Assembly (NCBI RefSeq): GCF_009909615.1
Contig: NZ_WWNE01000009.1
Location: forward strand, 1-64,000
Direction: 5' to 3'
Length of the DNA stretch: 64,000 nt
Source: Acidiluteibacter ferrifornacis
Lineage (GTDB): Bacteria > Bacteroidota > Bacteroidia > Flavobacteriales_E > Vicingaceae
This document shows, one piece after another, positions 1 to 64,000 of the stretch (position 1 is its first letter; every line of letters starts with the position of its first letter). Under the pieces are notes generated by a model. It was not told where the DNA came from. It searched no databases and saw only the letters and a program-made list of their open reading frames with translations. A program made the translations under genes and the position numbers.

Positions 1-39
1 AAATTGACTAAAGTATTTACTATACTTTTACTTATACTT

Positions 40-250
40 CAATATTTTCAAAGAACTTTCGTGCCGTTTCCAACACTTACATCCTATTTATCTCGTAGCT
101 ACTTAAAGCTCACTCAATCTTATTTAGAACTCCCGTTTTTAAGGGGCTGCAAATGTAATAATTCATTTTAATTACCACAAGCTTTTTTCAAAACTTTTAT
201 TCGCAACTTTTCAAACCTTTCAATTCCCGTTTTTCGGGTCGACAAAAGTA
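40..250 (-). promoter_or_regulatory. Probable rRNA operon leader with tandem promoters, reading left out of the window
   Basis: On the minus strand there are two matches to the Bacteroidota -7 element TAnnTTTG: TACTTTTG at 250-243 and TACATTTG at 157-150. The second has a TTG at 180-178, 20 nt upstream. Between them is a small hairpin (CCCG/CGGG, 226-238). Downstream, at about 60-40, is GTTCTTTGAAAATATTG, which resembles the boxA-like segment seen just before 16S rRNA in this phylum. No protein gene lies in 1-456. I infer that a 16S gene begins just left of base 1; the rRNA itself is not in the window. Confidence 0.55.
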
Positions 251-456
251 ATACTATTTTTTAATTCGTAGTAGCACTTTTAAGAAAAAAATAACTTTTT
301 TTTCAACCATAAAAACTCGAATATTAAATGAACGTTTCCTTGAACGGGAGGCCAAAATTAAAACTAAATATTGATTCTGCAAGCATTTTTTTAATTTAAT
401 TTAAAACAAATTTAAAGCTCCCTTAATATCAACTATTTAATTTTTATCAATCATTC

Positions 457-1167
457 CTATGGTGTAGAATTGGATACGGGAAGAACTTTTCCATTGTAAA
501 CACTTCCCGCATTAACTGCAAAATCACAAATATAACTTGCCATATCAGCAGGTGAATTTGGTGAAATATAACCTGGAAAAGCATTCCTTAGCATTTCAGT
601 ATTAATAGAACCAAGAGCTAACGCATTAACATTAATAGAAGTATCTAGTAGTTCTTCTGCTAGACATTCCGTTATATTGGACAATGCAGCCTTCGAAGAA
701 CTGTATAACGAAAGACCCGGAAATTTTGAACTCCCTTGAAACCCACCCATACTGCTAATATTTACAACATGTGCTCTGACTGATTTTTTAAGTAAGGGTA
801 GTAGTGCTTGAGTCAAAAAATAAGGCGCGAGTGTGTTTACCTTATATATGGTAAGAGCATCATAGTAGGTATTTTCAGGAAATGCCTTATTGAATAAGAT
901 AGCCGAATTATTAATCAATATATCAACTGAGTCAAATTGCTTTGAAAACTTCTCCTTTATATTCAAATGGAAGTTCTCACTATTAAAATCAATTTTTTCA
1001 GTTGTTATGTCAATTCCATACTTATTCTTACAAATCGACTTTAGATTATTTAGTTTATCAACAGATCTAGCAATAGCCATCATATTCACTTCTGGGTAAA
1101 GGCTACAAAAGCGTAAAACTAACTCAAACCCGAGACCTTGACTTGCACCTGTTATTATAACATTCAT
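457..1167 (-). CDS. Short-chain dehydrogenase/reductase, coupled to the aromatic amino acid hydroxylase
   Basis: A classical SDR of 236 residues with a Rossmann fold. The cofactor loop TGASQGLG is at residues 6-13, NNSA (the NNAG position) at 86-89, the catalytic Ser near 138-139, and Tyr155/Lys159 in YSSSK. It has no signal peptide and should be cytosolic. Its ATG overlaps the stop codon of the upstream hydroxylase by one base (TAATG), so the two are probably translationally coupled. The partnership suggests reduction of a pterin, because known dihydropteridine and sepiapterin reductases are SDR proteins. That substrate is inference; the sequence alone only supports an NAD(P)-dependent SDR. 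Confidence 0.85.
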   Translation of the reverse strand: MNVIITGASQGLGFELVLRFCSLYPEVNMMAIARSVDKLNNLKSICKNKYGIDITTEKIDFNSENFHLNIKEKFSKQFDSVDILINNSAILFNKAFPENTYYDALTIYKVNTLAPYFLTQALLPLLKKSVRAHVVNISSMGGFQGSSKFPGLSLYSSSKAALSNITECLAEELLDTSINVNALALGSINTEMLRNAFPGYISPNSPADMASYICDFAVNAGSVYNGKVLPVSNSTP

Positions 1168-2924
1168 TAGACTTTTGTTGGAGTTTGGTTAAGGTATGCA
1201 TTCAAACCATTATTAATCAATGTAGCAATCTCAGGACGTTTATCACTTAGTTGGTATAAATGTCTTGTTATTTCATCTACAACTTCAGGACTTGATTTTT
1301 CCTTTGAAAGTAACTCAGCAATTTCTAATGGCAACAACCATTCGTTAAAATAATCTTTTTTAAGAATTGACCAAATTTCAAGCAAGGCCTCTTCAGAAAA
1401 AACATCTTCACGTATTTGCCTTACTTTACGATATAATGCATGTAACTTTTTTTCCTTATCGTTAAATATAATTTTCTGAGTTTTCTCTTCAGGAACCTTA
1501 AACTCAAGCTTAAATGCTTCCGCATCAGAAGGCCCATTGAAGACTGACTTAATTTGCGCACCAACAGCCATATCGTATAACCCCCAATCAGGACTGAAAA
1601 GAATTCGATCTCCATAGGTGACCGTACACTCTTTTAATGTCATGAGGATAACGTTTCCGTAGCGATTTTTTCTTAGCAAGTACAAATAGCCTTCTATTTT
1701 GACTCCACTTTCAAACTCCATTTTAATGGTTCGACCTGTTTCAATACCTTTTTCTTTTAATTCCGCATAAGACATTTTTTCGATGGGTTTTGTATAACCC
1801 AATAACATTCCGACGGGAGAGCCAAATCCATCACCATGCGCGTCTTTTCCATGTCCCACTAAAGCTTGATCGTAATATGCGAGCATTGTGGGACCAGTAG
1901 TTTGGACATATGCTAACTCTTCATTTTCATCAGTTATATAGTCAGTAAAAACCCCACATATCTGTAATCCTGAAGAATACTCGGCAGTAGCAACAGCCTT
2001 GGACTCAACTGCTAATTTAAGCCCATAAGCTCCTCCTCTCCTTAAGGCCATGGTATCGGCAAATTCATTCAGAACCCTAGTTAAGGTATTGAATGAGGGT
2101 GTAACATACAATTGAGGCTGAGGCTTAGTTATGTCAAAAGCCTGATCAGCCGCTGCTATTGAATATGGAATCTTCTTAACATCATCTTGCATGCAGGAAT
2201 AACTCTCTCCAATAGAAGAAAGCAAACCTGCCCCATAAATCTTTGGATCTTCAAGAGTTCCTATTAAGCCATATTCAACCGTCCACCAGTGCAGATTTCT
2301 AATTCTGCTCATTTCAGAAGGCTCACCCATATTTGCAGAAATTTCGTCTACCCATTTTTCTGCTTTTACGATGTCTTCTTCTTTCGTATTTGGGTTTTCT
2401 TTAATAATAGAAAGGTGACGAATTGCCTCATATAATTCATAGTCTTTGGCTGAGGACATTGCCTTCGCTCCTATTTCTCCAAAAAATCTCAAATACTCTG
2501 CATATTGAGGATCCGCTATAATTGGAGCATGACCTGCAGATTCGTGAATAATATCTGGTGCAGGTGTATATTCAATATGATCTATAGTACGAATATCTGC
2601 AGCAATAACTAAAACTTTATAAGCTTGAAATTCCATAAATGCTGATGGAGGGATAAATCCATCTACAGCAACTGCGGCCCAACCAATTTCTTTAAGAATC
2701 CTGTTCATGCCATACATTTCAGGAATTTCTTCAATATCGATACCAGTTTTCGCTAGCCCTTCTAAGTATGATCCATGGGCCACCTTAGAAAGGTAGTTTA
2801 CGTTTTGTCTCATCACATACCTCCATACAGCTTGGTCTTGCGCCGTATAATCAGCGCTACTTTGCTCCACAATAAATTGCTTCAAATGCGATGGCAATCT
2901 ATCTATCAACGGGTTACTTTCCAT
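1167..2924 (-). CDS. phhA: Aromatic amino acid hydroxylase (phenylalanine 4-monooxygenase type), long form
   Basis: Tetrahydropterin-dependent, non-haem iron monooxygenase, probably phenylalanine to tyrosine. The iron ligands are visible as His127 and His132 in HESAGHAP and Glu217 in WWTVEYG. The family segment YGAGLLSSIGE follows. The catalytic domain occupies roughly residues 30-330. At 585 residues it is about twice the length of proteobacterial PhhA; the last ~250 residues are a C-terminal extension without a motif I recognise. Long versions occur in Bacteroidota. Phe versus Trp or Tyr preference cannot be settled by eye. A SDR follows directly, and upstream only a degenerate -7 (TATCGTTG, 2945-2938) is seen. 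Confidence 0.9.
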   Translation of the reverse strand: MESNPLIDRLPSHLKQFIVEQSSADYTAQDQAVWRYVMRQNVNYLSKVAHGSYLEGLAKTGIDIEEIPEMYGMNRILKEIGWAAVAVDGFIPPSAFMEFQAYKVLVIAADIRTIDHIEYTPAPDIIHESAGHAPIIADPQYAEYLRFFGEIGAKAMSSAKDYELYEAIRHLSIIKENPNTKEEDIVKAEKWVDEISANMGEPSEMSRIRNLHWWTVEYGLIGTLEDPKIYGAGLLSSIGESYSCMQDDVKKIPYSIAAADQAFDITKPQPQLYVTPSFNTLTRVLNEFADTMALRRGGAYGLKLAVESKAVATAEYSSGLQICGVFTDYITDENEELAYVQTTGPTMLAYYDQALVGHGKDAHGDGFGSPVGMLLGYTKPIEKMSYAELKEKGIETGRTIKMEFESGVKIEGYLYLLRKNRYGNVILMTLKECTVTYGDRILFSPDWGLYDMAVGAQIKSVFNGPSDAEAFKLEFKVPEEKTQKIIFNDKEKKLHALYRKVRQIREDVFSEEALLEIWSILKKDYFNEWLLPLEIAELLSKEKSSPEVVDEITRHLYQLSDKRPEIATLINNGLNAYLNQTPTKV

Positions 2925-3136
2925 AATCTTACTTTTACAACGATAAAATTAAGCAATTGAGTAGTCAGATTCAATAATAACCATGAAAACAAAAGCATTT
3001 TAGAAGATGAGGGTTCAATAATTTCTTAATGAATAAAAATTACATTCAACATAAATAATGAGCTAAATTACTTCTGCATTTTTAAAACTAAAATCAACAC
3101 CTTTTGACTAATTTTACCGCCATTAAATAATATTCT

Positions 3137-3322
3137 ATGTTCAGTAGTGGTCAGTTTTACTTCGCAATATTCTTTTTAGTCGCTTTTGTCATTGGAATGA
3201 TTTTCGCTTACCGAAAAGATATTCAGAAAAATCCAAAGTATTTCAAAGGCTCGTTCAAAATTCTGATCAGTTTCCTTATCATATACGGAATCTATTTTAT
3301 TCTCACTCGAGTGTTAGTCTAA
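3137..3322 (+). CDS. Small two-helix membrane protein
   Basis: A 61-residue protein with two hydrophobic helices (about residues 6-24 and 42-59) separated by a basic loop (YRKDIQKNPKYFKGS). The arrangement predicts both ends on the same side of the inner membrane. It looks like a small conserved Bacteroidota membrane protein rather than a chance ORF: composition is sensible, and it fills the gap between divergent and convergent neighbours. Its 3' end overlaps the Nudix gene tail by 9 nt on the opposite strand. Function unknown. Confidence 0.7.
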   Translation: MFSSGQFYFAIFFLVAFVIGMIFAYRKDIQKNPKYFKGSFKILISFLIIYGIYFILTRVLV

Positions 3323-3949
3323 TAAATCGATTAACTCTTGCACAATCATTGCTGTTGCTCCCCAAACAATTCGGTTATTGAATTGAAAACAGGGAACTTT
3401 TAACTTTGCTCCATTTGGAAGTGATATGGTAGTAGTCGTTAAATATTCATTTCCTAAAATATCATGAATAGGCACCTCTATAATTTCTGCCACTTCATAC
3501 TCATCTTTGACGAAAGTAGGTCTTGTATTTGTATAGCCGATAAAAGGCGAAATGAGAAAATTACTTGGAGGAACATACAATTCTGAAAGTTCTCCAATTA
3601 TGAAGACTTCTTTATCTAATATTTTCAGTTCCTCATTAGCTTCTCTTAATGCTGTTTGGACTAAGTCTCTATCCGTTTCTTCCTTTTTCCCGCCAGGAAA
3701 CCCGACTTGAGCTGAATGAACGCCATCATAACTTTGTCTCAGAATAAAAACAACATGAGGAATTTCGTTTATGGGATAGAATAAAATTAATACCGCACTT
3801 TCGCGATATGCCTTGTTCTTTTTGACTTCTGATGCCAATGGTCGATTGTAAGACATCATCTTCTGATGCGCCAAATCTCCAGGCAACTCATTATTCAAAC
3901 GATTCTTTAAATCGGTAATAAAAAATTCAAATTTTGAGTTTACTTCCAC
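3314..3949 (-). CDS. Nudix hydrolase, CoA pyrophosphatase type (NudL-like)
   Basis: A 211-residue Nudix protein. The Nudix box lies at about residues 86-108 (GGKKEETD then LREANEEL). The preceding segment RQSYDGVHSAQVGFPGG is the signature that separates CoA pyrophosphatases (UPF0035) from other Nudix enzymes. Expected reaction: cleavage of CoA or acyl-CoA into phosphopantetheine and 3',5'-ADP, in the cytosol. The start overlaps the end of the upstream WG-repeat gene by 10 nt, so the two are co-transcribed, although no functional link is obvious. Confidence 0.85.
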   Translation of the reverse strand: MEVNSKFEFFITDLKNRLNNELPGDLAHQKMMSYNRPLASEVKKNKAYRESAVLILFYPINEIPHVVFILRQSYDGVHSAQVGFPGGKKEETDRDLVQTALREANEELKILDKEVFIIGELSELYVPPSNFLISPFIGYTNTRPTFVKDEYEVAEIIEVPIHDILGNEYLTTTTISLPNGAKLKVPCFQFNNRIVWGATAMIVQELIDLLD

Positions 3950-6054
3950 ACGATTTGTCCCTTTATTCTATTATAAACTTCAACTGAGTTTAATGTAGCA
4001 CATTTAATTAAATTCTCGTCGATCACTTCAATAGACTGATAATATTTCGGCAAAATAGGAACGAAATCCATGGATAATAGATTCTTCTCCATACCCTTTT
4101 CAACCAAATACCCTAACTTGTCTATCCATTTTATCGAATTGTATTCAAATGGCAGCAATTGTTTACCATCTTCATTTATGATGCCGAAGCCCATATCATT
4201 TCTTACAATTGCTTTTCCATTGATAAATTCACCTGCAAATTCATAATCATAAGAAATTACCAATCTAGTTTCCGGGTTCATATATCCCCATTTACCTTTT
4301 TTCTTAACAGCAGTTAAGCCTTTTGGGAGGTAAGCTCCAATGGCGTCGAATATGGCTGGAACAACTTTCTCTCCTGTAGTATCAATTATCCCAATCTTAC
4401 CCTTAGTTATTACCTTGGCAAATCCTTCTTTCGAAAATTTACTAAAACTTAGGGCTTCAGGAATAAAGTCAAAACTCATGGTTGAAATCAATTTACCTTT
4501 CTCGTTAATAAAAGAATATTTGTTAGTAGAATCGGCAACCAAAGCATATCCATTGGAAAATTCAGATATATTTTCGAATTGAAAATCTACAATCATAGAG
4601 CCATTATTGGCAAAAACTCCATATTTCGACCCAACTCTAGCCCTTGCTAAACCATCAACATTAAAAGGTTCTATCCAATCCGCAATAAAATCAATAACAG
4701 CCTCACCTTTTAAATTAATAATCCCCTTCTTACCGTTCATTTCAGCATAAGCATATCCATTTTGGAATGCCCCAGCTGATTGATAAATAAGTGGTATTTC
4801 TATCACTCCATTTTTACCAATATATCCAAAGTAATTATTTTTTGAAATTAAAGCCAAACCGTCATTAAAAATCCCAATTTCATCGTATTCTAAAGGTAAA
4901 ATCAATTGATTGAGTTTGTTGATCAATCCAAATTTCCCTTGTTTGCTTACCACCGCTATTCCATTATTGAAACGCTCTATTTCTGAATATTCAAATGGAA
5001 TGATTACGGTTCCTTGCTTATTAATAGCTCCTACAAAGTCATCCTTTTCAACAATAGCAATCCCTTCAGAGAAAAAATCTGCCCAATCAAACTCAAAAGG
5101 TAACATTTCAGAACCTTCTTTATCAATAAACCCATACTTATTATCTCGTTTAATGGGGTAAAATTTCTTTGCAGCTAATTCAAAATCAACCATCAACTCA
5201 TCCATGAAAGGATAATTGGGGTAATCCAAACGGAACTCTGCAATTTTCTCTGCGGTATACTCACGGGTATACAATTTATAGATATTCCGCCAAGCAATAT
5301 TAACATTCCTATTGGACGGATAATTTTTAACGAACTCTACATAATCTTTGACTTGCCCCTTTGCAGTTGTTCTCTTATAGATTTCATCTTGTGCCTTATT
5401 TGCAAACGGGCTTTCTGGATATTGTTCTAAAAAAGTGGAATAGCTTTCTATTGATTGACTATGTGTAATGGATTCATACAAACTTAACTCATAATTAGCT
5501 CTAGCTTCAGACAGTTGAGAAGCGTTGGGGTATCTTTCCATAAACATAAAATAAGCTTCTGGTGTACCGATTTCTTTAGTTTGCTCAAATGCTAACTCAT
5601 TTCTTAAGGAAACAACCACTTCTAATTGTTTTGCATCAGAATAGTTTGAGATAAAGTGATTGTATCCCTTAATGCTATTTTTCTTAAGTACTTCTTTAAA
5701 CTTTTTATGATGAATAGAATCTTTTAATAGCAAAATTGCAGTAGAATCAAATCCATACTCTTTGTACTTTTGCAACTTTCGATCGGACACATTTGGAAAG
5801 AACTGTTCAGATAATTGAATGTATTTTTTTGCAGAATCGAGGGCATAAAATGGATTATTATTTGTTGAGTAAATAATAGATAAACCATAAGCTGCAGCAG
5901 CATCATGTCGATTTACTTTTTTCTCAAAAAGCTCCTTTGCTTTAAAATAATTATAAATTTCTAATGCTTTAAAAGCACGTTCTACTTTTCCTGCGAAAGA
6001 AACTGAAGAGAAAAGTAGTATATTAGTAAATAGAAGTAGTAACTGCTTTTGCAT
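3940..6054 (-). CDS. Exported WG-repeat protein with N-terminal helical repeats
   Basis: A 704-residue protein with an N-terminal signal peptide (hydrophobic residues 4-19, then SVSFAG). Residues 25-280 are helical, tetratricopeptide-like, and resemble outer-membrane assembly TPR proteins. From about residue 295 to 660 come roughly nine WG-type beta repeats, recognisable as units such as KYGFIDKEG, KFGLINKLN, YFGYIGKNG, KIGIIDTTG and KWGYMNPE, each followed by a 'P-x-x-[FY]-[DE]' segment. WG repeats are taken as a scaffold or binding surface; no enzyme motif is present. It is probably periplasmic or surface-exposed. First gene of an operon with the Nudix hydrolase. Confidence 0.8.
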   Translation of the reverse strand: MQKQLLLLFTNILLFSSVSFAGKVERAFKALEIYNYFKAKELFEKKVNRHDAAAAYGLSIIYSTNNNPFYALDSAKKYIQLSEQFFPNVSDRKLQKYKEYGFDSTAILLLKDSIHHKKFKEVLKKNSIKGYNHFISNYSDAKQLEVVVSLRNELAFEQTKEIGTPEAYFMFMERYPNASQLSEARANYELSLYESITHSQSIESYSTFLEQYPESPFANKAQDEIYKRTTAKGQVKDYVEFVKNYPSNRNVNIAWRNIYKLYTREYTAEKIAEFRLDYPNYPFMDELMVDFELAAKKFYPIKRDNKYGFIDKEGSEMLPFEFDWADFFSEGIAIVEKDDFVGAINKQGTVIIPFEYSEIERFNNGIAVVSKQGKFGLINKLNQLILPLEYDEIGIFNDGLALISKNNYFGYIGKNGVIEIPLIYQSAGAFQNGYAYAEMNGKKGIINLKGEAVIDFIADWIEPFNVDGLARARVGSKYGVFANNGSMIVDFQFENISEFSNGYALVADSTNKYSFINEKGKLISTMSFDFIPEALSFSKFSKEGFAKVITKGKIGIIDTTGEKVVPAIFDAIGAYLPKGLTAVKKKGKWGYMNPETRLVISYDYEFAGEFINGKAIVRNDMGFGIINEDGKQLLPFEYNSIKWIDKLGYLVEKGMEKNLLSMDFVPILPKYYQSIEVIDENLIKCATLNSVEVYNRIKGQIVWK

Positions 6055-6124
6055 GATTACGTATATAAATTGACTGCGAAATTAATTAAACAAAATAGAT
6101 GCTACATCTCTCTTAACTTCTTAT

Positions 6125-7582
6125 ATGATTAATCGATTTTCATTTTTACTTGGCATATACTCCATTCTTTTAATAGGATTATTACTTGCCTGTGGTGACA
6201 AAAAAACACCGAAAATTGAGCAAAAAGAAGCTAAACAAAAATATGACATAGAGACCATCAAAGAAAAGGGAGTCTTACGTGCATTAATCGACTACAGCTC
6301 AACAAGCTACTTCGTTTATAAAGGCCAGCCGATGGGGTATGAATACGAGCTACTTGAGACCTTCGCTAATTATATTGATGTAGACTTAGAAGTTATTCCT
6401 GTAAAAAACTTAGACGATATTATTACTCTACTCAACACCTACCAAGGAGATGTAATTGCAGCGAATTGGACAGTAACTAAAGAGCGTGCAAAAGAAGTTA
6501 AGTTCACCCAACTAAATAATCTAACCGAACAAGTTTTGATTCAGCGAAAACCTGATGGCTATCAGAACATGAGTAAAGCTAAATTAAATTCTCTATTGTT
6601 AACTTCTGTAACAGAATTGGCAGGCAAAGAAGTCTATGTTCGTAAAAACTCCTCATTTTACTCTAGATTAGTGAACCTATCAGATGAGATTGGTGCAGAA
6701 ATAGATATAAAAACCGTGGACGGTGACATTAGTACGGAAACATTAATTGAACAAGTATCTAAAGGAGAAATTGACTATACTATCGCCGATAGGAATATCG
6801 CAAGGATTAATACTTCCTTCTTTAATAATATTGATATTAGCTTATCTGTTAGTTTAAAACAACGAATTTCGTGGGCTGTACGAAAAAACTCTCCAGAATT
6901 AGCAGCTGCTATTGACGAATGGCTAACAGAGTTTAAAAAAACAGTTGAATTTAAATACCTCTATCAAAAATACTTTAAAAATATCTATTCCTACAGGAAT
7001 CGTGTGATAAGTGACTTTTATAGTGCCAAAAGTGGAATCATTTCTCCATTTGACGATATTATAAAAGACAAAACCAAGGCGATCAATTGGGATTGGCGTT
7101 TAATAGCAGCTTTAATCTATCAAGAATCACAATTTGACCCATCAGTAGTTTCATGGGCTGGAGCATCAGGCCTTATGCAATTAATGCCGACTACTGCCCA
7201 ACAATTTGGAATAGACAGCAACTCTACCAACGCTGATCAGATTGAAGCAGGAATTAAATATTTAAAATACTTAGACAACGAATTAAAGGAAAAGGTATTT
7301 GACCCCAATGAGAGAATTAAATTTGTTTTGGCTGCCTATAATGTGGGGTTAGGTCATATTTGGGATGCTATGCGTTTGGCAGAAAAATACGAGTTAGATC
7401 CAATGGTTTGGGATGGAAATGTGGCAGAGATGCTCAAAAATAAATCAAAACCCAAATACTATAAAGATCCAGTAGTAAGGCATGGTTACTGTCGAGGAAG
7501 AGAACCTTATTACTATGTGAAAGAAGTGATAGAAAGATTCAAGCACTATGAAAATGTAACTGATTCTATCAATTCAAAGTGA
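6125..7582 (+). CDS. mltF: Membrane-bound lytic murein transglycosylase F (MltF-like lipoprotein)
   Basis: A 485-residue lipoprotein with a lipobox ending at Cys23 (LLAC). It has the two MltF domains: a periplasmic solute-binding (SBP_bac_3-like) domain at about residues 40-285, and a C-terminal SLT (goose-lysozyme-like) domain at about 315-470. The catalytic Glu is Glu334 in QESQFDP, followed by the family motif SGLMQLMP and later AAYNVGLGH. It cleaves peptidoglycan glycan strands to 1,6-anhydro products at the outer membrane. It is transcribed divergently from the WG-repeat gene, 70 nt away, and appears monocistronic. Confidence 0.92.
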   Translation: MINRFSFLLGIYSILLIGLLLACGDKKTPKIEQKEAKQKYDIETIKEKGVLRALIDYSSTSYFVYKGQPMGYEYELLETFANYIDVDLEVIPVKNLDDIITLLNTYQGDVIAANWTVTKERAKEVKFTQLNNLTEQVLIQRKPDGYQNMSKAKLNSLLLTSVTELAGKEVYVRKNSSFYSRLVNLSDEIGAEIDIKTVDGDISTETLIEQVSKGEIDYTIADRNIARINTSFFNNIDISLSVSLKQRISWAVRKNSPELAAAIDEWLTEFKKTVEFKYLYQKYFKNIYSYRNRVISDFYSAKSGIISPFDDIIKDKTKAINWDWRLIAALIYQESQFDPSVVSWAGASGLMQLMPTTAQQFGIDSNSTNADQIEAGIKYLKYLDNELKEKVFDPNERIKFVLAAYNVGLGHIWDAMRLAEKYELDPMVWDGNVAEMLKNKSKPKYYKDPVVRHGYCRGREPYYYVKEVIERFKHYENVTDSINSK

Positions 7583-7817
7583 AATAGAAGTATTGAACTA
7601 TAAAACTTCCATACATTATAATACATTCTCCTAGTATTTATGTTCTTTATTAATAAAATAGAAGTCAATAAATCAAACGAAGACGACTGTACAGCTATAG
7701 CTAATAAAGCAAACATTAGAATTAAAAAATTCTCCATTCCTCAATTATTCTAGAGCGCACCCTATCAATGAAATTGATGAGAATCAATTAAGCGTTAAAT
7801 TTGGTTTATCTTATGAG

Positions 7818-7847
7818 TTGATTCCGGCGAACTAAACCATATTTTTG
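7818..7847 (+). promoter_or_regulatory. Bacteroidota promoter for the M16 peptidase operon
   Basis: TTG at 7818-7820, 19 nt spacer, TATTTTTG at 7840-7847. Both elements and the spacing fit the -33/-7 consensus. The ATG of the M16 gene follows only 4 nt after the -7 element, so the transcript should start at or next to the start codon. Confidence 0.7.
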
Positions 7848-7851
7848 CAAT

Positions 7852-9081
7852 ATGGAATTTGTAATATTTGAACTAGAGAACGGGATTCGAGTAGTTCACA
7901 AACAAGTAAAATCAACAAAAGTTGCCCACCTTGGGCTTTTCATTAATGCAGGTTCAAGAGATGAGCAGGATAGTGAAAAGGGATTGGCACATTTTATAGA
8001 ACACACCATTTTTAAAGGAACTAAAAAAAGGAAGTCGTTTCACATTTTGAATCGCTTGGATAGTGTAGGTGGAGAATTGGAAGCATACACCACTAAGGAA
8101 GAAACGGTGTTTCATGCTTCATTCTTAAAGGAACATTTAAATAGGGCTGCGGAACTCATCGCCGACATCACCTTCAACTCCGTTTTTCCAAAAAAAGAGA
8201 TTATCAAGGAGAAAGATGTCATTATTGATGAAATTGCATCTTATTTAGATAGTCCTTATGATCAGATTTATGATGACTTCGAAGAGTTAGTTTTTGGAAA
8301 ACATCCTTTAGGAAGTAATATTCTTGGAACAGAAAAGCATTTAAAATCTTTTACTCAACAAAGTATCCATAATTTTATGAATCGATTGTATGCCACTGAA
8401 GAAATGGTGATCAGTTCAGTTGGTGCTTTTTCGGAGAAGAGATTAAAGGAAACTTTGGAAAAACATTTCAATGCTCCTATACAGAGAAAAAGAAATCATC
8501 AACGTGAAACTTTTGAAACCTATCGAAAAGTAGAACAATCTATTCAAAAAGACCATTACCAAAGTCATTACATCTGCGGAAATATGGCTTATAGCACAGT
8601 CGAAGACAAAAAGAATGGGATGATTCTTTTGAATAATCTGATTGGAGGTCCTGCAATGAATAGTATACTAAACATGGAAGTTAGGGAACGATTAGGTTAT
8701 ACGTATAATATAGAATCCAATTATTCCATTTATTCAGATTGTGGGCTATTCTCCATTTATTTAGGGACGGATCAACAGTATTTGGATAAAACAATCGCCG
8801 TTGTGAATAAAGCATTAAAGAAATTGAGAGAAAATGAGCTAAGTGTTAGAAAGCTATCACAAGCTAAAAAGCAAATTATAGGACAAATGGCCTTAGGAAG
8901 AGAAAATAATCAAGCCTTGATGTTGTCTTATGGAAAAAGTTTGATGGTACACAATAGAATTTCTACTTTAGAGGAAATCATTGCCAAAGTAGAATCAATT
9001 ACGGCACAAGAAGTATTAACGATAGCGAATGAAATTTTAAATACCAACAACTTTAGTCATTTGGCTTATATCAATAAATAA
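7852..9081 (+). CDS. M16 family zinc metallopeptidase
   Basis: A 409-residue pitrilysin-family peptidase of the single-repeat bacterial (processing peptidase-like) type. The inverted zinc motif HFIEH is at residues 47-51 and the third ligand is Glu127 (IDEIAS). The C-terminal inactive domain carries the usual 'R-x-x-LGYTY' element (RERLGYTYN). No signal peptide, so it is cytosolic as predicted. The start codon sits 4 nt after a strong promoter. An O-methyltransferase follows after 2 nt and meaB after that, so it is first of a three-gene operon. Confidence 0.9.
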   Translation: MEFVIFELENGIRVVHKQVKSTKVAHLGLFINAGSRDEQDSEKGLAHFIEHTIFKGTKKRKSFHILNRLDSVGGELEAYTTKEETVFHASFLKEHLNRAAELIADITFNSVFPKKEIIKEKDVIIDEIASYLDSPYDQIYDDFEELVFGKHPLGSNILGTEKHLKSFTQQSIHNFMNRLYATEEMVISSVGAFSEKRLKETLEKHFNAPIQRKRNHQRETFETYRKVEQSIQKDHYQSHYICGNMAYSTVEDKKNGMILLNNLIGGPAMNSILNMEVRERLGYTYNIESNYSIYSDCGLFSIYLGTDQQYLDKTIAVVNKALKKLRENELSVRKLSQAKKQIIGQMALGRENNQALMLSYGKSLMVHNRISTLEEIIAKVESITAQEVLTIANEILNTNNFSHLAYINK

Positions 9082-9083
9082 AA

Positions 9084-9725
9084 ATGGATTTTTTACCAGA
9101 AAACATATCAAATTACTCAGACCAACACACCTCTAATGAATCCGACCTTCTGTATCGATTAAATAGAGAAACACATCTGAATGTTTTACAACCACGAATG
9201 TTGAGTGGACATCTTCAAGGAAGAACATTGAGTATGCTTTCAAAAATGATGCGTCCAAAAAATATTCTTGAAATAGGAACCTACACAGGATACTCTGCAT
9301 TATGTTTAGCTGAAGGACTAGCTCCGGATGGCACTTTACACACCATCGATATCAATGAAGAGTTAGAAACAATCTCCAATAAGTACTTTAAAGATTCTCC
9401 ATACTCAGATCAGATACAGCAGCACATTGGAAATGCACTAGAAATCATTCCAGGTCTTAGCGTAGATTTTGATTTAATATTCATAGATGCTGATAAAGAG
9501 AATTACCTCAATTACTATAAGCTATTGATCGAAAAAGTAAAACCAGGTACAGTTCTCATTGCAGACAATGTACTTTGGAGTGGAAAAGTAACGGAAAAAG
9601 CGAAACCAAAGGACATAGAAACTATTGCACTGCAGGAATTTAATACTGCCATTCAAAATGATGAGCGTGTAGAGAATATATTATTCCCAATTCGTGATGG
9701 CTTAATGATCATCAGAAAAATATAA
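9084..9725 (+). CDS. SAM-dependent O-methyltransferase (COMT-like family 3)
   Basis: A 213-residue class I methyltransferase of the catechol/caffeoyl-CoA O-methyltransferase family. SAM motif I is EIGTYTGYSA (near residues 62-71); the metal-binding and catalytic segment is FIDADKENY, then DNVLWSG. Length matches the family. The natural acceptor is unknown; in bacteria these act on catechols or on tRNA-modification intermediates such as 5-hydroxyuridine (TrmR), and the latter is a possibility. The gene lies 2 nt after the M16 peptidase and 3 nt before meaB. Confidence 0.87.
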   Translation: MDFLPENISNYSDQHTSNESDLLYRLNRETHLNVLQPRMLSGHLQGRTLSMLSKMMRPKNILEIGTYTGYSALCLAEGLAPDGTLHTIDINEELETISNKYFKDSPYSDQIQQHIGNALEIIPGLSVDFDLIFIDADKENYLNYYKLLIEKVKPGTVLIADNVLWSGKVTEKAKPKDIETIALQEFNTAIQNDERVENILFPIRDGLMIIRKI

Positions 9726-9728
9726 GAT

Positions 9729-10748
9729 TTGAGCATCAACAAAAACATAAGACAATTAACTAAAGTCCGTAAAGAATACTCAACTTCAGAAATACTAAAA
9801 GGGATTCTTTCAAGGGACATTACCTTCTTGAGTATAGCTATTACTTTGGTTGAAAGCAGTCGCTTTGACGATAAGCAAAAAGCTCATGAAATAATAGATG
9901 CTTGTTTGCCCTATTCTGGAAAATCTAAAAGAATCGGAATTACTGGAGTGCCAGGTGTAGGAAAAAGTACATTCATTGAAAGTTTTGGTCAGTATTTAAT
10001 CAAAGAAAAAAACAAAAAAGTAGCAGTTTTAGCTGTGGACCCAAGTAGCAACCGTAATAAGGGTAGTATTCTTGGAGATAAAACCCGAATGGAAACACTT
10101 TCTAATTTGGAAGGAGCATTTATACGACCATCTCCATCAATGGGGTCATTGGGAGGAGTAAGTAAAGCCACTAGAGAAACTATCATTTTATGTGAAGCCG
10201 CAGGATTTGATACGATACTTATCGAAACTGTAGGAGTTGGGCAAAGTGAAGTTGAAGTAAAAAGCATGGTAGACTTCTTTCTATTGTTAATGTTAGCCGG
10301 TGCAGGCGATGAACTTCAAGGAATAAAAAGGGGAATTATGGAAATGGCAGACCTTTTAGTGATCAATAAGGCGGAAGGAGAAAATCTAAAACCAGCAAGA
10401 AGAGCTCGGACGGAATATAAAAATGCGTTGCATTTGTTTCCGGCTACTACTAGTGGTTGGATTCCTAAAGTAGAAACTTGTTCCGCTTTAGAAGCATCCA
10501 ATATTGATTTAGTCTACAATATAACATTACAATATTTCAATTTAATCGAAAAAAACGGTTTTTTTGAAAAACAGCGAAAAGGCCAAGCTCTTGAATGGTT
10601 TCGTAAAGCATTAGAACATGAAATCATTCAACAATTCATGCAAAACGAATCCAATAAGATTCGATCTAAGGCACTAGAGAAATTAGTTATCGAAGGGAAA
10701 AGAAGTCCATTTTCTGCAGTAGACGAGTTAATCAAGAATGCAAACTAA
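9729..10748 (+). CDS. meaB: MeaB/ArgK-type G3E GTPase, chaperone of methylmalonyl-CoA mutase
   Basis: A 339-residue GTPase. The P-loop GVPGVGKS is at residues 73-80; the switch region DPSSNRNKGSILGDKTRM and the NKAEGE base-recognition segment follow. The family protects and reloads B12-dependent methylmalonyl-CoA mutase. The start is TTG at 9729, 3 nt after the previous stop; no ATG fits better. No mutase gene is in the window, so its partner must be elsewhere. A bidirectional terminator follows. Confidence 0.9.
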   Translation: MSINKNIRQLTKVRKEYSTSEILKGILSRDITFLSIAITLVESSRFDDKQKAHEIIDACLPYSGKSKRIGITGVPGVGKSTFIESFGQYLIKEKNKKVAVLAVDPSSNRNKGSILGDKTRMETLSNLEGAFIRPSPSMGSLGGVSKATRETIILCEAAGFDTILIETVGVGQSEVEVKSMVDFFLLLMLAGAGDELQGIKRGIMEMADLLVINKAEGENLKPARRARTEYKNALHLFPATTSGWIPKVETCSALEASNIDLVYNITLQYFNLIEKNGFFEKQRKGQALEWFRKALEHEIIQQFMQNESNKIRSKALEKLVIEGKRSPFSAVDELIKNAN

Positions 10749-10780
10749 ATAGATATCTAAATTTAAAAATGGCATTAACA

Positions 10781-10814
10781 AAAAAGGTCTCTAGCAGAAG
10801 CTAGAGACCTTTTT
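10781..10814. terminator. Bidirectional terminator between meaB and nqrF
   Basis: A 15-bp perfect stem (10781-10795 with 10800-10814; core GGTCTCTAGC) with a 4-nt loop, flanked by A-run and T-run. It serves both the rightward M16-meaB operon and the leftward nqr operon. Confidence 0.93.
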
Positions 10815-10839
10815 ATAGGTGTTAAAATCCGATTTTGGA

Positions 10840-12150
10840 TTAACCTCCAAAATCATCAAATGATACATTTTCTTCAGGTACACCCCAGTCATCACACATT
10901 TTGATAACTGCAGCATTCATCATAGGTGGTCCACAGAAATAAAACTCTATTTCATCTGGAGCTTCATGCTTTGATAAATAATTATCAATAAATGCCTGGT
11001 GAACAAATCCTGTAAACCCATCACCTTCATCTTCCATACTGCTCTTTGCTTTCCAGTTATCTTCTGGTAGTGGCTCAGACAATACAATGTGAAATTTAAA
11101 GTTTGGGAATTCCTTTTCAATTTTTCTAAAATGATCAATGTAGAATAGCTCTCTTTTAGAACGTCCACCATACCAATACGAAACTTTTCTACCGGTTTTC
11201 AATGTATGGAATAAGTGGAAAATATGAGCTCTTAATGGAGCCATTCCAGCACCACCACCAACATACACCATTTCTGCGTCAGTTTCCTTGATAAAGAATT
11301 CTCCATAAGGACCTGACACCACTACTTTATCTCCAGGCTTTCTACTAAATACGTAAGAAGAACAAACTCCAGGATTAACATTCATCCATGCATTGTTCGC
11401 TCTATCCCATGGTGGAGTAGCGATACGAATATTCAACATGACAATATTACCTTCAGCTGGGTGGTTGGCCATTGAGTAAGCTCTAAAAATTGGCTCAGGG
11501 TTAACCATTTTTAGATCCCATAATCCAAATTTATCCCAATCCTCTTGGTACTTATTTGGACCTGCAGGATCATCTGGAAGTGGCTTAATATCGATATCTT
11601 TAAAGTCAACTGTGATAGCAGGTACATCTAGCTGAATATAACCTCCTGCTTCGAAATCCAACGTTTCTCCTTCTGGTAATTTTACAACAAACTCTTTAAT
11701 AAAAGTGGCAACATTATAGTTAGAAACAACCTCACATTCCCATTTCTTAATTCCAAAAATCTCTTCAGGAATTTTAATTTCCATGTCTTGTTTTACCTTC
11801 ACTTGACAACCTAATCTCCAGTTATCAGCAATTTCTTTTCTCGAGAAGTAAGGTTTTTCTGTAGGAAGGATCTCACCGCCGCCAGAAATTACTTGACACT
11901 TACACATGGCACAAGTACCACCACCACCACAAGCAGATGGAAGGAAAATCTTCTCATTACCTAATGTTGCTAGTATTGTGCTACCGGCATTCACTTCTAC
12001 TGTTTTTTCTCCATTGATTACCAACTTTACAGGTCCAGAAGCTGTTAATTTTGCTTTAGCCCATAACAATAAGGAAACCAAAAGTAGAACAACAATAAAT
12101 ACTACGACGATTGCCGTAAAGATTGTGGTTGTATTAATCGCTAAAAACAT
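10840..12150 (-). CDS. nqrF: Na+-translocating NADH:quinone reductase subunit F
   Basis: Entry subunit of NQR: it oxidises NADH and passes electrons through FAD and a 2Fe-2S centre. 436 residues. An N-terminal membrane helix (about 8-30) is followed by a ferredoxin domain with cysteine ligands in [11 protein letters not shown] and a fourth in RLGCQV. The FAD-binding RAYSMANHP and NADH-binding [10 protein letters not shown] segments come next, and the protein ends in the conserved FDDFGG. Last gene of nqrABCDEF, 26 nt after nqrE, and followed by a strong terminator. Confidence 0.97.
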
Positions 12151-12176
12151 ATTTTCTGTTTTTCTTTAAATGACTA

Positions 12177-12791
12177 TTATAATTCGATTCCCATAAACGA
12201 CATGAAGGCAATACCCATCAAACCTGTTATGATAAAAGTGATTCCAAGACCTCTTAATGGAGCAGGAACATTTGAATATCTAATTTTTTCTCTAATGGCT
12301 GCAATTGCAACAATAGCTAAAAACCAACCCACTCCTGAACCTAATCCAAAAACAGTAGCTTCACCTAAACTAGAATATTGTCTTTCTTGCATAAATAAAG
12401 AACCTCCCAAGATAGAACAGTTTACAGCGATCAAAGGCAAGAAAATACCTAAAGCACCATATAATGCAGGAGCAAATTTTTCTACCACCATCTCTACTAA
12501 CTGAACAATAGATGCAATAACAGCAATAAACATAATAAAACTCAAAAAGCTTAAGTCTACAGAAGCAAACTCCTCACCCATCCAAGTCATAGCACCTTCT
12601 TTCAAAATGTAATTTTCCAATAAGAAGTTGATTGGAACAGTAATTCCCAATACAAAAATAACTGCTGCTCCAAGACCTACACCTGTTTTCACTGTTTTAG
12701 AAACAGCCAAATAAGAGCACATGCCTAAGAAATAGGCGAAAATCATATTCTCAACGAATATTGATTTGACGAATATATTAATGTAATCCAT
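12177..12791 (-). CDS. nqrE: Na+-translocating NADH:quinone reductase subunit E
   Basis: A 204-residue integral membrane subunit with six predicted helices. It has the NqrE/RnfA hallmarks [19 protein letters not shown] near the N-terminus and [11 protein letters not shown] near residue 120. The two cysteines (in GMC and NCS) match those that, with NqrD cysteines, hold the intramembrane iron centre in Vibrio NQR. It is packed 14 nt after nqrD. The length is normal. Confidence 0.97.
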
Positions 12792-12805
12792 GATAATATT
12801 ATTTC

Positions 12806-13468
12806 TTAGTTAGACTCGATTAATTTTGTATTTCTTGAACGCTGAACCCAAATAATGATTCCAACTGTGATCAATGCCATTGGAGGTAAAATCATCAAAC
12901 CATTATTAAAGTATCCAAAATCATAAAATGATTGAGGGATAACTTGAATTCCCCATAGTTTTCCACTTCCAAAGAACTCTCTAAAAACAGCTACAACAAT
13001 TAGAATCCATCCGTAACCTGCAGCGTTACCAATCGCATCTAAAATAGATGGAAAAGGTTTATTAGCTAATGCAAATGCTTCCAAACGACCCATGATAATA
13101 CAGTTGGTAATAATCAAACCAACAAATACTGAAAGTTGTTTTGAAACATCGTATACAAATGCCTTTAACACCTGGTCTACCAGAATTACTAAAGCTGCTA
13201 CAATAACCAATTGTACAATAATTCGAACTCTTGAAGGAATCAAGTTTCTCATTAAAGAAACGATAAGGTTAGAAAAAATCATAACGACCAATACAGATAA
13301 AGCCATTACGAATGCTTGTTTTACTTGAACGGTAATCGCTAATGCAGAACAGATACCTAATACTTGAATAGTAATCGGGTTATCATCATTTAATGGATCT
13401 GTTAATAGCTTTTTATTTTTCTTTGAAAATAAAGGTTCTTTTACTTTCACTTCTGCAGTTTCACTCAT
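12806..13468 (-). CDS. nqrD: Na+-translocating NADH:quinone reductase subunit D
   Basis: A 220-residue membrane subunit with six helices, homologous to NqrE and inserted in the opposite sense. Conserved pieces are [20 protein letters not shown] near residue 25 and [16 protein letters not shown] near 115; their cysteines form the other half of the intramembrane iron site. It lies between nqrC (23-nt gap) and nqrE (14-nt gap). Confidence 0.97.
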
Positions 13469-13491
13469 GATACTGTATTATTAAATAATAA

Positions 13492-14214
13492 TTATAGACT
13501 TGCTTTAGGGTTGCTTTTAAAATAAGGGACATAAACGCTGAGCGTTCTTTCCATCATTTCACCTACACCCACACTTGTGATTGTTCCTCCTGAAATACCA
13601 TCCACTTTATGCGGAGAATCCCATGGTTGACCACCTTTAACGATTTCAACAGAAACAAATTCGTCGCCTTCAAAAATGGTTTTTCCAATGAATTTCTCTG
13701 TAAAGAATTTTTCTTTAATCTCAGCACCTAGACCAGGCGTTTCAGTTTTGTGATCAAATGTTGAACCTGCAATAGTATTCATATCTTCTGCAAAAGCAAC
13801 ATATCCCCAAATTGGCCCCCAAAGACCTTTTCCTGCCATTGGAACAATATATCTTTTTCCTTCTTCATTCTGAAAAGTGAATAGTGGATAATACTTTTCT
13901 GAATCCGATAAGTTCTTGTCTTTATATTGTTTTACTGCGTCTATATCAAATGCAGATAAACCATCTTTTTCAACCACTTTACCTTCATGGTTCAATAACT
14001 TTTGGTCCACAATGTATTGATCAAATAATTTTCCAGCTTCCTTTGGAGTTGCTTCAACACCAACAGAAGCCAAGATATTTTGCATTTTTTCTATTCTTAC
14101 ATTTTCAGTTTGCATCGGCTTCAAGCTCTCTGCAGCAAATGAAAGGATAGCAGCTACTACAATTACCAAAATTGCGGAGAAGCCGAAAATATAACTGTTC
14201 TTATTTACATCCAT
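13492..14214 (-). CDS. nqrC: Na+-translocating NADH:quinone reductase subunit C
   Basis: A 240-residue subunit with one N-terminal membrane helix and a periplasmic FMN domain. The covalent FMN site is the Thr in DGISGGTITS near residue 210, which matches the Dxx(S/T)G(A/G)T flavin-transfer motif. GLWGPIWGYVAF and the TPGLGAEI segment are also family hallmarks. FMN must be attached by ApbE, which is not encoded in the window. The neighbours are nqrB (20 nt) and nqrD. Confidence 0.96.
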   Translation of the reverse strand: MDVNKNSYIFGFSAILVIVVAAILSFAAESLKPMQTENVRIEKMQNILASVGVEATPKEAGKLFDQYIVDQKLLNHEGKVVEKDGLSAFDIDAVKQYKDKNLSDSEKYYPLFTFQNEEGKRYIVPMAGKGLWGPIWGYVAFAEDMNTIAGSTFDHKTETPGLGAEIKEKFFTEKFIGKTIFEGDEFVSVEIVKGGQPWDSPHKVDGISGGTITSVGVGEMMERTLSVYVPYFKSNPKASL

Positions 14215-14234
14215 GTCTTTTATTTTTTATGAGC

Positions 14235-15425
14235 TTATGCAGCTACTTTAACTCTTTTTAAACGCTTGCTAACATTTCCTCTAATTACATAATGATCGAT
14301 AAGCGGAGCCATTACATTCATGAATAAAATTGCTAACATTACTCCTTCTGGATACGCTGGGTTAAATACTCGAATCATAATTGCAAATATTCCAATTAGG
14401 AATCCGTAGATCCACTTCCCTCTGGTAGTCTGCGCTGCTGTAACAGGATCTGTTGCCATAAACACAATTCCAAATGCAAACCCACCAAAAACTAGTTGAT
14501 TGATAGCAGGCACTTCCATGAATGGGTTTACAGCAAATGCATTAAATATTAATGACATTACTAATCCACCAATCACGCCTGACAACATAATTCTCCAACT
14601 TCCAATACCTGTGTAGATTAAAATTGCAGCACCAATTAAGATCGCTAAAACTGAAGTCTCTCCGATAGAACCGGGAATAGTCCCCATAAACGCCGCTGAG
14701 AAAACATCAGTAAATTGAACGCCGGCTGCATTTACATAGTTGGTAGCGCTCTCAGTAGACTGAGCCAATAAAGTTGCTCCTGTATAACCATCAGCTAGTG
14801 TTTCTCCAGCTGCAGTAGTGGTATCTATCCACACTTTATCTCCTGACATTAATGTTGGATAAGCGAAGAACAAAAATGCACGTGCTGTTAAAGCAACGTT
14901 CAAAATGTTCATTCCTGTTCCTCCAAAAACTTCTTTTCCAATTACAACTGCAAATAATGTAGCAACAGCAACCATCCACAATGGAATACCTACTGGCAAA
15001 CATAGAGGAATTAACATACCAGTCACCAAGAAGCCCTCATTAATGCTATGACCATTTATGATACCGAATACGAATTCAACACCAAGTCCTACTGCATAAG
15101 AAACGATAACAATTGGAAGTACTTTCATAGCTCCAAAAGCAATCATGTCCATAAAGGCAGTATCAGGCTGACCCAATGCTAAAAAGTGTTGGTAACCGGT
15201 ATTCCATATCCCGAATAGTAATGCAGGAATCATGGCGATCACCACAGTAATCATCGTTCTCTTCAAATCTATTGCGTCACGAATGTGAGCACCTGTATTA
15301 GCCGTATGTCCTGGAACGAACAAAAATGTTTCGAATGCATCGTATGCTGGATAAAACTTCTCCAACTTACCACCTTTCTCAAAGTTTGGCTTTACAGAAT
15401 CTAATAACTTTCTAAATATATTCAC
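14235..15425 (-). CDS. nqrB: Na+-translocating NADH:quinone reductase subunit B
   Basis: A 396-residue multi-helix membrane subunit that forms the main Na+ path and carries a covalent FMN. The FMN-threonine motif DGYTGAT is visible near residue 205. GGTGMNILNVALTARAFLFFAYP and TDPVTAAQTTRGKWIYG are typical. The length agrees with the family. Gaps to nqrA (24 nt) and nqrC (20 nt) show a single operon. Confidence 0.97.
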   Translation of the reverse strand: MNIFRKLLDSVKPNFEKGGKLEKFYPAYDAFETFLFVPGHTANTGAHIRDAIDLKRTMITVVIAMIPALLFGIWNTGYQHFLALGQPDTAFMDMIAFGAMKVLPIVIVSYAVGLGVEFVFGIINGHSINEGFLVTGMLIPLCLPVGIPLWMVAVATLFAVVIGKEVFGGTGMNILNVALTARAFLFFAYPTLMSGDKVWIDTTTAAGETLADGYTGATLLAQSTESATNYVNAAGVQFTDVFSAAFMGTIPGSIGETSVLAILIGAAILIYTGIGSWRIMLSGVIGGLVMSLIFNAFAVNPFMEVPAINQLVFGGFAFGIVFMATDPVTAAQTTRGKWIYGFLIGIFAIMIRVFNPAYPEGVMLAILFMNVMAPLIDHYVIRGNVSKRLKRVKVAA

Positions 15426-15449
15426 TTTGTATATCTTTTAGATAATAAT

Positions 15450-16796
15450 TTATAACGATTCAATTCTTAATTTTTCAAGACCTTTTCTTACAGTTGACTG
15501 CAACGGCAATTTAGAAGTACAAACTACTTCACATAGCGCAAAGTCCTCAGGAGCCACTTCGTATATTCCTAATTCTTCCATTGCTTCTATGTCATCTATC
15601 ATTATTGATTTAATCAACTGTTGTGGGTAGATGTCGAACGGAAACACTTCTTCGTATTGCCCCGTTACAACGAACGCTCTTTCTTCGCCGTTCATTTTGG
15701 AGTCCAACTTATACTCTTTATTAGGCATTAGCCAAGAAAATAAAGCTCTTGAATTACTCCATTTACCGAAATTAGGCATGATCCAACCGAATAACTCTGG
15801 CTCATGATTTTCAGGAATAACAGTAAACTGATGATCGTAAAAACCTAAATATCCATCCATTTCAATTCTAGTTCCAGTCAATACATTTCCTGAAATGTAT
15901 CTATTAGAACCTTCCTTTACATTGTTGGTAAAGATACTCTTTGCGGATGCTCCAATAACAGTTCTGTAATACTTGGCATTAGTTACCTCAGAACCAGCCA
16001 ATGCAACAATTCTACTAGCGTCGTACTGCCCTGATATAAAAAACTTTCCAATTGTTACTACGTCTTGCGGATTCACAAACCAAATGGTTTCCCCTTTAGA
16101 CAATGGCTCTAATTGATGAATCTGAACACCTACATTTCCAGCAGGGTGTGGTCCAACAAATTTGTTCAACTGAACACCTTTGGCCGCAGTAAAAGCTTCA
16201 TCAGCTCTAGTTGCTCCGTTGATATTCAAATGCACTTTCCCAGTTGTTAACTTAGCGATAGCATCAATTCCTGCTTGAAAAGCTGCCGACTGACCATGTA
16301 ATATAAAGTCGTAATCTGGAGCCAAAGGACTTGAATCAAAAGCAGAGATAAAAATTGCTTTTGGCGCTTCCTTCGGATTGGCAATTACATCGAATGGACG
16401 TTGTCTAACCATTGGCCAAAGACCTGAAGATAGCATCAATTCTTTTACTTTATCACTTGATAAGCTAGTACCTACTTCGTATTTCTCGTAAGCAATCTCT
16501 GAATCTGCAGTAATAATCACTTCTAAAATAACGCGCTTAGCACCTCTTTTAATTTCAGCAATTTTCCCACTAACTGGCGAAACGAATTTCACTTCTTCAT
16601 TATTCTTATCGAAGAAAATAGGAGTTCCTGCCTTAACAACATCACCTTCTTTAACCAACATTTTAGGTCTAATTCCAATAAAATCTGAAGGTTTAAGGGC
16701 TACCGTTTCTGAACGTAAACCATTGGCGTGTATCTTCTCTGCAGAACCTACAAGCTTAATGTCTTTACCGCGTTTGATTTTTATCTCTCTTGACAT
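15450..16796 (-). CDS. nqrA: Na+-translocating NADH:quinone reductase subunit A
   Basis: A soluble subunit of NQR, 448 residues from the chosen start, beginning MSREIKIKRGKD. An upstream in-frame start at 16880 would add 28 residues, but the operon promoter lies inside that extension (16826-16855), so the start at 16796 is preferred. The biotin-lipoyl-like barrel (FFDKNNEEVKFVSPVSGKIAEI) and HPAGNVGVQIHQL are family features. First gene of nqrABCDEF, encoding the respiratory Na+ pump. Confidence 0.96.
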   Translation of the reverse strand: MSREIKIKRGKDIKLVGSAEKIHANGLRSETVALKPSDFIGIRPKMLVKEGDVVKAGTPIFFDKNNEEVKFVSPVSGKIAEIKRGAKRVILEVIITADSEIAYEKYEVGTSLSSDKVKELMLSSGLWPMVRQRPFDVIANPKEAPKAIFISAFDSSPLAPDYDFILHGQSAAFQAGIDAIAKLTTGKVHLNINGATRADEAFTAAKGVQLNKFVGPHPAGNVGVQIHQLEPLSKGETIWFVNPQDVVTIGKFFISGQYDASRIVALAGSEVTNAKYYRTVIGASAKSIFTNNVKEGSNRYISGNVLTGTRIEMDGYLGFYDHQFTVIPENHEPELFGWIMPNFGKWSNSRALFSWLMPNKEYKLDSKMNGEERAFVVTGQYEEVFPFDIYPQQLIKSIMIDDIEAMEELGIYEVAPEDFALCEVVCTSKLPLQSTVRKGLEKLRIESL

Positions 16797-16825
16797 AGTA
16801 ATTGTTTCAATATACAAATCGGGCG

Positions 16826-16855
16826 CAAATTTAATTATTACTAAACTATAGGCAA
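16826..16855 (-). promoter_or_regulatory. Promoter of the nqr operon
   Basis: On the minus strand: TTG at 16855-16853, a 19-nt spacer, then TAAATTTG at 16833-16826. This is a full Bacteroidota -33/-7 match. The predicted leader to the ATG at 16796 is about 24 nt. Confidence 0.8.
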
Positions 16856-16980
16856 GTTTTTTTGTAAAACTTTTATACAAGATTTTTAACCTAAACTTAA
16901 TGTTTCATAAAAATTATTAAACTATGACATCGATGGAGTCCAATAATAAAGGAAACAAATCGTTTTCAAATTGGTTTGAA

Positions 16981-16988
16981 TATATTTG
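16981..16988 (+). promoter_or_regulatory. -7 element before the T9SS plug gene
   Basis: TATATTTG is a perfect TAnnTTTG match 22 nt before the ATG. No convincing TTG is present at the -33 distance. Confidence 0.55.
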
Positions 16989-17010
16989 TTTCGTACTCAA
17001 ACAAGACTAA

Positions 17011-18351
17011 ATGCGAAAAATCCAACTAAGTATATTGTGTGTAATTCTACTTGCCTGTAACCCATCAAAAAACGCAAGCAAGCCACCAAAAGAGATAACA
17101 TCAAATGACAATGTTAGCAGCACAACTAACGATAATACGGATTATTACGAAGAAAATTTCTTGCGATATGAAGACCATATTTACAAGGAAAATGTCAAAA
17201 CGGTAAAGTTGTTTCAGAAAGACTTTCCGATGACCTATCCTTTATTGTTTATGCGAGACAATGGCCAATTGACTTTGAGTTTTGATGTTATGGGCAAAAA
17301 GTTTGAAACGTATAATTACAGTTTCGTGCATTGCGATGCCAACTGGGAGCCATCTATTCTTATTCAACCGGAATATATGAGTGGTTTTGCTAATGGTTTT
17401 GTAGAGGATTATAAATTTTCATTCAACACCACTCAGCCTTACATTAATTACCAACTAAACTTTCCAACAAACGATTTTAAATTCATAAAGTCAGGTAATT
17501 ACCTTTTGAAGGTTTACTCCAATGGTAACGAAGAAGACTTGTTACTAACCAAACAATTTTATGTTGTGGACAACAAGGTAGAAGTTGTTGCCAATGTTAA
17601 GGCTGCCACTTTAGCTCGTTACAGGGATTTTAAGCATGAAGTAGACTTTTCAATACTCCATCCGGACTACACCATCAATGACCCCTTTCAAGAGTTGAAT
17701 GTTGTGATTCGTCAAAACTTTAGATGGGATAATGCCATAACGGGATTGAAACCATTATACATGAAAGGCGGAGAATTAGATTATAACTATGAGGACAAAA
17801 ATCTTTTTTGGGCAGGAAATGAATTTCGAAATTTTGACATCAAAGACCTGAGATACCAATCGATGAATGTAGGGAGCATAGCCTACGAAGAAGATAATAA
17901 ATACCACGTTTATTTATTCCCTGAAAACTCTAGAGCCCATATTCGTTATTTGACTCAACAAGATTTAAATGGTCAATTTTTAGTAAAAAGAGACGACAGT
18001 CGTGATAGTTTCAATGAGGCCGACTATGCCAATGTGCACTTCAACTTAAAAATGGAACAACCATTAGCAAATGGCGACTTATATGTATTTGGTCGATTGA
18101 CCAATTGGGAATTTAATGAAGAGTTTAAAATGCAATACGACTATGAAAACAAAGCCTATACCGCTTCCCCCTATTTAAAACAAGGCTATTATAATTATAT
18201 ATATGCCTTTCTGCCAGATGGAGAAAAGGAAGGTGATTTATTCACTGTTGAAGGCTCCCATTTTGAAACACAAAACGAATATTACATATTTGTCTATCAC
18301 CGGCCAATGGGCACGGTTTACGACCAATTAATTAGTGTCTCGTTTAATTAA
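17011..18351 (+). CDS. Type IX secretion system plug protein (DUF5103 family lipoprotein)
   Basis: A 446-residue protein with a lipobox ending at Cys16 (ILLAC). The body matches the DUF5103 family, renamed T9SS plug: an N-terminal beta domain (for example FPLTYPLLFMRDNGQL-like YPLLFMRDNGQLTLSF, SFVHCDANWEP) and a C-terminal domain ending in YDQLISV. The family protein occupies the SprA translocon channel of the T9SS outer-membrane complex in Flavobacterium. The gene is not linked to other T9SS structural genes here, but the window does hold a T9SS cargo and porX. Own promoter; apaG follows after 43 nt. Confidence 0.85.
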   Translation: MRKIQLSILCVILLACNPSKNASKPPKEITSNDNVSSTTNDNTDYYEENFLRYEDHIYKENVKTVKLFQKDFPMTYPLLFMRDNGQLTLSFDVMGKKFETYNYSFVHCDANWEPSILIQPEYMSGFANGFVEDYKFSFNTTQPYINYQLNFPTNDFKFIKSGNYLLKVYSNGNEEDLLLTKQFYVVDNKVEVVANVKAATLARYRDFKHEVDFSILHPDYTINDPFQELNVVIRQNFRWDNAITGLKPLYMKGGELDYNYEDKNLFWAGNEFRNFDIKDLRYQSMNVGSIAYEEDNKYHVYLFPENSRAHIRYLTQQDLNGQFLVKRDDSRDSFNEADYANVHFNLKMEQPLANGDLYVFGRLTNWEFNEEFKMQYDYENKAYTASPYLKQGYYNYIYAFLPDGEKEGDLFTVEGSHFETQNEYYIFVYHRPMGTVYDQLISVSFN

Positions 18352-18363
18352 TGATTAATTCTC

Positions 18364-18371
18364 TATATTTG
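18364..18371 (+). promoter_or_regulatory. -7 element before apaG
   Basis: TATATTTG, a perfect -7 match lying between the plug gene and apaG, 23 nt before the apaG ATG. apaG may therefore be transcribed on its own. Confidence 0.5.
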
Positions 18372-18394
18372 AGTGTCATCCAAAACAATGAGTT

Positions 18395-18781
18395 ATGGTA
18401 AGCAAACTAACAAACAATATTAAAATAAGTACGATAACTAGGTTCAACTCTAGAGAATCAAAACCATTGAATGGAATCTATTATTTTGATTATTTTATTA
18501 CGATAGAAAACAATTCTGACAAACCCTTTCAGCTTTTGAGGAGACACTGGGACATTTTAGATTCTATAGGGCACAAATACTCTGTGGATGGTGAAGGTGT
18601 AGTAGGTCAACAGCCCACGATTTTACCCAATGAAAAGTACGCTTATCAATCTGCTTGTCGATTAAAATCAGACATTGGTTTGATGAAAGGAAAATACCTA
18701 TTCAAAAACTTAGAAGAAGAGAAACTATTTGAAGTTGACATCGATCCATTTCGATTCATAACGCCTTATCGATTGAATTGA
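18395..18781 (+). CDS. apaG: ApaG domain protein
   Basis: A 128-residue protein covering the whole ApaG/F-box-associated fold, a fibronectin-III-like beta sandwich. The conserved pieces are present in order: YFDYFITIENNSDKPFQLLRRHW, then GEGVVGQQP (the GxGxxxxxP loop), then YQSACRL and a C-terminal FRFITPYRL. Biochemical role is unsettled in the family; it was first linked to Co2+/Mg2+ efflux in enterobacteria. A strong terminator follows. Confidence 0.92.
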   Translation: MVSKLTNNIKISTITRFNSRESKPLNGIYYFDYFITIENNSDKPFQLLRRHWDILDSIGHKYSVDGEGVVGQQPTILPNEKYAYQSACRLKSDIGLMKGKYLFKNLEEEKLFEVDIDPFRFITPYRLN

Positions 18782-18801
18782 GGAAAAAAACACATCAACA
18801 C

Positions 18802-18845
18802 AAAAAAGCCGATGAATCATTGAAATAGATTCATCGGCTTTTTTA
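18802..18845. terminator. Bidirectional terminator after apaG
   Basis: A perfect stem (core GCCGATGAATC / GATTCATCGGC) with a 9-nt loop, flanked by A6 and T6 runs. It lies between the convergent apaG and the T9SS cargo gene and can serve both. Confidence 0.93.
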
Positions 18846-18861
18846 ATATTGGTTAAACGTT

Positions 18862-20391
18862 CTATTGTTTTATGAACACATTAGCTCGATACGTTTGTTG
18901 TTGACTGCCCAACTGCAGAATGTAGCTTCCTTGTTTTAGAGCTGCTACATTAATCGATTTCTCATTGGTAAGAATACCTTCTTGCATCAGTTGACCTGAA
19001 ATAGAAACTACTCGATAAGAATCACCGTTTTCTGCTCCATCTACTTTTAATAAATCCATTGTAGGATTTGGAAATACTCGAACAGAAGTGATTTGGGGAT
19101 TATTCTCTTTAATTCCAATTAAAAACGAATTTGGAATCTTAGTGACCACTGTAAAAATGCTGTCATCAGTCCATGCGTTGGAATATTGGCTTAATGCAAA
19201 GACGTCATCATTATTGTTTACTACGACGCTGTAACCAATATGATTTTTATTACCATAAAGAATTATACTATCCCGACTTAGAGTTGTTTGCTTACATAAA
19301 AATAAACCTCTGAAATCTTGTGCGTATCTGGAAACTAGGTCAAAACTAGAAGAACCAATGTAGTAATGAGCATTGCCTTTTAAAAAATTATTAGTAATTA
19401 TCTCATTAATAGTATCATTACCATACTCGCTAGTTGACAATATCGTGCCATTATAATCGAGCCTAATTGAAAACCCACCTCGATCTAATTGAAAATTAAA
19501 ATCTTTCAAAAAAGGAGTTTGAAACAACTCTCCACTAATTTCATAATACAATGGAAAGAAAGTATATCTATTATTATTATGACCAGACCATTGGTTTTGG
19601 TTCGTTAATGAAATAGTTTGAGCTTGTGTTAAGCTATTTACTTTTTGGACTTGAAAATTAAATCGATTAATAAAAATAAGATTAAGAAGTGTTTCATTTC
19701 CCATTAACAATAATGAATCATTTAAAGGAGAAATAGCGAGTGGTCCTTTACTTGAGGCAAAATTTGGAAAGATAGCGTTATCAGCAAATGATCCGTTACC
19801 GACATAGCTCCCATTCACATTAACCGCTTCGAGAAAAACGGTATCATTCGCTAAGTTTAAACAGCGCAAATAAATAGTGCTATCATAAATTAGTGGATAA
19901 TGTAACAATACTCGATTTTTTAGAGAGAAACTACTTACAATGCCATTTCTCAATCCTAATTGATTAATCGAATACACTTCTATGTGCAAACTTTTATCAA
20001 TTTGTGAAGCGACTGCTTTAAAATTATAAAAATTGTTATTTTTTTCATCAACAGTATTGAACACAACTGGTAAATAGCTAAATGTGCTAGGAGAATCTGT
20101 CAACAATGGAACATCTACCTGATAATTATAAACAGTATCTACATACCTTGTTGTTAAGTTATTAGAATTTATAAAAACGCGAACAAGGTATTGCAAGCGA
20201 TGACCAGATTGTTTAGTTCTATGATTAAAATAAACAGTTGAGTCATTCAATTCAAACAAGCGCTCAGGAATCAACCATGTTGAATCCTGAGCATTAAAAC
20301 CACTTGAAAATATTCTAGTTTGTATGTTTGTTTGTGATTTTAAACTTAAAAAGCAAAAACACATATTTAGAATAAATAAAAACTCTTTCAT
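18862..20391 (-). CDS. Secreted protein with T9SS type A sorting domain
   Basis: A 509-residue protein with a signal peptide (hydrophobic residues 4-15) and a large beta-rich central region I cannot assign. The last ~75 residues are a T9SS type A sorting domain: VRVFPNPTMDLLKVDG, then a segment like YRVVSISGQLMQEG, ending LKQGSYILQLGSQ and VFIKQ. It should be exported through the T9SS and released or anchored at the cell surface. It is 12 nt downstream of a lipoprotein gene whose reading frame is broken by a (CT)8 repeat; the two probably form one transcript. Confidence 0.87.
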   Translation of the reverse strand: MKEFLFILNMCFCFLSLKSQTNIQTRIFSSGFNAQDSTWLIPERLFELNDSTVYFNHRTKQSGHRLQYLVRVFINSNNLTTRYVDTVYNYQVDVPLLTDSPSTFSYLPVVFNTVDEKNNNFYNFKAVASQIDKSLHIEVYSINQLGLRNGIVSSFSLKNRVLLHYPLIYDSTIYLRCLNLANDTVFLEAVNVNGSYVGNGSFADNAIFPNFASSKGPLAISPLNDSLLLMGNETLLNLIFINRFNFQVQKVNSLTQAQTISLTNQNQWSGHNNNRYTFFPLYYEISGELFQTPFLKDFNFQLDRGGFSIRLDYNGTILSTSEYGNDTINEIITNNFLKGNAHYYIGSSSFDLVSRYAQDFRGLFLCKQTTLSRDSIILYGNKNHIGYSVVVNNNDDVFALSQYSNAWTDDSIFTVVTKIPNSFLIGIKENNPQITSVRVFPNPTMDLLKVDGAENGDSYRVVSISGQLMQEGILTNEKSINVAALKQGSYILQLGSQQQTYRANVFIKQ

Positions 20392-20403
20392 TCCCTAGTT
20401 TTT

Positions 20404-21471
20404 TTATTGATCGCAGTATGCTTTCCCAAAAAAGTACCATCCTGGATGGTGAAAATTTCTCCCATTTGCATTTGCAAAGTTGTTTCCAGAACTATATGCA
20501 AATAATTGTGCGTATAGAAACTCCATATCTTGAAAGCCTGTTTGAGCAGTAAAATAACTCTTCACAGCAGGTAAATTTTGAGTTGATTTATTATACCAAT
20601 TCATCCATTGTGCTTCGTTATCATATGTATCAGAATTATTCCCAATACAAGAATTGGTGTAACTTTGCCAATAGTAATTACCAATTTGGAATCCATTCCC
20701 GAAAATAGTTGTATTTTGATTAATATCTTCTAATTTCCAGGTTCCTTTTAATATTAAAGCTTTAGTCTCATTTGCATTACATACCAAATTAGCTGTTGTA
20801 GACAACCCATTTAAATAACTTGAAATAAAGTTCATTGCATCAACTCCCTGAGTATTTGAAGCGCCACACCAACCTGCTTTATTTGAACCATGAACTTCCC
20901 CTCCAGGAGTGTATGTGAAGTTCATTGAAGAGGAAGCTGCTGTACCAACACCTAACATTACATTAATTGTTGCTGAATTAGAACTCACATTTGTTAATGA
21001 TAAATCAGCCAGAATAAGGTACTGATTCGAATCAACATTAATTTCAGTATCTATATTATCCAGAATTTCAGAATAAAAAGAATTATAGTCTGAAGTTTCT
21101 ATGAAGTATTTGCCGTCTTCTTCAAAAATTGGAACTTCAAAAGTTGAAAAATAGCTATCTATTTCATCATTTGGATCAAGAATATGAGCATGAATTGCAT
21201 TTATTGTCCCTTCATAAAAAAAGAAAATATCACCTAAAGGAATAGCCTCTCCAGATTTGTCCGTATTAAGCTGCTTATTCTCTACAAGTTGATTTTTTAT
21301 CGGATTTATGACATTAAAAAAATCCTTATCAGTCATTTCTGAATACTTTGCATATGTTTCATTAACAATCCTACTTGCAAGTAATTCATTATTAAATCCA
21401 TTTGAATAATTCCCAGGCATAACGGGATCTGATTCAATTGCCTCCTTTTCGCAAGCCATTAGCCCAATCAT
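20404..21471 (-). CDS. Probable surface lipoprotein of unknown function, signal peptide out of frame at a (CT)8 repeat
   Basis: The intact frame encodes 355 residues beginning MIGLMACEKE, with Cys7 in a lipobox (LMAC) but no proper n-region. An ATG at 21538 starts MKNLKNLSLSL and then meets TAG at 21505-21503, because a CT repeat has eight copies. With nine copies the frame would run without a break into a perfect 30-residue lipoprotein signal peptide. I therefore think the real gene starts at 21538 and is either switched off or misread here. The mature part is acidic, rich in Asn and Ser, and matches no family I recognise. A -7 element (TATGTTTG) precedes the 21538 start. Confidence 0.72.
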   Translation of the reverse strand: MIGLMACEKEAIESDPVMPGNYSNGFNNELLASRIVNETYAKYSEMTDKDFFNVINPIKNQLVENKQLNTDKSGEAIPLGDIFFFYEGTINAIHAHILDPNDEIDSYFSTFEVPIFEEDGKYFIETSDYNSFYSEILDNIDTEINVDSNQYLILADLSLTNVSSNSATINVMLGVGTAASSSMNFTYTPGGEVHGSNKAGWCGASNTQGVDAMNFISSYLNGLSTTANLVCNANETKALILKGTWKLEDINQNTTIFGNGFQIGNYYWQSYTNSCIGNNSDTYDNEAQWMNWYNKSTQNLPAVKSYFTAQTGFQDMEFLYAQLFAYSSGNNFANANGRNFHHPGWYFFGKAYCDQ

Positions 21472-21504
21472 TGCAGCTGCAATTAAGTAAAAGCTAGCTT
21501 TTCT

Positions 21505-21520
21505 AGAGAGAGAGAGAGAG
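21505..21520 (-). repeat. (CT)8 dinucleotide repeat in a signal-peptide coding region
   Basis: Eight tandem CT units (AG on the plus strand). The distance from the ATG at 21538 to the intact frame at 21471 is 67 nt, which leaves a remainder of one. One extra CT (or two fewer) restores the frame. This is the usual layout of a slipped-strand phase-variation tract, although an assembly error would look the same. Confidence 0.85.
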
Positions 21521-21566
21521 ATTCTTTAAGTTTTTCATTTGTTTAAGTATTAAATTAGTAATTCCA

Positions 21567-21594
21567 CAAACATAAATAAAAAATCAATACACAA
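21567..21594 (-). promoter_or_regulatory. Promoter of the lipoprotein / T9SS cargo pair
   Basis: On the minus strand: TTG at 21594-21592, a 17-nt spacer, TATGTTTG at 21574-21567. It lies 28 nt before the ATG at 21538, which supports that upstream start rather than the internal Met at 21471. Confidence 0.55.
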
Positions 21595-21741
21595 AACGCT
21601 TTTTATCAATGCCTTACAAAGGTAAAAATTCTCGAACTTTTAAAAATGTGTGAAATACTAATATCCATAAGGCATTCAGGGGTTCTTCATTACAACCTAA
21701 CAATCAAAAATTTAACATTTTGATTATCAATTTCTGAGAAT

Positions 21742-21770
21742 AAAAAAAGGCTGCATCAAATGAAGCAGCC
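21742..21770 (-). terminator. Terminator after the toxin-antitoxin pair
   Basis: Hairpin with GGCTGC/GCAGCC stem (21749-21770) followed, on the minus strand, by seven T. The outer half is a 21-nt copy (21739-21759) of a segment at 22502-22522. Confidence 0.8.
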
Positions 21771-21777
21771 GTAATAA

Positions 21778-22107
21778 TTATAACCCAACAATTTTTAGGA
21801 GTTGATCCAATTTCCTATCAGAAATAGTGGCCTTATCGCTTTTATCGAAAATGGAGAGCAAGAAAATTGAATCATTCTCATTTTTAACGCAAATGATTAT
21901 GCGGCTGCCTCCACTCTTCCCTTTCCCTTTAGATGAAATGGCCATTCGAACTTCAAAACAATCCTTACCGAGAGCTTGTCCCTGTATTGGCTCTTATTTT
22001 AATTCAATAACTAATTTCTTAAAATCATTCTTCAAAGATGGGTACTTCTTAGAAAGCTTTTTTAATTCTTTTGTAAAAAAATCAGTGGTATAAATATTAT
22101 AGCTCAT
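21778..22107 (-). pseudogene. RelE/ParE-family toxin interrupted by one in-frame stop codon
   Basis: Read from the ATG at 22107, the frame gives MSYNIYTTDFFTKELKKLSK and on to LVIELK, then TAA at 21996-21994 (codon 38), then continues in the same frame for 71 residues (EPIQGQALGKDCFEVRMA, KGKGKSGGSRIII and so on) to TAA at 21778. The joined product, about 109 residues, has the shape of a RelE/ParE mRNA interferase or gyrase-type toxin. A single base change could create this stop. The start overlaps the antitoxin by 11 nt, the normal coupling in such pairs. Stop read-through or a sequencing error remains possible. Confidence 0.8.
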
Positions 22108-22315
22108 CTATCAATTGGTCGGCTGTTTTCAAAACGACTTCCCCTTTTAAGTGCTGATCAACTTGTTTTATTGATTTCTTTGTCCCTTCAATAAACTCTT
22201 GTTCATTTTTAGATAACGTATGCTCTTCTTTAATTTTCACAAATGGTAAGCTTTTAACCAACTCCAAAAAAAACTGATACTTATTATCGGGTACATTTAA
22301 AACTATTTGCTTCAT
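22097..22315 (-). CDS. Antitoxin of a type II toxin-antitoxin pair
   Basis: A 72-residue protein beginning MKQIVLNVPDNKYQFFLELV and continuing with a charged helical tail (LSKNEQEFIEGTKKSIKQVDQHLKG). The N-terminal beta strand followed by helix resembles small Bacteroidota antitoxins found directly upstream of RelE/ParE toxins. It is intact, whereas its toxin is broken. It is expected to bind the toxin through the C-terminal tail and repress its own promoter. I assign it by position and shape, not by a firm domain match. Confidence 0.75.
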   Translation of the reverse strand: MKQIVLNVPDNKYQFFLELVKSLPFVKIKEEHTLSKNEQEFIEGTKKSIKQVDQHLKGEVVLKTADQLIDEL

Positions 22316-22504
22316 AATTGGATTGTTTTGTGGAAAACCCAGTTTTTACTTTCAGAATATAAAGTTACTGAATATTAAAATATCTCGTAATTCCAATTGC
22401 GATATAGAATCCTCCATACCGATGGACATGGTCCTTATTAGGCAGACAGGTTGTAACATACGTCATTTTACTTCACTTCGGCTGCGCTATTAGATTAGCA
22501 AAAT

Positions 22505-22534
22505 AAAAAAAGGCTGCATCAACTAATGCAGCCT
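22505..22534 (-). terminator. Terminator after the phosphoglucomutase gene
   Basis: A 9-bp stem (AGGCTGCAT / ATGCAGCCT, 22511-22534) with a 6-nt loop and a T7 run on the minus strand. It starts 23 nt beyond the pgm stop codon. Confidence 0.88.
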
Positions 22535-22556
22535 TTCATATTTATATAGTTCTCTA

Positions 22557-23966
22557 CTATTTCTTAAACGCTTCATGCGTTGCTTTCAAAATAGCGAAAG
22601 CTCCTTCAGTTGTTTTCGATTCGGCATAGGTTCTCAATACCGGTTCTGTACCTGAAGGACGTATCATTACCCATTCGTCATTCGCGAAGTAAAATTTAAA
22701 CCCATCAACATCTTCTACTTTTTCTACTTTGTATTCACCAAAGCTTTTGTATTTTCCATCGATGCAGTTTTGCATGATTCTTAATTTGTCGCTTTCCTCT
22801 AGATGCAAATCAATTCGTTCAAATTTGAAAGCACCCACGATTTTATAAACTTCGTCAATTAAATCATCTAATGATTTACCTGATTTTACCATGTATTCCC
22901 AAATCACCAATCCCATCCAAATACCATCTCTCTCAGGAATGTGTCCTTTTATAGCAATACCACCCGACTCTTCTCCACCAACTAATACATCTTCATTCAC
23001 CATATGACCTGCAATGTATTTAAAACCGATTTTAGTCACTTGGTATTCTAAACCTAGAGCATCACATAACTTTTTTACTTTTGGAGAAACCGAAAACGCA
23101 TTGACCACTTTACCTGTCATTTTCTTTTCTTTTGCCAAGTAATACGTTAGCAACAAAATGATGTGATGAGAATCAATAAACTCTCCTCTTGAATTGTATA
23201 ATCCAATTCTATCTGCATCTCCATCTACTGCTAAACCACAATCTAAGTCCCCCTCAGATAGCTTCAGTAATTCCGAGAACTCCGTTAAGTTTCTGTGAAT
23301 TGGCTCTGGTGCTTGGCCTTCAAATCCTGGATTATGTTCACAATGTAAGAAGGTAATGTCTGGCAATAATCGTCGCATTACATCTTGACCTGCCCCAAAC
23401 ATCGCATCAAAAGCAAAGTGCATATCCGAATTACGGATTGCCTCCATGTCGAAGTTTGCTTCTACATGCTCCACATACATGGTTTCCAAATCAATATACT
23501 CCACTTTCCCCTTCTTCTCCAATTCGTCCCAGCGAATGGCATCTAAGTCGATTGTATTTTCATCAGGAATTAAATCTTCTACTTCCTGAACTTGAGCGGG
23601 CAACAATGGTCCACCAAAATGGCCCTTTAATTTAAATCCATTGTAGGAAGGTGGGTTATGAGATGCAGTTATAACAATTCCTAAACTAGATTGGGTTTTC
23701 AAGGTTCCTAAAGAAACCATTGGAGTGGAAACAAATCCTTTAGCAATATAAACCTTTACACCAGAGTCGGCTAACACTTTTGCTGCTGTTTCTGCGAACA
23801 TCTCCCCTGCATATCTACAGTCGTGACCTATTACTACAGAAGGATTTTCAAAATTTAATTTCAACCAATTGGCTGTACCTATGCTCACTCGAGCTACATT
23901 TTCTACAGTATAATCTTTAGCAATAATTGCTCTCCAACCATCTGTCCCAAACTTAATTTTTGTCAT
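22557..23966 (-). CDS. Phosphoglucomutase/phosphomannomutase family protein
   Basis: A 469-residue alpha-D-phosphohexomutase. The active-site serine is Ser102 in TASHNPPSYNG, the metal loop is DGDADR (248-253), the sugar-binding loop is GGEESGG, and the phosphate-binding loop near the C-terminus is RPSGTEP. It interconverts hexose 1- and 6-phosphates in the cytosol. Glucose, mannose or glucosamine preference is not decidable by eye; the family member found in most Bacteroidota is annotated as phosphoglucomutase. A -7 element lies 49-56 nt upstream. Confidence 0.92.
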   Translation of the reverse strand: MTKIKFGTDGWRAIIAKDYTVENVARVSIGTANWLKLNFENPSVVIGHDCRYAGEMFAETAAKVLADSGVKVYIAKGFVSTPMVSLGTLKTQSSLGIVITASHNPPSYNGFKLKGHFGGPLLPAQVQEVEDLIPDENTIDLDAIRWDELEKKGKVEYIDLETMYVEHVEANFDMEAIRNSDMHFAFDAMFGAGQDVMRRLLPDITFLHCEHNPGFEGQAPEPIHRNLTEFSELLKLSEGDLDCGLAVDGDADRIGLYNSRGEFIDSHHIILLLTYYLAKEKKMTGKVVNAFSVSPKVKKLCDALGLEYQVTKIGFKYIAGHMVNEDVLVGGEESGGIAIKGHIPERDGIWMGLVIWEYMVKSGKSLDDLIDEVYKIVGAFKFERIDLHLEESDKLRIMQNCIDGKYKSFGEYKVEKVEDVDGFKFYFANDEWVMIRPSGTEPVLRTYAESKTTEGAFAILKATHEAFKK

Positions 23967-24014
23967 AATAATATATCTAAATATCTAATTTTCATCTATT
24001 TTCTCAAACGGCGA

Positions 24015-24022
24015 CAAATATA
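24015..24022 (-). promoter_or_regulatory. -7 element of the phosphoglucomutase gene
   Basis: TATATTTG on the minus strand, 48 nt before the pgm ATG and just after the mltG stop. No clear -33 TTG is seen. Confidence 0.5.
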
Positions 24023-24027
24023 CAAAA

Positions 24028-25080
24028 TTATCGATTTATCCGTCTACGGCTAAGCTCTCTCTGGTATTCTCGTGCATACACATTATGTTGACTCAGATTG
24101 GTTGCAAAATTGTGATAGGCTGAGAAGTCTGCTTTCGCGCACATGTATAAGTATTTATGCTTTTCCGCATTGAGTACTGCATCAATTGAAGAAATCTCTG
24201 GAACGTTAATAGGTCCAGGCGGAAGACCAGCATACTTATAAGTATTGTATTTAGAATCTATCTCCATGTCCTTATTCAACACTCTTTTAATAGTAAAATC
24301 TCCGATGGCAAAAATCAAAGTGGGATCCGATTGCAACCGCATCCCTAATCTTAATCGGTTTAAATATAATCCTGCAATTTTTGGTCGCTCGTCAGGACGC
24401 ATCAATTGCTCTGCTTGAACAATAGAAGCTAAAGTTGATACTTCTGACTGCTTCATTCCCAATGCTCCTGCTTTAGCAACTCGACTTTCATTCCAAAAGT
24501 TCTTGTATTCCTTTGCCATTCTTTTTATAAATCCTTCCGCAGTAGTATTCCAATAAAATTCATAGGAATTAGGTATAAACATGCTAATAAAGGTTTGGCT
24601 ATTGAACCCATAACTTCTAGCTACTTCGTCATTTTTCAATAAGGCTAAAATCTCCTCTTCAGTAGCCTCTATATATGTGCTTACTTTAGCTGCTAGCTCT
24701 TTTTTTGTCCTCACATTATTAAATGTCAACTGAATAGGCTCTTGGATTCCCGAACGCAATAAGTCAACCAATGCGTTATTGCTCATTTTTTTTTCAATCT
24801 TGTATCGGCCTGGATACACATGATTATGGTAATTCTTTTTTTGGGCTACCCATCCAAAACTGGCGGTATCCTTTATAATTTCTTTTTCGGCAAGGGCCCT
24901 TTTGACATCTTGTAAATTGGCTCCAGTTTTAATATATAAGTAAGTTGTTTCATTGATTTTTACATTAGGCATATACACTTTCTCGTAAACAATCATACCA
25001 ATAACCAGACCTATCACAGTAAAAATCGCAAAAGCAATCAGTATCGCTTTCTTCGTTGCGCTTCCTTTTTTTTTCTTCAT
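24028..25080 (-). CDS. mltG: Endolytic transglycosylase MltG (YceG family)
   Basis: A 350-residue inner-membrane protein with a basic N-terminus, one transmembrane helix (about 12-32) and a periplasmic YceG domain. The active-site region is SIVQAEQLMRPDERPKIAG followed by YLNRLRLGMRLQSDPT, close to the Escherichia coli MltG segment with the catalytic Glu. YKYAGLPPGPIN and a C-terminal FSAYHNFATNLSQHN are also family marks. It cuts nascent glycan strands and so helps set strand length. Its ATG overlaps the acetyltransferase stop by 4 nt. Confidence 0.93.
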   Translation of the reverse strand: MKKKKGSATKKAILIAFAIFTVIGLVIGMIVYEKVYMPNVKINETTYLYIKTGANLQDVKRALAEKEIIKDTASFGWVAQKKNYHNHVYPGRYKIEKKMSNNALVDLLRSGIQEPIQLTFNNVRTKKELAAKVSTYIEATEEEILALLKNDEVARSYGFNSQTFISMFIPNSYEFYWNTTAEGFIKRMAKEYKNFWNESRVAKAGALGMKQSEVSTLASIVQAEQLMRPDERPKIAGLYLNRLRLGMRLQSDPTLIFAIGDFTIKRVLNKDMEIDSKYNTYKYAGLPPGPINVPEISSIDAVLNAEKHKYLYMCAKADFSAYHNFATNLSQHNVYAREYQRELSRRRINR

Positions 25081-25592
25081 AGTTTCTTTTGATACATAGC
25101 TTCATCCGTCCATTTACCATGGATAAACTGCCAATCCTTCTTCACTCCTATTAATTCAAAACCTGACTGCTCAAACAATTTAAGGCTCGCTTTATTATCT
25201 ATCATAATATTGCAAAACAACTGATGTAGATTCAACGTATTTTTTGCATAAGAAGCCAATGCAGCCAAAGCACTCGTGCCATACCCTTTACCTTTATCAT
25301 TTTCATCAGCTATCAATATTCCAACTCCAGCTCTTCTGCTCAATGCATCGTATTCAAATAAATCAACACAACCAACACAACGGTTCGAATCTTCTAATGA
25401 AATCATCAATCGCAACTGCTTATTGGTAAAAATATCTTGAGGTGATGCAATAAACTGGGACAACATATACTTAGAAAATGGAGCAAGAGTACCACTTACA
25501 GGCCAATTGTCAGGATTATTCTCCCAACTGAATAGCAACTCCAAATCTTGGGGCTCCATAGCTCTTAAAATAACTTTGGGATGTTCTTGCAT
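25077..25592 (-). CDS. GNAT family N-acetyltransferase (RimJ/RimL-like)
   Basis: A 171-residue GNAT protein. The acetyl-CoA binding stretch is GVGILIADENDKGKGYGTSA (near residues 90-109), then NIMIDNKASLKLFEQSGF, the usual RimJ/RimL pattern. The substrate is unknown; relatives acetylate protein N-termini or small amines. It is the first gene of a two-gene unit with mltG (4-nt overlap). A -7 element ends 4 nt before its ATG. Confidence 0.87.
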   Translation of the reverse strand: MQEHPKVILRAMEPQDLELLFSWENNPDNWPVSGTLAPFSKYMLSQFIASPQDIFTNKQLRLMISLEDSNRCVGCVDLFEYDALSRRAGVGILIADENDKGKGYGTSALAALASYAKNTLNLHQLFCNIMIDNKASLKLFEQSGFELIGVKKDWQFIHGKWTDEAMYQKKL

Positions 25593-25596
25593 GCTG

Positions 25597-25604
25597 CAAA
25601 AGTA
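25597..25604 (-). promoter_or_regulatory. -7 element of the acetyltransferase-mltG unit
   Basis: TACTTTTG on the minus strand, 4 nt before the ATG. This predicts a leaderless transcript. No good -33 TTG is present. The rest of 25605-25847 holds nothing I recognise. Confidence 0.5.
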
Positions 25605-25847
25605 TTAAAATACAATCACCGTCTATTTATTTTGTAACCATTAATACTGATTGCACTATCAAATATCGTATACTTTTCTTCATTTACTTAAAGCCTTTAT
25701 TGAGCATGATTGTATTGATCAATGTGTATTTCTGTACAGAGAATAAACGTTCCTATTCTCATTAGTTAGTAGCTCGGCATTTACCAATTATACTTATCTA
25801 ATCAAAATGTTTTAGAGTTTAGACAGAGTTTAAAAGGTTAATTGGTA

Positions 25848-25855
25848 TAACTTTG
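25848..25855 (+). promoter_or_regulatory. -7 element of trmD
   Basis: TAACTTTG, 24 nt before the ATG at 25880. It overlaps a longer in-frame start at 25853, which argues against that start. Confidence 0.55.
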
Positions 25856-25879
25856 TTCACTTCAATTAATGAAAGCAAA

Positions 25880-26569
25880 ATGAGAATTGACATCATCACC
25901 GTTTTACCTGAGTTAGTAGAAAGCCCATTTTCTGCATCCATATTGAAGCGAGCACAAGAAAAAGGGTTAGTAGAGATTCACTTACATAACTTAAGAGACT
26001 ACTCTGAGAAAAAATTCAAGCAAGTTGATGATTATGCATATGGTGGCGGAGCAGGAATGGTGATGTCTATTGTTCCATTCTCAAAATGCATCGAGCAGCT
26101 GAAATCGGAAAGGAGTTATGATGAAATTATATTTATGACCCCTGATGGTGTTCGATTAAACCAACAAATTGCCAACAATCTTTCTTTAAAAGGAAACATA
26201 ATGATATTGGCCGGTCACTATAAGGGAATCGACCAACGAATTAGAGATCATTACGTTACTTTAGAAATTTCAATTGGCGATTATGTACTTTCTGGTGGTG
26301 AGTTACCCGCTGCAGTATTGTCAGACGCTATTATTCGATTATTACCCGGAGTTTTGAACGACGAAACCTCAGCTTTGAGCGATTCATTCCAAGATAATTT
26401 GTTGGCTCCTCCAGTTTATACACGTCCTGCAGACTTTAAAGGTTTAAAAGTTCCTGAAATTTTACGCTCAGGAGATGATAAAAAGATAGAAGAATGGCGC
26501 CATGAGCAAGCCATGGAGCGAACTTTGGCGCGCCGACCAGATTTATTAAAAAATAATTCATCAGAGTAG
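25880..26569 (+). CDS. trmD: tRNA (guanine-N1)-methyltransferase
   Basis: SPOUT-class methyltransferase that makes m1G37 in tRNAs reading CNN, Pro and some other codons and so prevents frameshifting. 229 residues from [12 protein letters not shown]. The knot is visible: [42 protein letters not shown] and the RPDLL tail. A start at 25853 would add nine residues but lies inside the promoter, so I chose 25880. rplS follows after 66 nt, a common pairing. Confidence 0.96.
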
Positions 26570-26600
26570 TTTGCAGATTTAATTTTAATAGCTACTTTTG
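26570..26600 (+). promoter_or_regulatory. Promoter of rplS
   Basis: TTTG at 26570-26573, a 19-nt spacer and TACTTTTG at 26593-26600: one of the best consensus promoters in the window. The leader to the ATG is about 30 nt. Confidence 0.8.
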
Positions 26601-26635
26601 CAGACCAATTTTATTAGAGGTAAAGTTTACAAGAT

Positions 26636-26992
26636 ATGAACGCAATACAATTTGTTGAAAACGATTTAAGCAGCAACAACAACATTCCTGATTTTAAAGC
26701 AGGTGATACAATTGCTGTAGACTATAAGATTAAAGAAGGAAACAAAGAAAGAATTCAAACTTTCCAAGGAGTAGTTCTTCAAAGAAGAAGCAGCGGTAAC
26801 ACTGAGACTTTTACAGTTAGAAAAATGTCAGGAAGTGTTGGCGTAGAAAGAATTTTTGCTTGTAACTCTCCTTTTATTGAAGGAATAAAGGTTACTAAGA
26901 AGGGTCATGTTAGAAGAGCACGTATTTTCTATTTGAGAGACTTAACAGGAAAATCTGCAAGAATCAAAGAAAAGATTGTTGTAAAAAAATAA
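26636..26992 (+). CDS. rplS: 50S ribosomal protein L19
   Basis: A 118-residue L19 protein at the 30S-50S interface. Family segments are [44 protein letters not shown] and the basic tail [21 protein letters not shown]. It has its own strong promoter and a terminator directly after it, so it can be expressed independently of trmD. Confidence 0.97.
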
Positions 26993-27012
26993 TAAGATCA
27001 AATTGCTTGATT

Positions 27013-27047
27013 AAAAAAACCTTCGCTCTTCGCGAAGGTTTTTTTTT
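27013..27047 (+). terminator. Terminator after rplS
   Basis: A stem with core ACCTTCGC / GCGAAGGT, a 5-nt loop TCTTC, and flanking A7 and T8 runs. It is 21 nt past the rplS stop. Confidence 0.93.
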
Positions 27048-27128
27048 GGAATATACTGAACTCTCTTACCGTTCATCTGTTCTTCAAGCAGTTCATAAAA
27101 ATTAATGTTTCATTTACAAGTGAAGCAT

Positions 27129-27136
27129 TACATTTG
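27129..27136 (+). promoter_or_regulatory. -7 element of the TonB receptor gene
   Basis: TACATTTG, 19 nt before the ATG at 27156 and inside an upstream in-frame extension that would otherwise begin at 27105. Confidence 0.55.
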
Positions 27137-27155
27137 CGCTTTTAAAAATAATCCC

Positions 27156-29504
27156 ATGAAACACATTACTTTCATTTCTCTTTCTCTCCTATTTTTCAGC
27201 TCTATCGCTCAACAAAACTTTACGATAAGCGGAACGATAAAATCAGCAAGCAATGGGGAAGAACTTATTGGAGCTTCGGTCTACTGTAAAGCACTTTCTC
27301 TCGGAACCACTGCAAATGTATACGGTTTCTATTCTTTAACATTACCAAAAGGCACTTATGAAATCACTTATTCTTTTATTGGTTTTGAAGATCAAGTTAA
27401 AACCATTAATGTTACCTCTAATGGCCAGTATAATATTGAGCTAGCTGAAACTGCAAATGAAATTGGAGAAGTGATAGTAACGGGTGAACGTAGCGATGCC
27501 AATGTAAAAGAGATTGAAATGAGCGTTGCCAAAATGGACTCCAAACAAATCAAAAAGATTCCGGCATTATTAGGTGAAGCTGATGTCATCAAAAGTATTC
27601 AACTATTACCAGGTGTAAGCACCGTTGGTGAAGGAAGTACTGGTTTTAATGTGAGAGGAGGAGGAATAGATCAGAACCTTGTGATTTTAGATGAAGCTCC
27701 TGTGTTTAATTCTTCTCATTTATTGGGTTTTTTCTCCGTTTTTAATCCTGATGCTGTGAAAAATGTGACCCTTATAAAGGGAGGCATTCCTTCTGAATAT
27801 GGTGGCCGCTTATCTTCGATATTGGACGTAAGAATGAATGAAGGAAATTCTAAAGAATTTGAGGGCTCCGGTGGTGTTGGTGTTATATTTAGTCGATTGG
27901 CGCTACAAGGTCCAATCAAAAAAGATAAGGCTTCTTTTTTAATTGCAGGAAGGAGATCTTACGCTGACATTTTAGCGAAACCATTTTTAAGGGATGACTT
28001 AAAGGACAGCAAGTTCTACTTTTATGATTTAACCGCGAAAGTTAATTACCAGATTAACGACAAAAACAGATTATTCCTTTCGGGCTTTTTTGGACGAGAT
28101 GTATTTGGAAGCGGTTTCTTTTTTGACTGGGGAAATGCGACCTCAACCCTTAGGTGGAATCATATCTTTAACGAGAAATTATTCTTAAACCTGTCCGCAT
28201 ATTACAGTAATTATGACTACAAATTAGGTGTCAACATTCCAGAAGAGCCATTGGACAATTTTGACTGGAATTCAAAAATTATCAATTACAGTATTAAACC
28301 AGACTTCACCTATTTTCTGAATAATAACAATACTCTGAAATTTGGAGGACAATCTATTTATTACATTTTTAAACCTGCAGATGCCTCCTTTACTACAGGT
28401 GGAGATGGTAGCTCTGTTACTCTTCCAGAAAAATATGCAGTTGAAAATGCCGTATACCTTCAGAATGAACAAAAAATTGGTTCAAGAATCACATTGCAAT
28501 ATGGTATCCGACTTTCGAATTTCGCTCAACTTGGAAAAGGAGAAGCAAGGTATTATCGAGACACCGTTCCAGGTGTTAGAAAAGAGCTAGATCGTATAGA
28601 AAATTATGATGATAATGAAGTCATCGCTTCCTACATTAATCCAGAACCGCGCTTTTCTATTAATTATTCCTTAGATGAAGTAAGCTCTTTAAAAGGAAGT
28701 TATAATCGAATGGCTCAATATTTACACCTAATTTCCAATACGGTAGCCTCGACACCAGTGGATATATGGTTGCCTACCAACAACAATTTAAAACCTCAAC
28801 TCGTAGACCAGGTTGCAATTGGATACTTTAGAAACTTACAAAAGAACACTTATGAAACCTCAGCAGAAGTTTTTTATAAGGACTTCCAGAATCAAATTGA
28901 TTATATTGACAATGCAAATATTTTCTTCAATCAAGACCTAGATGCTGACCTACTAAGTGGGGACGGTAGAGCCTACGGATTGGAACTATATGTCAAAAAA
29001 GTTAAAGGCCAACTCAATGGGTTTGTTAGCTACACTTTATCCAGAAGTGAACGCAAAGTAGACGGAATCAATAAAAACGAATGGTACGCTACCCGATTTG
29101 ATAAGACACATATTCTTAATGTCGTAGCTAGTTATGATTGGACTAAAAAGTGGAGTTTTTCAGCAAACTTTGTGTTATCATCAGGCACACCAACGACTTT
29201 TCCTACAAGCCGATATGAAGTTCAAGGAGCAGTAGTGCCTCACAACTCAGAAGAAAGCAGAAATAATGTTCGTATCCCTGCTTATCATCGTCTAGATGTT
29301 TCTGCCACCCTTAATTTGAACCCTGACAAAACAAAAAAGTGGGATTCAGAGTTGGTTTTTTCTGTCTATAACCTATATGCTAGAAAAAATCCTTTTAGTA
29401 TTTATTTCCAGCAAAATGAAGACGATAGAAGAGTAACCGAAGCTATTCAGTACTCTGTAATCGGCACTCTAGTTCCTGCTATTTCCTATAACTTTAACTT
29501 TTAG
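27156..29504 (+). CDS. TonB-dependent outer-membrane receptor with carboxypeptidase-regulatory-like domain
   Basis: From MKHITFISLSLL this is 782 residues: a signal peptide (about 1-19), a carboxypeptidase-like beta sandwich (about 22-100, FTISGTIKSASNGEELIGASV), a plug domain (LLPGVSTVGEGSTGFNVRGG, NVTLIKGGIPSEYGGRLSS) and a 22-strand barrel. The layout is of the non-SusC receptor type seen with DUF4249 partners. An upstream start at 27105 is disfavoured because it precedes the promoter element. The ligand is unknown. The DUF4249 lipoprotein follows after 3 nt. Confidence 0.93.
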   Translation: MKHITFISLSLLFFSSIAQQNFTISGTIKSASNGEELIGASVYCKALSLGTTANVYGFYSLTLPKGTYEITYSFIGFEDQVKTINVTSNGQYNIELAETANEIGEVIVTGERSDANVKEIEMSVAKMDSKQIKKIPALLGEADVIKSIQLLPGVSTVGEGSTGFNVRGGGIDQNLVILDEAPVFNSSHLLGFFSVFNPDAVKNVTLIKGGIPSEYGGRLSSILDVRMNEGNSKEFEGSGGVGVIFSRLALQGPIKKDKASFLIAGRRSYADILAKPFLRDDLKDSKFYFYDLTAKVNYQINDKNRLFLSGFFGRDVFGSGFFFDWGNATSTLRWNHIFNEKLFLNLSAYYSNYDYKLGVNIPEEPLDNFDWNSKIINYSIKPDFTYFLNNNNTLKFGGQSIYYIFKPADASFTTGGDGSSVTLPEKYAVENAVYLQNEQKIGSRITLQYGIRLSNFAQLGKGEARYYRDTVPGVRKELDRIENYDDNEVIASYINPEPRFSINYSLDEVSSLKGSYNRMAQYLHLISNTVASTPVDIWLPTNNNLKPQLVDQVAIGYFRNLQKNTYETSAEVFYKDFQNQIDYIDNANIFFNQDLDADLLSGDGRAYGLELYVKKVKGQLNGFVSYTLSRSERKVDGINKNEWYATRFDKTHILNVVASYDWTKKWSFSANFVLSSGTPTTFPTSRYEVQGAVVPHNSEESRNNVRIPAYHRLDVSATLNLNPDKTKKWDSELVFSVYNLYARKNPFSIYFQQNEDDRRVTEAIQYSVIGTLVPAISYNFNF

Positions 29505-29507
29505 AAG

Positions 29508-30386
29508 ATGAAATATACATACCTTACCCTCCTTCTACTTTCTCTTTCACTAATTGCTTGTGAAGATGTAGTGGATATAGAATTACAAAATGGAGAAACC
29601 TTATACGTTGCAGACGCTTTCCTTACTAATGAAAGTACGGAGCAATTAATTCGTTTAACTACAACCGCCTCCTACTTTGACAATAGCGCTCCTCCAGCAA
29701 TAAAAGGCGCGACTGTTACAGTGACCGGTAGTGATGGCACGCTCTACAATTTTACAGAAAGTTTAAATGGCTATTATGTTTGGTCTCCCGCTTTCCCAGG
29801 TGATAAAATTGATAGCTTAGGCGAAACATACACCTTAAATATAACTATTGGAAATGAATTCTTTCAAGCTACTTCCGTTTTAAATCCGGTGCCTCCAATT
29901 GATAGTATTGCATTCGAATTTGATGATGACCCCAAAGATGAAGACGATGAAGGATATACTGCTGAATTTTTTGCGACTGATATTCCGAATAGAGCAGATT
30001 ATTATTGGATAAAAGCCTATAAAAATGGCCAAAGAGTGGGTGGTGAAGGAAACTTTAGTCTAACCGATAAAGATGCAGCTTTTGGAGATGTTGACATCGA
30101 TGGAAGGTTATTTATTTTCCCACTACGAGTTTTTACTATAAACGAAGACGATTATTATTACCAGATCAATGATACTTTAAGGGTAGAATTGTATAGCATA
30201 AATGCTGAAACTCATGAATTTTTAGAGGCAGTAAGTGTTCAAACCAATAATGGAGGCTTATTTGCTACACCTCCTGCAAATGTATACGGCAATATAAGAG
30301 ATGCTAACAATCAACCCCAAAAGAAAATGTTAGGTGCTTTTAACATATCGTCTGTTTCAAAGAAAACAGCGATTGTTACTCCATAA
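29508..30386 (+). CDS. DUF4249 lipoprotein, partner of the TonB receptor
   Basis: A 292-residue lipoprotein with a lipobox ending at Cys18 (LIAC). The DUF4249 pattern follows: an N-terminal strand with VADAFLTNE, then TVTVTGSDGTLYNF and ETYTLNITIG, and a C-terminal NVYGNIRDA. These proteins are encoded next to carboxypeptidase-like TonB receptors and probably cap or assist them at the surface, in the way SusD works with SusC; that role is inferred. A DEDDEG-rich acidic loop lies near residue 145. Confidence 0.87.
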   Translation: MKYTYLTLLLLSLSLIACEDVVDIELQNGETLYVADAFLTNESTEQLIRLTTTASYFDNSAPPAIKGATVTVTGSDGTLYNFTESLNGYYVWSPAFPGDKIDSLGETYTLNITIGNEFFQATSVLNPVPPIDSIAFEFDDDPKDEDDEGYTAEFFATDIPNRADYYWIKAYKNGQRVGGEGNFSLTDKDAAFGDVDIDGRLFIFPLRVFTINEDDYYYQINDTLRVELYSINAETHEFLEAVSVQTNNGGLFATPPANVYGNIRDANNQPQKKMLGAFNISSVSKKTAIVTP

Positions 30387-30390
30387 AAAA

Positions 30391-30414
30391 GATAGAGTCA
30401 TTTATTGCCGACTC
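30391..30414. terminator. Weak hairpin between DUF4249 and peroxiredoxin genes
   Basis: A 5-bp stem (GAGTC/GACTC, 30395-30414) with a T6 run on the minus strand side. It overlaps the peroxiredoxin stop codon. It could end leftward transcription, but the stem is short. Confidence 0.4.
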
Positions 30415-30862
30415 CTTTAATAATGGCTAATGATTTTGTGACGTGTTCTTGATCTCTAAATAGTGCATTGAAAACCATTTTTACAATACCTTCTGGACTA
30501 ATCACAAAGGTTACTCTAGAAGGTACAATACCAAAAAGTTGCTTCGCACCATATTTTTGACGGACCAGTTGATTCGGGTCGCTCAACAGAATAAAAGGAA
30601 GTCGATACTCCTCAACAAATTGACGATGGCTTTTCTGATCATCAGAGCTGATACCGATTACAACTGCTCCAGCATCTTTAAAATCCTCAAACTGATCTCT
30701 AAAAGCGCATGCCTGTTTGGTACAAACGGCAGTATTATCTTTGGGATAAAAATACAGCACCACCCAATCTCCTCTATAGTCAGATAACTGATGAACGACT
30801 CCATTATGATCGCTTAAAGAAAAATCAGGTGCTATTACTCCAACTTCTATTTTTTTAGCCAT
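30398..30862 (-). CDS. bcp: Thioredoxin-dependent peroxiredoxin (Bcp/PrxQ)
   Basis: A 154-residue peroxiredoxin that reduces hydrogen peroxide and organic peroxides in the cytosol. Peroxidatic Cys47 lies in the TAVCT motif and resolving Cys52 is five residues later (CTKQAC), the arrangement of atypical two-Cys PrxQ. YFYPKDNT and the GIVPSRVTFVI segment agree. The gene follows cinA with a 12-nt gap and is probably co-transcribed with it. Confidence 0.93.
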   Translation of the reverse strand: MAKKIEVGVIAPDFSLSDHNGVVHQLSDYRGDWVVLYFYPKDNTAVCTKQACAFRDQFEDFKDAGAVVIGISSDDQKSHRQFVEEYRLPFILLSDPNQLVRQKYGAKQLFGIVPSRVTFVISPEGIVKMVFNALFRDQEHVTKSLAIIKGVGNK

Positions 30863-30874
30863 CTAACTTAAGTT

Positions 30875-32125
30875 CTAATAATTTCTGGTTAATTCTAATC
30901 TCAATAAATTTAATGCAGCAATTGCTGATCGCTGTATATTCCTTCCCCTATTTTTCTCTAGCTGAAGTTTTTTAGAAATCACTCTACCATCTGGAGTCGC
31001 AAGTGCAATCCATACTGTTCCAACAGGTTTTTCGTCAGTTCCTCCATCAGGACCTGCTACTCCGGAGGTTGATAAAGCGTAATCTACTTTTAATTTCTTC
31101 TTTACCCCTTTAGCCATCTGCTCTACAGTCTGTTGACTTACAGCTCCATATTTTAATAAGTCAATCGACTTCACACCCAATTCGTTTATCTTTACTTCAT
31201 TGGAATATGAAATAACACTTCCTTGATAATAACTAGAACTCCCCGGGATAGAAGTAATTAAGTGAGCCAAATATCCACCGGTACAACTTTCGGCAGTACC
31301 AACGGTTACTCCGGCGCTCAAAAGTAAATTCCCAATGGCCTTTTCCAATGGTTCATCATCATATCCATAAACGAACTCTGGAATAATTTGAAGTAGCTCC
31401 ATCACCTTTCTATCGATACGCTCTTGAGCATTTTCTCTGTCTTCTGAAACAATACTCAATCTTATCTTCACCACACCACTAGAGGGAAGGTAGGCAATAT
31501 GAATATCTTCTTGATCTAACGTATTCTCCCAATCTTTGATACGGTCCGCCAAAAAAGACTCTCCAGCTCCCGAAGTCATCACTGTTTTATGAATAATAGA
31601 AGGGGTCTTAAAGGTAGCCTTGATTTTATCTAACACTCCATTTTGCATCAAATACTCCATCTCATAGGGAACTCCAGGCATAGAAATCACCACCTTTCCA
31701 TTTCTTTCAAACCACATACCGCTTGCCGTTCCTATTTTATTAGGAATAATAAAACAGTCCTTTGGCAGATTTGCTTGCATGAGGTTGACTTCTAATATGG
31801 GTAAGTTACGCCGCTCGAATATTTCTTGAATTGTAGCCCTAATCTCAGGGTAAGTAATTAATTCTGTATTGAAATATTCCGTTAAGGTTAGCTTGGTAAT
31901 ATCATCCCTAGTTGGCCCCAAACCTCCGGTTGCAATTACTAGGTTGGTTCTAGATTGGGCTTCCTGAATAGCGCGTATTATTTCTTCTTTTGTATCACTT
32001 ATAGATGTGATTCTACTTATGGAAACCCCTATGAGGTTTAGTGCTTTTGCCATATATGCAGAATTAGTGTCAATCGTCTGCCCGATTAAAATTTCATCAC
32101 CTATGGTAATAATCTCTGCTGTCAT
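30875..32125 (-). CDS. cinA: CinA family nicotinamide-nucleotide amidohydrolase
   Basis: A 416-residue protein with the two CinA domains: an N-terminal MoCF-like domain (AEIITIGDEILIGQTIDTNS, TGGLGPTRDDITK, MPGVPYEME) with ADP-ribose pyrophosphatase activity in relatives, and a C-terminal deamidase domain (AESCTGGYLAHLIT, TSGVAGPDGGTDEKPVGTVW) that converts NMN to nicotinate mononucleotide. Full length. It precedes bcp. Confidence 0.94.
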   Translation of the reverse strand: MTAEIITIGDEILIGQTIDTNSAYMAKALNLIGVSISRITSISDTKEEIIRAIQEAQSRTNLVIATGGLGPTRDDITKLTLTEYFNTELITYPEIRATIQEIFERRNLPILEVNLMQANLPKDCFIIPNKIGTASGMWFERNGKVVISMPGVPYEMEYLMQNGVLDKIKATFKTPSIIHKTVMTSGAGESFLADRIKDWENTLDQEDIHIAYLPSSGVVKIRLSIVSEDRENAQERIDRKVMELLQIIPEFVYGYDDEPLEKAIGNLLLSAGVTVGTAESCTGGYLAHLITSIPGSSSYYQGSVISYSNEVKINELGVKSIDLLKYGAVSQQTVEQMAKGVKKKLKVDYALSTSGVAGPDGGTDEKPVGTVWIALATPDGRVISKKLQLEKNRGRNIQRSAIAALNLLRLELTRNY

Positions 32126-32134
32126 GAATGAAAA

Positions 32135-32160
32135 TAAAAAAAGGGGGCGATGCCCCCTTT
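32135..32160 (-). terminator. Terminator after the universal stress protein gene
   Basis: A GC-rich stem (AAAGGGGGC / GCCCCCTTT) with a 3-nt loop and a T7 run on the minus strand. It lies between usp and the cinA start, so cinA must have its own promoter or rely on read-through. Confidence 0.85.
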
Positions 32161-32175
32161 GAATTTTAAACTATA

Positions 32176-33093
32176 TTAAACTCCAAAAGGACGATAATCT
32201 CCTCCTAAATTTCTTTGAGAAAATGACTGTACAATACCTAGTGGCGTAATTGCTAACACTGGAATTCTAGAATGGTTCACAATACGTTGAGCATACTGAC
32301 CCATAAACAAACCTGTAGAAGCTTCTTGTTCCGTCATGATTATAATCAAATCAATATTTTCCTTTTTTGCTTCTGCTAAAGTCATCTCAGCGATATCGTC
32401 TCCGTATATAAAATCCGAAGAATATTTAATTCCTTGGTTTGCGAAAAGTTCTTCTGTCTGCTGTACTTTCAAGTTAAAAATGTTCTTTTCCTCTTCGTGG
32501 TTTGGAGTAATCAATGCCCTAATCAATATTTCTGAATCGAACGCTTTTGCCATAGCTACTGCATATCTCACCTTATCTCTTGTATGAGGAGAGCTATCTA
32601 GTGGCAATAAAATTCGTTTTGCTCCCAGCTCCTTTGTATTGGATTGAACGGTCAGTACTGGACACATTGCAGCTGTTACTACTCGATAAGCATTACTTCC
32701 CATAAAAAACTCCTGAAATCCACTAACCCCGTGAGTTCCCATCATAATTAAGTCGATATCCAATTCATTTGCTGTATCCACAACTTGACTCGCCACATTT
32801 CCTTCTGCTAGTACTATTTCGTAATCCACACCAGTGTCTGCCTTGAATTTTGAACCTATCTGATTCATTCTAGAAGAAATCTCATCTCTAAGCTCCACGC
32901 TTTCTCCACCAGAAGTTAAGCTTGGCAAAATATTGCTGTAAGAACCTGATTTTAAAACGTGAATCAAAACTACTTTTGAACCCTCAATTTTAGCCAAATG
33001 GGTCGCATGATCAAGCGCTAACAAAGAGGTTTCAGAAAAATCTATAGGTATTAATATTTTTTTTATGACAACTTGGTTTTCCATAATTTTCAT
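32176..33093 (-). CDS. Tandem-domain universal stress protein
   Basis: About 305 residues with two Usp domains. Domain 1 (about 10-155) has the ATP-binding pattern GTHGVSGFQEFFMGSNAYRVV; domain 2 (about 165-290) has the same layout with a weaker motif (MTEQEASTGLFMGQYAQRIV). Tandem Usp proteins bind ATP or act as stress regulators; the target is unknown. Start: a TTG at 33108 is possible, but MKIMENQVV at 33093 (or the next Met at 33084) sits at a better distance from the promoter. Confidence 0.87.
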   Translation of the reverse strand: MKIMENQVVIKKILIPIDFSETSLLALDHATHLAKIEGSKVVLIHVLKSGSYSNILPSLTSGGESVELRDEISSRMNQIGSKFKADTGVDYEIVLAEGNVASQVVDTANELDIDLIMMGTHGVSGFQEFFMGSNAYRVVTAAMCPVLTVQSNTKELGAKRILLPLDSSPHTRDKVRYAVAMAKAFDSEILIRALITPNHEEEKNIFNLKVQQTEELFANQGIKYSSDFIYGDDIAEMTLAEAKKENIDLIIIMTEQEASTGLFMGQYAQRIVNHSRIPVLAITPLGIVQSFSQRNLGGDYRPFGV

Positions 33094-33121
33094 TTTATTA
33101 GGATACAATATGATTACCTAC

Positions 33122-33129
33122 CAAAGATA
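33122..33129 (-). promoter_or_regulatory. -7 element of the universal stress protein gene
   Basis: TATCTTTG on the minus strand, 28 nt before the ATG at 33093. No clear -33 TTG. Confidence 0.5.
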
Positions 33130-33201
33130 GTAAGAAGCATTTACCCATAAAACTGTTTATTTCTTTTTCTTTGCAGTAATTAGAAATTTTAATACGATTT
33201 A

Positions 33202-34080
33202 ATGAAAAAGTTAGCCCCTTCCGAATTGGTATTGAATCCTGACGGTTCTGTTTACCATTTAAAATTAAAGCCAGAGCATATTGGCCAAAAAATCATTGTT
33301 GTTGGTGACCCCGGAAGAGTGGCCTTAATTTCGTCTTATTTTGATACCATTGAATGTAAAATTTCGAATCGAGAATTCGTTACCCATACAGGGATGTATA
33401 ATGGGGAAAGAGTATCTGCTATTGCTACAGGTATCGGTACAGACAACATCGACATTGTTTTAAATGAACTAGATGCTTTGGTAAATATCGACCTTGAAAG
33501 TAGAACAGTCAAAACCGAATTAACTTCACTTGAGATAGTTCGTATTGGCACTTGTGGAGCTATGCAGAAAGACCTACCAGTAGATTCTTTTGTAATGAGT
33601 CAATATGGATTTGGAATGGATGGCTTATTGAATTTTTATCAATTCACACCCGACAAGGAAGAAGAAACTCTTCTTCATGAGCTGATGCTGCAAACGGCAT
33701 ACAGCCCAAAAATCACAAAACCTTATTTAGTAAAAGGATCTAGTAAATTGATTGAAAAACTGGGAGAAGGCATTGCAAAAGGAATTACAGCAACGGCACC
33801 TGGTTTTTATGGCCCACAAGGTAGAGTTCTGAGGTTAGCTTTAAATGATGGCCAGCTAAATGATAAATTTACTGCCTTTCAATCAGAAGAAAATCGAGTG
33901 GTTAATTTTGAAATGGAAACTTCCGCTTTATACGGTCTCAGCAAACTACTTGGTCACGAAGCTTGCACCCTATGTGTAATAGTAGCCAACCGGTTAGCTA
34001 ATGAATTCAGTAAGGATTACCACCCCGCAATGACCAAACTTATTCAATTGGTATTAGCTCGATTAACATCTAAAGGTTAA
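33202..34080 (+). CDS. Nucleoside phosphorylase (uridine phosphorylase-like)
   Basis: A 292-residue PNP/UDP-family phosphorylase. The phosphate loop VVGDPGRVALIS (near residue 30), ATGIGTDNIDIVL, the RIGTCGAMQ segment and the ribose-binding FEMETSALYGL near residue 235 are all present. It should split a nucleoside with phosphate to base and ribose 1-phosphate in the cytosol. Uridine is the likeliest substrate but is not proven. It diverges from usp; no neighbouring salvage gene. Confidence 0.88.
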   Translation: MKKLAPSELVLNPDGSVYHLKLKPEHIGQKIIVVGDPGRVALISSYFDTIECKISNREFVTHTGMYNGERVSAIATGIGTDNIDIVLNELDALVNIDLESRTVKTELTSLEIVRIGTCGAMQKDLPVDSFVMSQYGFGMDGLLNFYQFTPDKEEETLLHELMLQTAYSPKITKPYLVKGSSKLIEKLGEGIAKGITATAPGFYGPQGRVLRLALNDGQLNDKFTAFQSEENRVVNFEMETSALYGLSKLLGHEACTLCVIVANRLANEFSKDYHPAMTKLIQLVLARLTSKG

Positions 34081-34121
34081 TAAATCAGAAATCACCAACT
34101 GTTTCCACTTTAAAAGCGTTG

Positions 34122-34129
34122 TATTTTTG
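34122..34129 (+). promoter_or_regulatory. -7 element of the SirB1-like gene
   Basis: TATTTTTG, 5 nt before the ATG at 34135. A GTG at 34129 is inside the element and is therefore not a plausible start. Predicts a leaderless mRNA. Confidence 0.5.
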
Positions 34130-34134
34130 TGACA

Positions 34135-35004
34135 ATGCACTCGGAGACTAAAATTAAAGCGTTAATCGAATTATTGGATGATCCTGATGAGTTTGTCTTC
34201 TCCCAGGTGGAGCAAGAATTGAAACTGATTGGGAACGATATTGTGCCTATTTTAGAATATGCATGGGGCAATTCATTCAATAATATCCTACAACAACGCA
34301 TTGAGAATTTGATTCATCAGATTCAATTTGAAAGAGTGCTAAAAGATTTAACCCAGTGGAAAAACAGCCAAGGAAGAGATCTTTTAGATGGCGCCTTAAT
34401 TATTGCACGTTACCAATATCCAGATCTTGACATTGGAGAAATGGAGCGATTCTTTGAGCAGTTGGTCAAAGAAGTTTGGCTAGAACTCAATCCAAATTAT
34501 ACTGCTCTTGAAAAGGCAAGAATTATAAGCCGTGTATTGTTTGAAATCTATGGATTTTCTGGAAATAAGAAAAACTTTCACTCTCCTCAAAACAGTTTTA
34601 TTAATCATGTAATAGAAAGTAAAAAAGGGAATCCGATTACTTTATCACTGATTTATTTAATTATTGCGAAAGAGCTTAAACTTCCTATATATGGAGTGAA
34701 TCTGCCTGAACATTTTGTATTGGCTTATACCATTCTACCAGAAGACTTTGTTGATGAATTCCTCCAAGAGGATGTTTTGTTTTACATCAACCCGTTTAAT
34801 GGAGGAACTGTTTTTAACGAAGAGGAAATCAAGACCTTTTTAGCCCAACTAAAAATCGAAGAGGAAGATTCTTTTTTTCTTCCATGCTCCAATCTAAAAG
34901 TAATTGAACGGATACTCAACAACCTTATTTTCTGTTTTGGTAAAGCCGGAGTAATGGATAAAGTGGAGGAGTTGAAACAACTACTCCACATCATAAAATC
35001 TTAG
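34135..35004 (+). CDS. SirB1-like transglutaminase-fold protein
   Basis: About 289 residues. The N-terminal ~110 residues are helical; the central and C-terminal part matches the SirB1/transglut_core2 family (ESKKGNPITLSLIYLIIAKEL, then LPEHFVLAY and FYINPFNGG). The usual catalytic Cys of transglutaminases is not evident in the ITLSLIYL helix, while the His in NLPEHFVLAY is kept. Role unknown; probably not a protease. Its 3' end overlaps the tail of the response regulator gene by 4 nt on the opposite strand. Confidence 0.8.
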   Translation: MHSETKIKALIELLDDPDEFVFSQVEQELKLIGNDIVPILEYAWGNSFNNILQQRIENLIHQIQFERVLKDLTQWKNSQGRDLLDGALIIARYQYPDLDIGEMERFFEQLVKEVWLELNPNYTALEKARIISRVLFEIYGFSGNKKNFHSPQNSFINHVIESKKGNPITLSLIYLIIAKELKLPIYGVNLPEHFVLAYTILPEDFVDEFLQEDVLFYINPFNGGTVFNEEEIKTFLAQLKIEEEDSFFLPCSNLKVIERILNNLIFCFGKAGVMDKVEELKQLLHIIKS

Positions 35005-35663
35005 CGCTTTACCAACTTATTATCCATCGCAAACTTTACTAGTGATATGGAGTTTTTAACTCTTGCTTTCTGAAAGAGGTTTCTACGGTGGGTTTCTACT
35101 GTTCTTTTTGAAATGTCTAATTCCCTAGAAATATCCTGACTAGTCATGCCTTTTACAATAAAGCCCATTATCTGTAATTCTCTTTTGGTAAAAACTGCAT
35201 CTACTCCACTGTTAGTACCTTCAGAATCAGAATTACTTGAAATTAAATTATCAATCAATTTCACAGAAACGGAATTATTCAGATACTTTCCTCCTTTATA
35301 AACTGTTTCAATTCCTTTTATTAATTCGGACCTACCACTTTCTTTAAGCATGTAACCCTTTGCGCCAATTTGAAGCATATTCAAAATATAAGCTTCTTCA
35401 TTATGCATAGTCAAAGCAATCACTTTGAGATCGGGTTTTACCTTCAACAACTCTTCAGTTGCCTCAATCCCGTTCATCTCAGGCATCTGAATATCCATTA
35501 AAACGACATCGACATCTGAATTTAAAATCATAGGAATACCTTCTTCAGCATTGGAAGCTTCTCCCACAAAATTAATAGGACCTGCAGTTCCAATCAATGC
35601 TTTAATTCCATCACGAATAATATCGTGATCGTCTACTAAAAATATATTAATCTTCTTTTTCAT
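35001..35663 (-). CDS. NarL/FixJ-type response regulator
   Basis: A 220-residue regulator. Receiver domain at about 1-125 with acidic pocket Asp11-Asp12, phosphoacceptor Asp57 (LMDIQMP), Thr85 region and Lys107-type KES. LuxR-family helix-turn-helix at about 155-215 (FTKRELQIMGFIVKGMTSQDISRELDISKRTVETH, shown here in part). It is encoded with the histidine kinase, start overlapping the kinase end by 17 nt. The regulated genes are unknown. Confidence 0.93.
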   Translation of the reverse strand: MKKKINIFLVDDHDIIRDGIKALIGTAGPINFVGEASNAEEGIPMILNSDVDVVLMDIQMPEMNGIEATEELLKVKPDLKVIALTMHNEEAYILNMLQIGAKGYMLKESGRSELIKGIETVYKGGKYLNNSVSVKLIDNLISSNSDSEGTNSGVDAVFTKRELQIMGFIVKGMTSQDISRELDISKRTVETHRRNLFQKARVKNSISLVKFAMDNKLVKR

Positions 35664-37383
35664 CTTGATTTCTATTTATTGGTAGATACAACGTATACAA
35701 ACAACCTCTATCCTCCGCTGCTTCTATTAAGAACTGTCCTCCTAAAAAGACCACCCTTGATTTTATGTTTTGTATCCCAATACCTGTTTTTTTATTGGCT
35801 TCTAGTTTTGCTAAGTTGAACCCTACTCCATTATCCTTGTACAACACAAAAAGTAGGTTTTCTGTTAATTTTTTAATCTTAATTCTAATTTCTGTTGCTT
35901 TGGAATGCTTTAGAGTGTTATTAAACAACTCTTGGACAATTCGATAAACACCAATTTCCAAGTCGTGATCGAACCGAATTTTTGACACTTCATTTTCTAC
36001 TCGTATAGTTACATCACGAAGGTTAACAAAACTCCTAATCATTTCATTTATTGCATCCGAAAGTCCATATCTTTTCAGAGTGTTGGACATTAAACTATGA
36101 GAAATCGAACGAGTTTCGTGAATTGCATTCATTAATAAATCAACAGACTTGGTATGCAGCATTCCCACCTTGGTATCCTCATCCAAATCACCTGTCATGG
36201 CCAATAGGTTCATCTTAGCGGCTAGGAGTTTCTGCCCGAGTCCATCATGCAAGTCTTGTGCAAACCGACTGCGCTCAGACTCCTGAGTATTAATAATTGC
36301 ACTCATTAATAACTCATTTGTTTTCCTTCTTTCAGTAACATCTTGGACAATCCCGACAAATATGGTTTTGTTCAGTTCTTCATCATATACAGGAATAGAA
36401 ACCATGCTATTCCAGTATTCTTCTCCATTCATTCTTCTACATAGAAAAATGCCTTCGAAACGAGTTTTATTCTTAATCGAATCGATGTAAGCCCTTTCCA
36501 TCTTTTTTTGAGATTCCCCTACAAAAAACAATTCACTATAAGGTTCATCAAACAAGCTGATCTCGCCACCTAAAATTTGTGAAGAACTAAATCCGATGAT
36601 ATCATAGTATGCGTTATTGGCATAAAGAAAATATTGATTTTCATAATCAATAACATAAGTTCCTATCGGAGAATTCTCAATGGCTTTGTTTTTCAGATTC
36701 AACTCAAACTCCTTCCCTTGCCGATCTGTATCATCTCTCAAGATTAAAATTAATTCTTGCTGATGATTGAGAAGAAGGGTTCCTTTAAAAAAGAGCACCA
36801 AGCCATCGACATCCTTCGCTAAATTTAAATGTTCAATCTCACCACCATTTGATACTCGATTGATAGCTTGCTCGATATGAACCCAATACTCTGAATCGAA
36901 AAAACTTAAAAAGTATTCCCCAGACTTATCTTGGGGAGCAATATATTCATTCACCCCAAGTTGTTGAAGCACAAGACCTCTTTTATCTAAAGTAAAAATC
37001 ACCTCAAATGAAGATTCTGCAGTAAATTGCTTGTCTGAAATTCTGCTTCTCTCTCTTTTCTTTACAACTCTCGTGCTACACACAATGATGTATTTATGAA
37101 ACTGAACAGGAATAAAAAAGAGATTAATTCCATTTACTTCTGTTACATCAAATACTCCTTCGAATGTAGCATCTATGTATGGCTGAAGAGCCAATTTACA
37201 TCCTAATAACGAACTTTTTTCCTCATCAGAATCAAAGAAAGCCTTGTAAATTGGGAAATACTCAAACTCCAATTTATTAGTACTTACGATGGACAAGTTT
37301 CTATCTACAATAATATAGTTGTAGCCACTTAGCTTAAAAACTAAATCATTCAAGTTGCGATTTTCAATTAATAAACTGTCCAT
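35647..37383 (-). CDS. PAS-domain histidine kinase of the HisKA_3 (NarX/DesK) class
   Basis: A 578-residue, apparently soluble sensor kinase: no transmembrane helix. An N-terminal ~220-residue sensory part of PAS-like fold, a clear PAS/PAC domain at about 235-350 (NSPIGTYVIDY, GIVQDVTERR), then the HisKA_3 H-box with His379 (FAQDLHDGLGQKL) and a HATPase_c domain (QELFNNTLKHS, DNGVGFN, GIGIQNIKSRV). It should phosphorylate the LuxR-type regulator that follows it. The signal is unknown; a cytosolic or redox cue is likely. Confidence 0.92.
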   Translation of the reverse strand: MDSLLIENRNLNDLVFKLSGYNYIIVDRNLSIVSTNKLEFEYFPIYKAFFDSDEEKSSLLGCKLALQPYIDATFEGVFDVTEVNGINLFFIPVQFHKYIIVCSTRVVKKRERSRISDKQFTAESSFEVIFTLDKRGLVLQQLGVNEYIAPQDKSGEYFLSFFDSEYWVHIEQAINRVSNGGEIEHLNLAKDVDGLVLFFKGTLLLNHQQELILILRDDTDRQGKEFELNLKNKAIENSPIGTYVIDYENQYFLYANNAYYDIIGFSSSQILGGEISLFDEPYSELFFVGESQKKMERAYIDSIKNKTRFEGIFLCRRMNGEEYWNSMVSIPVYDEELNKTIFVGIVQDVTERRKTNELLMSAIINTQESERSRFAQDLHDGLGQKLLAAKMNLLAMTGDLDEDTKVGMLHTKSVDLLMNAIHETRSISHSLMSNTLKRYGLSDAINEMIRSFVNLRDVTIRVENEVSKIRFDHDLEIGVYRIVQELFNNTLKHSKATEIRIKIKKLTENLLFVLYKDNGVGFNLAKLEANKKTGIGIQNIKSRVVFLGGQFLIEAAEDRGCLYTLYLPINRNQDEKED

Positions 37384-37503
37384 AATTCGTTTATTTGTCC
37401 ACGAAATTAAACAATCCTTTTTGTTCGATTTAGGTAGAAATACAATTCATATTAAATTTCAAAAAACTTATCTTGGCTGATTGAATTAAATCACAAACCA
37501 AAT

Positions 37504-38760
37504 ATGGAAAAAACAGTATTGATTACCAATGATGCAGTTATATTAGGAATATTAATGATCATTTTAGCTGTCATTTTTGTTACCTCAAGCAGTCAAAATA
37601 AAACACTTAAACGATTTTATACCGTTATACCCGCACTATTGCTGTGCTACTTCGTTCCTAGTCTGCTCAATACTTTTGGAATTGTAGATGCTGAAGCTTC
37701 TAACTTGTATTATGTTGCTTCTAGGTATTTATTGCCTGCAAGTTTAGTTTTGCTCTGTTTGAGTATTGACATTAAGGGTATTCTAAAACTGGGTCCCAAA
37801 GCGGTCATTATGTTCTTAACAGGTACTTTAGGAATAATTCTAGGAGGACCTATTGCCATTTTAGTACTTTCCCTCTTTTCTCCTGATTTAGTGGGCGGCG
37901 CAGGACCTGATGAAGTATGGAGAGGTTTATCTACTGTTGCTGGGAGCTGGATTGGCGGTGGCGCCAACCAAACGGCAATGAAAGAAATTTATGGACCAAG
38001 TGATGAGTTATTCTCTGCTATGGTAACAGTAGATGTAATTGTTGCAAACATTTGGATGGCATTCTTATTATATGGTGCAGGAATCTCAGAAAGAGTAGAC
38101 AAATTTTTAAAAGCTGATTCCTCAGCAATCGCGGAAGTAAAAAAAGGTATTGAAGATTATCGGTCAAGTGTTAATAGAAACCCATCTGTATCGGATATGT
38201 TTGCCATTATTGCTATTGGATTTGGAGGTACTGCCTTGGCACACTTTGGTTCAGATTTAATTACTCCCTTTATGGAACAACATCAGGCTACTCTTGATAC
38301 TTATCGTTTAAGTTCATTAGCTAGTGGATTCTTTTGGCTGGTTATTATAGCTACTATAGCAGGGTTAGCATTAAGTTTCACCAAACTTAAATCTTATGAA
38401 GGTGCAGGTGCATCCAAGTTTGGAAGTGTTTTCCTTTATGTTTTGGTTGCCACTATTGGAATGAAAATGGACGTCACCGCAATATTCGATAATTTAGGCT
38501 TTTTCGCTATCGGATTAGTGTGGATGTTGGTTCACGTTATTGTTCTTTTGGTGGTTGCAAAATTAATAAAAGCTCCATTTTTCTTTGTGGCTGTAGGTAG
38601 CCAAGCTAACGTGGGTGGAGCTGCTTCGGCACCAATTGTTGCTTCAGCTTTTAGCTCTTCCTTGGCTCCCGTTGGAGTTTTACTAGCCGTATTTGGATAC
38701 GCAGTAGGAACTTTTGGAGCCATTTTCTGTGCTCAATTAATGGAAATTGTTAGTCCTTAA
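37504..38760 (+). CDS. DUF819 family membrane protein
   Basis: A 418-residue polytopic membrane protein with about ten or eleven helices. The DUF819 (YjcL-like) hallmarks are GSWIGGGANQTAMKEIYG near residue 150 and VGSQANVGGAASAPIVAS near residue 370, two inverted-repeat glycine-rich segments typical of a secondary carrier. The transported compound is unknown. Followed by a holin-like gene after 11 nt. Confidence 0.9.
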   Translation: MEKTVLITNDAVILGILMIILAVIFVTSSSQNKTLKRFYTVIPALLLCYFVPSLLNTFGIVDAEASNLYYVASRYLLPASLVLLCLSIDIKGILKLGPKAVIMFLTGTLGIILGGPIAILVLSLFSPDLVGGAGPDEVWRGLSTVAGSWIGGGANQTAMKEIYGPSDELFSAMVTVDVIVANIWMAFLLYGAGISERVDKFLKADSSAIAEVKKGIEDYRSSVNRNPSVSDMFAIIAIGFGGTALAHFGSDLITPFMEQHQATLDTYRLSSLASGFFWLVIIATIAGLALSFTKLKSYEGAGASKFGSVFLYVLVATIGMKMDVTAIFDNLGFFAIGLVWMLVHVIVLLVVAKLIKAPFFFVAVGSQANVGGAASAPIVASAFSSSLAPVGVLLAVFGYAVGTFGAIFCAQLMEIVSP

Positions 38761-38771
38761 AATTTATAATT

Positions 38772-39116
38772 ATGAAAATAGTAGCCAAAATATTCGCAAG
38801 TGCATTAGCCGTTATTTTATCGGCTTATATACTTCCAGGAGTGCATGTAGAGGATTTTATTACTGCCATTATTGTAGCAGTTGTTCTTTCCTTGGTCAAT
38901 TTCTTTGTTAAACCCTTATTAATTATTATTACAATACCCGTTACAATCCTTACCCTCGGATTATTCTTATTGGCCATAAATGCCTTTATGATTTTAATGG
39001 TAGATAGCTTTGTAGACGGATTTGCAGTAGATGGCTTTTGGTGGGCACTAATCTATAGTTTAGTACTATCCATTGTCAGCTCAATTTTTGGTATTAACGA
39101 TAAAAAAGAAGATTGA
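38772..39116 (+). CDS. Phage-holin-family IV (four-helix) membrane protein
   Basis: A 114-residue protein with four hydrophobic helices and little else, matching the 'mycobacterial 4 TMS phage holin' family, which is widespread on bacterial chromosomes away from phages. No phage gene is near. Function unknown. Its TGA overlaps the ATG of the next gene (TGATG). Confidence 0.87.
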   Translation: MKIVAKIFASALAVILSAYILPGVHVEDFITAIIVAVVLSLVNFFVKPLLIIITIPVTILTLGLFLLAINAFMILMVDSFVDGFAVDGFWWALIYSLVLSIVSSIFGINDKKED

Positions 39117-39991
39117 TGATAAAGTATACAGACCCAATGTTTAAAGCCAATGAATTGGCAGGAAAAACAATAATTGTAACAGGTGGCGGAACCGGCTTAG
39201 GCCGATCAATGACCACTTACTTTCTTACTTTAGGTGCAAATGTGGTCATCTGTAGTCGAAAAGATGAAGTGATTCAGCAAACGGCAAAAGAACTAAAAGA
39301 TGAAACAGGTGGAAATATTCTAGCTGTCGCTTGTGATGTTAGAAAGCCATTGGAAGTTGATGAAGTATTGAAACAAGCCGTTGCTGAATTTGGAAGTGTA
39401 GATGGTTTGGTGAATAATGCTGCAGGAAACTTCATCAGTCCTACAGAACGACTTTCACCAAAAGCTTTTGATGTGATTGTTGATATTGTTCTCAAAGGAA
39501 GTTACAACTTCTCTTTAGCTCTTGGTAAATATTGGATTGAGAAAAAAATAAAAGGAGTAATGCTAAACATTGTTACCACTTATGCTTGGACAGGTTCTGC
39601 CTACGTAGTGCCGTCTGCTTGTGCGAAAGCTGGCGTTTTAGCATTAACTAGATCTTTGGCTGCAGAGTGGTCGAAATATGGAATTCGTGCCAACGCCATT
39701 GCGCCGGGTCCATTTCCAACGGAAGGTGCTTTTTCGAGATTATTTCCAGAAAGTGTTTTGAAAGACATCGACCCATTGCAACGAATTCCTGCAAAGCGAT
39801 TTGGAGAACACCAAGAATTAGCCAACTTAGCCGGATATTTAATGTCCGAGTATTCAGCCTATGTAAATGGAGAAGTAATGACGATAGATGCCGGAGAATG
39901 GCTGTATAATGCAGGCGAATTCACATTAATGGATAAAGTGCCAGCTGAGGCCTGGGATGAAGTAGAAAAACACGTGAGGGGTAAAAAGTAG
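39116..39991 (+). CDS. SDR family oxidoreductase, 2,4-dienoyl-CoA reductase type
   Basis: A 291-residue SDR. The cofactor loop is TGGGTGLG, and NNAAGNF is the NNAG equivalent. The active-site position reads PSACAKAG, that is SACAK instead of the usual YxxxK, as in the mitochondrial-type dienoyl-CoA reductase group (DECR1), where another Tyr does the work. It also has the family's IAPGPFPTEGAF. It is expected to help degrade polyunsaturated fatty acids. ATG at 39116 overlaps the preceding stop; a TTG at 39113 is less likely. Confidence 0.87.
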   Translation: MIKYTDPMFKANELAGKTIIVTGGGTGLGRSMTTYFLTLGANVVICSRKDEVIQQTAKELKDETGGNILAVACDVRKPLEVDEVLKQAVAEFGSVDGLVNNAAGNFISPTERLSPKAFDVIVDIVLKGSYNFSLALGKYWIEKKIKGVMLNIVTTYAWTGSAYVVPSACAKAGVLALTRSLAAEWSKYGIRANAIAPGPFPTEGAFSRLFPESVLKDIDPLQRIPAKRFGEHQELANLAGYLMSEYSAYVNGEVMTIDAGEWLYNAGEFTLMDKVPAEAWDEVEKHVRGKK

Positions 39992-39992
39992 A

Positions 39993-40017
39993 AGGCTCTG
40001 CTACCAACAGAGCCTTC
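39993..40017 (+). terminator. Hairpin after the SDR gene
   Basis: A 9-10-bp stem (AAGGCTCTG / CAGAGCCTT) with a 7-nt loop, just past the stop codon. No T-run follows, so it may stabilise the mRNA end rather than terminate. Confidence 0.5.
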
Positions 40018-40147
40018 CTCAAACAAAAAACAAAGAAAAAACGAAATCCTAAAACATCCCAATCTATGAGACTTCGTCTTTTTCTTCAGTTAACCTTAAC
40101 TGCTCTAACTACGAAGTACAAACCAATTTGGATTTAAAAAAGTTTAT

Positions 40148-40786
40148 ATGTCTACAGAAATTTCCTTTTTTCTACTTTGCTTTACCTCTTTCATTACTCT
40201 GATGAACCCGATTGGAATCATGCCAGTATTCTTGACCATGACCAGCCAATTAGATCAGCAACAACGAACTAAAACTGCATTAAAGGCAGTAATTGTCGCA
40301 TTTCTGAGTTTGGTGTTGTTCGCATTTAGTGGCCAGGTTTTATTCAAGTTTTTTGGTATTTCTGTCAATAGTTTTCGTGTAGTGGGTGGCATTATCTTCT
40401 TTATGATGGGTTACGACATGCTTCAGGCTCGATTGACGAAGATAAAAGTTCATAAAAACGAAATCAGCGAATATGTAGATGATATTTCAGTGACACCACT
40501 AGCTATTCCAATGATTTGCGGCCCCGGAGCAATTACCAATGCCATTGTATTGATGGAAGATGCCGTTCAGTTTCAAAACAAAGCAATTTTGATAGGTACC
40601 ATGCTATTGATTTGTATTATCATTTTTGTTGTATTATGGGGTGCTTCTCAAATCACTAAATTTATCGGCCCCACAGGAAATAAAATCCTCATGCGATTGA
40701 TGGGATTGATTGTGATGGTGATTGCTGTAGAGTTTTTCTTTAGTGGATTGAAACCAATCTTAATCGACATACTTAGAAGTGTATAA
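40148..40786 (+). CDS. MarC family integral membrane protein
   Basis: A 212-residue protein with six hydrophobic helices. MarC-family marks are FITLMNPIGIMPVF near residue 17, GGIIFFMMGYDML, and TPLAIPMICGPGAITNAIVLM near residue 120. The marC name derives from the marRAB locus, but the family has no proven role in drug resistance. Its last 8 nt overlap the aminopeptidase gene start. Confidence 0.92.
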   Translation: MSTEISFFLLCFTSFITLMNPIGIMPVFLTMTSQLDQQQRTKTALKAVIVAFLSLVLFAFSGQVLFKFFGISVNSFRVVGGIIFFMMGYDMLQARLTKIKVHKNEISEYVDDISVTPLAIPMICGPGAITNAIVLMEDAVQFQNKAILIGTMLLICIIIFVVLWGASQITKFIGPTGNKILMRLMGLIVMVIAVEFFFSGLKPILIDILRSV

Positions 40787-41810
40787 ATGGGCTACCATAT
40801 TGAGATTCATTGGAATCTTCTTTTATGCCTTAACAGGATTATTGGCTTCTGAAATTCATTATGGCCTTCTTCAATTGGATGGGCAATTTAAAGTTATTCG
40901 CGAGTCTAAACCGATTACTGATTTTCTAGCCGACCCTCACTTTTCTGAAGAGTACAAACAAAAAATAAAGTTCATTCAGGAAGTTCGAGAGTTCGGAATC
41001 CAAGAGCTAGGAATGACTGATTCTGAGAACTACACCACACTTTACGATCAGAAAGGAGAACCAACTTTATGGGTGGTTACAGCCGCTCCAGCATTTGACC
41101 TCACTCCATATCAATGGAAATTTCCTATTGTTGGCGGATTCCCTTACAAGGGATACTTCAAGAAAGAACTGGTGCAGGCCGAAGCAAAAAAGATAAAAAA
41201 CTTAGGTTACGATATTGAAATAGATGTAGTTGCTGCATGGTCTACTTTGGGTTGGTTTCCCGATCCAATTTTATCCACCAACTTGGAGAAAAGCGAAGGC
41301 GATTTAGCCAACCTCATCCTGCACGAATTAACACATACCACTATCTACGTAAAAGACAGTGCCGAAATGAATGAAAATTTGGCTTCATTCATTGGCCATC
41401 AAGGAGCTATTTTATTTTTAGAACAATACCCAGGAGGAGATACTCTTCTGCGTCAGTACCTCGACCAACGAAAAGACCGAGAACGCTTCATCGATTTTAT
41501 GAAGCAAAAAGTAGAAGAATTGGCCATCCTCTATGAAGAGAATAAAGAAATGCCACCGAATTTGAAAAGGACTTTAAAAACAAACAAGATACAGTCCATT
41601 CGAAAAGAATTAAGTGTACTCACTTTTCAAACGCCCAATGCATTCAAAAGTATAAAAGACGGCTCGCACCCCTTAAACAATGCCTATTTTTCAGGATTCA
41701 ACACGTATAACAAGCAACAATCCAACTTTCAGTCTATTTTTATTCATCAATTTGATGGAGACCTAACCTCTTTTTTAAAATCATTTAAAGAAAAATACCC
41801 TACTTTGTAA
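40779..41810 (+). CDS. Putative zinc aminopeptidase (PF10023 family)
   Basis: A 343-residue protein with an N-terminal hydrophobic stretch (about 6-22) that could be a signal anchor. The zinc motif HELTH lies near residue 185, followed by the Glu in NENLASFIG: a gluzincin-like layout. The segments GGFPYKGYF and STLGWFPDPILS match the PF10023 aminopeptidase family. Probably periplasmic or membrane-tethered. The start is a GTG inside the marC tail; no in-frame ATG lies near. Confidence 0.85.
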   Translation: MYKWATILRFIGIFFYALTGLLASEIHYGLLQLDGQFKVIRESKPITDFLADPHFSEEYKQKIKFIQEVREFGIQELGMTDSENYTTLYDQKGEPTLWVVTAAPAFDLTPYQWKFPIVGGFPYKGYFKKELVQAEAKKIKNLGYDIEIDVVAAWSTLGWFPDPILSTNLEKSEGDLANLILHELTHTTIYVKDSAEMNENLASFIGHQGAILFLEQYPGGDTLLRQYLDQRKDRERFIDFMKQKVEELAILYEENKEMPPNLKRTLKTNKIQSIRKELSVLTFQTPNAFKSIKDGSHPLNNAYFSGFNTYNKQQSNFQSIFIHQFDGDLTSFLKSFKEKYPTL

Positions 41811-41811
41811 T

Positions 41812-42612
41812 ATGACAAAATCTACCGAAGCCGATTCAAAATACACTCATTTAGAACAAATGAGCGTAAAGGAACTTTTGACCAACATTAATAAGGAGGA
41901 CAAAATTGTGCCATATGCCATCGAAAAGGTAATGGACAAAATTGAGTTGGTCGTTCTTGCAGCTGCTGAACGAATGAAAAAAGGGGGACGTTTATTTTAT
42001 ATTGGGGCCGGTACTAGCGGTCGATTGGGAATTGTAGATGCATCGGAATGCCCTCCTACTTTTGGCGTTTCACATGATCGTGTAATCGGAATTATTGCAG
42101 GCGGCGATTCCGCAATCAGGAAAGCGGTGGAGTTTGCTGAAGACGATATCAATCAAGCATGGATTGATCTATCAGCATACGAAATTACGGAAGATGATGT
42201 AGTTATAGGAATAGCTGCGTCAGGAACTACGCCTTATGTAATCGGAGGTGTAAAAAGTGCTAAAGCCAATGGCATTTTTACGGCGTGTATTGTCTGCAAT
42301 TCAGACTCCCCATTATCGGCAGAAGTGGATGTTCCCATTGAAGTAATCGTAGGTCCGGAGTTTGTCACTGGAAGCACACGTATGAAAGCCGGAACTGCTC
42401 AGAAATTGGTTTTGAATATGATTTCTACCTCTGTGATGATACAACTAGGAAGAGTAAAAGGAAACAAAATGGTGGACATGCAGCTGAGTAATAATAAGCT
42501 CGTAAAAAGAGGCATTCAAATGCTTATGGGTGAACTGTCTATTACCTATGAAGAAGCCAAAGAATTGTTAGATAAATATGGGAATGTTCGGAATGCAATT
42601 AATAATTTTTGA
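41812..42612 (+). CDS. murQ: N-acetylmuramic acid 6-phosphate etherase
   Basis: A 266-residue SIS-domain etherase that splits D-lactate from N-acetylmuramate 6-phosphate during peptidoglycan recycling. GAGTSGRLGIVDASECPPTFG (part) and GIAASGTTPYVIGG are the sugar-phosphate sites, and VTGSTRMKAGTAQKLVLNM is diagnostic. It lacks about 30 C-terminal residues compared with the E. coli enzyme, which lie outside the active site. It follows the aminopeptidase by one base. Confidence 0.94.
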   Translation: MTKSTEADSKYTHLEQMSVKELLTNINKEDKIVPYAIEKVMDKIELVVLAAAERMKKGGRLFYIGAGTSGRLGIVDASECPPTFGVSHDRVIGIIAGGDSAIRKAVEFAEDDINQAWIDLSAYEITEDDVVIGIAASGTTPYVIGGVKSAKANGIFTACIVCNSDSPLSAEVDVPIEVIVGPEFVTGSTRMKAGTAQKLVLNMISTSVMIQLGRVKGNKMVDMQLSNNKLVKRGIQMLMGELSITYEEAKELLDKYGNVRNAINNF

Positions 42613-42614
42613 GT

Positions 42615-42649
42615 TTAATGATTAATTGTTAATGGTTAATTATTAATGT
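42615..42649. repeat. Five tandem heptamers TTAATNN
   Basis: TTAAT occurs five times at an exact 7-nt period (42615, 42622, 42629, 42636, 42643), starting two bases after the murQ stop. No gene is involved. Confidence 0.7.
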
Positions 42650-42662
42650 AGCTACTAGTGGC

Positions 42663-42792
42663 CTTTGCGGTTGAAACAGAATAGTTTAATGAGTGAATCA
42701 ATCAATAAGTCAATTTTAATATAATTAGTTCTGCAATATCTTCTCGAGGGAAAACCAATGTGACCTTTGCGAGATTCTTTGCGCTCTTTGTG
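42663..42792. repeat. Degenerate CTTTGCG repeat element
   Basis: CTTTGCG occurs at 42663, 42765 and 42777, and CTTTGTG at 42786, the last three at 12- and 9-nt intervals and ending in GTGGTTA. On the minus strand it reads AACCACAAAGAGCGCAAAG, the type of short degenerate repeat scattered between genes in many bacterial genomes. Confidence 0.6.
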
Positions 42793-42901
42793 GTTATTTT
42801 TTTTAAGAAGAAGCTAGAGGAGAGATGGTAGAAAAGTAAATTTTATCAGTGTATTGAACGATTATGTTAGTATCAAATGAATATCAATAAATTCAAACAA
42901 G

Positions 42902-42953
42902 TCTAACAGCTAGCTTCTAACAGCGAAGCGATCTAACACCGAAGCGGTCTAAT
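42902..42953. repeat. 16-bp tandem repeat TCTAACASCGAAGCGR
   Basis: Two full units (42916-42931 and 42932-42947) differ at two of 16 positions. A partial unit precedes them (42902, TCTAACAGCTAGCT) and the first five bases of another follow. With the two repeat types above it fills the 409-nt gap between murQ and the next gene, in which I see no coding sequence. Confidence 0.7.
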
Positions 42954-43021
42954 TTCTTTTTCCCCGAACAAATTCCTCATCCAATAGTTGTATTCCCTAA
43001 TTTTGAATAAAAAAGACCACA

Positions 43022-43588
43022 TTGCACACCATTGAGCCACATTACAACTGGAGAGATTACTATATCGCTTCTGAAGACGACCGCTCTCCTTTCTACGAAA
43101 GAGAATACAGCGAATTCGAATTCATAGATGCAGTTTATGACCATTACATTCATCCGCAGTGGGACAATATCGAATCGCCAACCTTATACATCAAAATACT
43201 TTTTACTGATTACGACCATGGATACACCATCATTGAGATGATAGGAGAATGGAATGACCTTTTGCACAACGACATCATGTTTTTAAAGCGAAATGTAATA
43301 GATGTATTGGTGGATGAAGGAATCAATCGCTTTGTACTAATTGGAGAAAATGTCTTGAATTTTCATACTTCAGATGACTCCTACTACGAAGAATGGTTTG
43401 AAGATATAGAAGAAGGTTGGATTGCATTCATCAACTTCCATGAGCACGTACTTCGAGATTTTGCAGATGCCAACATTGATTATTACATCACAAGTGGTGG
43501 CGAACTAAACGACCTCAACTGGAGAACGTATTTGCCTGCTCAACTTATCGAGAAAGTAGACAAAATGGTAATGAAGCGGATTGGGTGA
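43022..43588 (+). CDS. Acidic protein of unknown function
   Basis: A 188-residue soluble protein, very acidic and rich in Tyr, Trp and Phe (for example EDDRSPFYEREYSEFEF at the start, YYEEWFEDIEEGW near residue 125). No signal peptide, no membrane helix and no motif I recognise. The start is TTG at 43022; no ATG lies near in frame. The even composition and length argue for a real gene, probably a conserved Bacteroidota family. It converges with the following small gene, whose stop is 2 nt away. Confidence 0.65.
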   Translation: MHTIEPHYNWRDYYIASEDDRSPFYEREYSEFEFIDAVYDHYIHPQWDNIESPTLYIKILFTDYDHGYTIIEMIGEWNDLLHNDIMFLKRNVIDVLVDEGINRFVLIGENVLNFHTSDDSYYEEWFEDIEEGWIAFINFHEHVLRDFADANIDYYITSGGELNDLNWRTYLPAQLIEKVDKMVMKRIG

Positions 43589-43590
43589 TT

Positions 43591-43980
43591 TTAACAATCA
43601 CACTCTATTCCTACTTTGTCGATAGAAAGTAAGTTGACCAAACTATCGCGCTCGCACATTTCTAATTTATAATGCAATTGTGCGTCCGCAATGGTGATAT
43701 CATATATCGGACAAGGTTTCTTTTGCGTTTCACTGTTTTTGAAATCCACATCAGCGCCTTTTATTAAAATTTTAGAGATACTATCACGCTCTAAACCAAT
43801 ACAGGCAATTTGACATTCAGCCTTATCTGATGCTTTAAATTCAGCCTGTTTGATGGTGATCAAAACCCTTCCTTGTGGCGTCCAAGAAGTTAAATCCCTT
43901 GAGCCAAAAATAACATAAACTACTAGGGTACCTAAAGTTAAACCTACCGCAAAAAATTTAAATCGTCTCCAAAAATTCAT
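43591..43980 (-). CDS. Small single-helix membrane-anchored protein, DUF4258-like
   Basis: 129 residues with one N-terminal transmembrane helix (about 9-26) after a basic start (MNFWRRFK), then a small domain. GRVLITI, a GADVDF segment and paired Cys (QIACIG, KKPCPIYD, ECDC) resemble a family of short Bacteroidota proteins I associate with DUF4258; that link is from memory and weak. The domain probably lies in the periplasm. Function unknown. Confidence 0.65.
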   Translation of the reverse strand: MNFWRRFKFFAVGLTLGTLVVYVIFGSRDLTSWTPQGRVLITIKQAEFKASDKAECQIACIGLERDSISKILIKGADVDFKNSETQKKPCPIYDITIADAQLHYKLEMCERDSLVNLLSIDKVGIECDC

Positions 43981-44127
43981 GATGCGAAATTAGGAATAAA
44001 AGAAGGTGCAGGCTTAATAATGGTGGGGATTATTTGTGAGGTTAGAAAATTCTCGTGGGTTTGGTTTATGGAGGAAGAAGTGACTCTAAAGGAATGAAAA
44101 CAATTTATTTAAGACAGTCGGTCCACC

Positions 44128-44418
44128 TTATTTTGGGTAAAATTGAAATGCAACTAATGAATTAATTATAAATATGATAATCCAACTAGCGGTACTCGAT
44201 TTAAAGTCCAACCTCCTAGTTAAGAATATTCCCAAAATGATAACTACAGAACAGATCCCATATATAATCGGAAACGAAACAATTACATTGAAGCCTGGAT
44301 GAGGGAATAAAATGTCAAGTATTTCCATTTCAATTAACAACAATACAATCATTAAAATGGCTGGGCGATTATTATATGAGACTTTTTTTGAAGTATTATT
44401 CATTCTATTTTCAGTCAT
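44128..44418 (-). CDS. Small three-helix membrane protein of unknown function
   Basis: About 96 residues from MTENRMNNTSKK (an ATG at 44445 would add nine). Three hydrophobic segments follow at roughly residues 20-36, 45-65 and 76-92. No family recognised. Nothing in its neighbours suggests a role. It could be a remnant, because it sits among other orphans between repeat-rich gaps. Confidence 0.5.
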   Translation of the reverse strand: MTENRMNNTSKKVSYNNRPAILMIVLLLIEMEILDILFPHPGFNVIVSFPIIYGICSVVIILGIFLTRRLDFKSSTASWIIIFIINSLVAFQFYPK

Positions 44419-44536
44419 CGTGATTTTTAAATAACAGGGATACAACGAACTCTATGTTTGATTATGCTCAATTGAAGTTAATGGAGGATAAGTCCTATTG
44501 AGTTTAGGTCACGGATGAAGACTTACTACCGGAAAA

Positions 44537-45310
44537 TTAACACATCCAATATTTTTTGTATTTAAAGTCTATAATTGCAGGATCGCCTGTACAACCTCCA
44601 ATTTCTTCGACCTCTTTGTCACTTGGGTTTGTTCCAATAATCCACTGCCCTGATTTATGTTTCATTATTACTCCTTGATCTATAATTTCTCCGATCTCTG
44701 CTGTCAGTGCACCGTGACCTTCATAAACAACTTTAGCTGAATTTCCTTTGATAATTATGGTCATTTTAACTCCCATTGATTTCCCTTGCCATTCCGCGAA
44801 TGCCACTTCAAATTGGTATGTTCCATTAGGAGGAATTTCATTTTCATTACTGTCTAATTGAGCGTATTTTGACCAAAGAATTAATGAGTCAATTTGCAAG
44901 TCATATTCGTAAATTTCTTTAGATAAACTATCAATAAAAATCCATTGATCTGTAACAAATCTATTTTCAAAACTGTGTCCAATTTTTACTGTTACATATT
45001 TCATTCCTTGTCTAGTCAAAGTATCTTTTATAAATGAAACGAGGATATCATCAACCTTTGTCAACCTTTCGGAATTATGCTCTAAATATTCAAATATTAA
45101 ATCATCTGCCCAAACTGCCACCTCAATTAAACTATCATTTACTTGTTCAACTTTAGGTGTTTGATTTTCTTCATAATTGTCTACCCAAATAACATTCGAA
45201 AACACGTAATAAATGCCAATAAATGGTAATGCAATAAATGCAAAAACAAATGCACCTGAAATTGCGGCAACAACAATGGCTAATATATCAAGAGAATCTT
45301 TTTGTTTCAT
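44537..45310 (-). CDS. Membrane-anchored protein of unknown function
   Basis: A 257-residue protein with one strong N-terminal helix (about 9-35) and a soluble remainder rich in Glu, Asp and Tyr. The middle is probably helical and the C-terminal ~110 residues are beta-rich (GTYQFEVAFAEWQGKSMGV, then SAKVVYEGHG) and carry a Cys pair (GGCTGD and the C-terminal YWMC). No domain recognised. The gap after it (45311-45475) contains nothing I can name. Confidence 0.62.
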   Translation of the reverse strand: MKQKDSLDILAIVVAAISGAFVFAFIALPFIGIYYVFSNVIWVDNYEENQTPKVEQVNDSLIEVAVWADDLIFEYLEHNSERLTKVDDILVSFIKDTLTRQGMKYVTVKIGHSFENRFVTDQWIFIDSLSKEIYEYDLQIDSLILWSKYAQLDSNENEIPPNGTYQFEVAFAEWQGKSMGVKMTIIIKGNSAKVVYEGHGALTAEIGEIIDQGVIMKHKSGQWIIGTNPSDKEVEEIGGCTGDPAIIDFKYKKYWMC

Positions 45311-45475
45311 TTGATTTGTAGGCTAACAAGTGAATATGAATTACTTTATGTATCCTACCCACATTATTAACCCACCCAAATTAACTAAATAATTAGAAAC
45401 TATCACATTATAAAAACTGTATTAAAAAAATATTATTCAGAAAAAGCACTAAAACTAAGAATTGAGTTCGGCTAG

Positions 45476-45558
45476 CCAATCCCAAAAAAAGGGATTGGAA
45501 CCAATTCTATCCAGTCGGGACTGGATTAATTCAGCCAACTAATCTCGAGTACGAGATT
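45476..45558. repeat. Cluster of three perfect short hairpins downstream of ald
   Basis: Three successive inverted repeats: CCAATCCC/GGGATTGG with an A7 loop (45476-45498), ATCCAGTC/GACTGGAT with a GG loop (45509-45526), and AATCTCG/CGAGATT with an AGTA loop (45541-45558). The last begins 10 nt beyond the ald stop. None has a proper T-run on the minus strand, so simple termination does not explain the set. Confidence 0.75.
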
Positions 45559-45567
45559 CGGGCTTCA

Positions 45568-46785
45568 TTAATACGCTGCCATCAGCAAATCCAAATCTTT
45601 ATAAGGCAACTTGAAGGTATCTGCCAAGTACTTATTCGTCAAAATTCCTTTGTACAAATAAATGCCATTTCGAACAGAATAAATATTTCGCATGGTGTTC
45701 TCGACGCCGCCTTGTTCGCCCATGTCCATAATAACAGGTGTAAACACATTGCTCAAGGCATAAGAAGCGGTTCGCGCTACTCTAGAAGCTATATTAGGAA
45801 CACAATAATGAATCACACCGTGCTTCGTGAAAGTTGGGTTAGAGTGAGTCGTCACTTCTGATGTTTCTATACAACCTCCTTGGTCGATACTTACATCAAC
45901 GATGATGCTTCCTTCCTTCATCTTCTCCACCATCTCTTCCGTTACCACAATAGGCGCCCTACCAACTTCTGAACGCAAAGCACCTATCACCACATCAGCC
46001 GTTCGCAAAGCTGATTTTAACTCCTGAGGTTGAATATTGGACGTATATACCCTTTGCCCAATATCATTTTGTAATCGTCGCAACTTAAAAATATTGTTGC
46101 TGAATAATTTTACAGAAGCACCTAATCCCAACGCAGCTCTGGTGGCAAATTCCGCCACAGTTCCTGCCCCAATAATTACCACTTCTGTTGGTTTTACTCC
46201 TGTTATTCCACCCATCATCAAGCCTTGTCCTTTGTTGACATTGCTTAAATACTCGGCGGCTATTAAAATGGAAGTGTTACCTGCAATCTCACTCATGGCT
46301 CTAATCACAGGAAAAATTCCTTCTCTGTCTTTGATGTAATCGTAAGCAATAGCGGTCACTTTTTTGGCCATCATCTTTTCTAGAAAATTCTTGGGTTGTA
46401 CCGGCAATTGAATCGCCGAAATCAACGTTTGCCCATGTTGCATATAATCAATCTCTGCATGCGACAAGGGTTCTACTTTCAGAATTATATCCGCTTTGTA
46501 GACTTCCTGCGCCGACATGGCAATTTGTGCTCCTGCCTCGCTAAAATCATTGTCCGTAAAGTTGGCTTTCTCCCCTGCTTTAGATTCTATTACTACTTGG
46601 TGTCCATTATTAACCAGTGTACAAACATCATTGGGCACTAATGGAATTCGTTTTTCTTGTAAGGAGGTTTCTTTTGGAATTCCGATGAATAAATGACACT
46701 TTTTGCGTTTCACTTCTAGCATTTCCTCTTGAGGCAAATACCCTGCTGCTGACTTTGCCAGCGATTGTAATAAATCTTTAGACAT
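45568..46785 (-). CDS. ald: Alanine dehydrogenase
   Basis: A 405-residue AlaDH/PNT-family enzyme: NAD-dependent conversion of alanine to pyruvate and ammonia. IGIPKETSLQEKRIPLVP opens the substrate domain, KVEPLSHAEI and VEVVIIGAGTVAEFATRAALGLGA (part) the NAD domain, and VDVSIDQGGCIETSEVTTHSNP (part) carries a catalytic signature. It is longer than the Bacillus enzyme by ~30 N-terminal residues, a form common in Bacteroidota. It follows tsaE with a 2-nt gap in the porX-tsaE-ald unit. Confidence 0.93.
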   Translation of the reverse strand: MSKDLLQSLAKSAAGYLPQEEMLEVKRKKCHLFIGIPKETSLQEKRIPLVPNDVCTLVNNGHQVVIESKAGEKANFTDNDFSEAGAQIAMSAQEVYKADIILKVEPLSHAEIDYMQHGQTLISAIQLPVQPKNFLEKMMAKKVTAIAYDYIKDREGIFPVIRAMSEIAGNTSILIAAEYLSNVNKGQGLMMGGITGVKPTEVVIIGAGTVAEFATRAALGLGASVKLFSNNIFKLRRLQNDIGQRVYTSNIQPQELKSALRTADVVIGALRSEVGRAPIVVTEEMVEKMKEGSIIVDVSIDQGGCIETSEVTTHSNPTFTKHGVIHYCVPNIASRVARTASYALSNVFTPVIMDMGEQGGVENTMRNIYSVRNGIYLYKGILTNKYLADTFKLPYKDLDLLMAAY

Positions 46786-46787
46786 CC

Positions 46788-47201
46788 CTATTGTATCGTA
46801 TAAATTCGCTCTTCTGCTTTTTGTTCAACCCTGACTGTTACGTAAGATTCAGGCAATAGGTTAGGAATTTTTTCAGGCCACTCTACTAAGCAATAACTAT
46901 CGCTGTAAAAATAGTCTTCCACTCCCATGTCCATCGCCTCCTCTTCTTCATCAACTCTATAAAAGTCAAAATGATAAACCGACTCTTCCAATAATGGTGA
47001 ATAATATTCATTCACTAAAGAAAAAGTTGGACTACTCGTCAAATCTTCAACTTTAAGCAATTTACAAATTATCTTGATTAAAGTTGTCTTCCCGGCACCC
47101 ATTTCTCCATAAAAAAGAATAACTTTCTTCTCTTTAGAGCAATCAATTATACGTTTCGCAATTTCATCCAGTTCTGCAAGACTAGAAGCTTTCAACATCA
47201 T
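46788..47201 (-). CDS. tsaE: tRNA threonylcarbamoyladenosine biosynthesis ATPase TsaE
   Basis: A 137-residue P-loop ATPase; Walker A is GEMGAGKTT at residues 32-40, and SPTFSLVNEY and HFDFYRV are family segments. With TsaB, TsaC and TsaD it makes t6A37 in tRNAs that read ANN codons. The start overlaps the porX stop by 4 nt and ald follows after 2 nt. Confidence 0.95.
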   Translation of the reverse strand: MMLKASSLAELDEIAKRIIDCSKEKKVILFYGEMGAGKTTLIKIICKLLKVEDLTSSPTFSLVNEYYSPLLEESVYHFDFYRVDEEEEAMDMGVEDYFYSDSYCLVEWPEKIPNLLPESYVTVRVEQKAEERIYTIQ

Positions 47202-48754
47202 ACTTTTGGCAATAAAGTAACAATAGGCACCATCATTTCTTCTAGTGAAATTCCTCCATGTTGGAAAGTATCTCGGTAATACTGAACATAATGGTTGTAA
47301 TTGTTAGGATAAGCAAAAAACAAATCATTCTTTGCAAAAATATAAGATTGGCTCATATTTACACGCGGTAAAAAAGCATCAATTGGCTCTTTTATCAACA
47401 TCACATCTCCTTTGTCGAAACTTAAATTCTTTCCTTGCTTATATCTTAGGTTGGTGTTTACATTTTTATCACCAATCACTTTAGAAGGATTTTTTACTTT
47501 TATAGATCCGTGATCGGTCGTTAAAATTACTTTAGCCTTCTTACTTGCCAATACTTTTATGGCCTCCATAAAGGAGGAATGTTCAAACCAACTTAAGGTC
47601 AACGAACGGTAGGCTGCCTCGTCTTCAGCCAATTCTTTAATCACATTGGTGTCCGTGCGTGCATGCGACAACATGTCTATAAAATTGTACACAATGGTAT
47701 TGAACTTATTTTTCATCATGTTCGGTATCTCATCTACTACTTTCCGACCGAAGCTCTGATTCAATACTTTGTAGTAATTGTAACGCATATCTTTTTTGCC
47801 CAATCGCTTTAAATTCAAGCCTAGCAATTCCTCTTCATGCAGGTTTTTCCCCCCTTCTTCTTCATCATTCAGCCATAACTTAGGATACATTTTTTCAATT
47901 TCGGAAGGCATTAACCCCGCAAACAAAGAATTTCTAGCATACTGGGTGGTCGTGGGCAAAATACTCAAGTAAGTATCTTCATCGTCTATCCAAAAATATT
48001 CCCGAATCTTCGGCTTTAAAATTTCCCATTGATCGTATCTTAAATTGTCTACTACAATTAAAAAAGTTGTGGAATCGTCATTAATGTGTGGAATTACCTT
48101 TTCTTTAATTACTCTTGGAGACATCAAAGGAGCCTCTTCCCTGCCGTGCAACCAATCGATGTAATTATCTTCTATAAATCTAGAAAACAAATGACTGGCC
48201 TCGTCTTTTTGCATTTGCAGTATTTCATTGAGCCCAGTTTCTTCGATTCGATCTAACTCTAGTTCCCAATAAACCAATTTTTTATACACTTCCTGCCACT
48301 CTTCAAAAGTCATGCGATTGTGCATGCTTGTTCCAATATTCCGAAACTCTTGTTGGTAGTTTATCGTTGTTTTCTCACTCACCAATCTAGATGTGTCTAA
48401 GTTTTTCTTGATGGTCAATAAGATTTGTTTAGGATTGACAGGTTTTATCAAATAATCGGATATTTTGGAACCAATGGCCTCCTCCATAATGAACTCTTCT
48501 TCACTCTTAGTGATCATCACAACTGGAAGCGATGAATGTGTGCTCTTAATTCTGCTCAATACCTCCAGACCAGAGATCCCAGGCATATTTTCATCTAAAA
48601 AAACTAAATCGTATCTGTTATCATCTACCATCTCTAAAGCCTCAGCTCCTGATGTGGTTGTACTAACATCATATCCCTTCTCTTCTAAAAAAATTATATG
48701 TGGTTTGAGTAAATGAATTTCATCATCTGCCCAAAGAATTTTTATCTTCGCCAT
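47198..48754 (-). CDS. porX: T9SS regulator PorX: response regulator with PglZ domain
   Basis: A 518-residue protein. Receiver domain at 1-120 with Asp10-Asp11 and phosphoacceptor Asp54 (FLDENMPG), then a helical linker, then a PglZ (alkaline-phosphatase-superfamily) domain from about 200. Its metal and catalytic segments are visible: VVDNLRYDQWE, TTTQYARNSLFAG with the nucleophile Thr, and TTDHGSIKVKNP. PorX, with the kinase PorY and SigP, controls T9SS genes and hydrolyses oligonucleotides in Porphyromonas. PorY is not in the window. Confidence 0.95.
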   Translation of the reverse strand: MAKIKILWADDEIHLLKPHIIFLEEKGYDVSTTTSGAEALEMVDDNRYDLVFLDENMPGISGLEVLSRIKSTHSSLPVVMITKSEEEFIMEEAIGSKISDYLIKPVNPKQILLTIKKNLDTSRLVSEKTTINYQQEFRNIGTSMHNRMTFEEWQEVYKKLVYWELELDRIEETGLNEILQMQKDEASHLFSRFIEDNYIDWLHGREEAPLMSPRVIKEKVIPHINDDSTTFLIVVDNLRYDQWEILKPKIREYFWIDDEDTYLSILPTTTQYARNSLFAGLMPSEIEKMYPKLWLNDEEEGGKNLHEEELLGLNLKRLGKKDMRYNYYKVLNQSFGRKVVDEIPNMMKNKFNTIVYNFIDMLSHARTDTNVIKELAEDEAAYRSLTLSWFEHSSFMEAIKVLASKKAKVILTTDHGSIKVKNPSKVIGDKNVNTNLRYKQGKNLSFDKGDVMLIKEPIDAFLPRVNMSQSYIFAKNDLFFAYPNNYNHYVQYYRDTFQHGGISLEEMMVPIVTLLPKV

Positions 48755-48790
48755 TAATTATTAGTTTTAATTTTCAACTCTCAATATAAG

Positions 48791-48816
48791 CTCAACAACG
48801 CGAGAATATTGTTGAG
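48791..48816. repeat. Inverted repeat between porX and the HD hydrolase gene
   Basis: CTCAACAA / TTGTTGAG, 8 bp perfect arms around a 10-nt loop, in the shared upstream region of two divergent genes. Could be an operator or a weak transcript hairpin. Confidence 0.45.
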
Positions 48817-48858
48817 TGTGAATTTAAATTTTCATAAAATTAGTTAAAAGGAAAATCC

Positions 48859-50127
48859 TTGGAAACAACTCAGCCCAATAAAAAGAAAATTTTTAATGAT
48901 CCCATTTATGGATTTATTTCTATTCCACACGATATCATTTATGATTTAATAGAGCATTCTTATTTTCAGCGCCTAAGAAGAATCAACCAATTGGGCTTAA
49001 CACACTTGGTATATCCAGGAGCTTTACACACTCGATTTCATCATGCAATGGGTGCCATGCATCTCATGCAGCGAGCAATAGATGTTATCCGCTCTAAAGG
49101 TCATGAAATAACATATGAAGAAGCCAAAGGGGTAACTATTGCCATACTTTTACATGATATTGGTCATGGGCCGTTTTCACATGCTTTGGAATATTGCATT
49201 GTAAAAAATGTCACACACGAAACCATTTCCGCCTTATTGATGGATCGACTAAACGATCACTTCAATGGAGAATTAGACTTGGCCATTAGAATATTTAAAA
49301 ATCAATACCACAAAAAGTTTCTACACCAGTTGGTTTCATCACAATTGGACATGGATAGACTGGATTATTTAAAAAGGGACAGTTTTTATACCGGAGTTTC
49401 TGAAGGTGTAATTTCTGCAGATAGAATCATTTCTATGCTCAACGTAAAAGACGACGCTTTATGTGTAGAAGCCAAAGGAATCTACTCCATCGAGAAGTTT
49501 ATTATCGCGAGAAGACTGATGTATTGGCAAGTGTATTTACACAAAACCGTTCTATCTGCTGAACAATTATTAGTTCATATTTTAAAACGTGCTAAAGAGT
49601 TAGCAAGAAATAAAGTAGAGCTTTTCTCTACACCTACTTTCCGTCGATTTTTATACCATGATTTCGATACAGAATCTTTTGCTAAAGACAAATCCTTGTT
49701 GAATGATTTTGCTGCATTAGATGACTTCGATATTACAGCCTCTATTAAGGCTTGGCAACAGCATGAAGATGCCATTTTGTCCATGTTGTGCAGAAGCATG
49801 TTGAATCGGAATTTATATAAAATTGAATTATCTAATGAGCCAATTTCATCCGATAGGTTTGATGAAATGAAACAAACGGTAATGGATAACTTAAATATTT
49901 CTGAACACGAGACGGAGTACCTGGTGTTTTCAGGCACCATTGCCAACAACGCCTACAATCCTAAAAATGATAAAATTAACCTCCTGTACAAAGACGGCAC
50001 TATATTAGACATAGCGGCAGCGGCAGACCAATTAAATATCTCGATGCTATCGAAATCTGTCACAAAATATTACACCTGCTTTCCTAAACAAAACATGGTT
50101 AATAACTTCAAAAAAAAGGTGGGATAA
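48859..50127 (+). CDS. HD-domain phosphohydrolase (dNTPase/SAMHD1-like)
   Basis: A 422-residue HD-superfamily protein. The metal ligands are seen as HTRFHHAMG (residues ~57-65), LLHDIGHGPFSHALE (HD at 99-100) and a distal Asp in QLDMDRLDYLKRDSF. The DRLDYLKRD signature belongs to the SAMHD1-like/YdhJ group, whose members hydrolyse dNTPs or other nucleotides. The start is TTG at 48859; the next in-frame Met is about 64 codons further. lpxD begins 30 nt after it, with its own -7 element. Confidence 0.87.
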   Translation: METTQPNKKKIFNDPIYGFISIPHDIIYDLIEHSYFQRLRRINQLGLTHLVYPGALHTRFHHAMGAMHLMQRAIDVIRSKGHEITYEEAKGVTIAILLHDIGHGPFSHALEYCIVKNVTHETISALLMDRLNDHFNGELDLAIRIFKNQYHKKFLHQLVSSQLDMDRLDYLKRDSFYTGVSEGVISADRIISMLNVKDDALCVEAKGIYSIEKFIIARRLMYWQVYLHKTVLSAEQLLVHILKRAKELARNKVELFSTPTFRRFLYHDFDTESFAKDKSLLNDFAALDDFDITASIKAWQQHEDAILSMLCRSMLNRNLYKIELSNEPISSDRFDEMKQTVMDNLNISEHETEYLVFSGTIANNAYNPKNDKINLLYKDGTILDIAAAADQLNISMLSKSVTKYYTCFPKQNMVNNFKKKVG

Positions 50128-50145
50128 GAACGGTTAAATAATTAC

Positions 50146-50153
50146 TATTTTTG
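50146..50153 (+). promoter_or_regulatory. -7 element of lpxD
   Basis: TATTTTTG, 4 nt before the lpxD ATG. The -33 position lacks a TTG. Predicts a leaderless transcript for the lipid A cluster. Confidence 0.5.
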
Positions 50154-50157
50154 AAAC

Positions 50158-51195
50158 ATGGAATTTTCTGCGCATCAAATTGCCCAAATGTTAGGCGGAA
50201 CAGTAGAAGGAAACCCCGATGCAACTGTAAACACGCTTTCTAAAATCGAGGAAGGAACTAAGAATTCTCTTTCCTTTTTAGCCAATCCAAAATACACACA
50301 TCATATCTATACAACTGACGCTACCATTGTTATTGTCAACAATACATTTGTAGCTGAAGAGTCCCTTAAAGAGGGGTGCACCTTAATACGTGTAGAAGAT
50401 GCCTATGGGAGTTTTGGTAAGCTATTGGAAGCTTACAATCAAATTAAAAATAACAAGGTCGGTATCGACAAGCAGACTTCTATTTCAGATTCTGCACAAT
50501 TGGGCGAAAACCTATACATTGGTGCATTTACTTCAATCGGAGACAATGTAAAAATTGGAGATAATGTAAAAATATATCCAGGCTGTTACATTGGTGACAA
50601 TGTCACTATCGGAGCTAACACCACACTTTTTGCAGATGTTAAAATTTATACCGATTGCGTAATTGGAGCAGAATGCATGATTCACGCAGGTGTTGTGATT
50701 GGTGCGGATGGTTTTGGATTTGTTCCTAATTCAGAGAACCAATATAATAAAGTACCTCAAATCGGAAATGTAATTATAGAAGACCACGTTGAAGTGGGTG
50801 CCAATACTTCCATTGATCGAGCGACTTTAGGCTCTACCATCATTAGAAAAGGAGTTAAATTAGACAACCTTGTGCAAATTGCTCACAACGTAGAAGTTGG
50901 AAATAATACAGTAATCGCTGCTCAAACAGGAGTTGCTGGTTCTACTAAAATAGGTAAAGATTGTATGATTGGCGGTCAAGTTGGATTTGCCGGACATTTA
51001 ATCATTGGAAATGGGGTAAAAATTGCTGCTCAATCAGGAATTGGGAGCAATATTAAAGATCAAGAAATAGTTCAAGGTTCACCTGCCTTCCCTATAGGAG
51101 ATTATAAACGCTCATATGTTATGTTCAGAAATTTACCGCAGATGAGTCAAGATTTAAGAGATTTAAAATCGGAGATATCCGAATTGAAAAAATAG
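50158..51195 (+). CDS. lpxD: UDP-3-O-acylglucosamine N-acyltransferase
   Basis: A 345-residue LpxD: an N-terminal uridine-binding domain (to about 100), a left-handed beta-helix of hexapeptide repeats ([16 protein letters not shown] and similar) and a C-terminal helix. The catalytic His sits in [10 protein letters not shown] near residue 240. It adds the second 3-hydroxyacyl chain, in the third step of lipid A synthesis. lpxC/fabZ follows after 13 nt. Confidence 0.95.
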
Positions 51196-51208
51196 AATAT
51201 TCGCCACT

Positions 51209-52597
51209 ATGAGTGACAAACAAAAAACAATTAAGAATGAAGTAAGCGTATCTGGTGTAGGCTTGCATACAGGAGAAAAAGTAACCTTAACGTTTAAGCC
51301 CGCTCCTGATAATCATGGTTACAAATTCCAAAGAATAGACTTGGAAGGAAAACCAATCATTAATGCTGATGTGGACAATGTGGTAGACACTTCAAGAGGA
51401 ACCACTTTAGAGCAAAATGGAGCAAGAGTCTACACAACAGAACATGCCTTAGCTGCTGTATATGGATTGGGAATTGACAATATCCTAATCGAACTAGATG
51501 GCAAAGAAATTCCAATTATGGATGGTAGTTCTCGCTATTTTGTTGAAGCTTTATTGAAAGCAGAAACTGTCGAGCAAACAGAAGAAAAGAACTATTATGT
51601 TGTGACGGAAAACTTAGCATTTGAGGATGTTGAGAAAGGAACAGAAATGTTAATGGTTCCTCAAGATGAGTTTAGGTTGACCGTAATGGTTGATTACAAT
51701 TCTAAAATCTTGGGTACGCAGCATGCCCACATGTATCATATTGGAGAATTCGTAAAAGAGATTTCTGATTGCAGAACATTCGTATTCTTGCGAGAATTAG
51801 AGGTTTTAGCTAAACATGGCTTAATTAAAGGTGGAGATTTAGACAATGCAATTGTATTGGTCGACCAAATTTTACCACAAGAAAAAATAGATGAAATTGC
51901 TGATCTATTAGGTAAACCAAAAATGGAAATCAAAGAAGCAGGAGTTTTAAACAACTTAGAATTGCATTTCCAAAACGAGCCTGCAAGACACAAACTATTA
52001 GATATGGTGGGTGATTTAGCATTAGTGGGACGTCCTATAAAAGGGCACATTTTAGCTGCTAGGCCAGGTCATAAAGGAAACACTGATTTTGCGAAGCTGA
52101 TTAAGAAGAGAATCAAAGAAGAAACCAAAAAACCTCCCTTCTACGATCAAAACCAACCACCGGTGTTCAATATCGAAGAAATTCAAAAGATGTTACCACA
52201 TCGCTACCCTTTCCTTTTGGTGGACAAAATTATCGAGTTATCGGATAATCATGTAGTAGGTGTTAAAAACGTGACTATGAACGAGGATTACTTCCAAGGT
52301 CACTTCCCTGGTAGTCCAGTAATGCCAGGAGTACTTCAAATTGAAGCCATGGCTCAGACTGGTGGAATCTTAGTATTAAACTCTGTGCCTGATCCTGAAA
52401 ACTACCTGACCTATTTCATGAAGATTGATAATGTAAAATTTAAGAATAAAGTAGTACCAGGCGATACATTAATTTTTAAATTAGAGCTTCTTTCTCCGAT
52501 CCGTAGAGGAATATGCCACATGAAAGGAACTACTTATGTGGGAGATAAAATTGCTACAGAAGGTGAGTTAATGGCACAAATTGTAAAAGTAAAATAA
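51209..52597 (+). CDS. lpxC/fabZ: Bifunctional LpxC deacetylase / FabZ dehydratase
   Basis: A 462-residue fusion typical of Bacteroidota. LpxC covers residues 1-300 (GVGLHTGEKVTL, TTEHALAAVYG, CRTF and the zinc-binding HKLLDMVGDL). FabZ covers about 315-460 (MLPHRYPFLLVDKI with the catalytic His, GHFPGSPVMPGVLQIEAMAQ with the catalytic Glu). LpxC is the committed step of lipid A synthesis and FabZ dehydrates 3-hydroxyacyl-ACP; both compete for the same acyl-ACP, so the fusion ties them at one ratio. Confidence 0.97.
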   Translation: MSDKQKTIKNEVSVSGVGLHTGEKVTLTFKPAPDNHGYKFQRIDLEGKPIINADVDNVVDTSRGTTLEQNGARVYTTEHALAAVYGLGIDNILIELDGKEIPIMDGSSRYFVEALLKAETVEQTEEKNYYVVTENLAFEDVEKGTEMLMVPQDEFRLTVMVDYNSKILGTQHAHMYHIGEFVKEISDCRTFVFLRELEVLAKHGLIKGGDLDNAIVLVDQILPQEKIDEIADLLGKPKMEIKEAGVLNNLELHFQNEPARHKLLDMVGDLALVGRPIKGHILAARPGHKGNTDFAKLIKKRIKEETKKPPFYDQNQPPVFNIEEIQKMLPHRYPFLLVDKIIELSDNHVVGVKNVTMNEDYFQGHFPGSPVMPGVLQIEAMAQTGGILVLNSVPDPENYLTYFMKIDNVKFKNKVVPGDTLIFKLELLSPIRRGICHMKGTTYVGDKIATEGELMAQIVKVK

Positions 52598-52600
52598 CTG

Positions 52601-53377
52601 ATGAGCCAAAATTATATACATCCAGATGCTAAAATCGGGAAAGACGTAATCGTTGAGCCCTTTTCTTATATCTCAGGCGACGTTGAAATTGGAGAAGGAA
52701 CGTGGGTTGGTCCCAATGTAACCATCATGGATGGAGCAAGAATTGGCAAAAACTGTAAGATTTTTCCTGGAGCCGTAATTTCAGCAATTCCGCAAGACTT
52801 AAAGTTTGCAGGGGAAGTTACTACTGTTGAAATTGGCGACAATACGACCATTAGAGAATGTGTTACCATCAACCGTGGAACTGTAGACAGAAACAAAACT
52901 ACCGTTGGAAGCAACTGTTTGTTAATGGCATATGTACATTTAGGTCATGATGTTTCTGTTGGAAACAATTGTATTTTAGCGAATTCCGCAAATATCGCCG
53001 GACATGTTACCATCGAAGATTATGTAATACTTGAAGGTATTGTTGCAGTTCAGCAATTTGTGTCAATTGGAGCACACAGTTTTGTTGCAGGCGGTTCTTT
53101 GGTAAGAAAGAATGTACCACCTTTTGTAAAAGCAGCCAGAGAGCCTTTGAGTTATGTAGGAGTCAATACTGTTGGTTTAAGACGTCGAGGTTTTTCAAAT
53201 GAAGCAATCTTGCAAATTGAAGATATTTATAGGACACTTTATGTGAAAGGAAAAAATGTCTCCACCTCATTAGATATTATCTCATTAGAGGCCCCCGAAT
53301 CTGCAGAAAAAACTTTAATTCTAGATTTTATTCGCAATTCAGAAAAAGGGATTATCAGAGGTCCCTTGGCACTATAA
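52601..53377 (+). CDS. lpxA: UDP-N-acetylglucosamine O-acyltransferase
   Basis: A 258-residue LpxA; a left-handed beta-helix with hexapeptide repeats, catalytic His in VHLGHDVSVG near residue 122, and a helical C-terminal domain (EPLSYVGVNTVGLRRRGFS). It performs the first step of lipid A synthesis. It starts 3 nt after lpxC/fabZ. Confidence 0.96.
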   Translation: MSQNYIHPDAKIGKDVIVEPFSYISGDVEIGEGTWVGPNVTIMDGARIGKNCKIFPGAVISAIPQDLKFAGEVTTVEIGDNTTIRECVTINRGTVDRNKTTVGSNCLLMAYVHLGHDVSVGNNCILANSANIAGHVTIEDYVILEGIVAVQQFVSIGAHSFVAGGSLVRKNVPPFVKAAREPLSYVGVNTVGLRRRGFSNEAILQIEDIYRTLYVKGKNVSTSLDIISLEAPESAEKTLILDFIRNSEKGIIRGPLAL

Positions 53378-53380
53378 TGC

Positions 53381-54001
53381 ATGACAATAACGCTTGATAA
53401 TTTAGGTAGGCGCTTCAATAAAGAGTGGATTTTTAGAGGTATTTCTAAGGTCATTGATCCGCTTCATCCAACTGTTATTTTTGGAAATAATGGATCTGGG
53501 AAAAGCACCCTCATGAAATTAATCACATCGAGTGAAATCCCTTCTGAAGGAAGTATTAAATACCAAATAGGAGATAATGTAATCCCTGAAGACAAGGTGT
53601 TTTCTTATATTGGGATGGCAACTCCATATATGGATTTACCGGAAGAGTTTACACTCTCAGAGTTACTCCAATTCAATTTAAAATTTAAGCCATTTAATGA
53701 TGGTCTAGGTGTCAAAGACATTGCAGAGATAGCTTTCCTCAGTGACTCCTTAAATAAACAAGTCAAGGTTTTCTCTTCAGGGATGAAGCAACGATTAAAA
53801 TTGGCTCTAGCCTTTTATACAAAAAACGCTATTTTACTTTTGGACGAACCAACCTCCAATTTAGATCAGAAAGGGATCCATTGGTATCAAGAGCAGTTGG
53901 TAAAAGTAGGAACTACCAAAACCATCGTTATATGCTCCAATGCAAAAGAAGAAGAACACTTTATTTGTAATCAAATAATCGACATTAATCAATATAAATA
54001 G
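53381..54001 (+). CDS. Orphan ABC transporter ATP-binding protein
   Basis: A 206-residue ABC ATPase: Walker A is FGNNGSGKST near residue 34, signature FSSGMKQRLKLALAF near 130, and Walker B AILLLDEPTSNLD. The closest general type is the CcmA-like small ATPase. No permease gene is near. It sits 3 nt after lpxA inside the lipid A cluster, so it might drive an envelope lipid or polysaccharide exporter encoded elsewhere; that is inference. Confidence 0.87.
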   Translation: MTITLDNLGRRFNKEWIFRGISKVIDPLHPTVIFGNNGSGKSTLMKLITSSEIPSEGSIKYQIGDNVIPEDKVFSYIGMATPYMDLPEEFTLSELLQFNLKFKPFNDGLGVKDIAEIAFLSDSLNKQVKVFSSGMKQRLKLALAFYTKNAILLLDEPTSNLDQKGIHWYQEQLVKVGTTKTIVICSNAKEEEHFICNQIIDINQYK

Positions 54002-54026
54002 TATTCAATAGATTTCTCAGATTGCG

Positions 54027-54034
54027 TAAATTTG
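54027..54034 (+). promoter_or_regulatory. -7 element of efp
   Basis: TAAATTTG, 25 nt before the efp ATG, in the 58-nt gap after the ABC ATPase. No clear -33. Confidence 0.5.
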
Positions 54035-54059
54035 GGAAAAATTATCAAACAATTAGAAC

Positions 54060-54626
54060 ATGGCCAATACATCAGATTTCAGAAACGGACTTTGCATTAA
54101 ATTTAATCATGACTTGTACTCTATCGTAGAATTTCAACATGTTAAACCTGGAAAAGGTGCTGCATTTGTTCGCACGAAATTAAAAAGTTTAACTTCAGGT
54201 AAAGTGATAGACAACACCTTCAACGCTGGTGTAAAAGTAGAAACTGTAAGGATTGAAAGAAGAAAATATCAATTTTTGTTTAAAGATGATAGTGGATACC
54301 ACTTCATGGATTCAGAAACATTTGAGCAAACCTTTTTACCTGAATCATTAATCACTGCACCACAATTTTTGAAAGAAGGAAATGATGTAGAGGTTATATT
54401 TCATGCAGAAGAGGAAAAAGCATTAGAGTGCGAAGTTCCTGCATTTGTTGAATTAGAAATTACTTACACCGAACCTGGCATCAAAGGAGATACTGCTACT
54501 AACGCTACAAAAAAAGCAACTGTAGAAACAGGAACAGAAATAAATGTACCATTGTTTATCAACGAAGGTGACAGAGTTAAAATTGATACACGTAGCGGAA
54601 GCTATGTAGAACGCGTAAAATCTTAA
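54060..54626 (+). CDS. efp: Elongation factor P
   Basis: A 188-residue EF-P that rescues ribosomes stalled at proline stretches. The conserved loop [12 protein letters not shown] has Lys32 at the position modified in E. coli EF-P; no modification enzyme is in the window. Three beta-barrel domains are complete, ending in the family's [13 protein letters not shown]. It is embedded in the lipid A cluster, with own promoter element, and a second LpxD-like gene starts 4 nt after it. Confidence 0.96.
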
Positions 54627-54630
54627 TAAA

Positions 54631-55572
54631 TTGAAACTAGAACGACCATCTACCTTGCAAACCATCGCAGGTTTACTTGACGCTCCATTTAAAGGTGAAG
54701 CCAACTTAGAAGTATTAGGAATCAATGAGATTCACCGTGTAGAAGTAGGTGATATCGTTTTTGTAGATCATCCAAAATATTACGATAAGGCATTAAATTC
54801 CAATGCTACAATCATCATCATCAACAAAGATGTTCCTTTTCCTTCGGGAAAAGGAATCATCATAACCGATGATCCATTTAAAAGTTTTAATTTCTTAACG
54901 AACTTTTTTAAGCCTTTTTCTTTTAATACTGAGCAAGTTTCTGAAAGTGCCACTATTGGAAATAATTGTCGTATTCATAGCACAGTAGTGATTGGAGACC
55001 GAGTAAAAATAGGCAACAATTGCATTATTCATCCAAACGTTACTATCTATGACGATTGTGAAATTGGCAACAACGTAATCATTCATGCGAACACCGTAAT
55101 CGGGGGGCATGCATTTTATTACAAAAGAAGAGCAGATCATTTCGAACGATTGAATAGTTGCGGCACTGTGATTATTGAAGATGATGTTGAAATTGGGGCT
55201 TCTTGTACAATCGACCGTGGGGTTACTGCGATTACTCAGATAGGTGCAGGAACTAAAATCGACAATATGGTTCAAATTGGACATGATACAATTGTTGGAA
55301 AAATGTGTCTTTTTGCAGCTCACGTAGGGATAGCTGGCTGTGTAATCATAGAAGACAATGTAACCCTTTGGGGACAGGTGGGCATTGTATCAGGAATTAC
55401 GTTAAAGAAAGGCACTGTAGTTTTAGGACAATCAGGGATTTCAAAAGATACCGTTGAGAACACTGTTTATTTTGGATCTCCAGCTGAAGATAGCCGAACC
55501 AAAATGAAAGAAATGGCAGCCTTAAGAAGTATTCCTAGTATAATCGAACAACTGAAGGAAATCAAGAAATGA
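54631..55572 (+). CDS. LpxD-like acyltransferase, second copy
   Basis: A 313-residue protein: an N-terminal LpxD-type domain (INEIHRVEVGDIVFVDHPKYY) and a left-handed beta-helix with catalytic His in VQIGHDTIVG near residue 215. It is shorter than LpxD and lacks the C-terminal helix tail. It may acylate a different sugar nucleotide or be a true second LpxD. The start is TTG at 54631. It overlaps the SpoIIE gene by 4 nt. Confidence 0.87.
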   Translation: MKLERPSTLQTIAGLLDAPFKGEANLEVLGINEIHRVEVGDIVFVDHPKYYDKALNSNATIIIINKDVPFPSGKGIIITDDPFKSFNFLTNFFKPFSFNTEQVSESATIGNNCRIHSTVVIGDRVKIGNNCIIHPNVTIYDDCEIGNNVIIHANTVIGGHAFYYKRRADHFERLNSCGTVIIEDDVEIGASCTIDRGVTAITQIGAGTKIDNMVQIGHDTIVGKMCLFAAHVGIAGCVIIEDNVTLWGQVGIVSGITLKKGTVVLGQSGISKDTVENTVYFGSPAEDSRTKMKEMAALRSIPSIIEQLKEIKK

Positions 55573-56792
55573 AAAAAGAAATCAAGCCGAATAGAACTAG
55601 CGAGAAATTAGAACTCTCAAAAGTCAAGCTTGATTCATTATTGAAGATTACGATTGGTATCAATGAAAACTTATCGACTGATGAATTACTCTCACTCTTC
55701 TTATCTATTCTTTATCAAGACCTAAAGATTGGAAAGATTTGTTTATTTGTTAAAAGAGAAAAGTGGGAGTTAAAACTTAAACAGGGTGTTTCGGAGGAAA
55801 TTTTAGCATTTGACTGGCAGAAAGTAGAGGAAGAAGTTAAAGGAATAAAAGTAATCAGTAGTGGGGATGAAACGTTCCTGCACCCTTTTGATGTTATTAT
55901 TCCAATCCAACATAAAAACCATCCAATAGCTTTTCTACTGTTGGGAGATTTTGACGGTGAGAAATTAGAGGTTAGTCCAATTATAAAACACCTTCATTAC
56001 ATACAAACACTCAGCAACATAATAGTAGTAGCTTTTGAAAATAAACGGCTGTATCAAGACAGTTTAAAGAAAGCAGCTTTACAGAAAGAACTAGACGTTG
56101 CAAGAGATATGCAACGACTACTTATTCCTAATCGTTTAATCGGAAATCAATTTTATCAATTTAACTCCCTCTATTTACCGTATGAAGAAGTTGGTGGAGA
56201 TTATTTTGACGTGATTCCATTGGATAATGATAAAGTTGCCTTTTGCATTGCTGATGTTTCGGGCAAAGGAGTTTCAGCAGCTTTATTGATGGCTAATTTT
56301 CAAGCTAACCTAAGAGCTTTAATTAATGTCGCGAGCTCATTAGAGGAGTTAATCGTGCGTTTAAACCAAAAAGTAATTGATAGTGGAGGCAGGGAAAAGT
56401 TTATCACTTTTTTTGTCGGAATTTTTGATCCTATTTCTAGGACTTTAACATCCATAAATGCTGGACATAATCCTCCATTATTATATCACAATAATCAAAT
56501 TCTAGAACTCACAAAAGGTTGTACCATATTGGGTATGTTTGACGAATTACCTGAAATTTTAGTGGATACCCATCAATTACAGAGTGGGGATAAGATTTTA
56601 TGTTACACAGATGGAATTACAGAAATAACTAATTATGAAGGGGTAGAAATGGGTGTTGGACCATTAATCAACGTACTTAGAAGTTCTACTATTGAGAAGC
56701 TAGCTGACGATTTGAAAAATAAAGCTGATCAATTTAGAGGAGCAAGTCCATTGCCTGACGACATTACCTTATTGGCTGCTCTCTTCAAGTAA
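55569..56792 (+). CDS. SpoIIE-type serine phosphatase (RsbU-like)
   Basis: A 407-residue PP2C phosphatase with an N-terminal GAF-like segment (about 30-165), a coiled-coil (KAALQKELDVARDMQRLL) and the PP2C domain. Asp-bearing metal motifs are EEVGGDYFDVIPL, IADVSGKGVSAALLMA, INAGHNPPLL, YTDGITEI and DDITLLAA. Such enzymes control partner-switching or anti-sigma pathways; no anti-sigma partner lies here. Its tail overlaps the O-antigen gene by 24 nt, converging. Confidence 0.92.
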   Translation: MKKEIKPNRTSEKLELSKVKLDSLLKITIGINENLSTDELLSLFLSILYQDLKIGKICLFVKREKWELKLKQGVSEEILAFDWQKVEEEVKGIKVISSGDETFLHPFDVIIPIQHKNHPIAFLLLGDFDGEKLEVSPIIKHLHYIQTLSNIIVVAFENKRLYQDSLKKAALQKELDVARDMQRLLIPNRLIGNQFYQFNSLYLPYEEVGGDYFDVIPLDNDKVAFCIADVSGKGVSAALLMANFQANLRALINVASSLEELIVRLNQKVIDSGGREKFITFFVGIFDPISRTLTSINAGHNPPLLYHNNQILELTKGCTILGMFDELPEILVDTHQLQSGDKILCYTDGITEITNYEGVEMGVGPLINVLRSSTIEKLADDLKNKADQFRGASPLPDDITLLAALFK

Positions 56793-58208
56793 ATTTCCTT
56801 TGTGGTAGACATCCATTGCCACTATAATGGCAATAAACCCCCAAAACGGAACTGCAACCTTATCAGTATCTAGGAAGTTATTCAAAAATCCGTGAACCAC
56901 GTAGGTTGTTAGGCCTAACAAAATAGCCAAGAGTAATGATTTGGCTTCTCCTTTTGGTAAACTGTGGTAAAGTTTAGAGCCTCGAGAATAAACCACAATT
57001 ATAATAATGACATAAGTCAAACTACCGAACAATCCCATTTCAGCAAGTGGCCCTATATACTCACTATGTGCGTTTCCTACATCTCCGGAATTGGTAGATA
57101 TAATTGTTAAATCTTCAGCAGACTGAAATGGAGCATATTGAAACTGATAAGTTCCTGGACCGAACCCAAAAACAGGACGTTCTTCAAACATTCTGAATGC
57201 GGACTTCCATCTATTTATCCGCTCAAGATTGGATGCATCTGTAGAAATGTTAGATATGGATTGTATATGCTCTGTCAAATTAGTACCAGTAGAATCTTGA
57301 TTATTTCGCTCTAATGTTTTAATGATTTGCGTCCAGAACAAAGACAAAAACAAAGCGAAGAAAACCACAATCGAAAGTATTGCACTGAATCTAATCTTTA
57401 ATTTGTATACAAAATACAAGACAAAAGCCACCACCACACTTATCCAAGCCGCCCTTCCATAGGAAAGAATTAGTCCTGTGGTATAAACCGCAATCAATAA
57501 AAAGGATGTGATTTGATAACGCTTGTACCGCGGGTTAAACGCTAAGTAAAACAAAATGGGATAAACCAATGCTAATACCGCTCCATATACGGTATGATCC
57601 TTCAGGAATGGCTGCATTACCCAGTGACCAGAACGCTCACTAAAGCCATTCATGCTATGGTGAATAGAAGTATAAATAACAACTATTCCCAATGGAATAA
57701 CAAACAACCAAAAAAAACGATTGATGTTTTTATAATTATTGAAAAGTTGAGTGCCTACAAAATAGAAGCTAATGATAAACCATAAGCGAGAAACCAAATA
57801 TTTTAAAGAAACAATAGGCATCTCAGAAGTGAGAGTGGTAATAAAGACCCAAAATAAATAAAAAAGAATGGAGAGAGTGATTGGGTGCTGAATGATTCGA
57901 TAATCAAACTTTCGCTCATATAGTAGTCGTAAGAAAAAAATAATCATTACCCCAAACATTAGAGGTTCTGTAGGCAAAAACATTCCAACTCCTCCGATCG
58001 CAAACTCTTCTATATTTAAAGATAACGGAGTCGCTAACACCACAAACAGCATTAACTTATCTAATGCTAAAAATGCCATTAAACCCAGAGCTAATGCAAA
58101 AGGCACCAAAGAAAACCAATAGTTTTCCATGGCAATTAATACCCCATTTGTCATGATAAAGAGAAAACTCAATATCAAGACCATATTATGTTTGAGGTAA
58201 TCAGTCAT
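56769..58208 (-). CDS. O-antigen ligase/polymerase family membrane protein
   Basis: A 479-residue protein with about eleven hydrophobic helices and a large periplasmic loop (about 300-385) carrying the Wzy_C signature ERPVFGFGPGTYQFQYAPF and NAHSEYIGPLAEMGLFG. It could be the WaaL-type ligase or a Wzy polymerase; the pattern does not separate them. The ATG shares one base with the stop of the chain-length gene upstream. It belongs to a surface-polysaccharide operon. Confidence 0.87.
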   Translation of the reverse strand: MTDYLKHNMVLILSFLFIMTNGVLIAMENYWFSLVPFALALGLMAFLALDKLMLFVVLATPLSLNIEEFAIGGVGMFLPTEPLMFGVMIIFFLRLLYERKFDYRIIQHPITLSILFYLFWVFITTLTSEMPIVSLKYLVSRLWFIISFYFVGTQLFNNYKNINRFFWLFVIPLGIVVIYTSIHHSMNGFSERSGHWVMQPFLKDHTVYGAVLALVYPILFYLAFNPRYKRYQITSFLLIAVYTTGLILSYGRAAWISVVVAFVLYFVYKLKIRFSAILSIVVFFALFLSLFWTQIIKTLERNNQDSTGTNLTEHIQSISNISTDASNLERINRWKSAFRMFEERPVFGFGPGTYQFQYAPFQSAEDLTIISTNSGDVGNAHSEYIGPLAEMGLFGSLTYVIIIIVVYSRGSKLYHSLPKGEAKSLLLAILLGLTTYVVHGFLNNFLDTDKVAVPFWGFIAIIVAMDVYHKGNLLEESSQ

Positions 58209-59176
58209 TAATCCTTCAAGTTTATTCTACTTAAAATTAAAACCGTAGCTGTAAAAATAACTGCACCAATCATGGAAAGCGCAACAATCAACCACCTAAC
58301 AGGATATGCCTTTTTATCAGGAACTTCTGGAGTTACCAATACATTTGAATAGGTTACTTCCTTAACTTTATCAATCTTGAGCTCTTCAAATTCAGCAATC
58401 AATTCTGCATATTGCTCATTCAAATACTCTATTCTTACATTTAAGTTTTTAATGTAGGCACCATGCTGGGCTACATTCTCGAATAGAGATTTGGTTTCAT
58501 CAAAACTACTGCCTCTAGCACCCGAAGAAAGCGCCTTTAAATACCCTTCTGTCACACGTTCTGATTGCCCCGCATAATCCATCACCTTGTAATCCTTCCC
58601 GTATAGATGAACTATAGACAATAAACTGTCTATTTCATTAGAGACATTTTCTAACACTTTTGCTTTATAAACAATTATTTCTTGGACTTTCTTTCTATTA
58701 ACTCTAGTTACCAAAAAGTTCAACTGTTTGATTATCTCAAGCACCATATCTCTTGCTCGAACTGGGCTTGTGGAAAGAACTGTAATTTTAATGGATTCGA
58801 ATTTTGTCTCACTACTCCCAACATGCTCTCCATAAGCCAATTTCATCCAGGTTCCTGCATTTATATCTGCAGTGTCAATTTTGTACTCATTATACAGGTC
58901 AAACTTTTTGACTAACGAATCACGAATAGCATTCGATTCTAAGTACTGTTGAATTTGCTCTAAAGCAGTTTCATCAGAGTATTCCCATACATTTGAGGGA
59001 TATATTATGGCTGTAGATTCATATTTTGGAGTAATGAAGGTTGGACTTGAAAAAACAAAGGCTAAAATTGCTGCTACAGCTGCAACACCAATAAGCAACT
59101 TTATATTTTTAGCTCCAAACTTTAGCAAGTTCTTACTTCCTTTCATATAATCTTCTTGATAGTCTTGCGTGTTCAT
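58208..59176 (-). CDS. Wzz-like polysaccharide chain-length protein, copy 2
   Basis: A 322-residue polysaccharide co-polymerase: transmembrane helices near residues 27-45 and 294-315, separated by a periplasmic helical region. The second helix is preceded by the Wzz pattern VTPEVPDKKAYPVRW. It has no tyrosine-kinase domain. A neighbour in the same operon (59181-60173) is a paralogue of almost the same length and layout, so two chain-length proteins are made side by side. Confidence 0.85.
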   Translation of the reverse strand: MNTQDYQEDYMKGSKNLLKFGAKNIKLLIGVAAVAAILAFVFSSPTFITPKYESTAIIYPSNVWEYSDETALEQIQQYLESNAIRDSLVKKFDLYNEYKIDTADINAGTWMKLAYGEHVGSSETKFESIKITVLSTSPVRARDMVLEIIKQLNFLVTRVNRKKVQEIIVYKAKVLENVSNEIDSLLSIVHLYGKDYKVMDYAGQSERVTEGYLKALSSGARGSSFDETKSLFENVAQHGAYIKNLNVRIEYLNEQYAELIAEFEELKIDKVKEVTYSNVLVTPEVPDKKAYPVRWLIVALSMIGAVIFTATVLILSRINLKD

Positions 59177-59180
59177 TGGA

Positions 59181-60173
59181 TTAATTTAAATCGAAAAGTG
59201 TAATTAGAATTAATGTGAACAAAAATGTTCCTATAGTTGAAACTAAAATAATCAACCACCTTACAGGATAAGCAGGTTTTTCTGATTTAAAAGCCTTGTT
59301 AACAATAAATTTGTGCTCCACCTTTTGAGTGGCATCCACCTTTGCTTCTTGGTACTTGGTCTTTAAAAAATTGAGCTGTTTTAGTTTAAACTCCAAATCC
59401 AGAGTCATAGACAAATACTCTCCACCGTACTTAGCTAAGGTGTCTAACTGACTCTGCATCTGCCTCATGGCCGATTGATTGTTCTTTTGCATTGCGATAG
59501 CATGTTGCTCGCTTAATACTTCTACTTGTGTAAAGTAATCTTGAACACCTTTCTTACGCAATTCGTCCATTCGTTGATGCATTTTATTCAACTCATTTTG
59601 AAAGTCATTGTATTCTTCCTCAACAATTTTTAAAGCTTGCAAAGCCACTTTCTGCTGCATCTTGTTGATGGCCGTGTCTAAGAGAGAGGAGATATCATTT
59701 GCTATACTAGCAGCCACTTCAGGATTCCGATCCAGTACGTTTATTTCAACGGACATAAAAGGTGTACGTTTAAAGGTAATATTTGATTCATATTCATTAT
59801 ACAATTTGGTCATCTTGTACTTTTGAACCTGATCAATTTCATAATGAGTTAATAGATCGTATTTTTGGATAATTCTATTTCTAATTTCATCTGAATTCAA
59901 AATTTGAAGCATCTGTTCTGCTTGCTCTTCCTCTCCAAACTCCAATAAACTTTTATCATCAAAACCACGTTCGGCAATTAAGGTTTTAGAAATATTTGTA
60001 GTTGCAGCGGGAAACAAGATGACACTAGATTCATATTTTTCCTCTATTAAAAAGGAAACCATAGTGGAAATGATCAGTGCCATAATACTTACTGTAATCA
60101 ACAACTTTTTCCATTTGATAATCAAAGGAACCATTGTTGTAGGCTTTAATTCGTAGGGATTTTCTGATTTCAT
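59181..60173 (-). CDS. Wzz-like polysaccharide chain-length protein, copy 1
   Basis: A 330-residue protein with transmembrane helices near residues 28-46 and 305-326 and the proline-rich FKSEKPAYPVRW before the second. The periplasmic part has a long heptad-like coiled region (about 175-265). Same architecture as the next gene. It has its own -7 element (TACTTTTG, 60201-60194). Confidence 0.85.
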   Translation of the reverse strand: MKSENPYELKPTTMVPLIIKWKKLLITVSIMALIISTMVSFLIEEKYESSVILFPAATTNISKTLIAERGFDDKSLLEFGEEEQAEQMLQILNSDEIRNRIIQKYDLLTHYEIDQVQKYKMTKLYNEYESNITFKRTPFMSVEINVLDRNPEVAASIANDISSLLDTAINKMQQKVALQALKIVEEEYNDFQNELNKMHQRMDELRKKGVQDYFTQVEVLSEQHAIAMQKNNQSAMRQMQSQLDTLAKYGGEYLSMTLDLEFKLKQLNFLKTKYQEAKVDATQKVEHKFIVNKAFKSEKPAYPVRWLIILVSTIGTFLFTLILITLFDLN

Positions 60174-60193
60174 TCAAAAATTTTTCAAAGGTT

Positions 60194-60201
60194 CAAAAGT
60201 A
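60194..60201 (-). promoter_or_regulatory. -7 element before the Wzz genes
   Basis: TACTTTTG on the minus strand, 20 nt before the ATG of the first chain-length gene and upstream of it only 15 nt from the flippase stop. It would allow the last three genes to be expressed without the flippase. Confidence 0.5.
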
Positions 60202-60215
60202 GTAAATTGATCAGA

Positions 60216-61661
60216 CTAATTACTCGCTTTATTTTTTAGTATCATAATCATTGATTTTGGTTCAATTAATCGAAGTAACAACGACAATAGAGTTCCTCCA
60301 GCAATGGTCAATAGGGCATGCATTATCCAATTGCCACTAGAGCTTGATATAAAAAAACTTAGACTAAAAAATCCAAATAAAAACACCCCTACCCTAATCA
60401 AATAGTTCGAATCCAATTTCCAATTTAATAGTCGTTTTACGGAAACAATCTGGGCTACTATGACGAACAACTGGGTGAGTAAGGTTGCAACAGCCGCACC
60501 ATAAGATGCATATTGTGGTATTAAAATGAAATTCAAAGTCAAATTAATTAGCAGCCCAACCAATGCAATCCAATTCAAAATCCTTAGACTACCATTAGCT
60601 GTCAAAAAGGTTCCAAAAATATACGTGGAAGCAATTGCTACAAAATTCAGCATCAAAACTTGCAGTACTTTAGCCGATTCCATTGCATTCTCTACATATA
60701 ATAATTCCATTATTTCCGTAGAATAATAAAAACAAACACCAAAAAGGGTAATAGCAGGAATAAAAATTAAATTAAAAGATAACCTAATTAACTGGGTCGG
60801 GGATTCCTTGATGGCTATCATTCTTGAAAACATAGGCAGCAATAAGCCGGCAAATAAATATCCGAAAGTAGTAGCCGCTTCTAATAGTCGGTAGGCTTGT
60901 GCGTATACTCCCGCTTGTTCTCTTCCATTAGGCAACATTCGTTCAATCATTACAGAATCTACTCGATAATAAAACGCCATCAGCAATACAAGTAGGGCAA
61001 ATGGCAAACTTTGCTTGAATATAATACGCAATAAAGGAATATTTAACTTGACGGTGAAGGCCGAAAGCCTTTTACCCAAAATTAAAAGAGCTACTACGCA
61101 GCTTAAGAGATAAGCAAATGTCTGTGTCCAGACGAAGTGCTCTATCGTAAAGTTAAACCCATCGATTCCCCAAAGTAAAATACCGCAGATTACTATCATT
61201 ACAATGCGATCGAGTACGGACAAAAAACTATCCCATTTAAACAATTGTAATCCAGCTAAGTTGGAACGCAAGTAAAGTAAGAATGAAACTAAAAATTGGT
61301 TGAGGCAAAGAATCAATAATAAATTCAATTCTCTACCTGCATAGTCGAATAGTAACGCTAATACAATTGTAACTAGCAAATAAACTACCCCGAGCAACAA
61401 CTTTAACCAAACAATAGAGGAGAAATATCGTCCTAACATATGGTTATGCTGGGCAATATTCCTATTGTTATAATTGGTTATTCCAACATCAAGCAATATA
61501 TTGAAAAGGATGGAAAAGCCAAACAATGCATAGTAGAATCCATACTCCTCTGCACCTAGAGTATTCTGTACAGTTCTATCAATACCAAAAATCCAAAACG
61601 GTTTGATGAGAAGATTGAGAAATAATAAAAAAAGAAGATTGCTTAAAAACTTCCGCTGCAT
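60216..61661 (-). CDS. Polysaccharide flippase (Wzx/MATE-like oligosaccharide transporter)
   Basis: A 481-residue membrane protein with 12-14 hydrophobic helices, of the polysaccharide-biosynthesis MOP type. The N-terminus with FWIFGIDRTVQNTLGAEEYG and the first-helix pattern fit. It should turn lipid-linked oligosaccharide units to the periplasmic side. First gene of a minus-strand unit with two chain-length proteins and the ligase/polymerase. The upstream region contains only a near match to the -7 element (TACTATTG). Confidence 0.87.
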   Translation of the reverse strand: MQRKFLSNLLFLLFLNLLIKPFWIFGIDRTVQNTLGAEEYGFYYALFGFSILFNILLDVGITNYNNRNIAQHNHMLGRYFSSIVWLKLLLGVVYLLVTIVLALLFDYAGRELNLLLILCLNQFLVSFLLYLRSNLAGLQLFKWDSFLSVLDRIVMIVICGILLWGIDGFNFTIEHFVWTQTFAYLLSCVVALLILGKRLSAFTVKLNIPLLRIIFKQSLPFALLVLLMAFYYRVDSVMIERMLPNGREQAGVYAQAYRLLEAATTFGYLFAGLLLPMFSRMIAIKESPTQLIRLSFNLIFIPAITLFGVCFYYSTEIMELLYVENAMESAKVLQVLMLNFVAIASTYIFGTFLTANGSLRILNWIALVGLLINLTLNFILIPQYASYGAAVATLLTQLFVIVAQIVSVKRLLNWKLDSNYLIRVGVFLFGFFSLSFFISSSSGNWIMHALLTIAGGTLLSLLLRLIEPKSMIMILKNKASN

Positions 61662-61758
61662 ATAAGGTATTCAAATTCTATTACAATAGTAAGCAAACCC
61701 ATTCTTTCCTCCCCCATAAATAGATGAAAATAGCACAAACTACTCTAAAAGGAATTGA

Positions 61759-61766
61759 TATATTTG
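61759..61766 (+). promoter_or_regulatory. -7 element of the methyltransferase operon
   Basis: TATATTTG, 25 nt before the ATG at 61792. No clear -33. Confidence 0.5.
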
Positions 61767-61791
61767 TGGGCTTTATTGAAAGCCAATTTCT

Positions 61792-62616
61792 ATGGATTTA
61801 AAAATGACAGTTGAGGAGTTTTTCTCTATTTTCTTAAAAGAATTAGAGCAAAACAAGGACCTGCATTACTACTATAAATTTCTTGACAACCCGGAACGTT
61901 TTGAATATCGAAAGGCCTATTTCTGTCAGCGGTTACAGTATATCATTGAGCACATTACTGATCCTAATTTAGAAATTTGGGATTTAGGTTGTGGATTTGG
62001 AACAACAGATATATTTCTCTCTATCAATGGCTTTTCAGTGCACGGAACTACATTAGAACATTACTATAAATTACTTCCCAAGCGAATGGAGTATTGGGCA
62101 CAGTTCGGTGATGTTTCCAAGTTTACTTATTCTTATGAGAATTTGTTTGATCACGAATTTGAAAGTCAATCGAAAGATTTGATTATTATTCAAGACACTA
62201 TGCATCATTTAGAACCGTTAGATGATGCTATTAGAATTCTTAATCAAATATTACGTCCAAAAGGTCAGTTACTAATCATCGAAGAAAACGGCAACAACAT
62301 TATACAGAACACAAAACTTTTCCTTCAAAGAGGGAACAAAAAAATTATTGAAATTTATGATGAGACCTTACAAAAAAATATATTGTTAGGGAATGAAAAC
62401 ATCAAAAGTTTAAAAGAGTGGAAATCCTCTTTTGGCAAACAAAATTTGACCATAGATGAGCATTCTGTGCAATACATTCGTTATTATTTACCTTTTAACT
62501 TTCCTTCATCAAAACCAAAAGAGGCAATTGAAAAAGAGCAGCAAATATGGAAAAAGAATCGTTTCTTAAAAGAATACTTCTTCTTCGGCATTAATTTTAT
62601 GGTGAATAAGAACTAA
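61792..62616 (+). CDS. Class I SAM-dependent methyltransferase
   Basis: A 274-residue methyltransferase. Motif I is IWDLGCGFGTTDIFL near residue 62, and the post-motif stretch LIIIQDTMHHLEPLDDAIRIL matches Methyltransf_11-type proteins. The acceptor is unknown. The position between a polysaccharide flippase and a glycosyltransferase suggests a glycan or glycolipid, but nothing in the sequence proves it. The glycosyltransferase starts 26 nt after it. Confidence 0.85.
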   Translation: MDLKMTVEEFFSIFLKELEQNKDLHYYYKFLDNPERFEYRKAYFCQRLQYIIEHITDPNLEIWDLGCGFGTTDIFLSINGFSVHGTTLEHYYKLLPKRMEYWAQFGDVSKFTYSYENLFDHEFESQSKDLIIIQDTMHHLEPLDDAIRILNQILRPKGQLLIIEENGNNIIQNTKLFLQRGNKKIIEIYDETLQKNILLGNENIKSLKEWKSSFGKQNLTIDEHSVQYIRYYLPFNFPSSKPKEAIEKEQQIWKKNRFLKEYFFFGINFMVNKN

Positions 62617-62642
62617 CTTGCCCCTATAAGATTCCTCCATTC

Positions 62643-63776
62643 ATGAAAATTGCTGTAAATACACGTTTGTTGGTACCGAAAAAAATGGACGGTATTGGTT
62701 GGTTTACATATGAAACATTACAACGCTTAACAAAACAGCACCCAGAGCATGAATTTCACTTCATTTTTGATCGGTCAATAGATCCCCAATTTATTTTTGG
62801 TAAAAATGTCATCGGACATACGCTGAGTCCACAAGCTCGGCATCCTTATTTATGGGTGTATTGGTTTGAATTTGCCTTAAAAAGAAAAGTAAAAAAGATT
62901 GGCGCACAGCTATTAATCAGCCCAGAAGGTTGGCTACCTCCGTTAAAAAGCATTCCTATGTTAGGAGTTATCCACGACCTAAACTTTGAGCACTTTCCAG
63001 AGAATATTATACCAATACAACGCAACTACCTCCTAAAGTATTTCCCAAAATTTGCAGAAAGAGCTAGTCGAATCGCCACAGTATCAGAGTTTTCAAAACA
63101 AGATATTGTCAAACAATACCATATAAGAGAATCAAAAATAGATGTAGTGTTTAATGGTGCGAACAAAGCGTTTCAGCCACTATCAGATCAAGAGAAAAAG
63201 CAAGCAGAAGAAAAATTTAGCGAGCAATGCCCGTACTTTTTATTCATTGGCACTTTACACCCAAGAAAAAATTTAGAGAACTTATTTCTTGCATTTGAGT
63301 CCTTTAAACATCAGACTTCCCATAATCACAAGCTGGTAATTGGAGGAAACCGAAAATGGTGGCCCAAACAATTGGAAGCTACATATCAATCATTAGAATT
63401 TAAAAAGGACATCCTTTTTTTAGGTCGGGTAAAAACTAAAGATTTACCTCGATTAGTTGGAGGTGCATTTTGCTTGAGTTATGTTCCCCAATTTGAAGGT
63501 TTCGGTATTCCCATTATCGAAGCCATGCAATCAGGAGTACCAGTTATCACCTCCAATACCTCCTCTATGCCAGAGGTTGCTAATAATGCGGCATTATTAG
63601 CTGATCCGTTTTCTTCTGAAAGCATTGCAAAACAAATGATAAATTTATCAAACAGCAATTCCTTGAGGAGGGAATTAATCGAAAAAGGGTACAATAGAGC
63701 CAAAGATTTTTCATGGGATAAAACAGCTCAACTCCTTTGGGAAAGTATAGAAAAAATGCTAAAACAATGGCCTTAA
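62643..63776 (+). CDS. Family 4-type glycosyltransferase
   Basis: A 377-residue GT-B fold glycosyltransferase. The donor half has the EX7E region [20 protein letters not shown] near residue 285, and [14 protein letters not shown] precedes it. The acceptor half opens [21 protein letters not shown], as in mannosyl- or glucosyltransferases of surface glycan loci. Sugar specificity unknown. Its last 10 nt overlap the rnhB start. Confidence 0.9.
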
Positions 63777-64000
63777 AGTTACATTTCAATTCCAAGTATA
63801 TTGAAGCAGGTTGTGATGAAGCTGGCAGAGGTTGTTTGGCAGGACCTGTTTATGCAGCAGCTGTGATTCTTCCAAAGTCATTTAACAACGATCTACTCAA
63901 TGACTCCAAAAAGCTCTCTAAAAAAAATAGGGACCTACTCAGAATAATCATTGAAAAAGAAGCCTTGGCTTGGTCTGTAGGCATTGTAACTCATCAAGAA
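63767..64000 (+). CDS. rnhB: Ribonuclease HII, cut by the window edge
   Basis: The first 78 codons of RNase HII, which removes ribonucleotides from DNA and RNA of RNA/DNA hybrids. The metal-binding Asp17-Glu18 pair is in GCDEAGRG, and [12 protein letters not shown] and [15 protein letters not shown] follow, all family hallmarks. ATG at 63767, overlapping the glycosyltransferase end by 10 nt in another frame. The gene continues beyond base 64000. Confidence 0.93.

Follow-up and report, generated by a model that had tools for sequence, protein, structure and literature searches.

In Neisseria, pentamer repeats in the leader-peptide codons of the opa genes form a translational switch. A comparable arrangement is established in Helicobacter, where CT repeats lie in the signal-sequence codons of the outer-membrane protein genes oipA, sabA and hopZ: in H. 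pylori oipA (hopH), hopZ and sabA, a CT tract occupies the 5' codons of a gene for an exported protein, and its copy number sets the reading frame (PMC10564699, PMC3960876). In Bacteroides, surface components such as surface polysaccharide and SusC/D genes are instead under invertible promoters, which are turned by recombinase-driven DNA inversion, and in part of a 2025 review inversion systems are the one context in which Bacteroides comes up. Our literature search found no report of repeat-driven lipoprotein switching in Bacteroidota, nor of short-tract switching in that phylum more generally. This is an absence rather than proof of a first, and it is consistent with the earlier note's remark that little is known of short-tract switching in this phylum.

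The locus described here lies in a 64,000-nt stretch of DNA (the window) from Acidiluteibacter ferrifornacis, whose genome comprises 3,516,632 bases in 22 contigs, several of them shorter than 1 kb. A gene on the minus strand (20404..21538) encodes an apparent lipoprotein, and its frame is broken at a (CT)8 tract (21505..21520, minus strand) located within the signal-peptide codons. The tract is thus in the 5' coding region, and its unit is not a multiple of three. The minus strand reads ...AAACAAATGAAAAACTTAAAGAAT(CT)8AGAAAAGCTAGC..., with a single T preceding the tract, which begins 18 nt into the frame of the ATG at 21538. As assembled, this frame (21503..21538, minus strand) encodes the 11 residues MKNLKNLSLSL and ends at the TAG at 21505-21503. 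On the 3' side of the tract lies an open frame of 355 codons (20404..21471, minus strand) without an internal stop. The offset between the ATG at 21538 and this second frame is 67 nt, so that the two are one CT unit out of step, and the frame is restored by adding one unit or removing two. When we computed the frames for 4-13 copies, we found that 6, 9 and 12 copies give proteins of 376, 378 and 380 residues, and that every other count leads to a stop within 9-21 residues. A nine-copy tract would give the N-terminus MKNLKNLSLSLSRKASFYLIAAAMIGLMACEKEA, with a basic start, a hydrophobic core and a lipobox; the general layout is an n-region MKNLKN(LS)n-RK, a hydrophobic stretch, the lipobox LMAC and then CEKE, the cysteine codon being at 21453-21451. 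All of the coordinates and lengths that the earlier note had given for these features were reproduced on the sequence. Recomputing the frames also bore out its claims that a lipoprotein signal peptide is out of frame in the assembled sequence, and that one added CT brings an LMAC signal peptide into frame with the mature protein.

We consider it probable, judging from the sequence, that this is the OFF phase of a slipped-strand translational contingency switch of the Helicobacter oipA/hopZ type. The sole lesion of the gene coincides with the longest CT tract of the genome, a single unit repairs the frame, and the layout is the same as that of the established oipA, sabA and hopZ switch. The window locus, a candidate switch, differs from these genes in that it concerns an apparent Bacteroidota lipoprotein, is linked to a T9SS cargo gene and stands in a genome with MutS1; its lipoprotein belongs to no protein family among those searched. 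It shares with Neisseria opa a repeat-based translational switch layout within signal-peptide codons, and differs in the repeat unit, the protein class and the many copies that opa has per genome. The Bacteroides invertible promoters share with it the phylum and the involvement of surface components, but no such arrangement was found around the window promoter. The mechanism is one already known; the novelty lies in the host lineage, in the lipoprotein and in the link to T9SS. If the reading is correct, the classical repeat-in-signal-peptide switch would extend to a non-model, T9SS-bearing lineage of Bacteroidia, for which DNA inversion is the main source of phase variation put forward, and it would be tied to a lipoprotein-T9SS pair.

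Under this switch reading, slippage during replication would add or remove CT units within the lipoprotein signal-peptide codons, so that one in three tract lengths would be ON. At 6, 9 or 12 units, the ribosome would read through from the ATG at 21538 to produce a lipoprotein precursor, which would be exported, cleaved before the cysteine of LMAC and lipidated; from the CEKE motif, transport to the cell surface is probable. At other unit numbers translation would end after 9-21 residues, and the assembled state would be OFF. The cargo gene, which follows after 12 nt, is probably on the same transcript, and the OFF phase may lower its expression through lost coupling or polarity. The benefit, we infer, would be to vary a surface structure that phage, predators or a host would encounter. 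Against a working switch, the genome encodes MutS1, so that slippage of an 8-unit tract may be infrequent and switching slow; H. pylori, the model for CT switching, is not known to have this repair, and (CT)8 is towards the low end of the tract lengths that switch.

The tract itself exceeds what chance would produce. We counted repeat patterns genome-wide and in a 300-kb sample, using dinucleotide frequencies and a first-order Markov model. (CT)8 occurs once in the 3,516,632 bases, and the genome-wide expectation under the Markov model for tracts of at least 8 CT units is 0.0008. In 100 shuffles of the window, with 2 mismatches permitted, the mean number of matches was 0.03. Tracts of at least 5 units number 7 (five of 5, one of 7 and one of 8) against 4.3 expected; the short classes are compatible with chance, and the two longest tracts are not. 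The genome is otherwise scarce in short repeats, which counts against the switch reading, as seen in the 300-kb sample, where no other dinucleotide tract exceeds 5 copies; in the whole genome there is no (AC)7 and no (AT)8. Codon choice does not account for the run, because CTC makes up only 4.8% of Leu codons in the 300-kb sample.

The second-longest CT tract, a (CT)7, is found on contig 9 of the same genome at 116328-116341 (3329-3342 of locus L058), in a gene of the PorP/SprF family (TIGR03519). It too falls in a signal peptide and is in frame, and no CT tract is present in the PorP/SprF orthologs of two genomes of the same genus (G001, G002). This gene can be regarded as a second candidate switch, putatively in the ON state. 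Both long CT tracts of the genome, (CT)8 and (CT)7, thus lie in signal peptides, although two tracts are insufficient to claim a genome-wide habit.

The body of the lipoprotein is intact. Because no stop occurs in the 355 codons after the tract, the break is either recent or reversible. Compared with the orthologous gene in G016, the window gene differs at 154, 129 and 191 of 352 codons by codon position, a pattern that reflects a long shared history as a protein and is silent on the most recent period. The lipobox cysteine that a Bacteroidota surface lipoprotein requires was identified in LMAC by reading the sequence. A lipoprotein export consensus, C-X-K-(D/E)2, has been defined in a genus other than the host (PMC5080379), and measured against that other genus's signal the window's CEKEA (K, E and A at +3, +4 and +5) is a partial match; the orthologs carry CEKDE or CEKEE after the cleavage site. 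The protein has no Pfam or NCBIfam family match and no relative among the viral contigs searched. A structure prediction of the mature part from a three-row alignment gave a mean pLDDT of 42, which is too low for use.

Orthologs were found in two other genera of the same family, with 42% identity in G016 (a Bacteroidia MAG that has a second deposit, JAUIMG010000004.1) and 34% identity in G009. Their N-termini, MKNLKSLLLILAISLGIISCEKDE (G016, L005/L112) and MKNLFKTTDMLMALTIGMVSCEKEE (G009, L111), are in frame without a CT tract and lead to the lipoboxes IISC and MVSC. The MKNL start and the CEK past the cleavage site are common to both orthologs, which identifies 21538 as the real start, and since both are in frame from MKNL without a tract, this upstream start is ancestral. 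The longer start proposed in the earlier note is thereby borne out. Relative to both orthologs, on this sequence comparison, the tract region is an insertion, and the tract is what breaks the frame here. In a class sample of 395 genomes there was no ortholog besides these two; the one further match, in G232, is spurious and sits in an anthranilate phosphoribosyltransferase region. Nor did a profile search of 46 genomes of the family recover a further ortholog; its matches included the signal peptide that the neighbouring cassette in G009 shares. As the orthologs have no tract, the switch is not conserved.

Two candidate -7 elements lie upstream of 21538 on the minus strand. The first, TATGTTTG (21567..21574), has TTTG 17 nt upstream (TTTG-N17-TATGTTTG), and the second, TACCTTTG (21617..21624), fits TAHHTTTG and is without a TTTG -33 box. 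The published promoter consensus is TTTG/TANNTTTG, with TAHHTTTG as the -7 element, and TATGTTTG has a G at a position where G is reported nearly never (PMC6847099). The consensus would favour TACCTTTG over TATGTTTG as the -7 element, and we keep both as candidates. The earlier note had placed a promoter just before 21538: the position upstream of the longer start stands for both candidates, but the element is less secure, given the disfavoured G of one and the missing TTTG of the other.

A terminator-like stem with a T run after it (21746..21770, minus strand) stands between the operon and an upstream toxin-antitoxin-like unit, which suggests that transcription does not simply arrive from upstream. 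This unit (21779-22315, minus strand) consists of a 72-residue antitoxin-like ORF and then a RelE-like ORF that is interrupted by one in-frame TAA (21779-22100). It is flanked by two near-identical terminator-like stems, and neither member has an NCBIfam match over the cut-off. We also considered, and rejected, an RNA structure 5' in the lipoprotein gene region: folding was no better than that of shuffles, and the related loci have no Rfam family match.

The gene downstream (18862..20391, minus strand; 509 residues) starts 12 nt past the lipoprotein stop and carries a T9SS type A sorting domain that scores over the curated cut-offs of both TIGR04183 (E 3.7e-10, 39.7 bits against 23) and PF18962 (E 1.3e-8, 35.4 against 27). 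In G016 and G009 the genes that match it best come directly after the lipoprotein gene as well. The earlier note's placement of a T9SS cargo next downstream therefore holds, and the pair is conserved. A search of the 500 nt that precede the cargo gene gave no TAnnTTTG element, so co-transcription with the lipoprotein gene, whose candidate promoters lie upstream of 21538, is likely on the sequence.

Several other explanations could account for a broken frame at this position. It is possible, though we judge it unlikely, that a recent slippage frameshift is in effect fixed here, leaving a young pseudogene with no reversal at a useful rate. A tract known from a single assembly, no other genome of the species having turned up, speaks against a switch and for such a pseudogene, as do the presence of MutS1 and the lack of a tract in the orthologs; also for the pseudogene is the decay seen nearby, in the interrupted RelE-like ORF at 21779-22100, and on contig 19, in a cassette with a deleted lipoprotein. 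Against this, the 355 codons show no other lesion, a tract frameshift can be undone by the same slippage that made it, and a tract far exceeding chance length is expanding rather than decaying. It is improbable that an assembly or base-calling miscount conceals nine true copies and a gene that is simply ON. Repeats are the usual site of miscounts, but this tract, at 17 nt with its leading T, is short enough for any read to span, and an assembly of 22 contigs, several below 1 kb, resembles short-read data, in which a 16-nt tract is seldom miscounted; even if nine copies were the truth, the tract and its proneness to slip would persist.

We think it very improbable that nothing is broken and that the ATG at 21471, or else some non-ATG codon of the downstream frame, serves as the start. 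That frame is open for 18 more codons before 21471, and a rare start inside them is conceivable. Starting at 21471, however, would leave MIGLMAC, which is too short for an export signal, and both orthologs begin with MKNL; no promoter element was found between 21538 and 21471, and AAACAA, which precedes 21538, is through its A at -6 a better match to Bacteroidota initiation than GCTGCA, which precedes 21471 (PMC6847099). Control by an invertible promoter, common as it is in Bacteroides, we regard as having next to no likelihood here. A 25-nt inverted pair (21746-21770 / 22512-22536) does span the upstream toxin-antitoxin-like unit, but its arms are the two terminator-like stems, which fold into separate hairpins, each with a T run, and they do not enclose the promoter region (21538-21745).

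The window gene is part of one of the 'CEKE-lipoprotein + T9SS-cargo' cassettes, a family whose members often form tandem arrays in relatives. In G001, G007, G009 and G016, as in the window, an MKNL...CEKE/CEKD-type lipoprotein adjoins a T9SS sorting-domain protein; direct orthologs are those in G016 and G009, and the second array of G007 shows lipoproteins only in the stretch read. G001 has five pairs, G009 has three lipoproteins, two of them clearly paired with a T9SS protein, and G007 has two pairs together with a series of short lipoproteins in an array. Members of one array share 83-100% identity in the signal peptide, and identity in the mature parts can fall to 25-28% (G009a/b, G001a/b). 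The family cassettes differ from the window gene in that their CT tracts, where present, are upstream beside a 26-nt box and not in the signal peptide. Tandem cassettes with shared signal peptides, divergent bodies and upstream CT tracts are what would be expected of contingency surface genes, and this context raises the likelihood of the contingency-locus reading of the window gene, as a lead and not as proof. A broader proposal, in which repeat-driven surface variation is family-wide and CT tracts of varying length, in the signal peptide (window) or in a short upstream frame beside a cassette-specific box (relatives), singly switch tandemly amplified cassettes of shared signal peptides and divergent bodies, is doubtful at present, and we offer it tentatively.

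The 26-nt box, TTTWAWGGNARANSNNSNTTTTDNNG, occurs at 11 sites in 5 of 61 genomes, each time 5' of a cassette lipoprotein gene or, in the decayed cassette on contig 19, 5' of the T9SS gene; a reversed control pattern gave scattered single matches in other genomes. Box loci are L111 (G009), L112 (G016), L138 and L139 (G007) and L110 (contig 19 of the window's own genome, G000), and three near-identical G001 copies bear a variant. The box was not found at the window cassette. Most boxes are preceded, at a distance of about 30-50 nt, by short CT tracts of 4, 5 and 7-10 copies, or by ACTC repeats in G009. In translation the box gives F-(Y/K)-G-(K/R)-x-(T/S)-F/I, and most of its changes are at the third position of a codon or exchange Thr for Ser codons or the reverse; in G001 a short frame from an ATG passes through the CT tract into the box, so that a small upstream protein is possible. 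These patterns suggest that the box encodes the last part of a short, conserved protein upstream of the cassette, often after Ser-Leu repeats that would be encoded by CT.

In G001, five tandem cassettes are found on contig 10 (470000-489900, L057), each made up of an upstream element with (CT)4-10, a CEKE lipoprotein and an exported protein, either with a T9SS domain or of another kind. Three of the G001 lipoproteins are 95-97% identical but diverge close to the C-terminus, as gene conversion or targeted diversification might leave them. The contig 19 locus of the window's genome (L110 3895-4250, about 364.9-365.3 kb) is a decayed cassette that has kept its T9SS paralog; its lipoprotein is reduced to the start and the C-terminal NFHHEGRFYYGLCVVC, and an upstream (CT)5 puts the short upstream frame out of step.

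CT tracts are also found elsewhere in the class. We considered them as gene-start switches class-wide and rejected this, as most are intergenic, and they are not counted as support. The long intergenic tracts had no Rfam match among those scanned. Those at L059 and L065-L072 (G024, G025, G006, G041) have 11-23 copies and are mostly intergenic, with similar flanks, often TTTA(CT)nACGGCTGCAAG, and are dispersed repeats.
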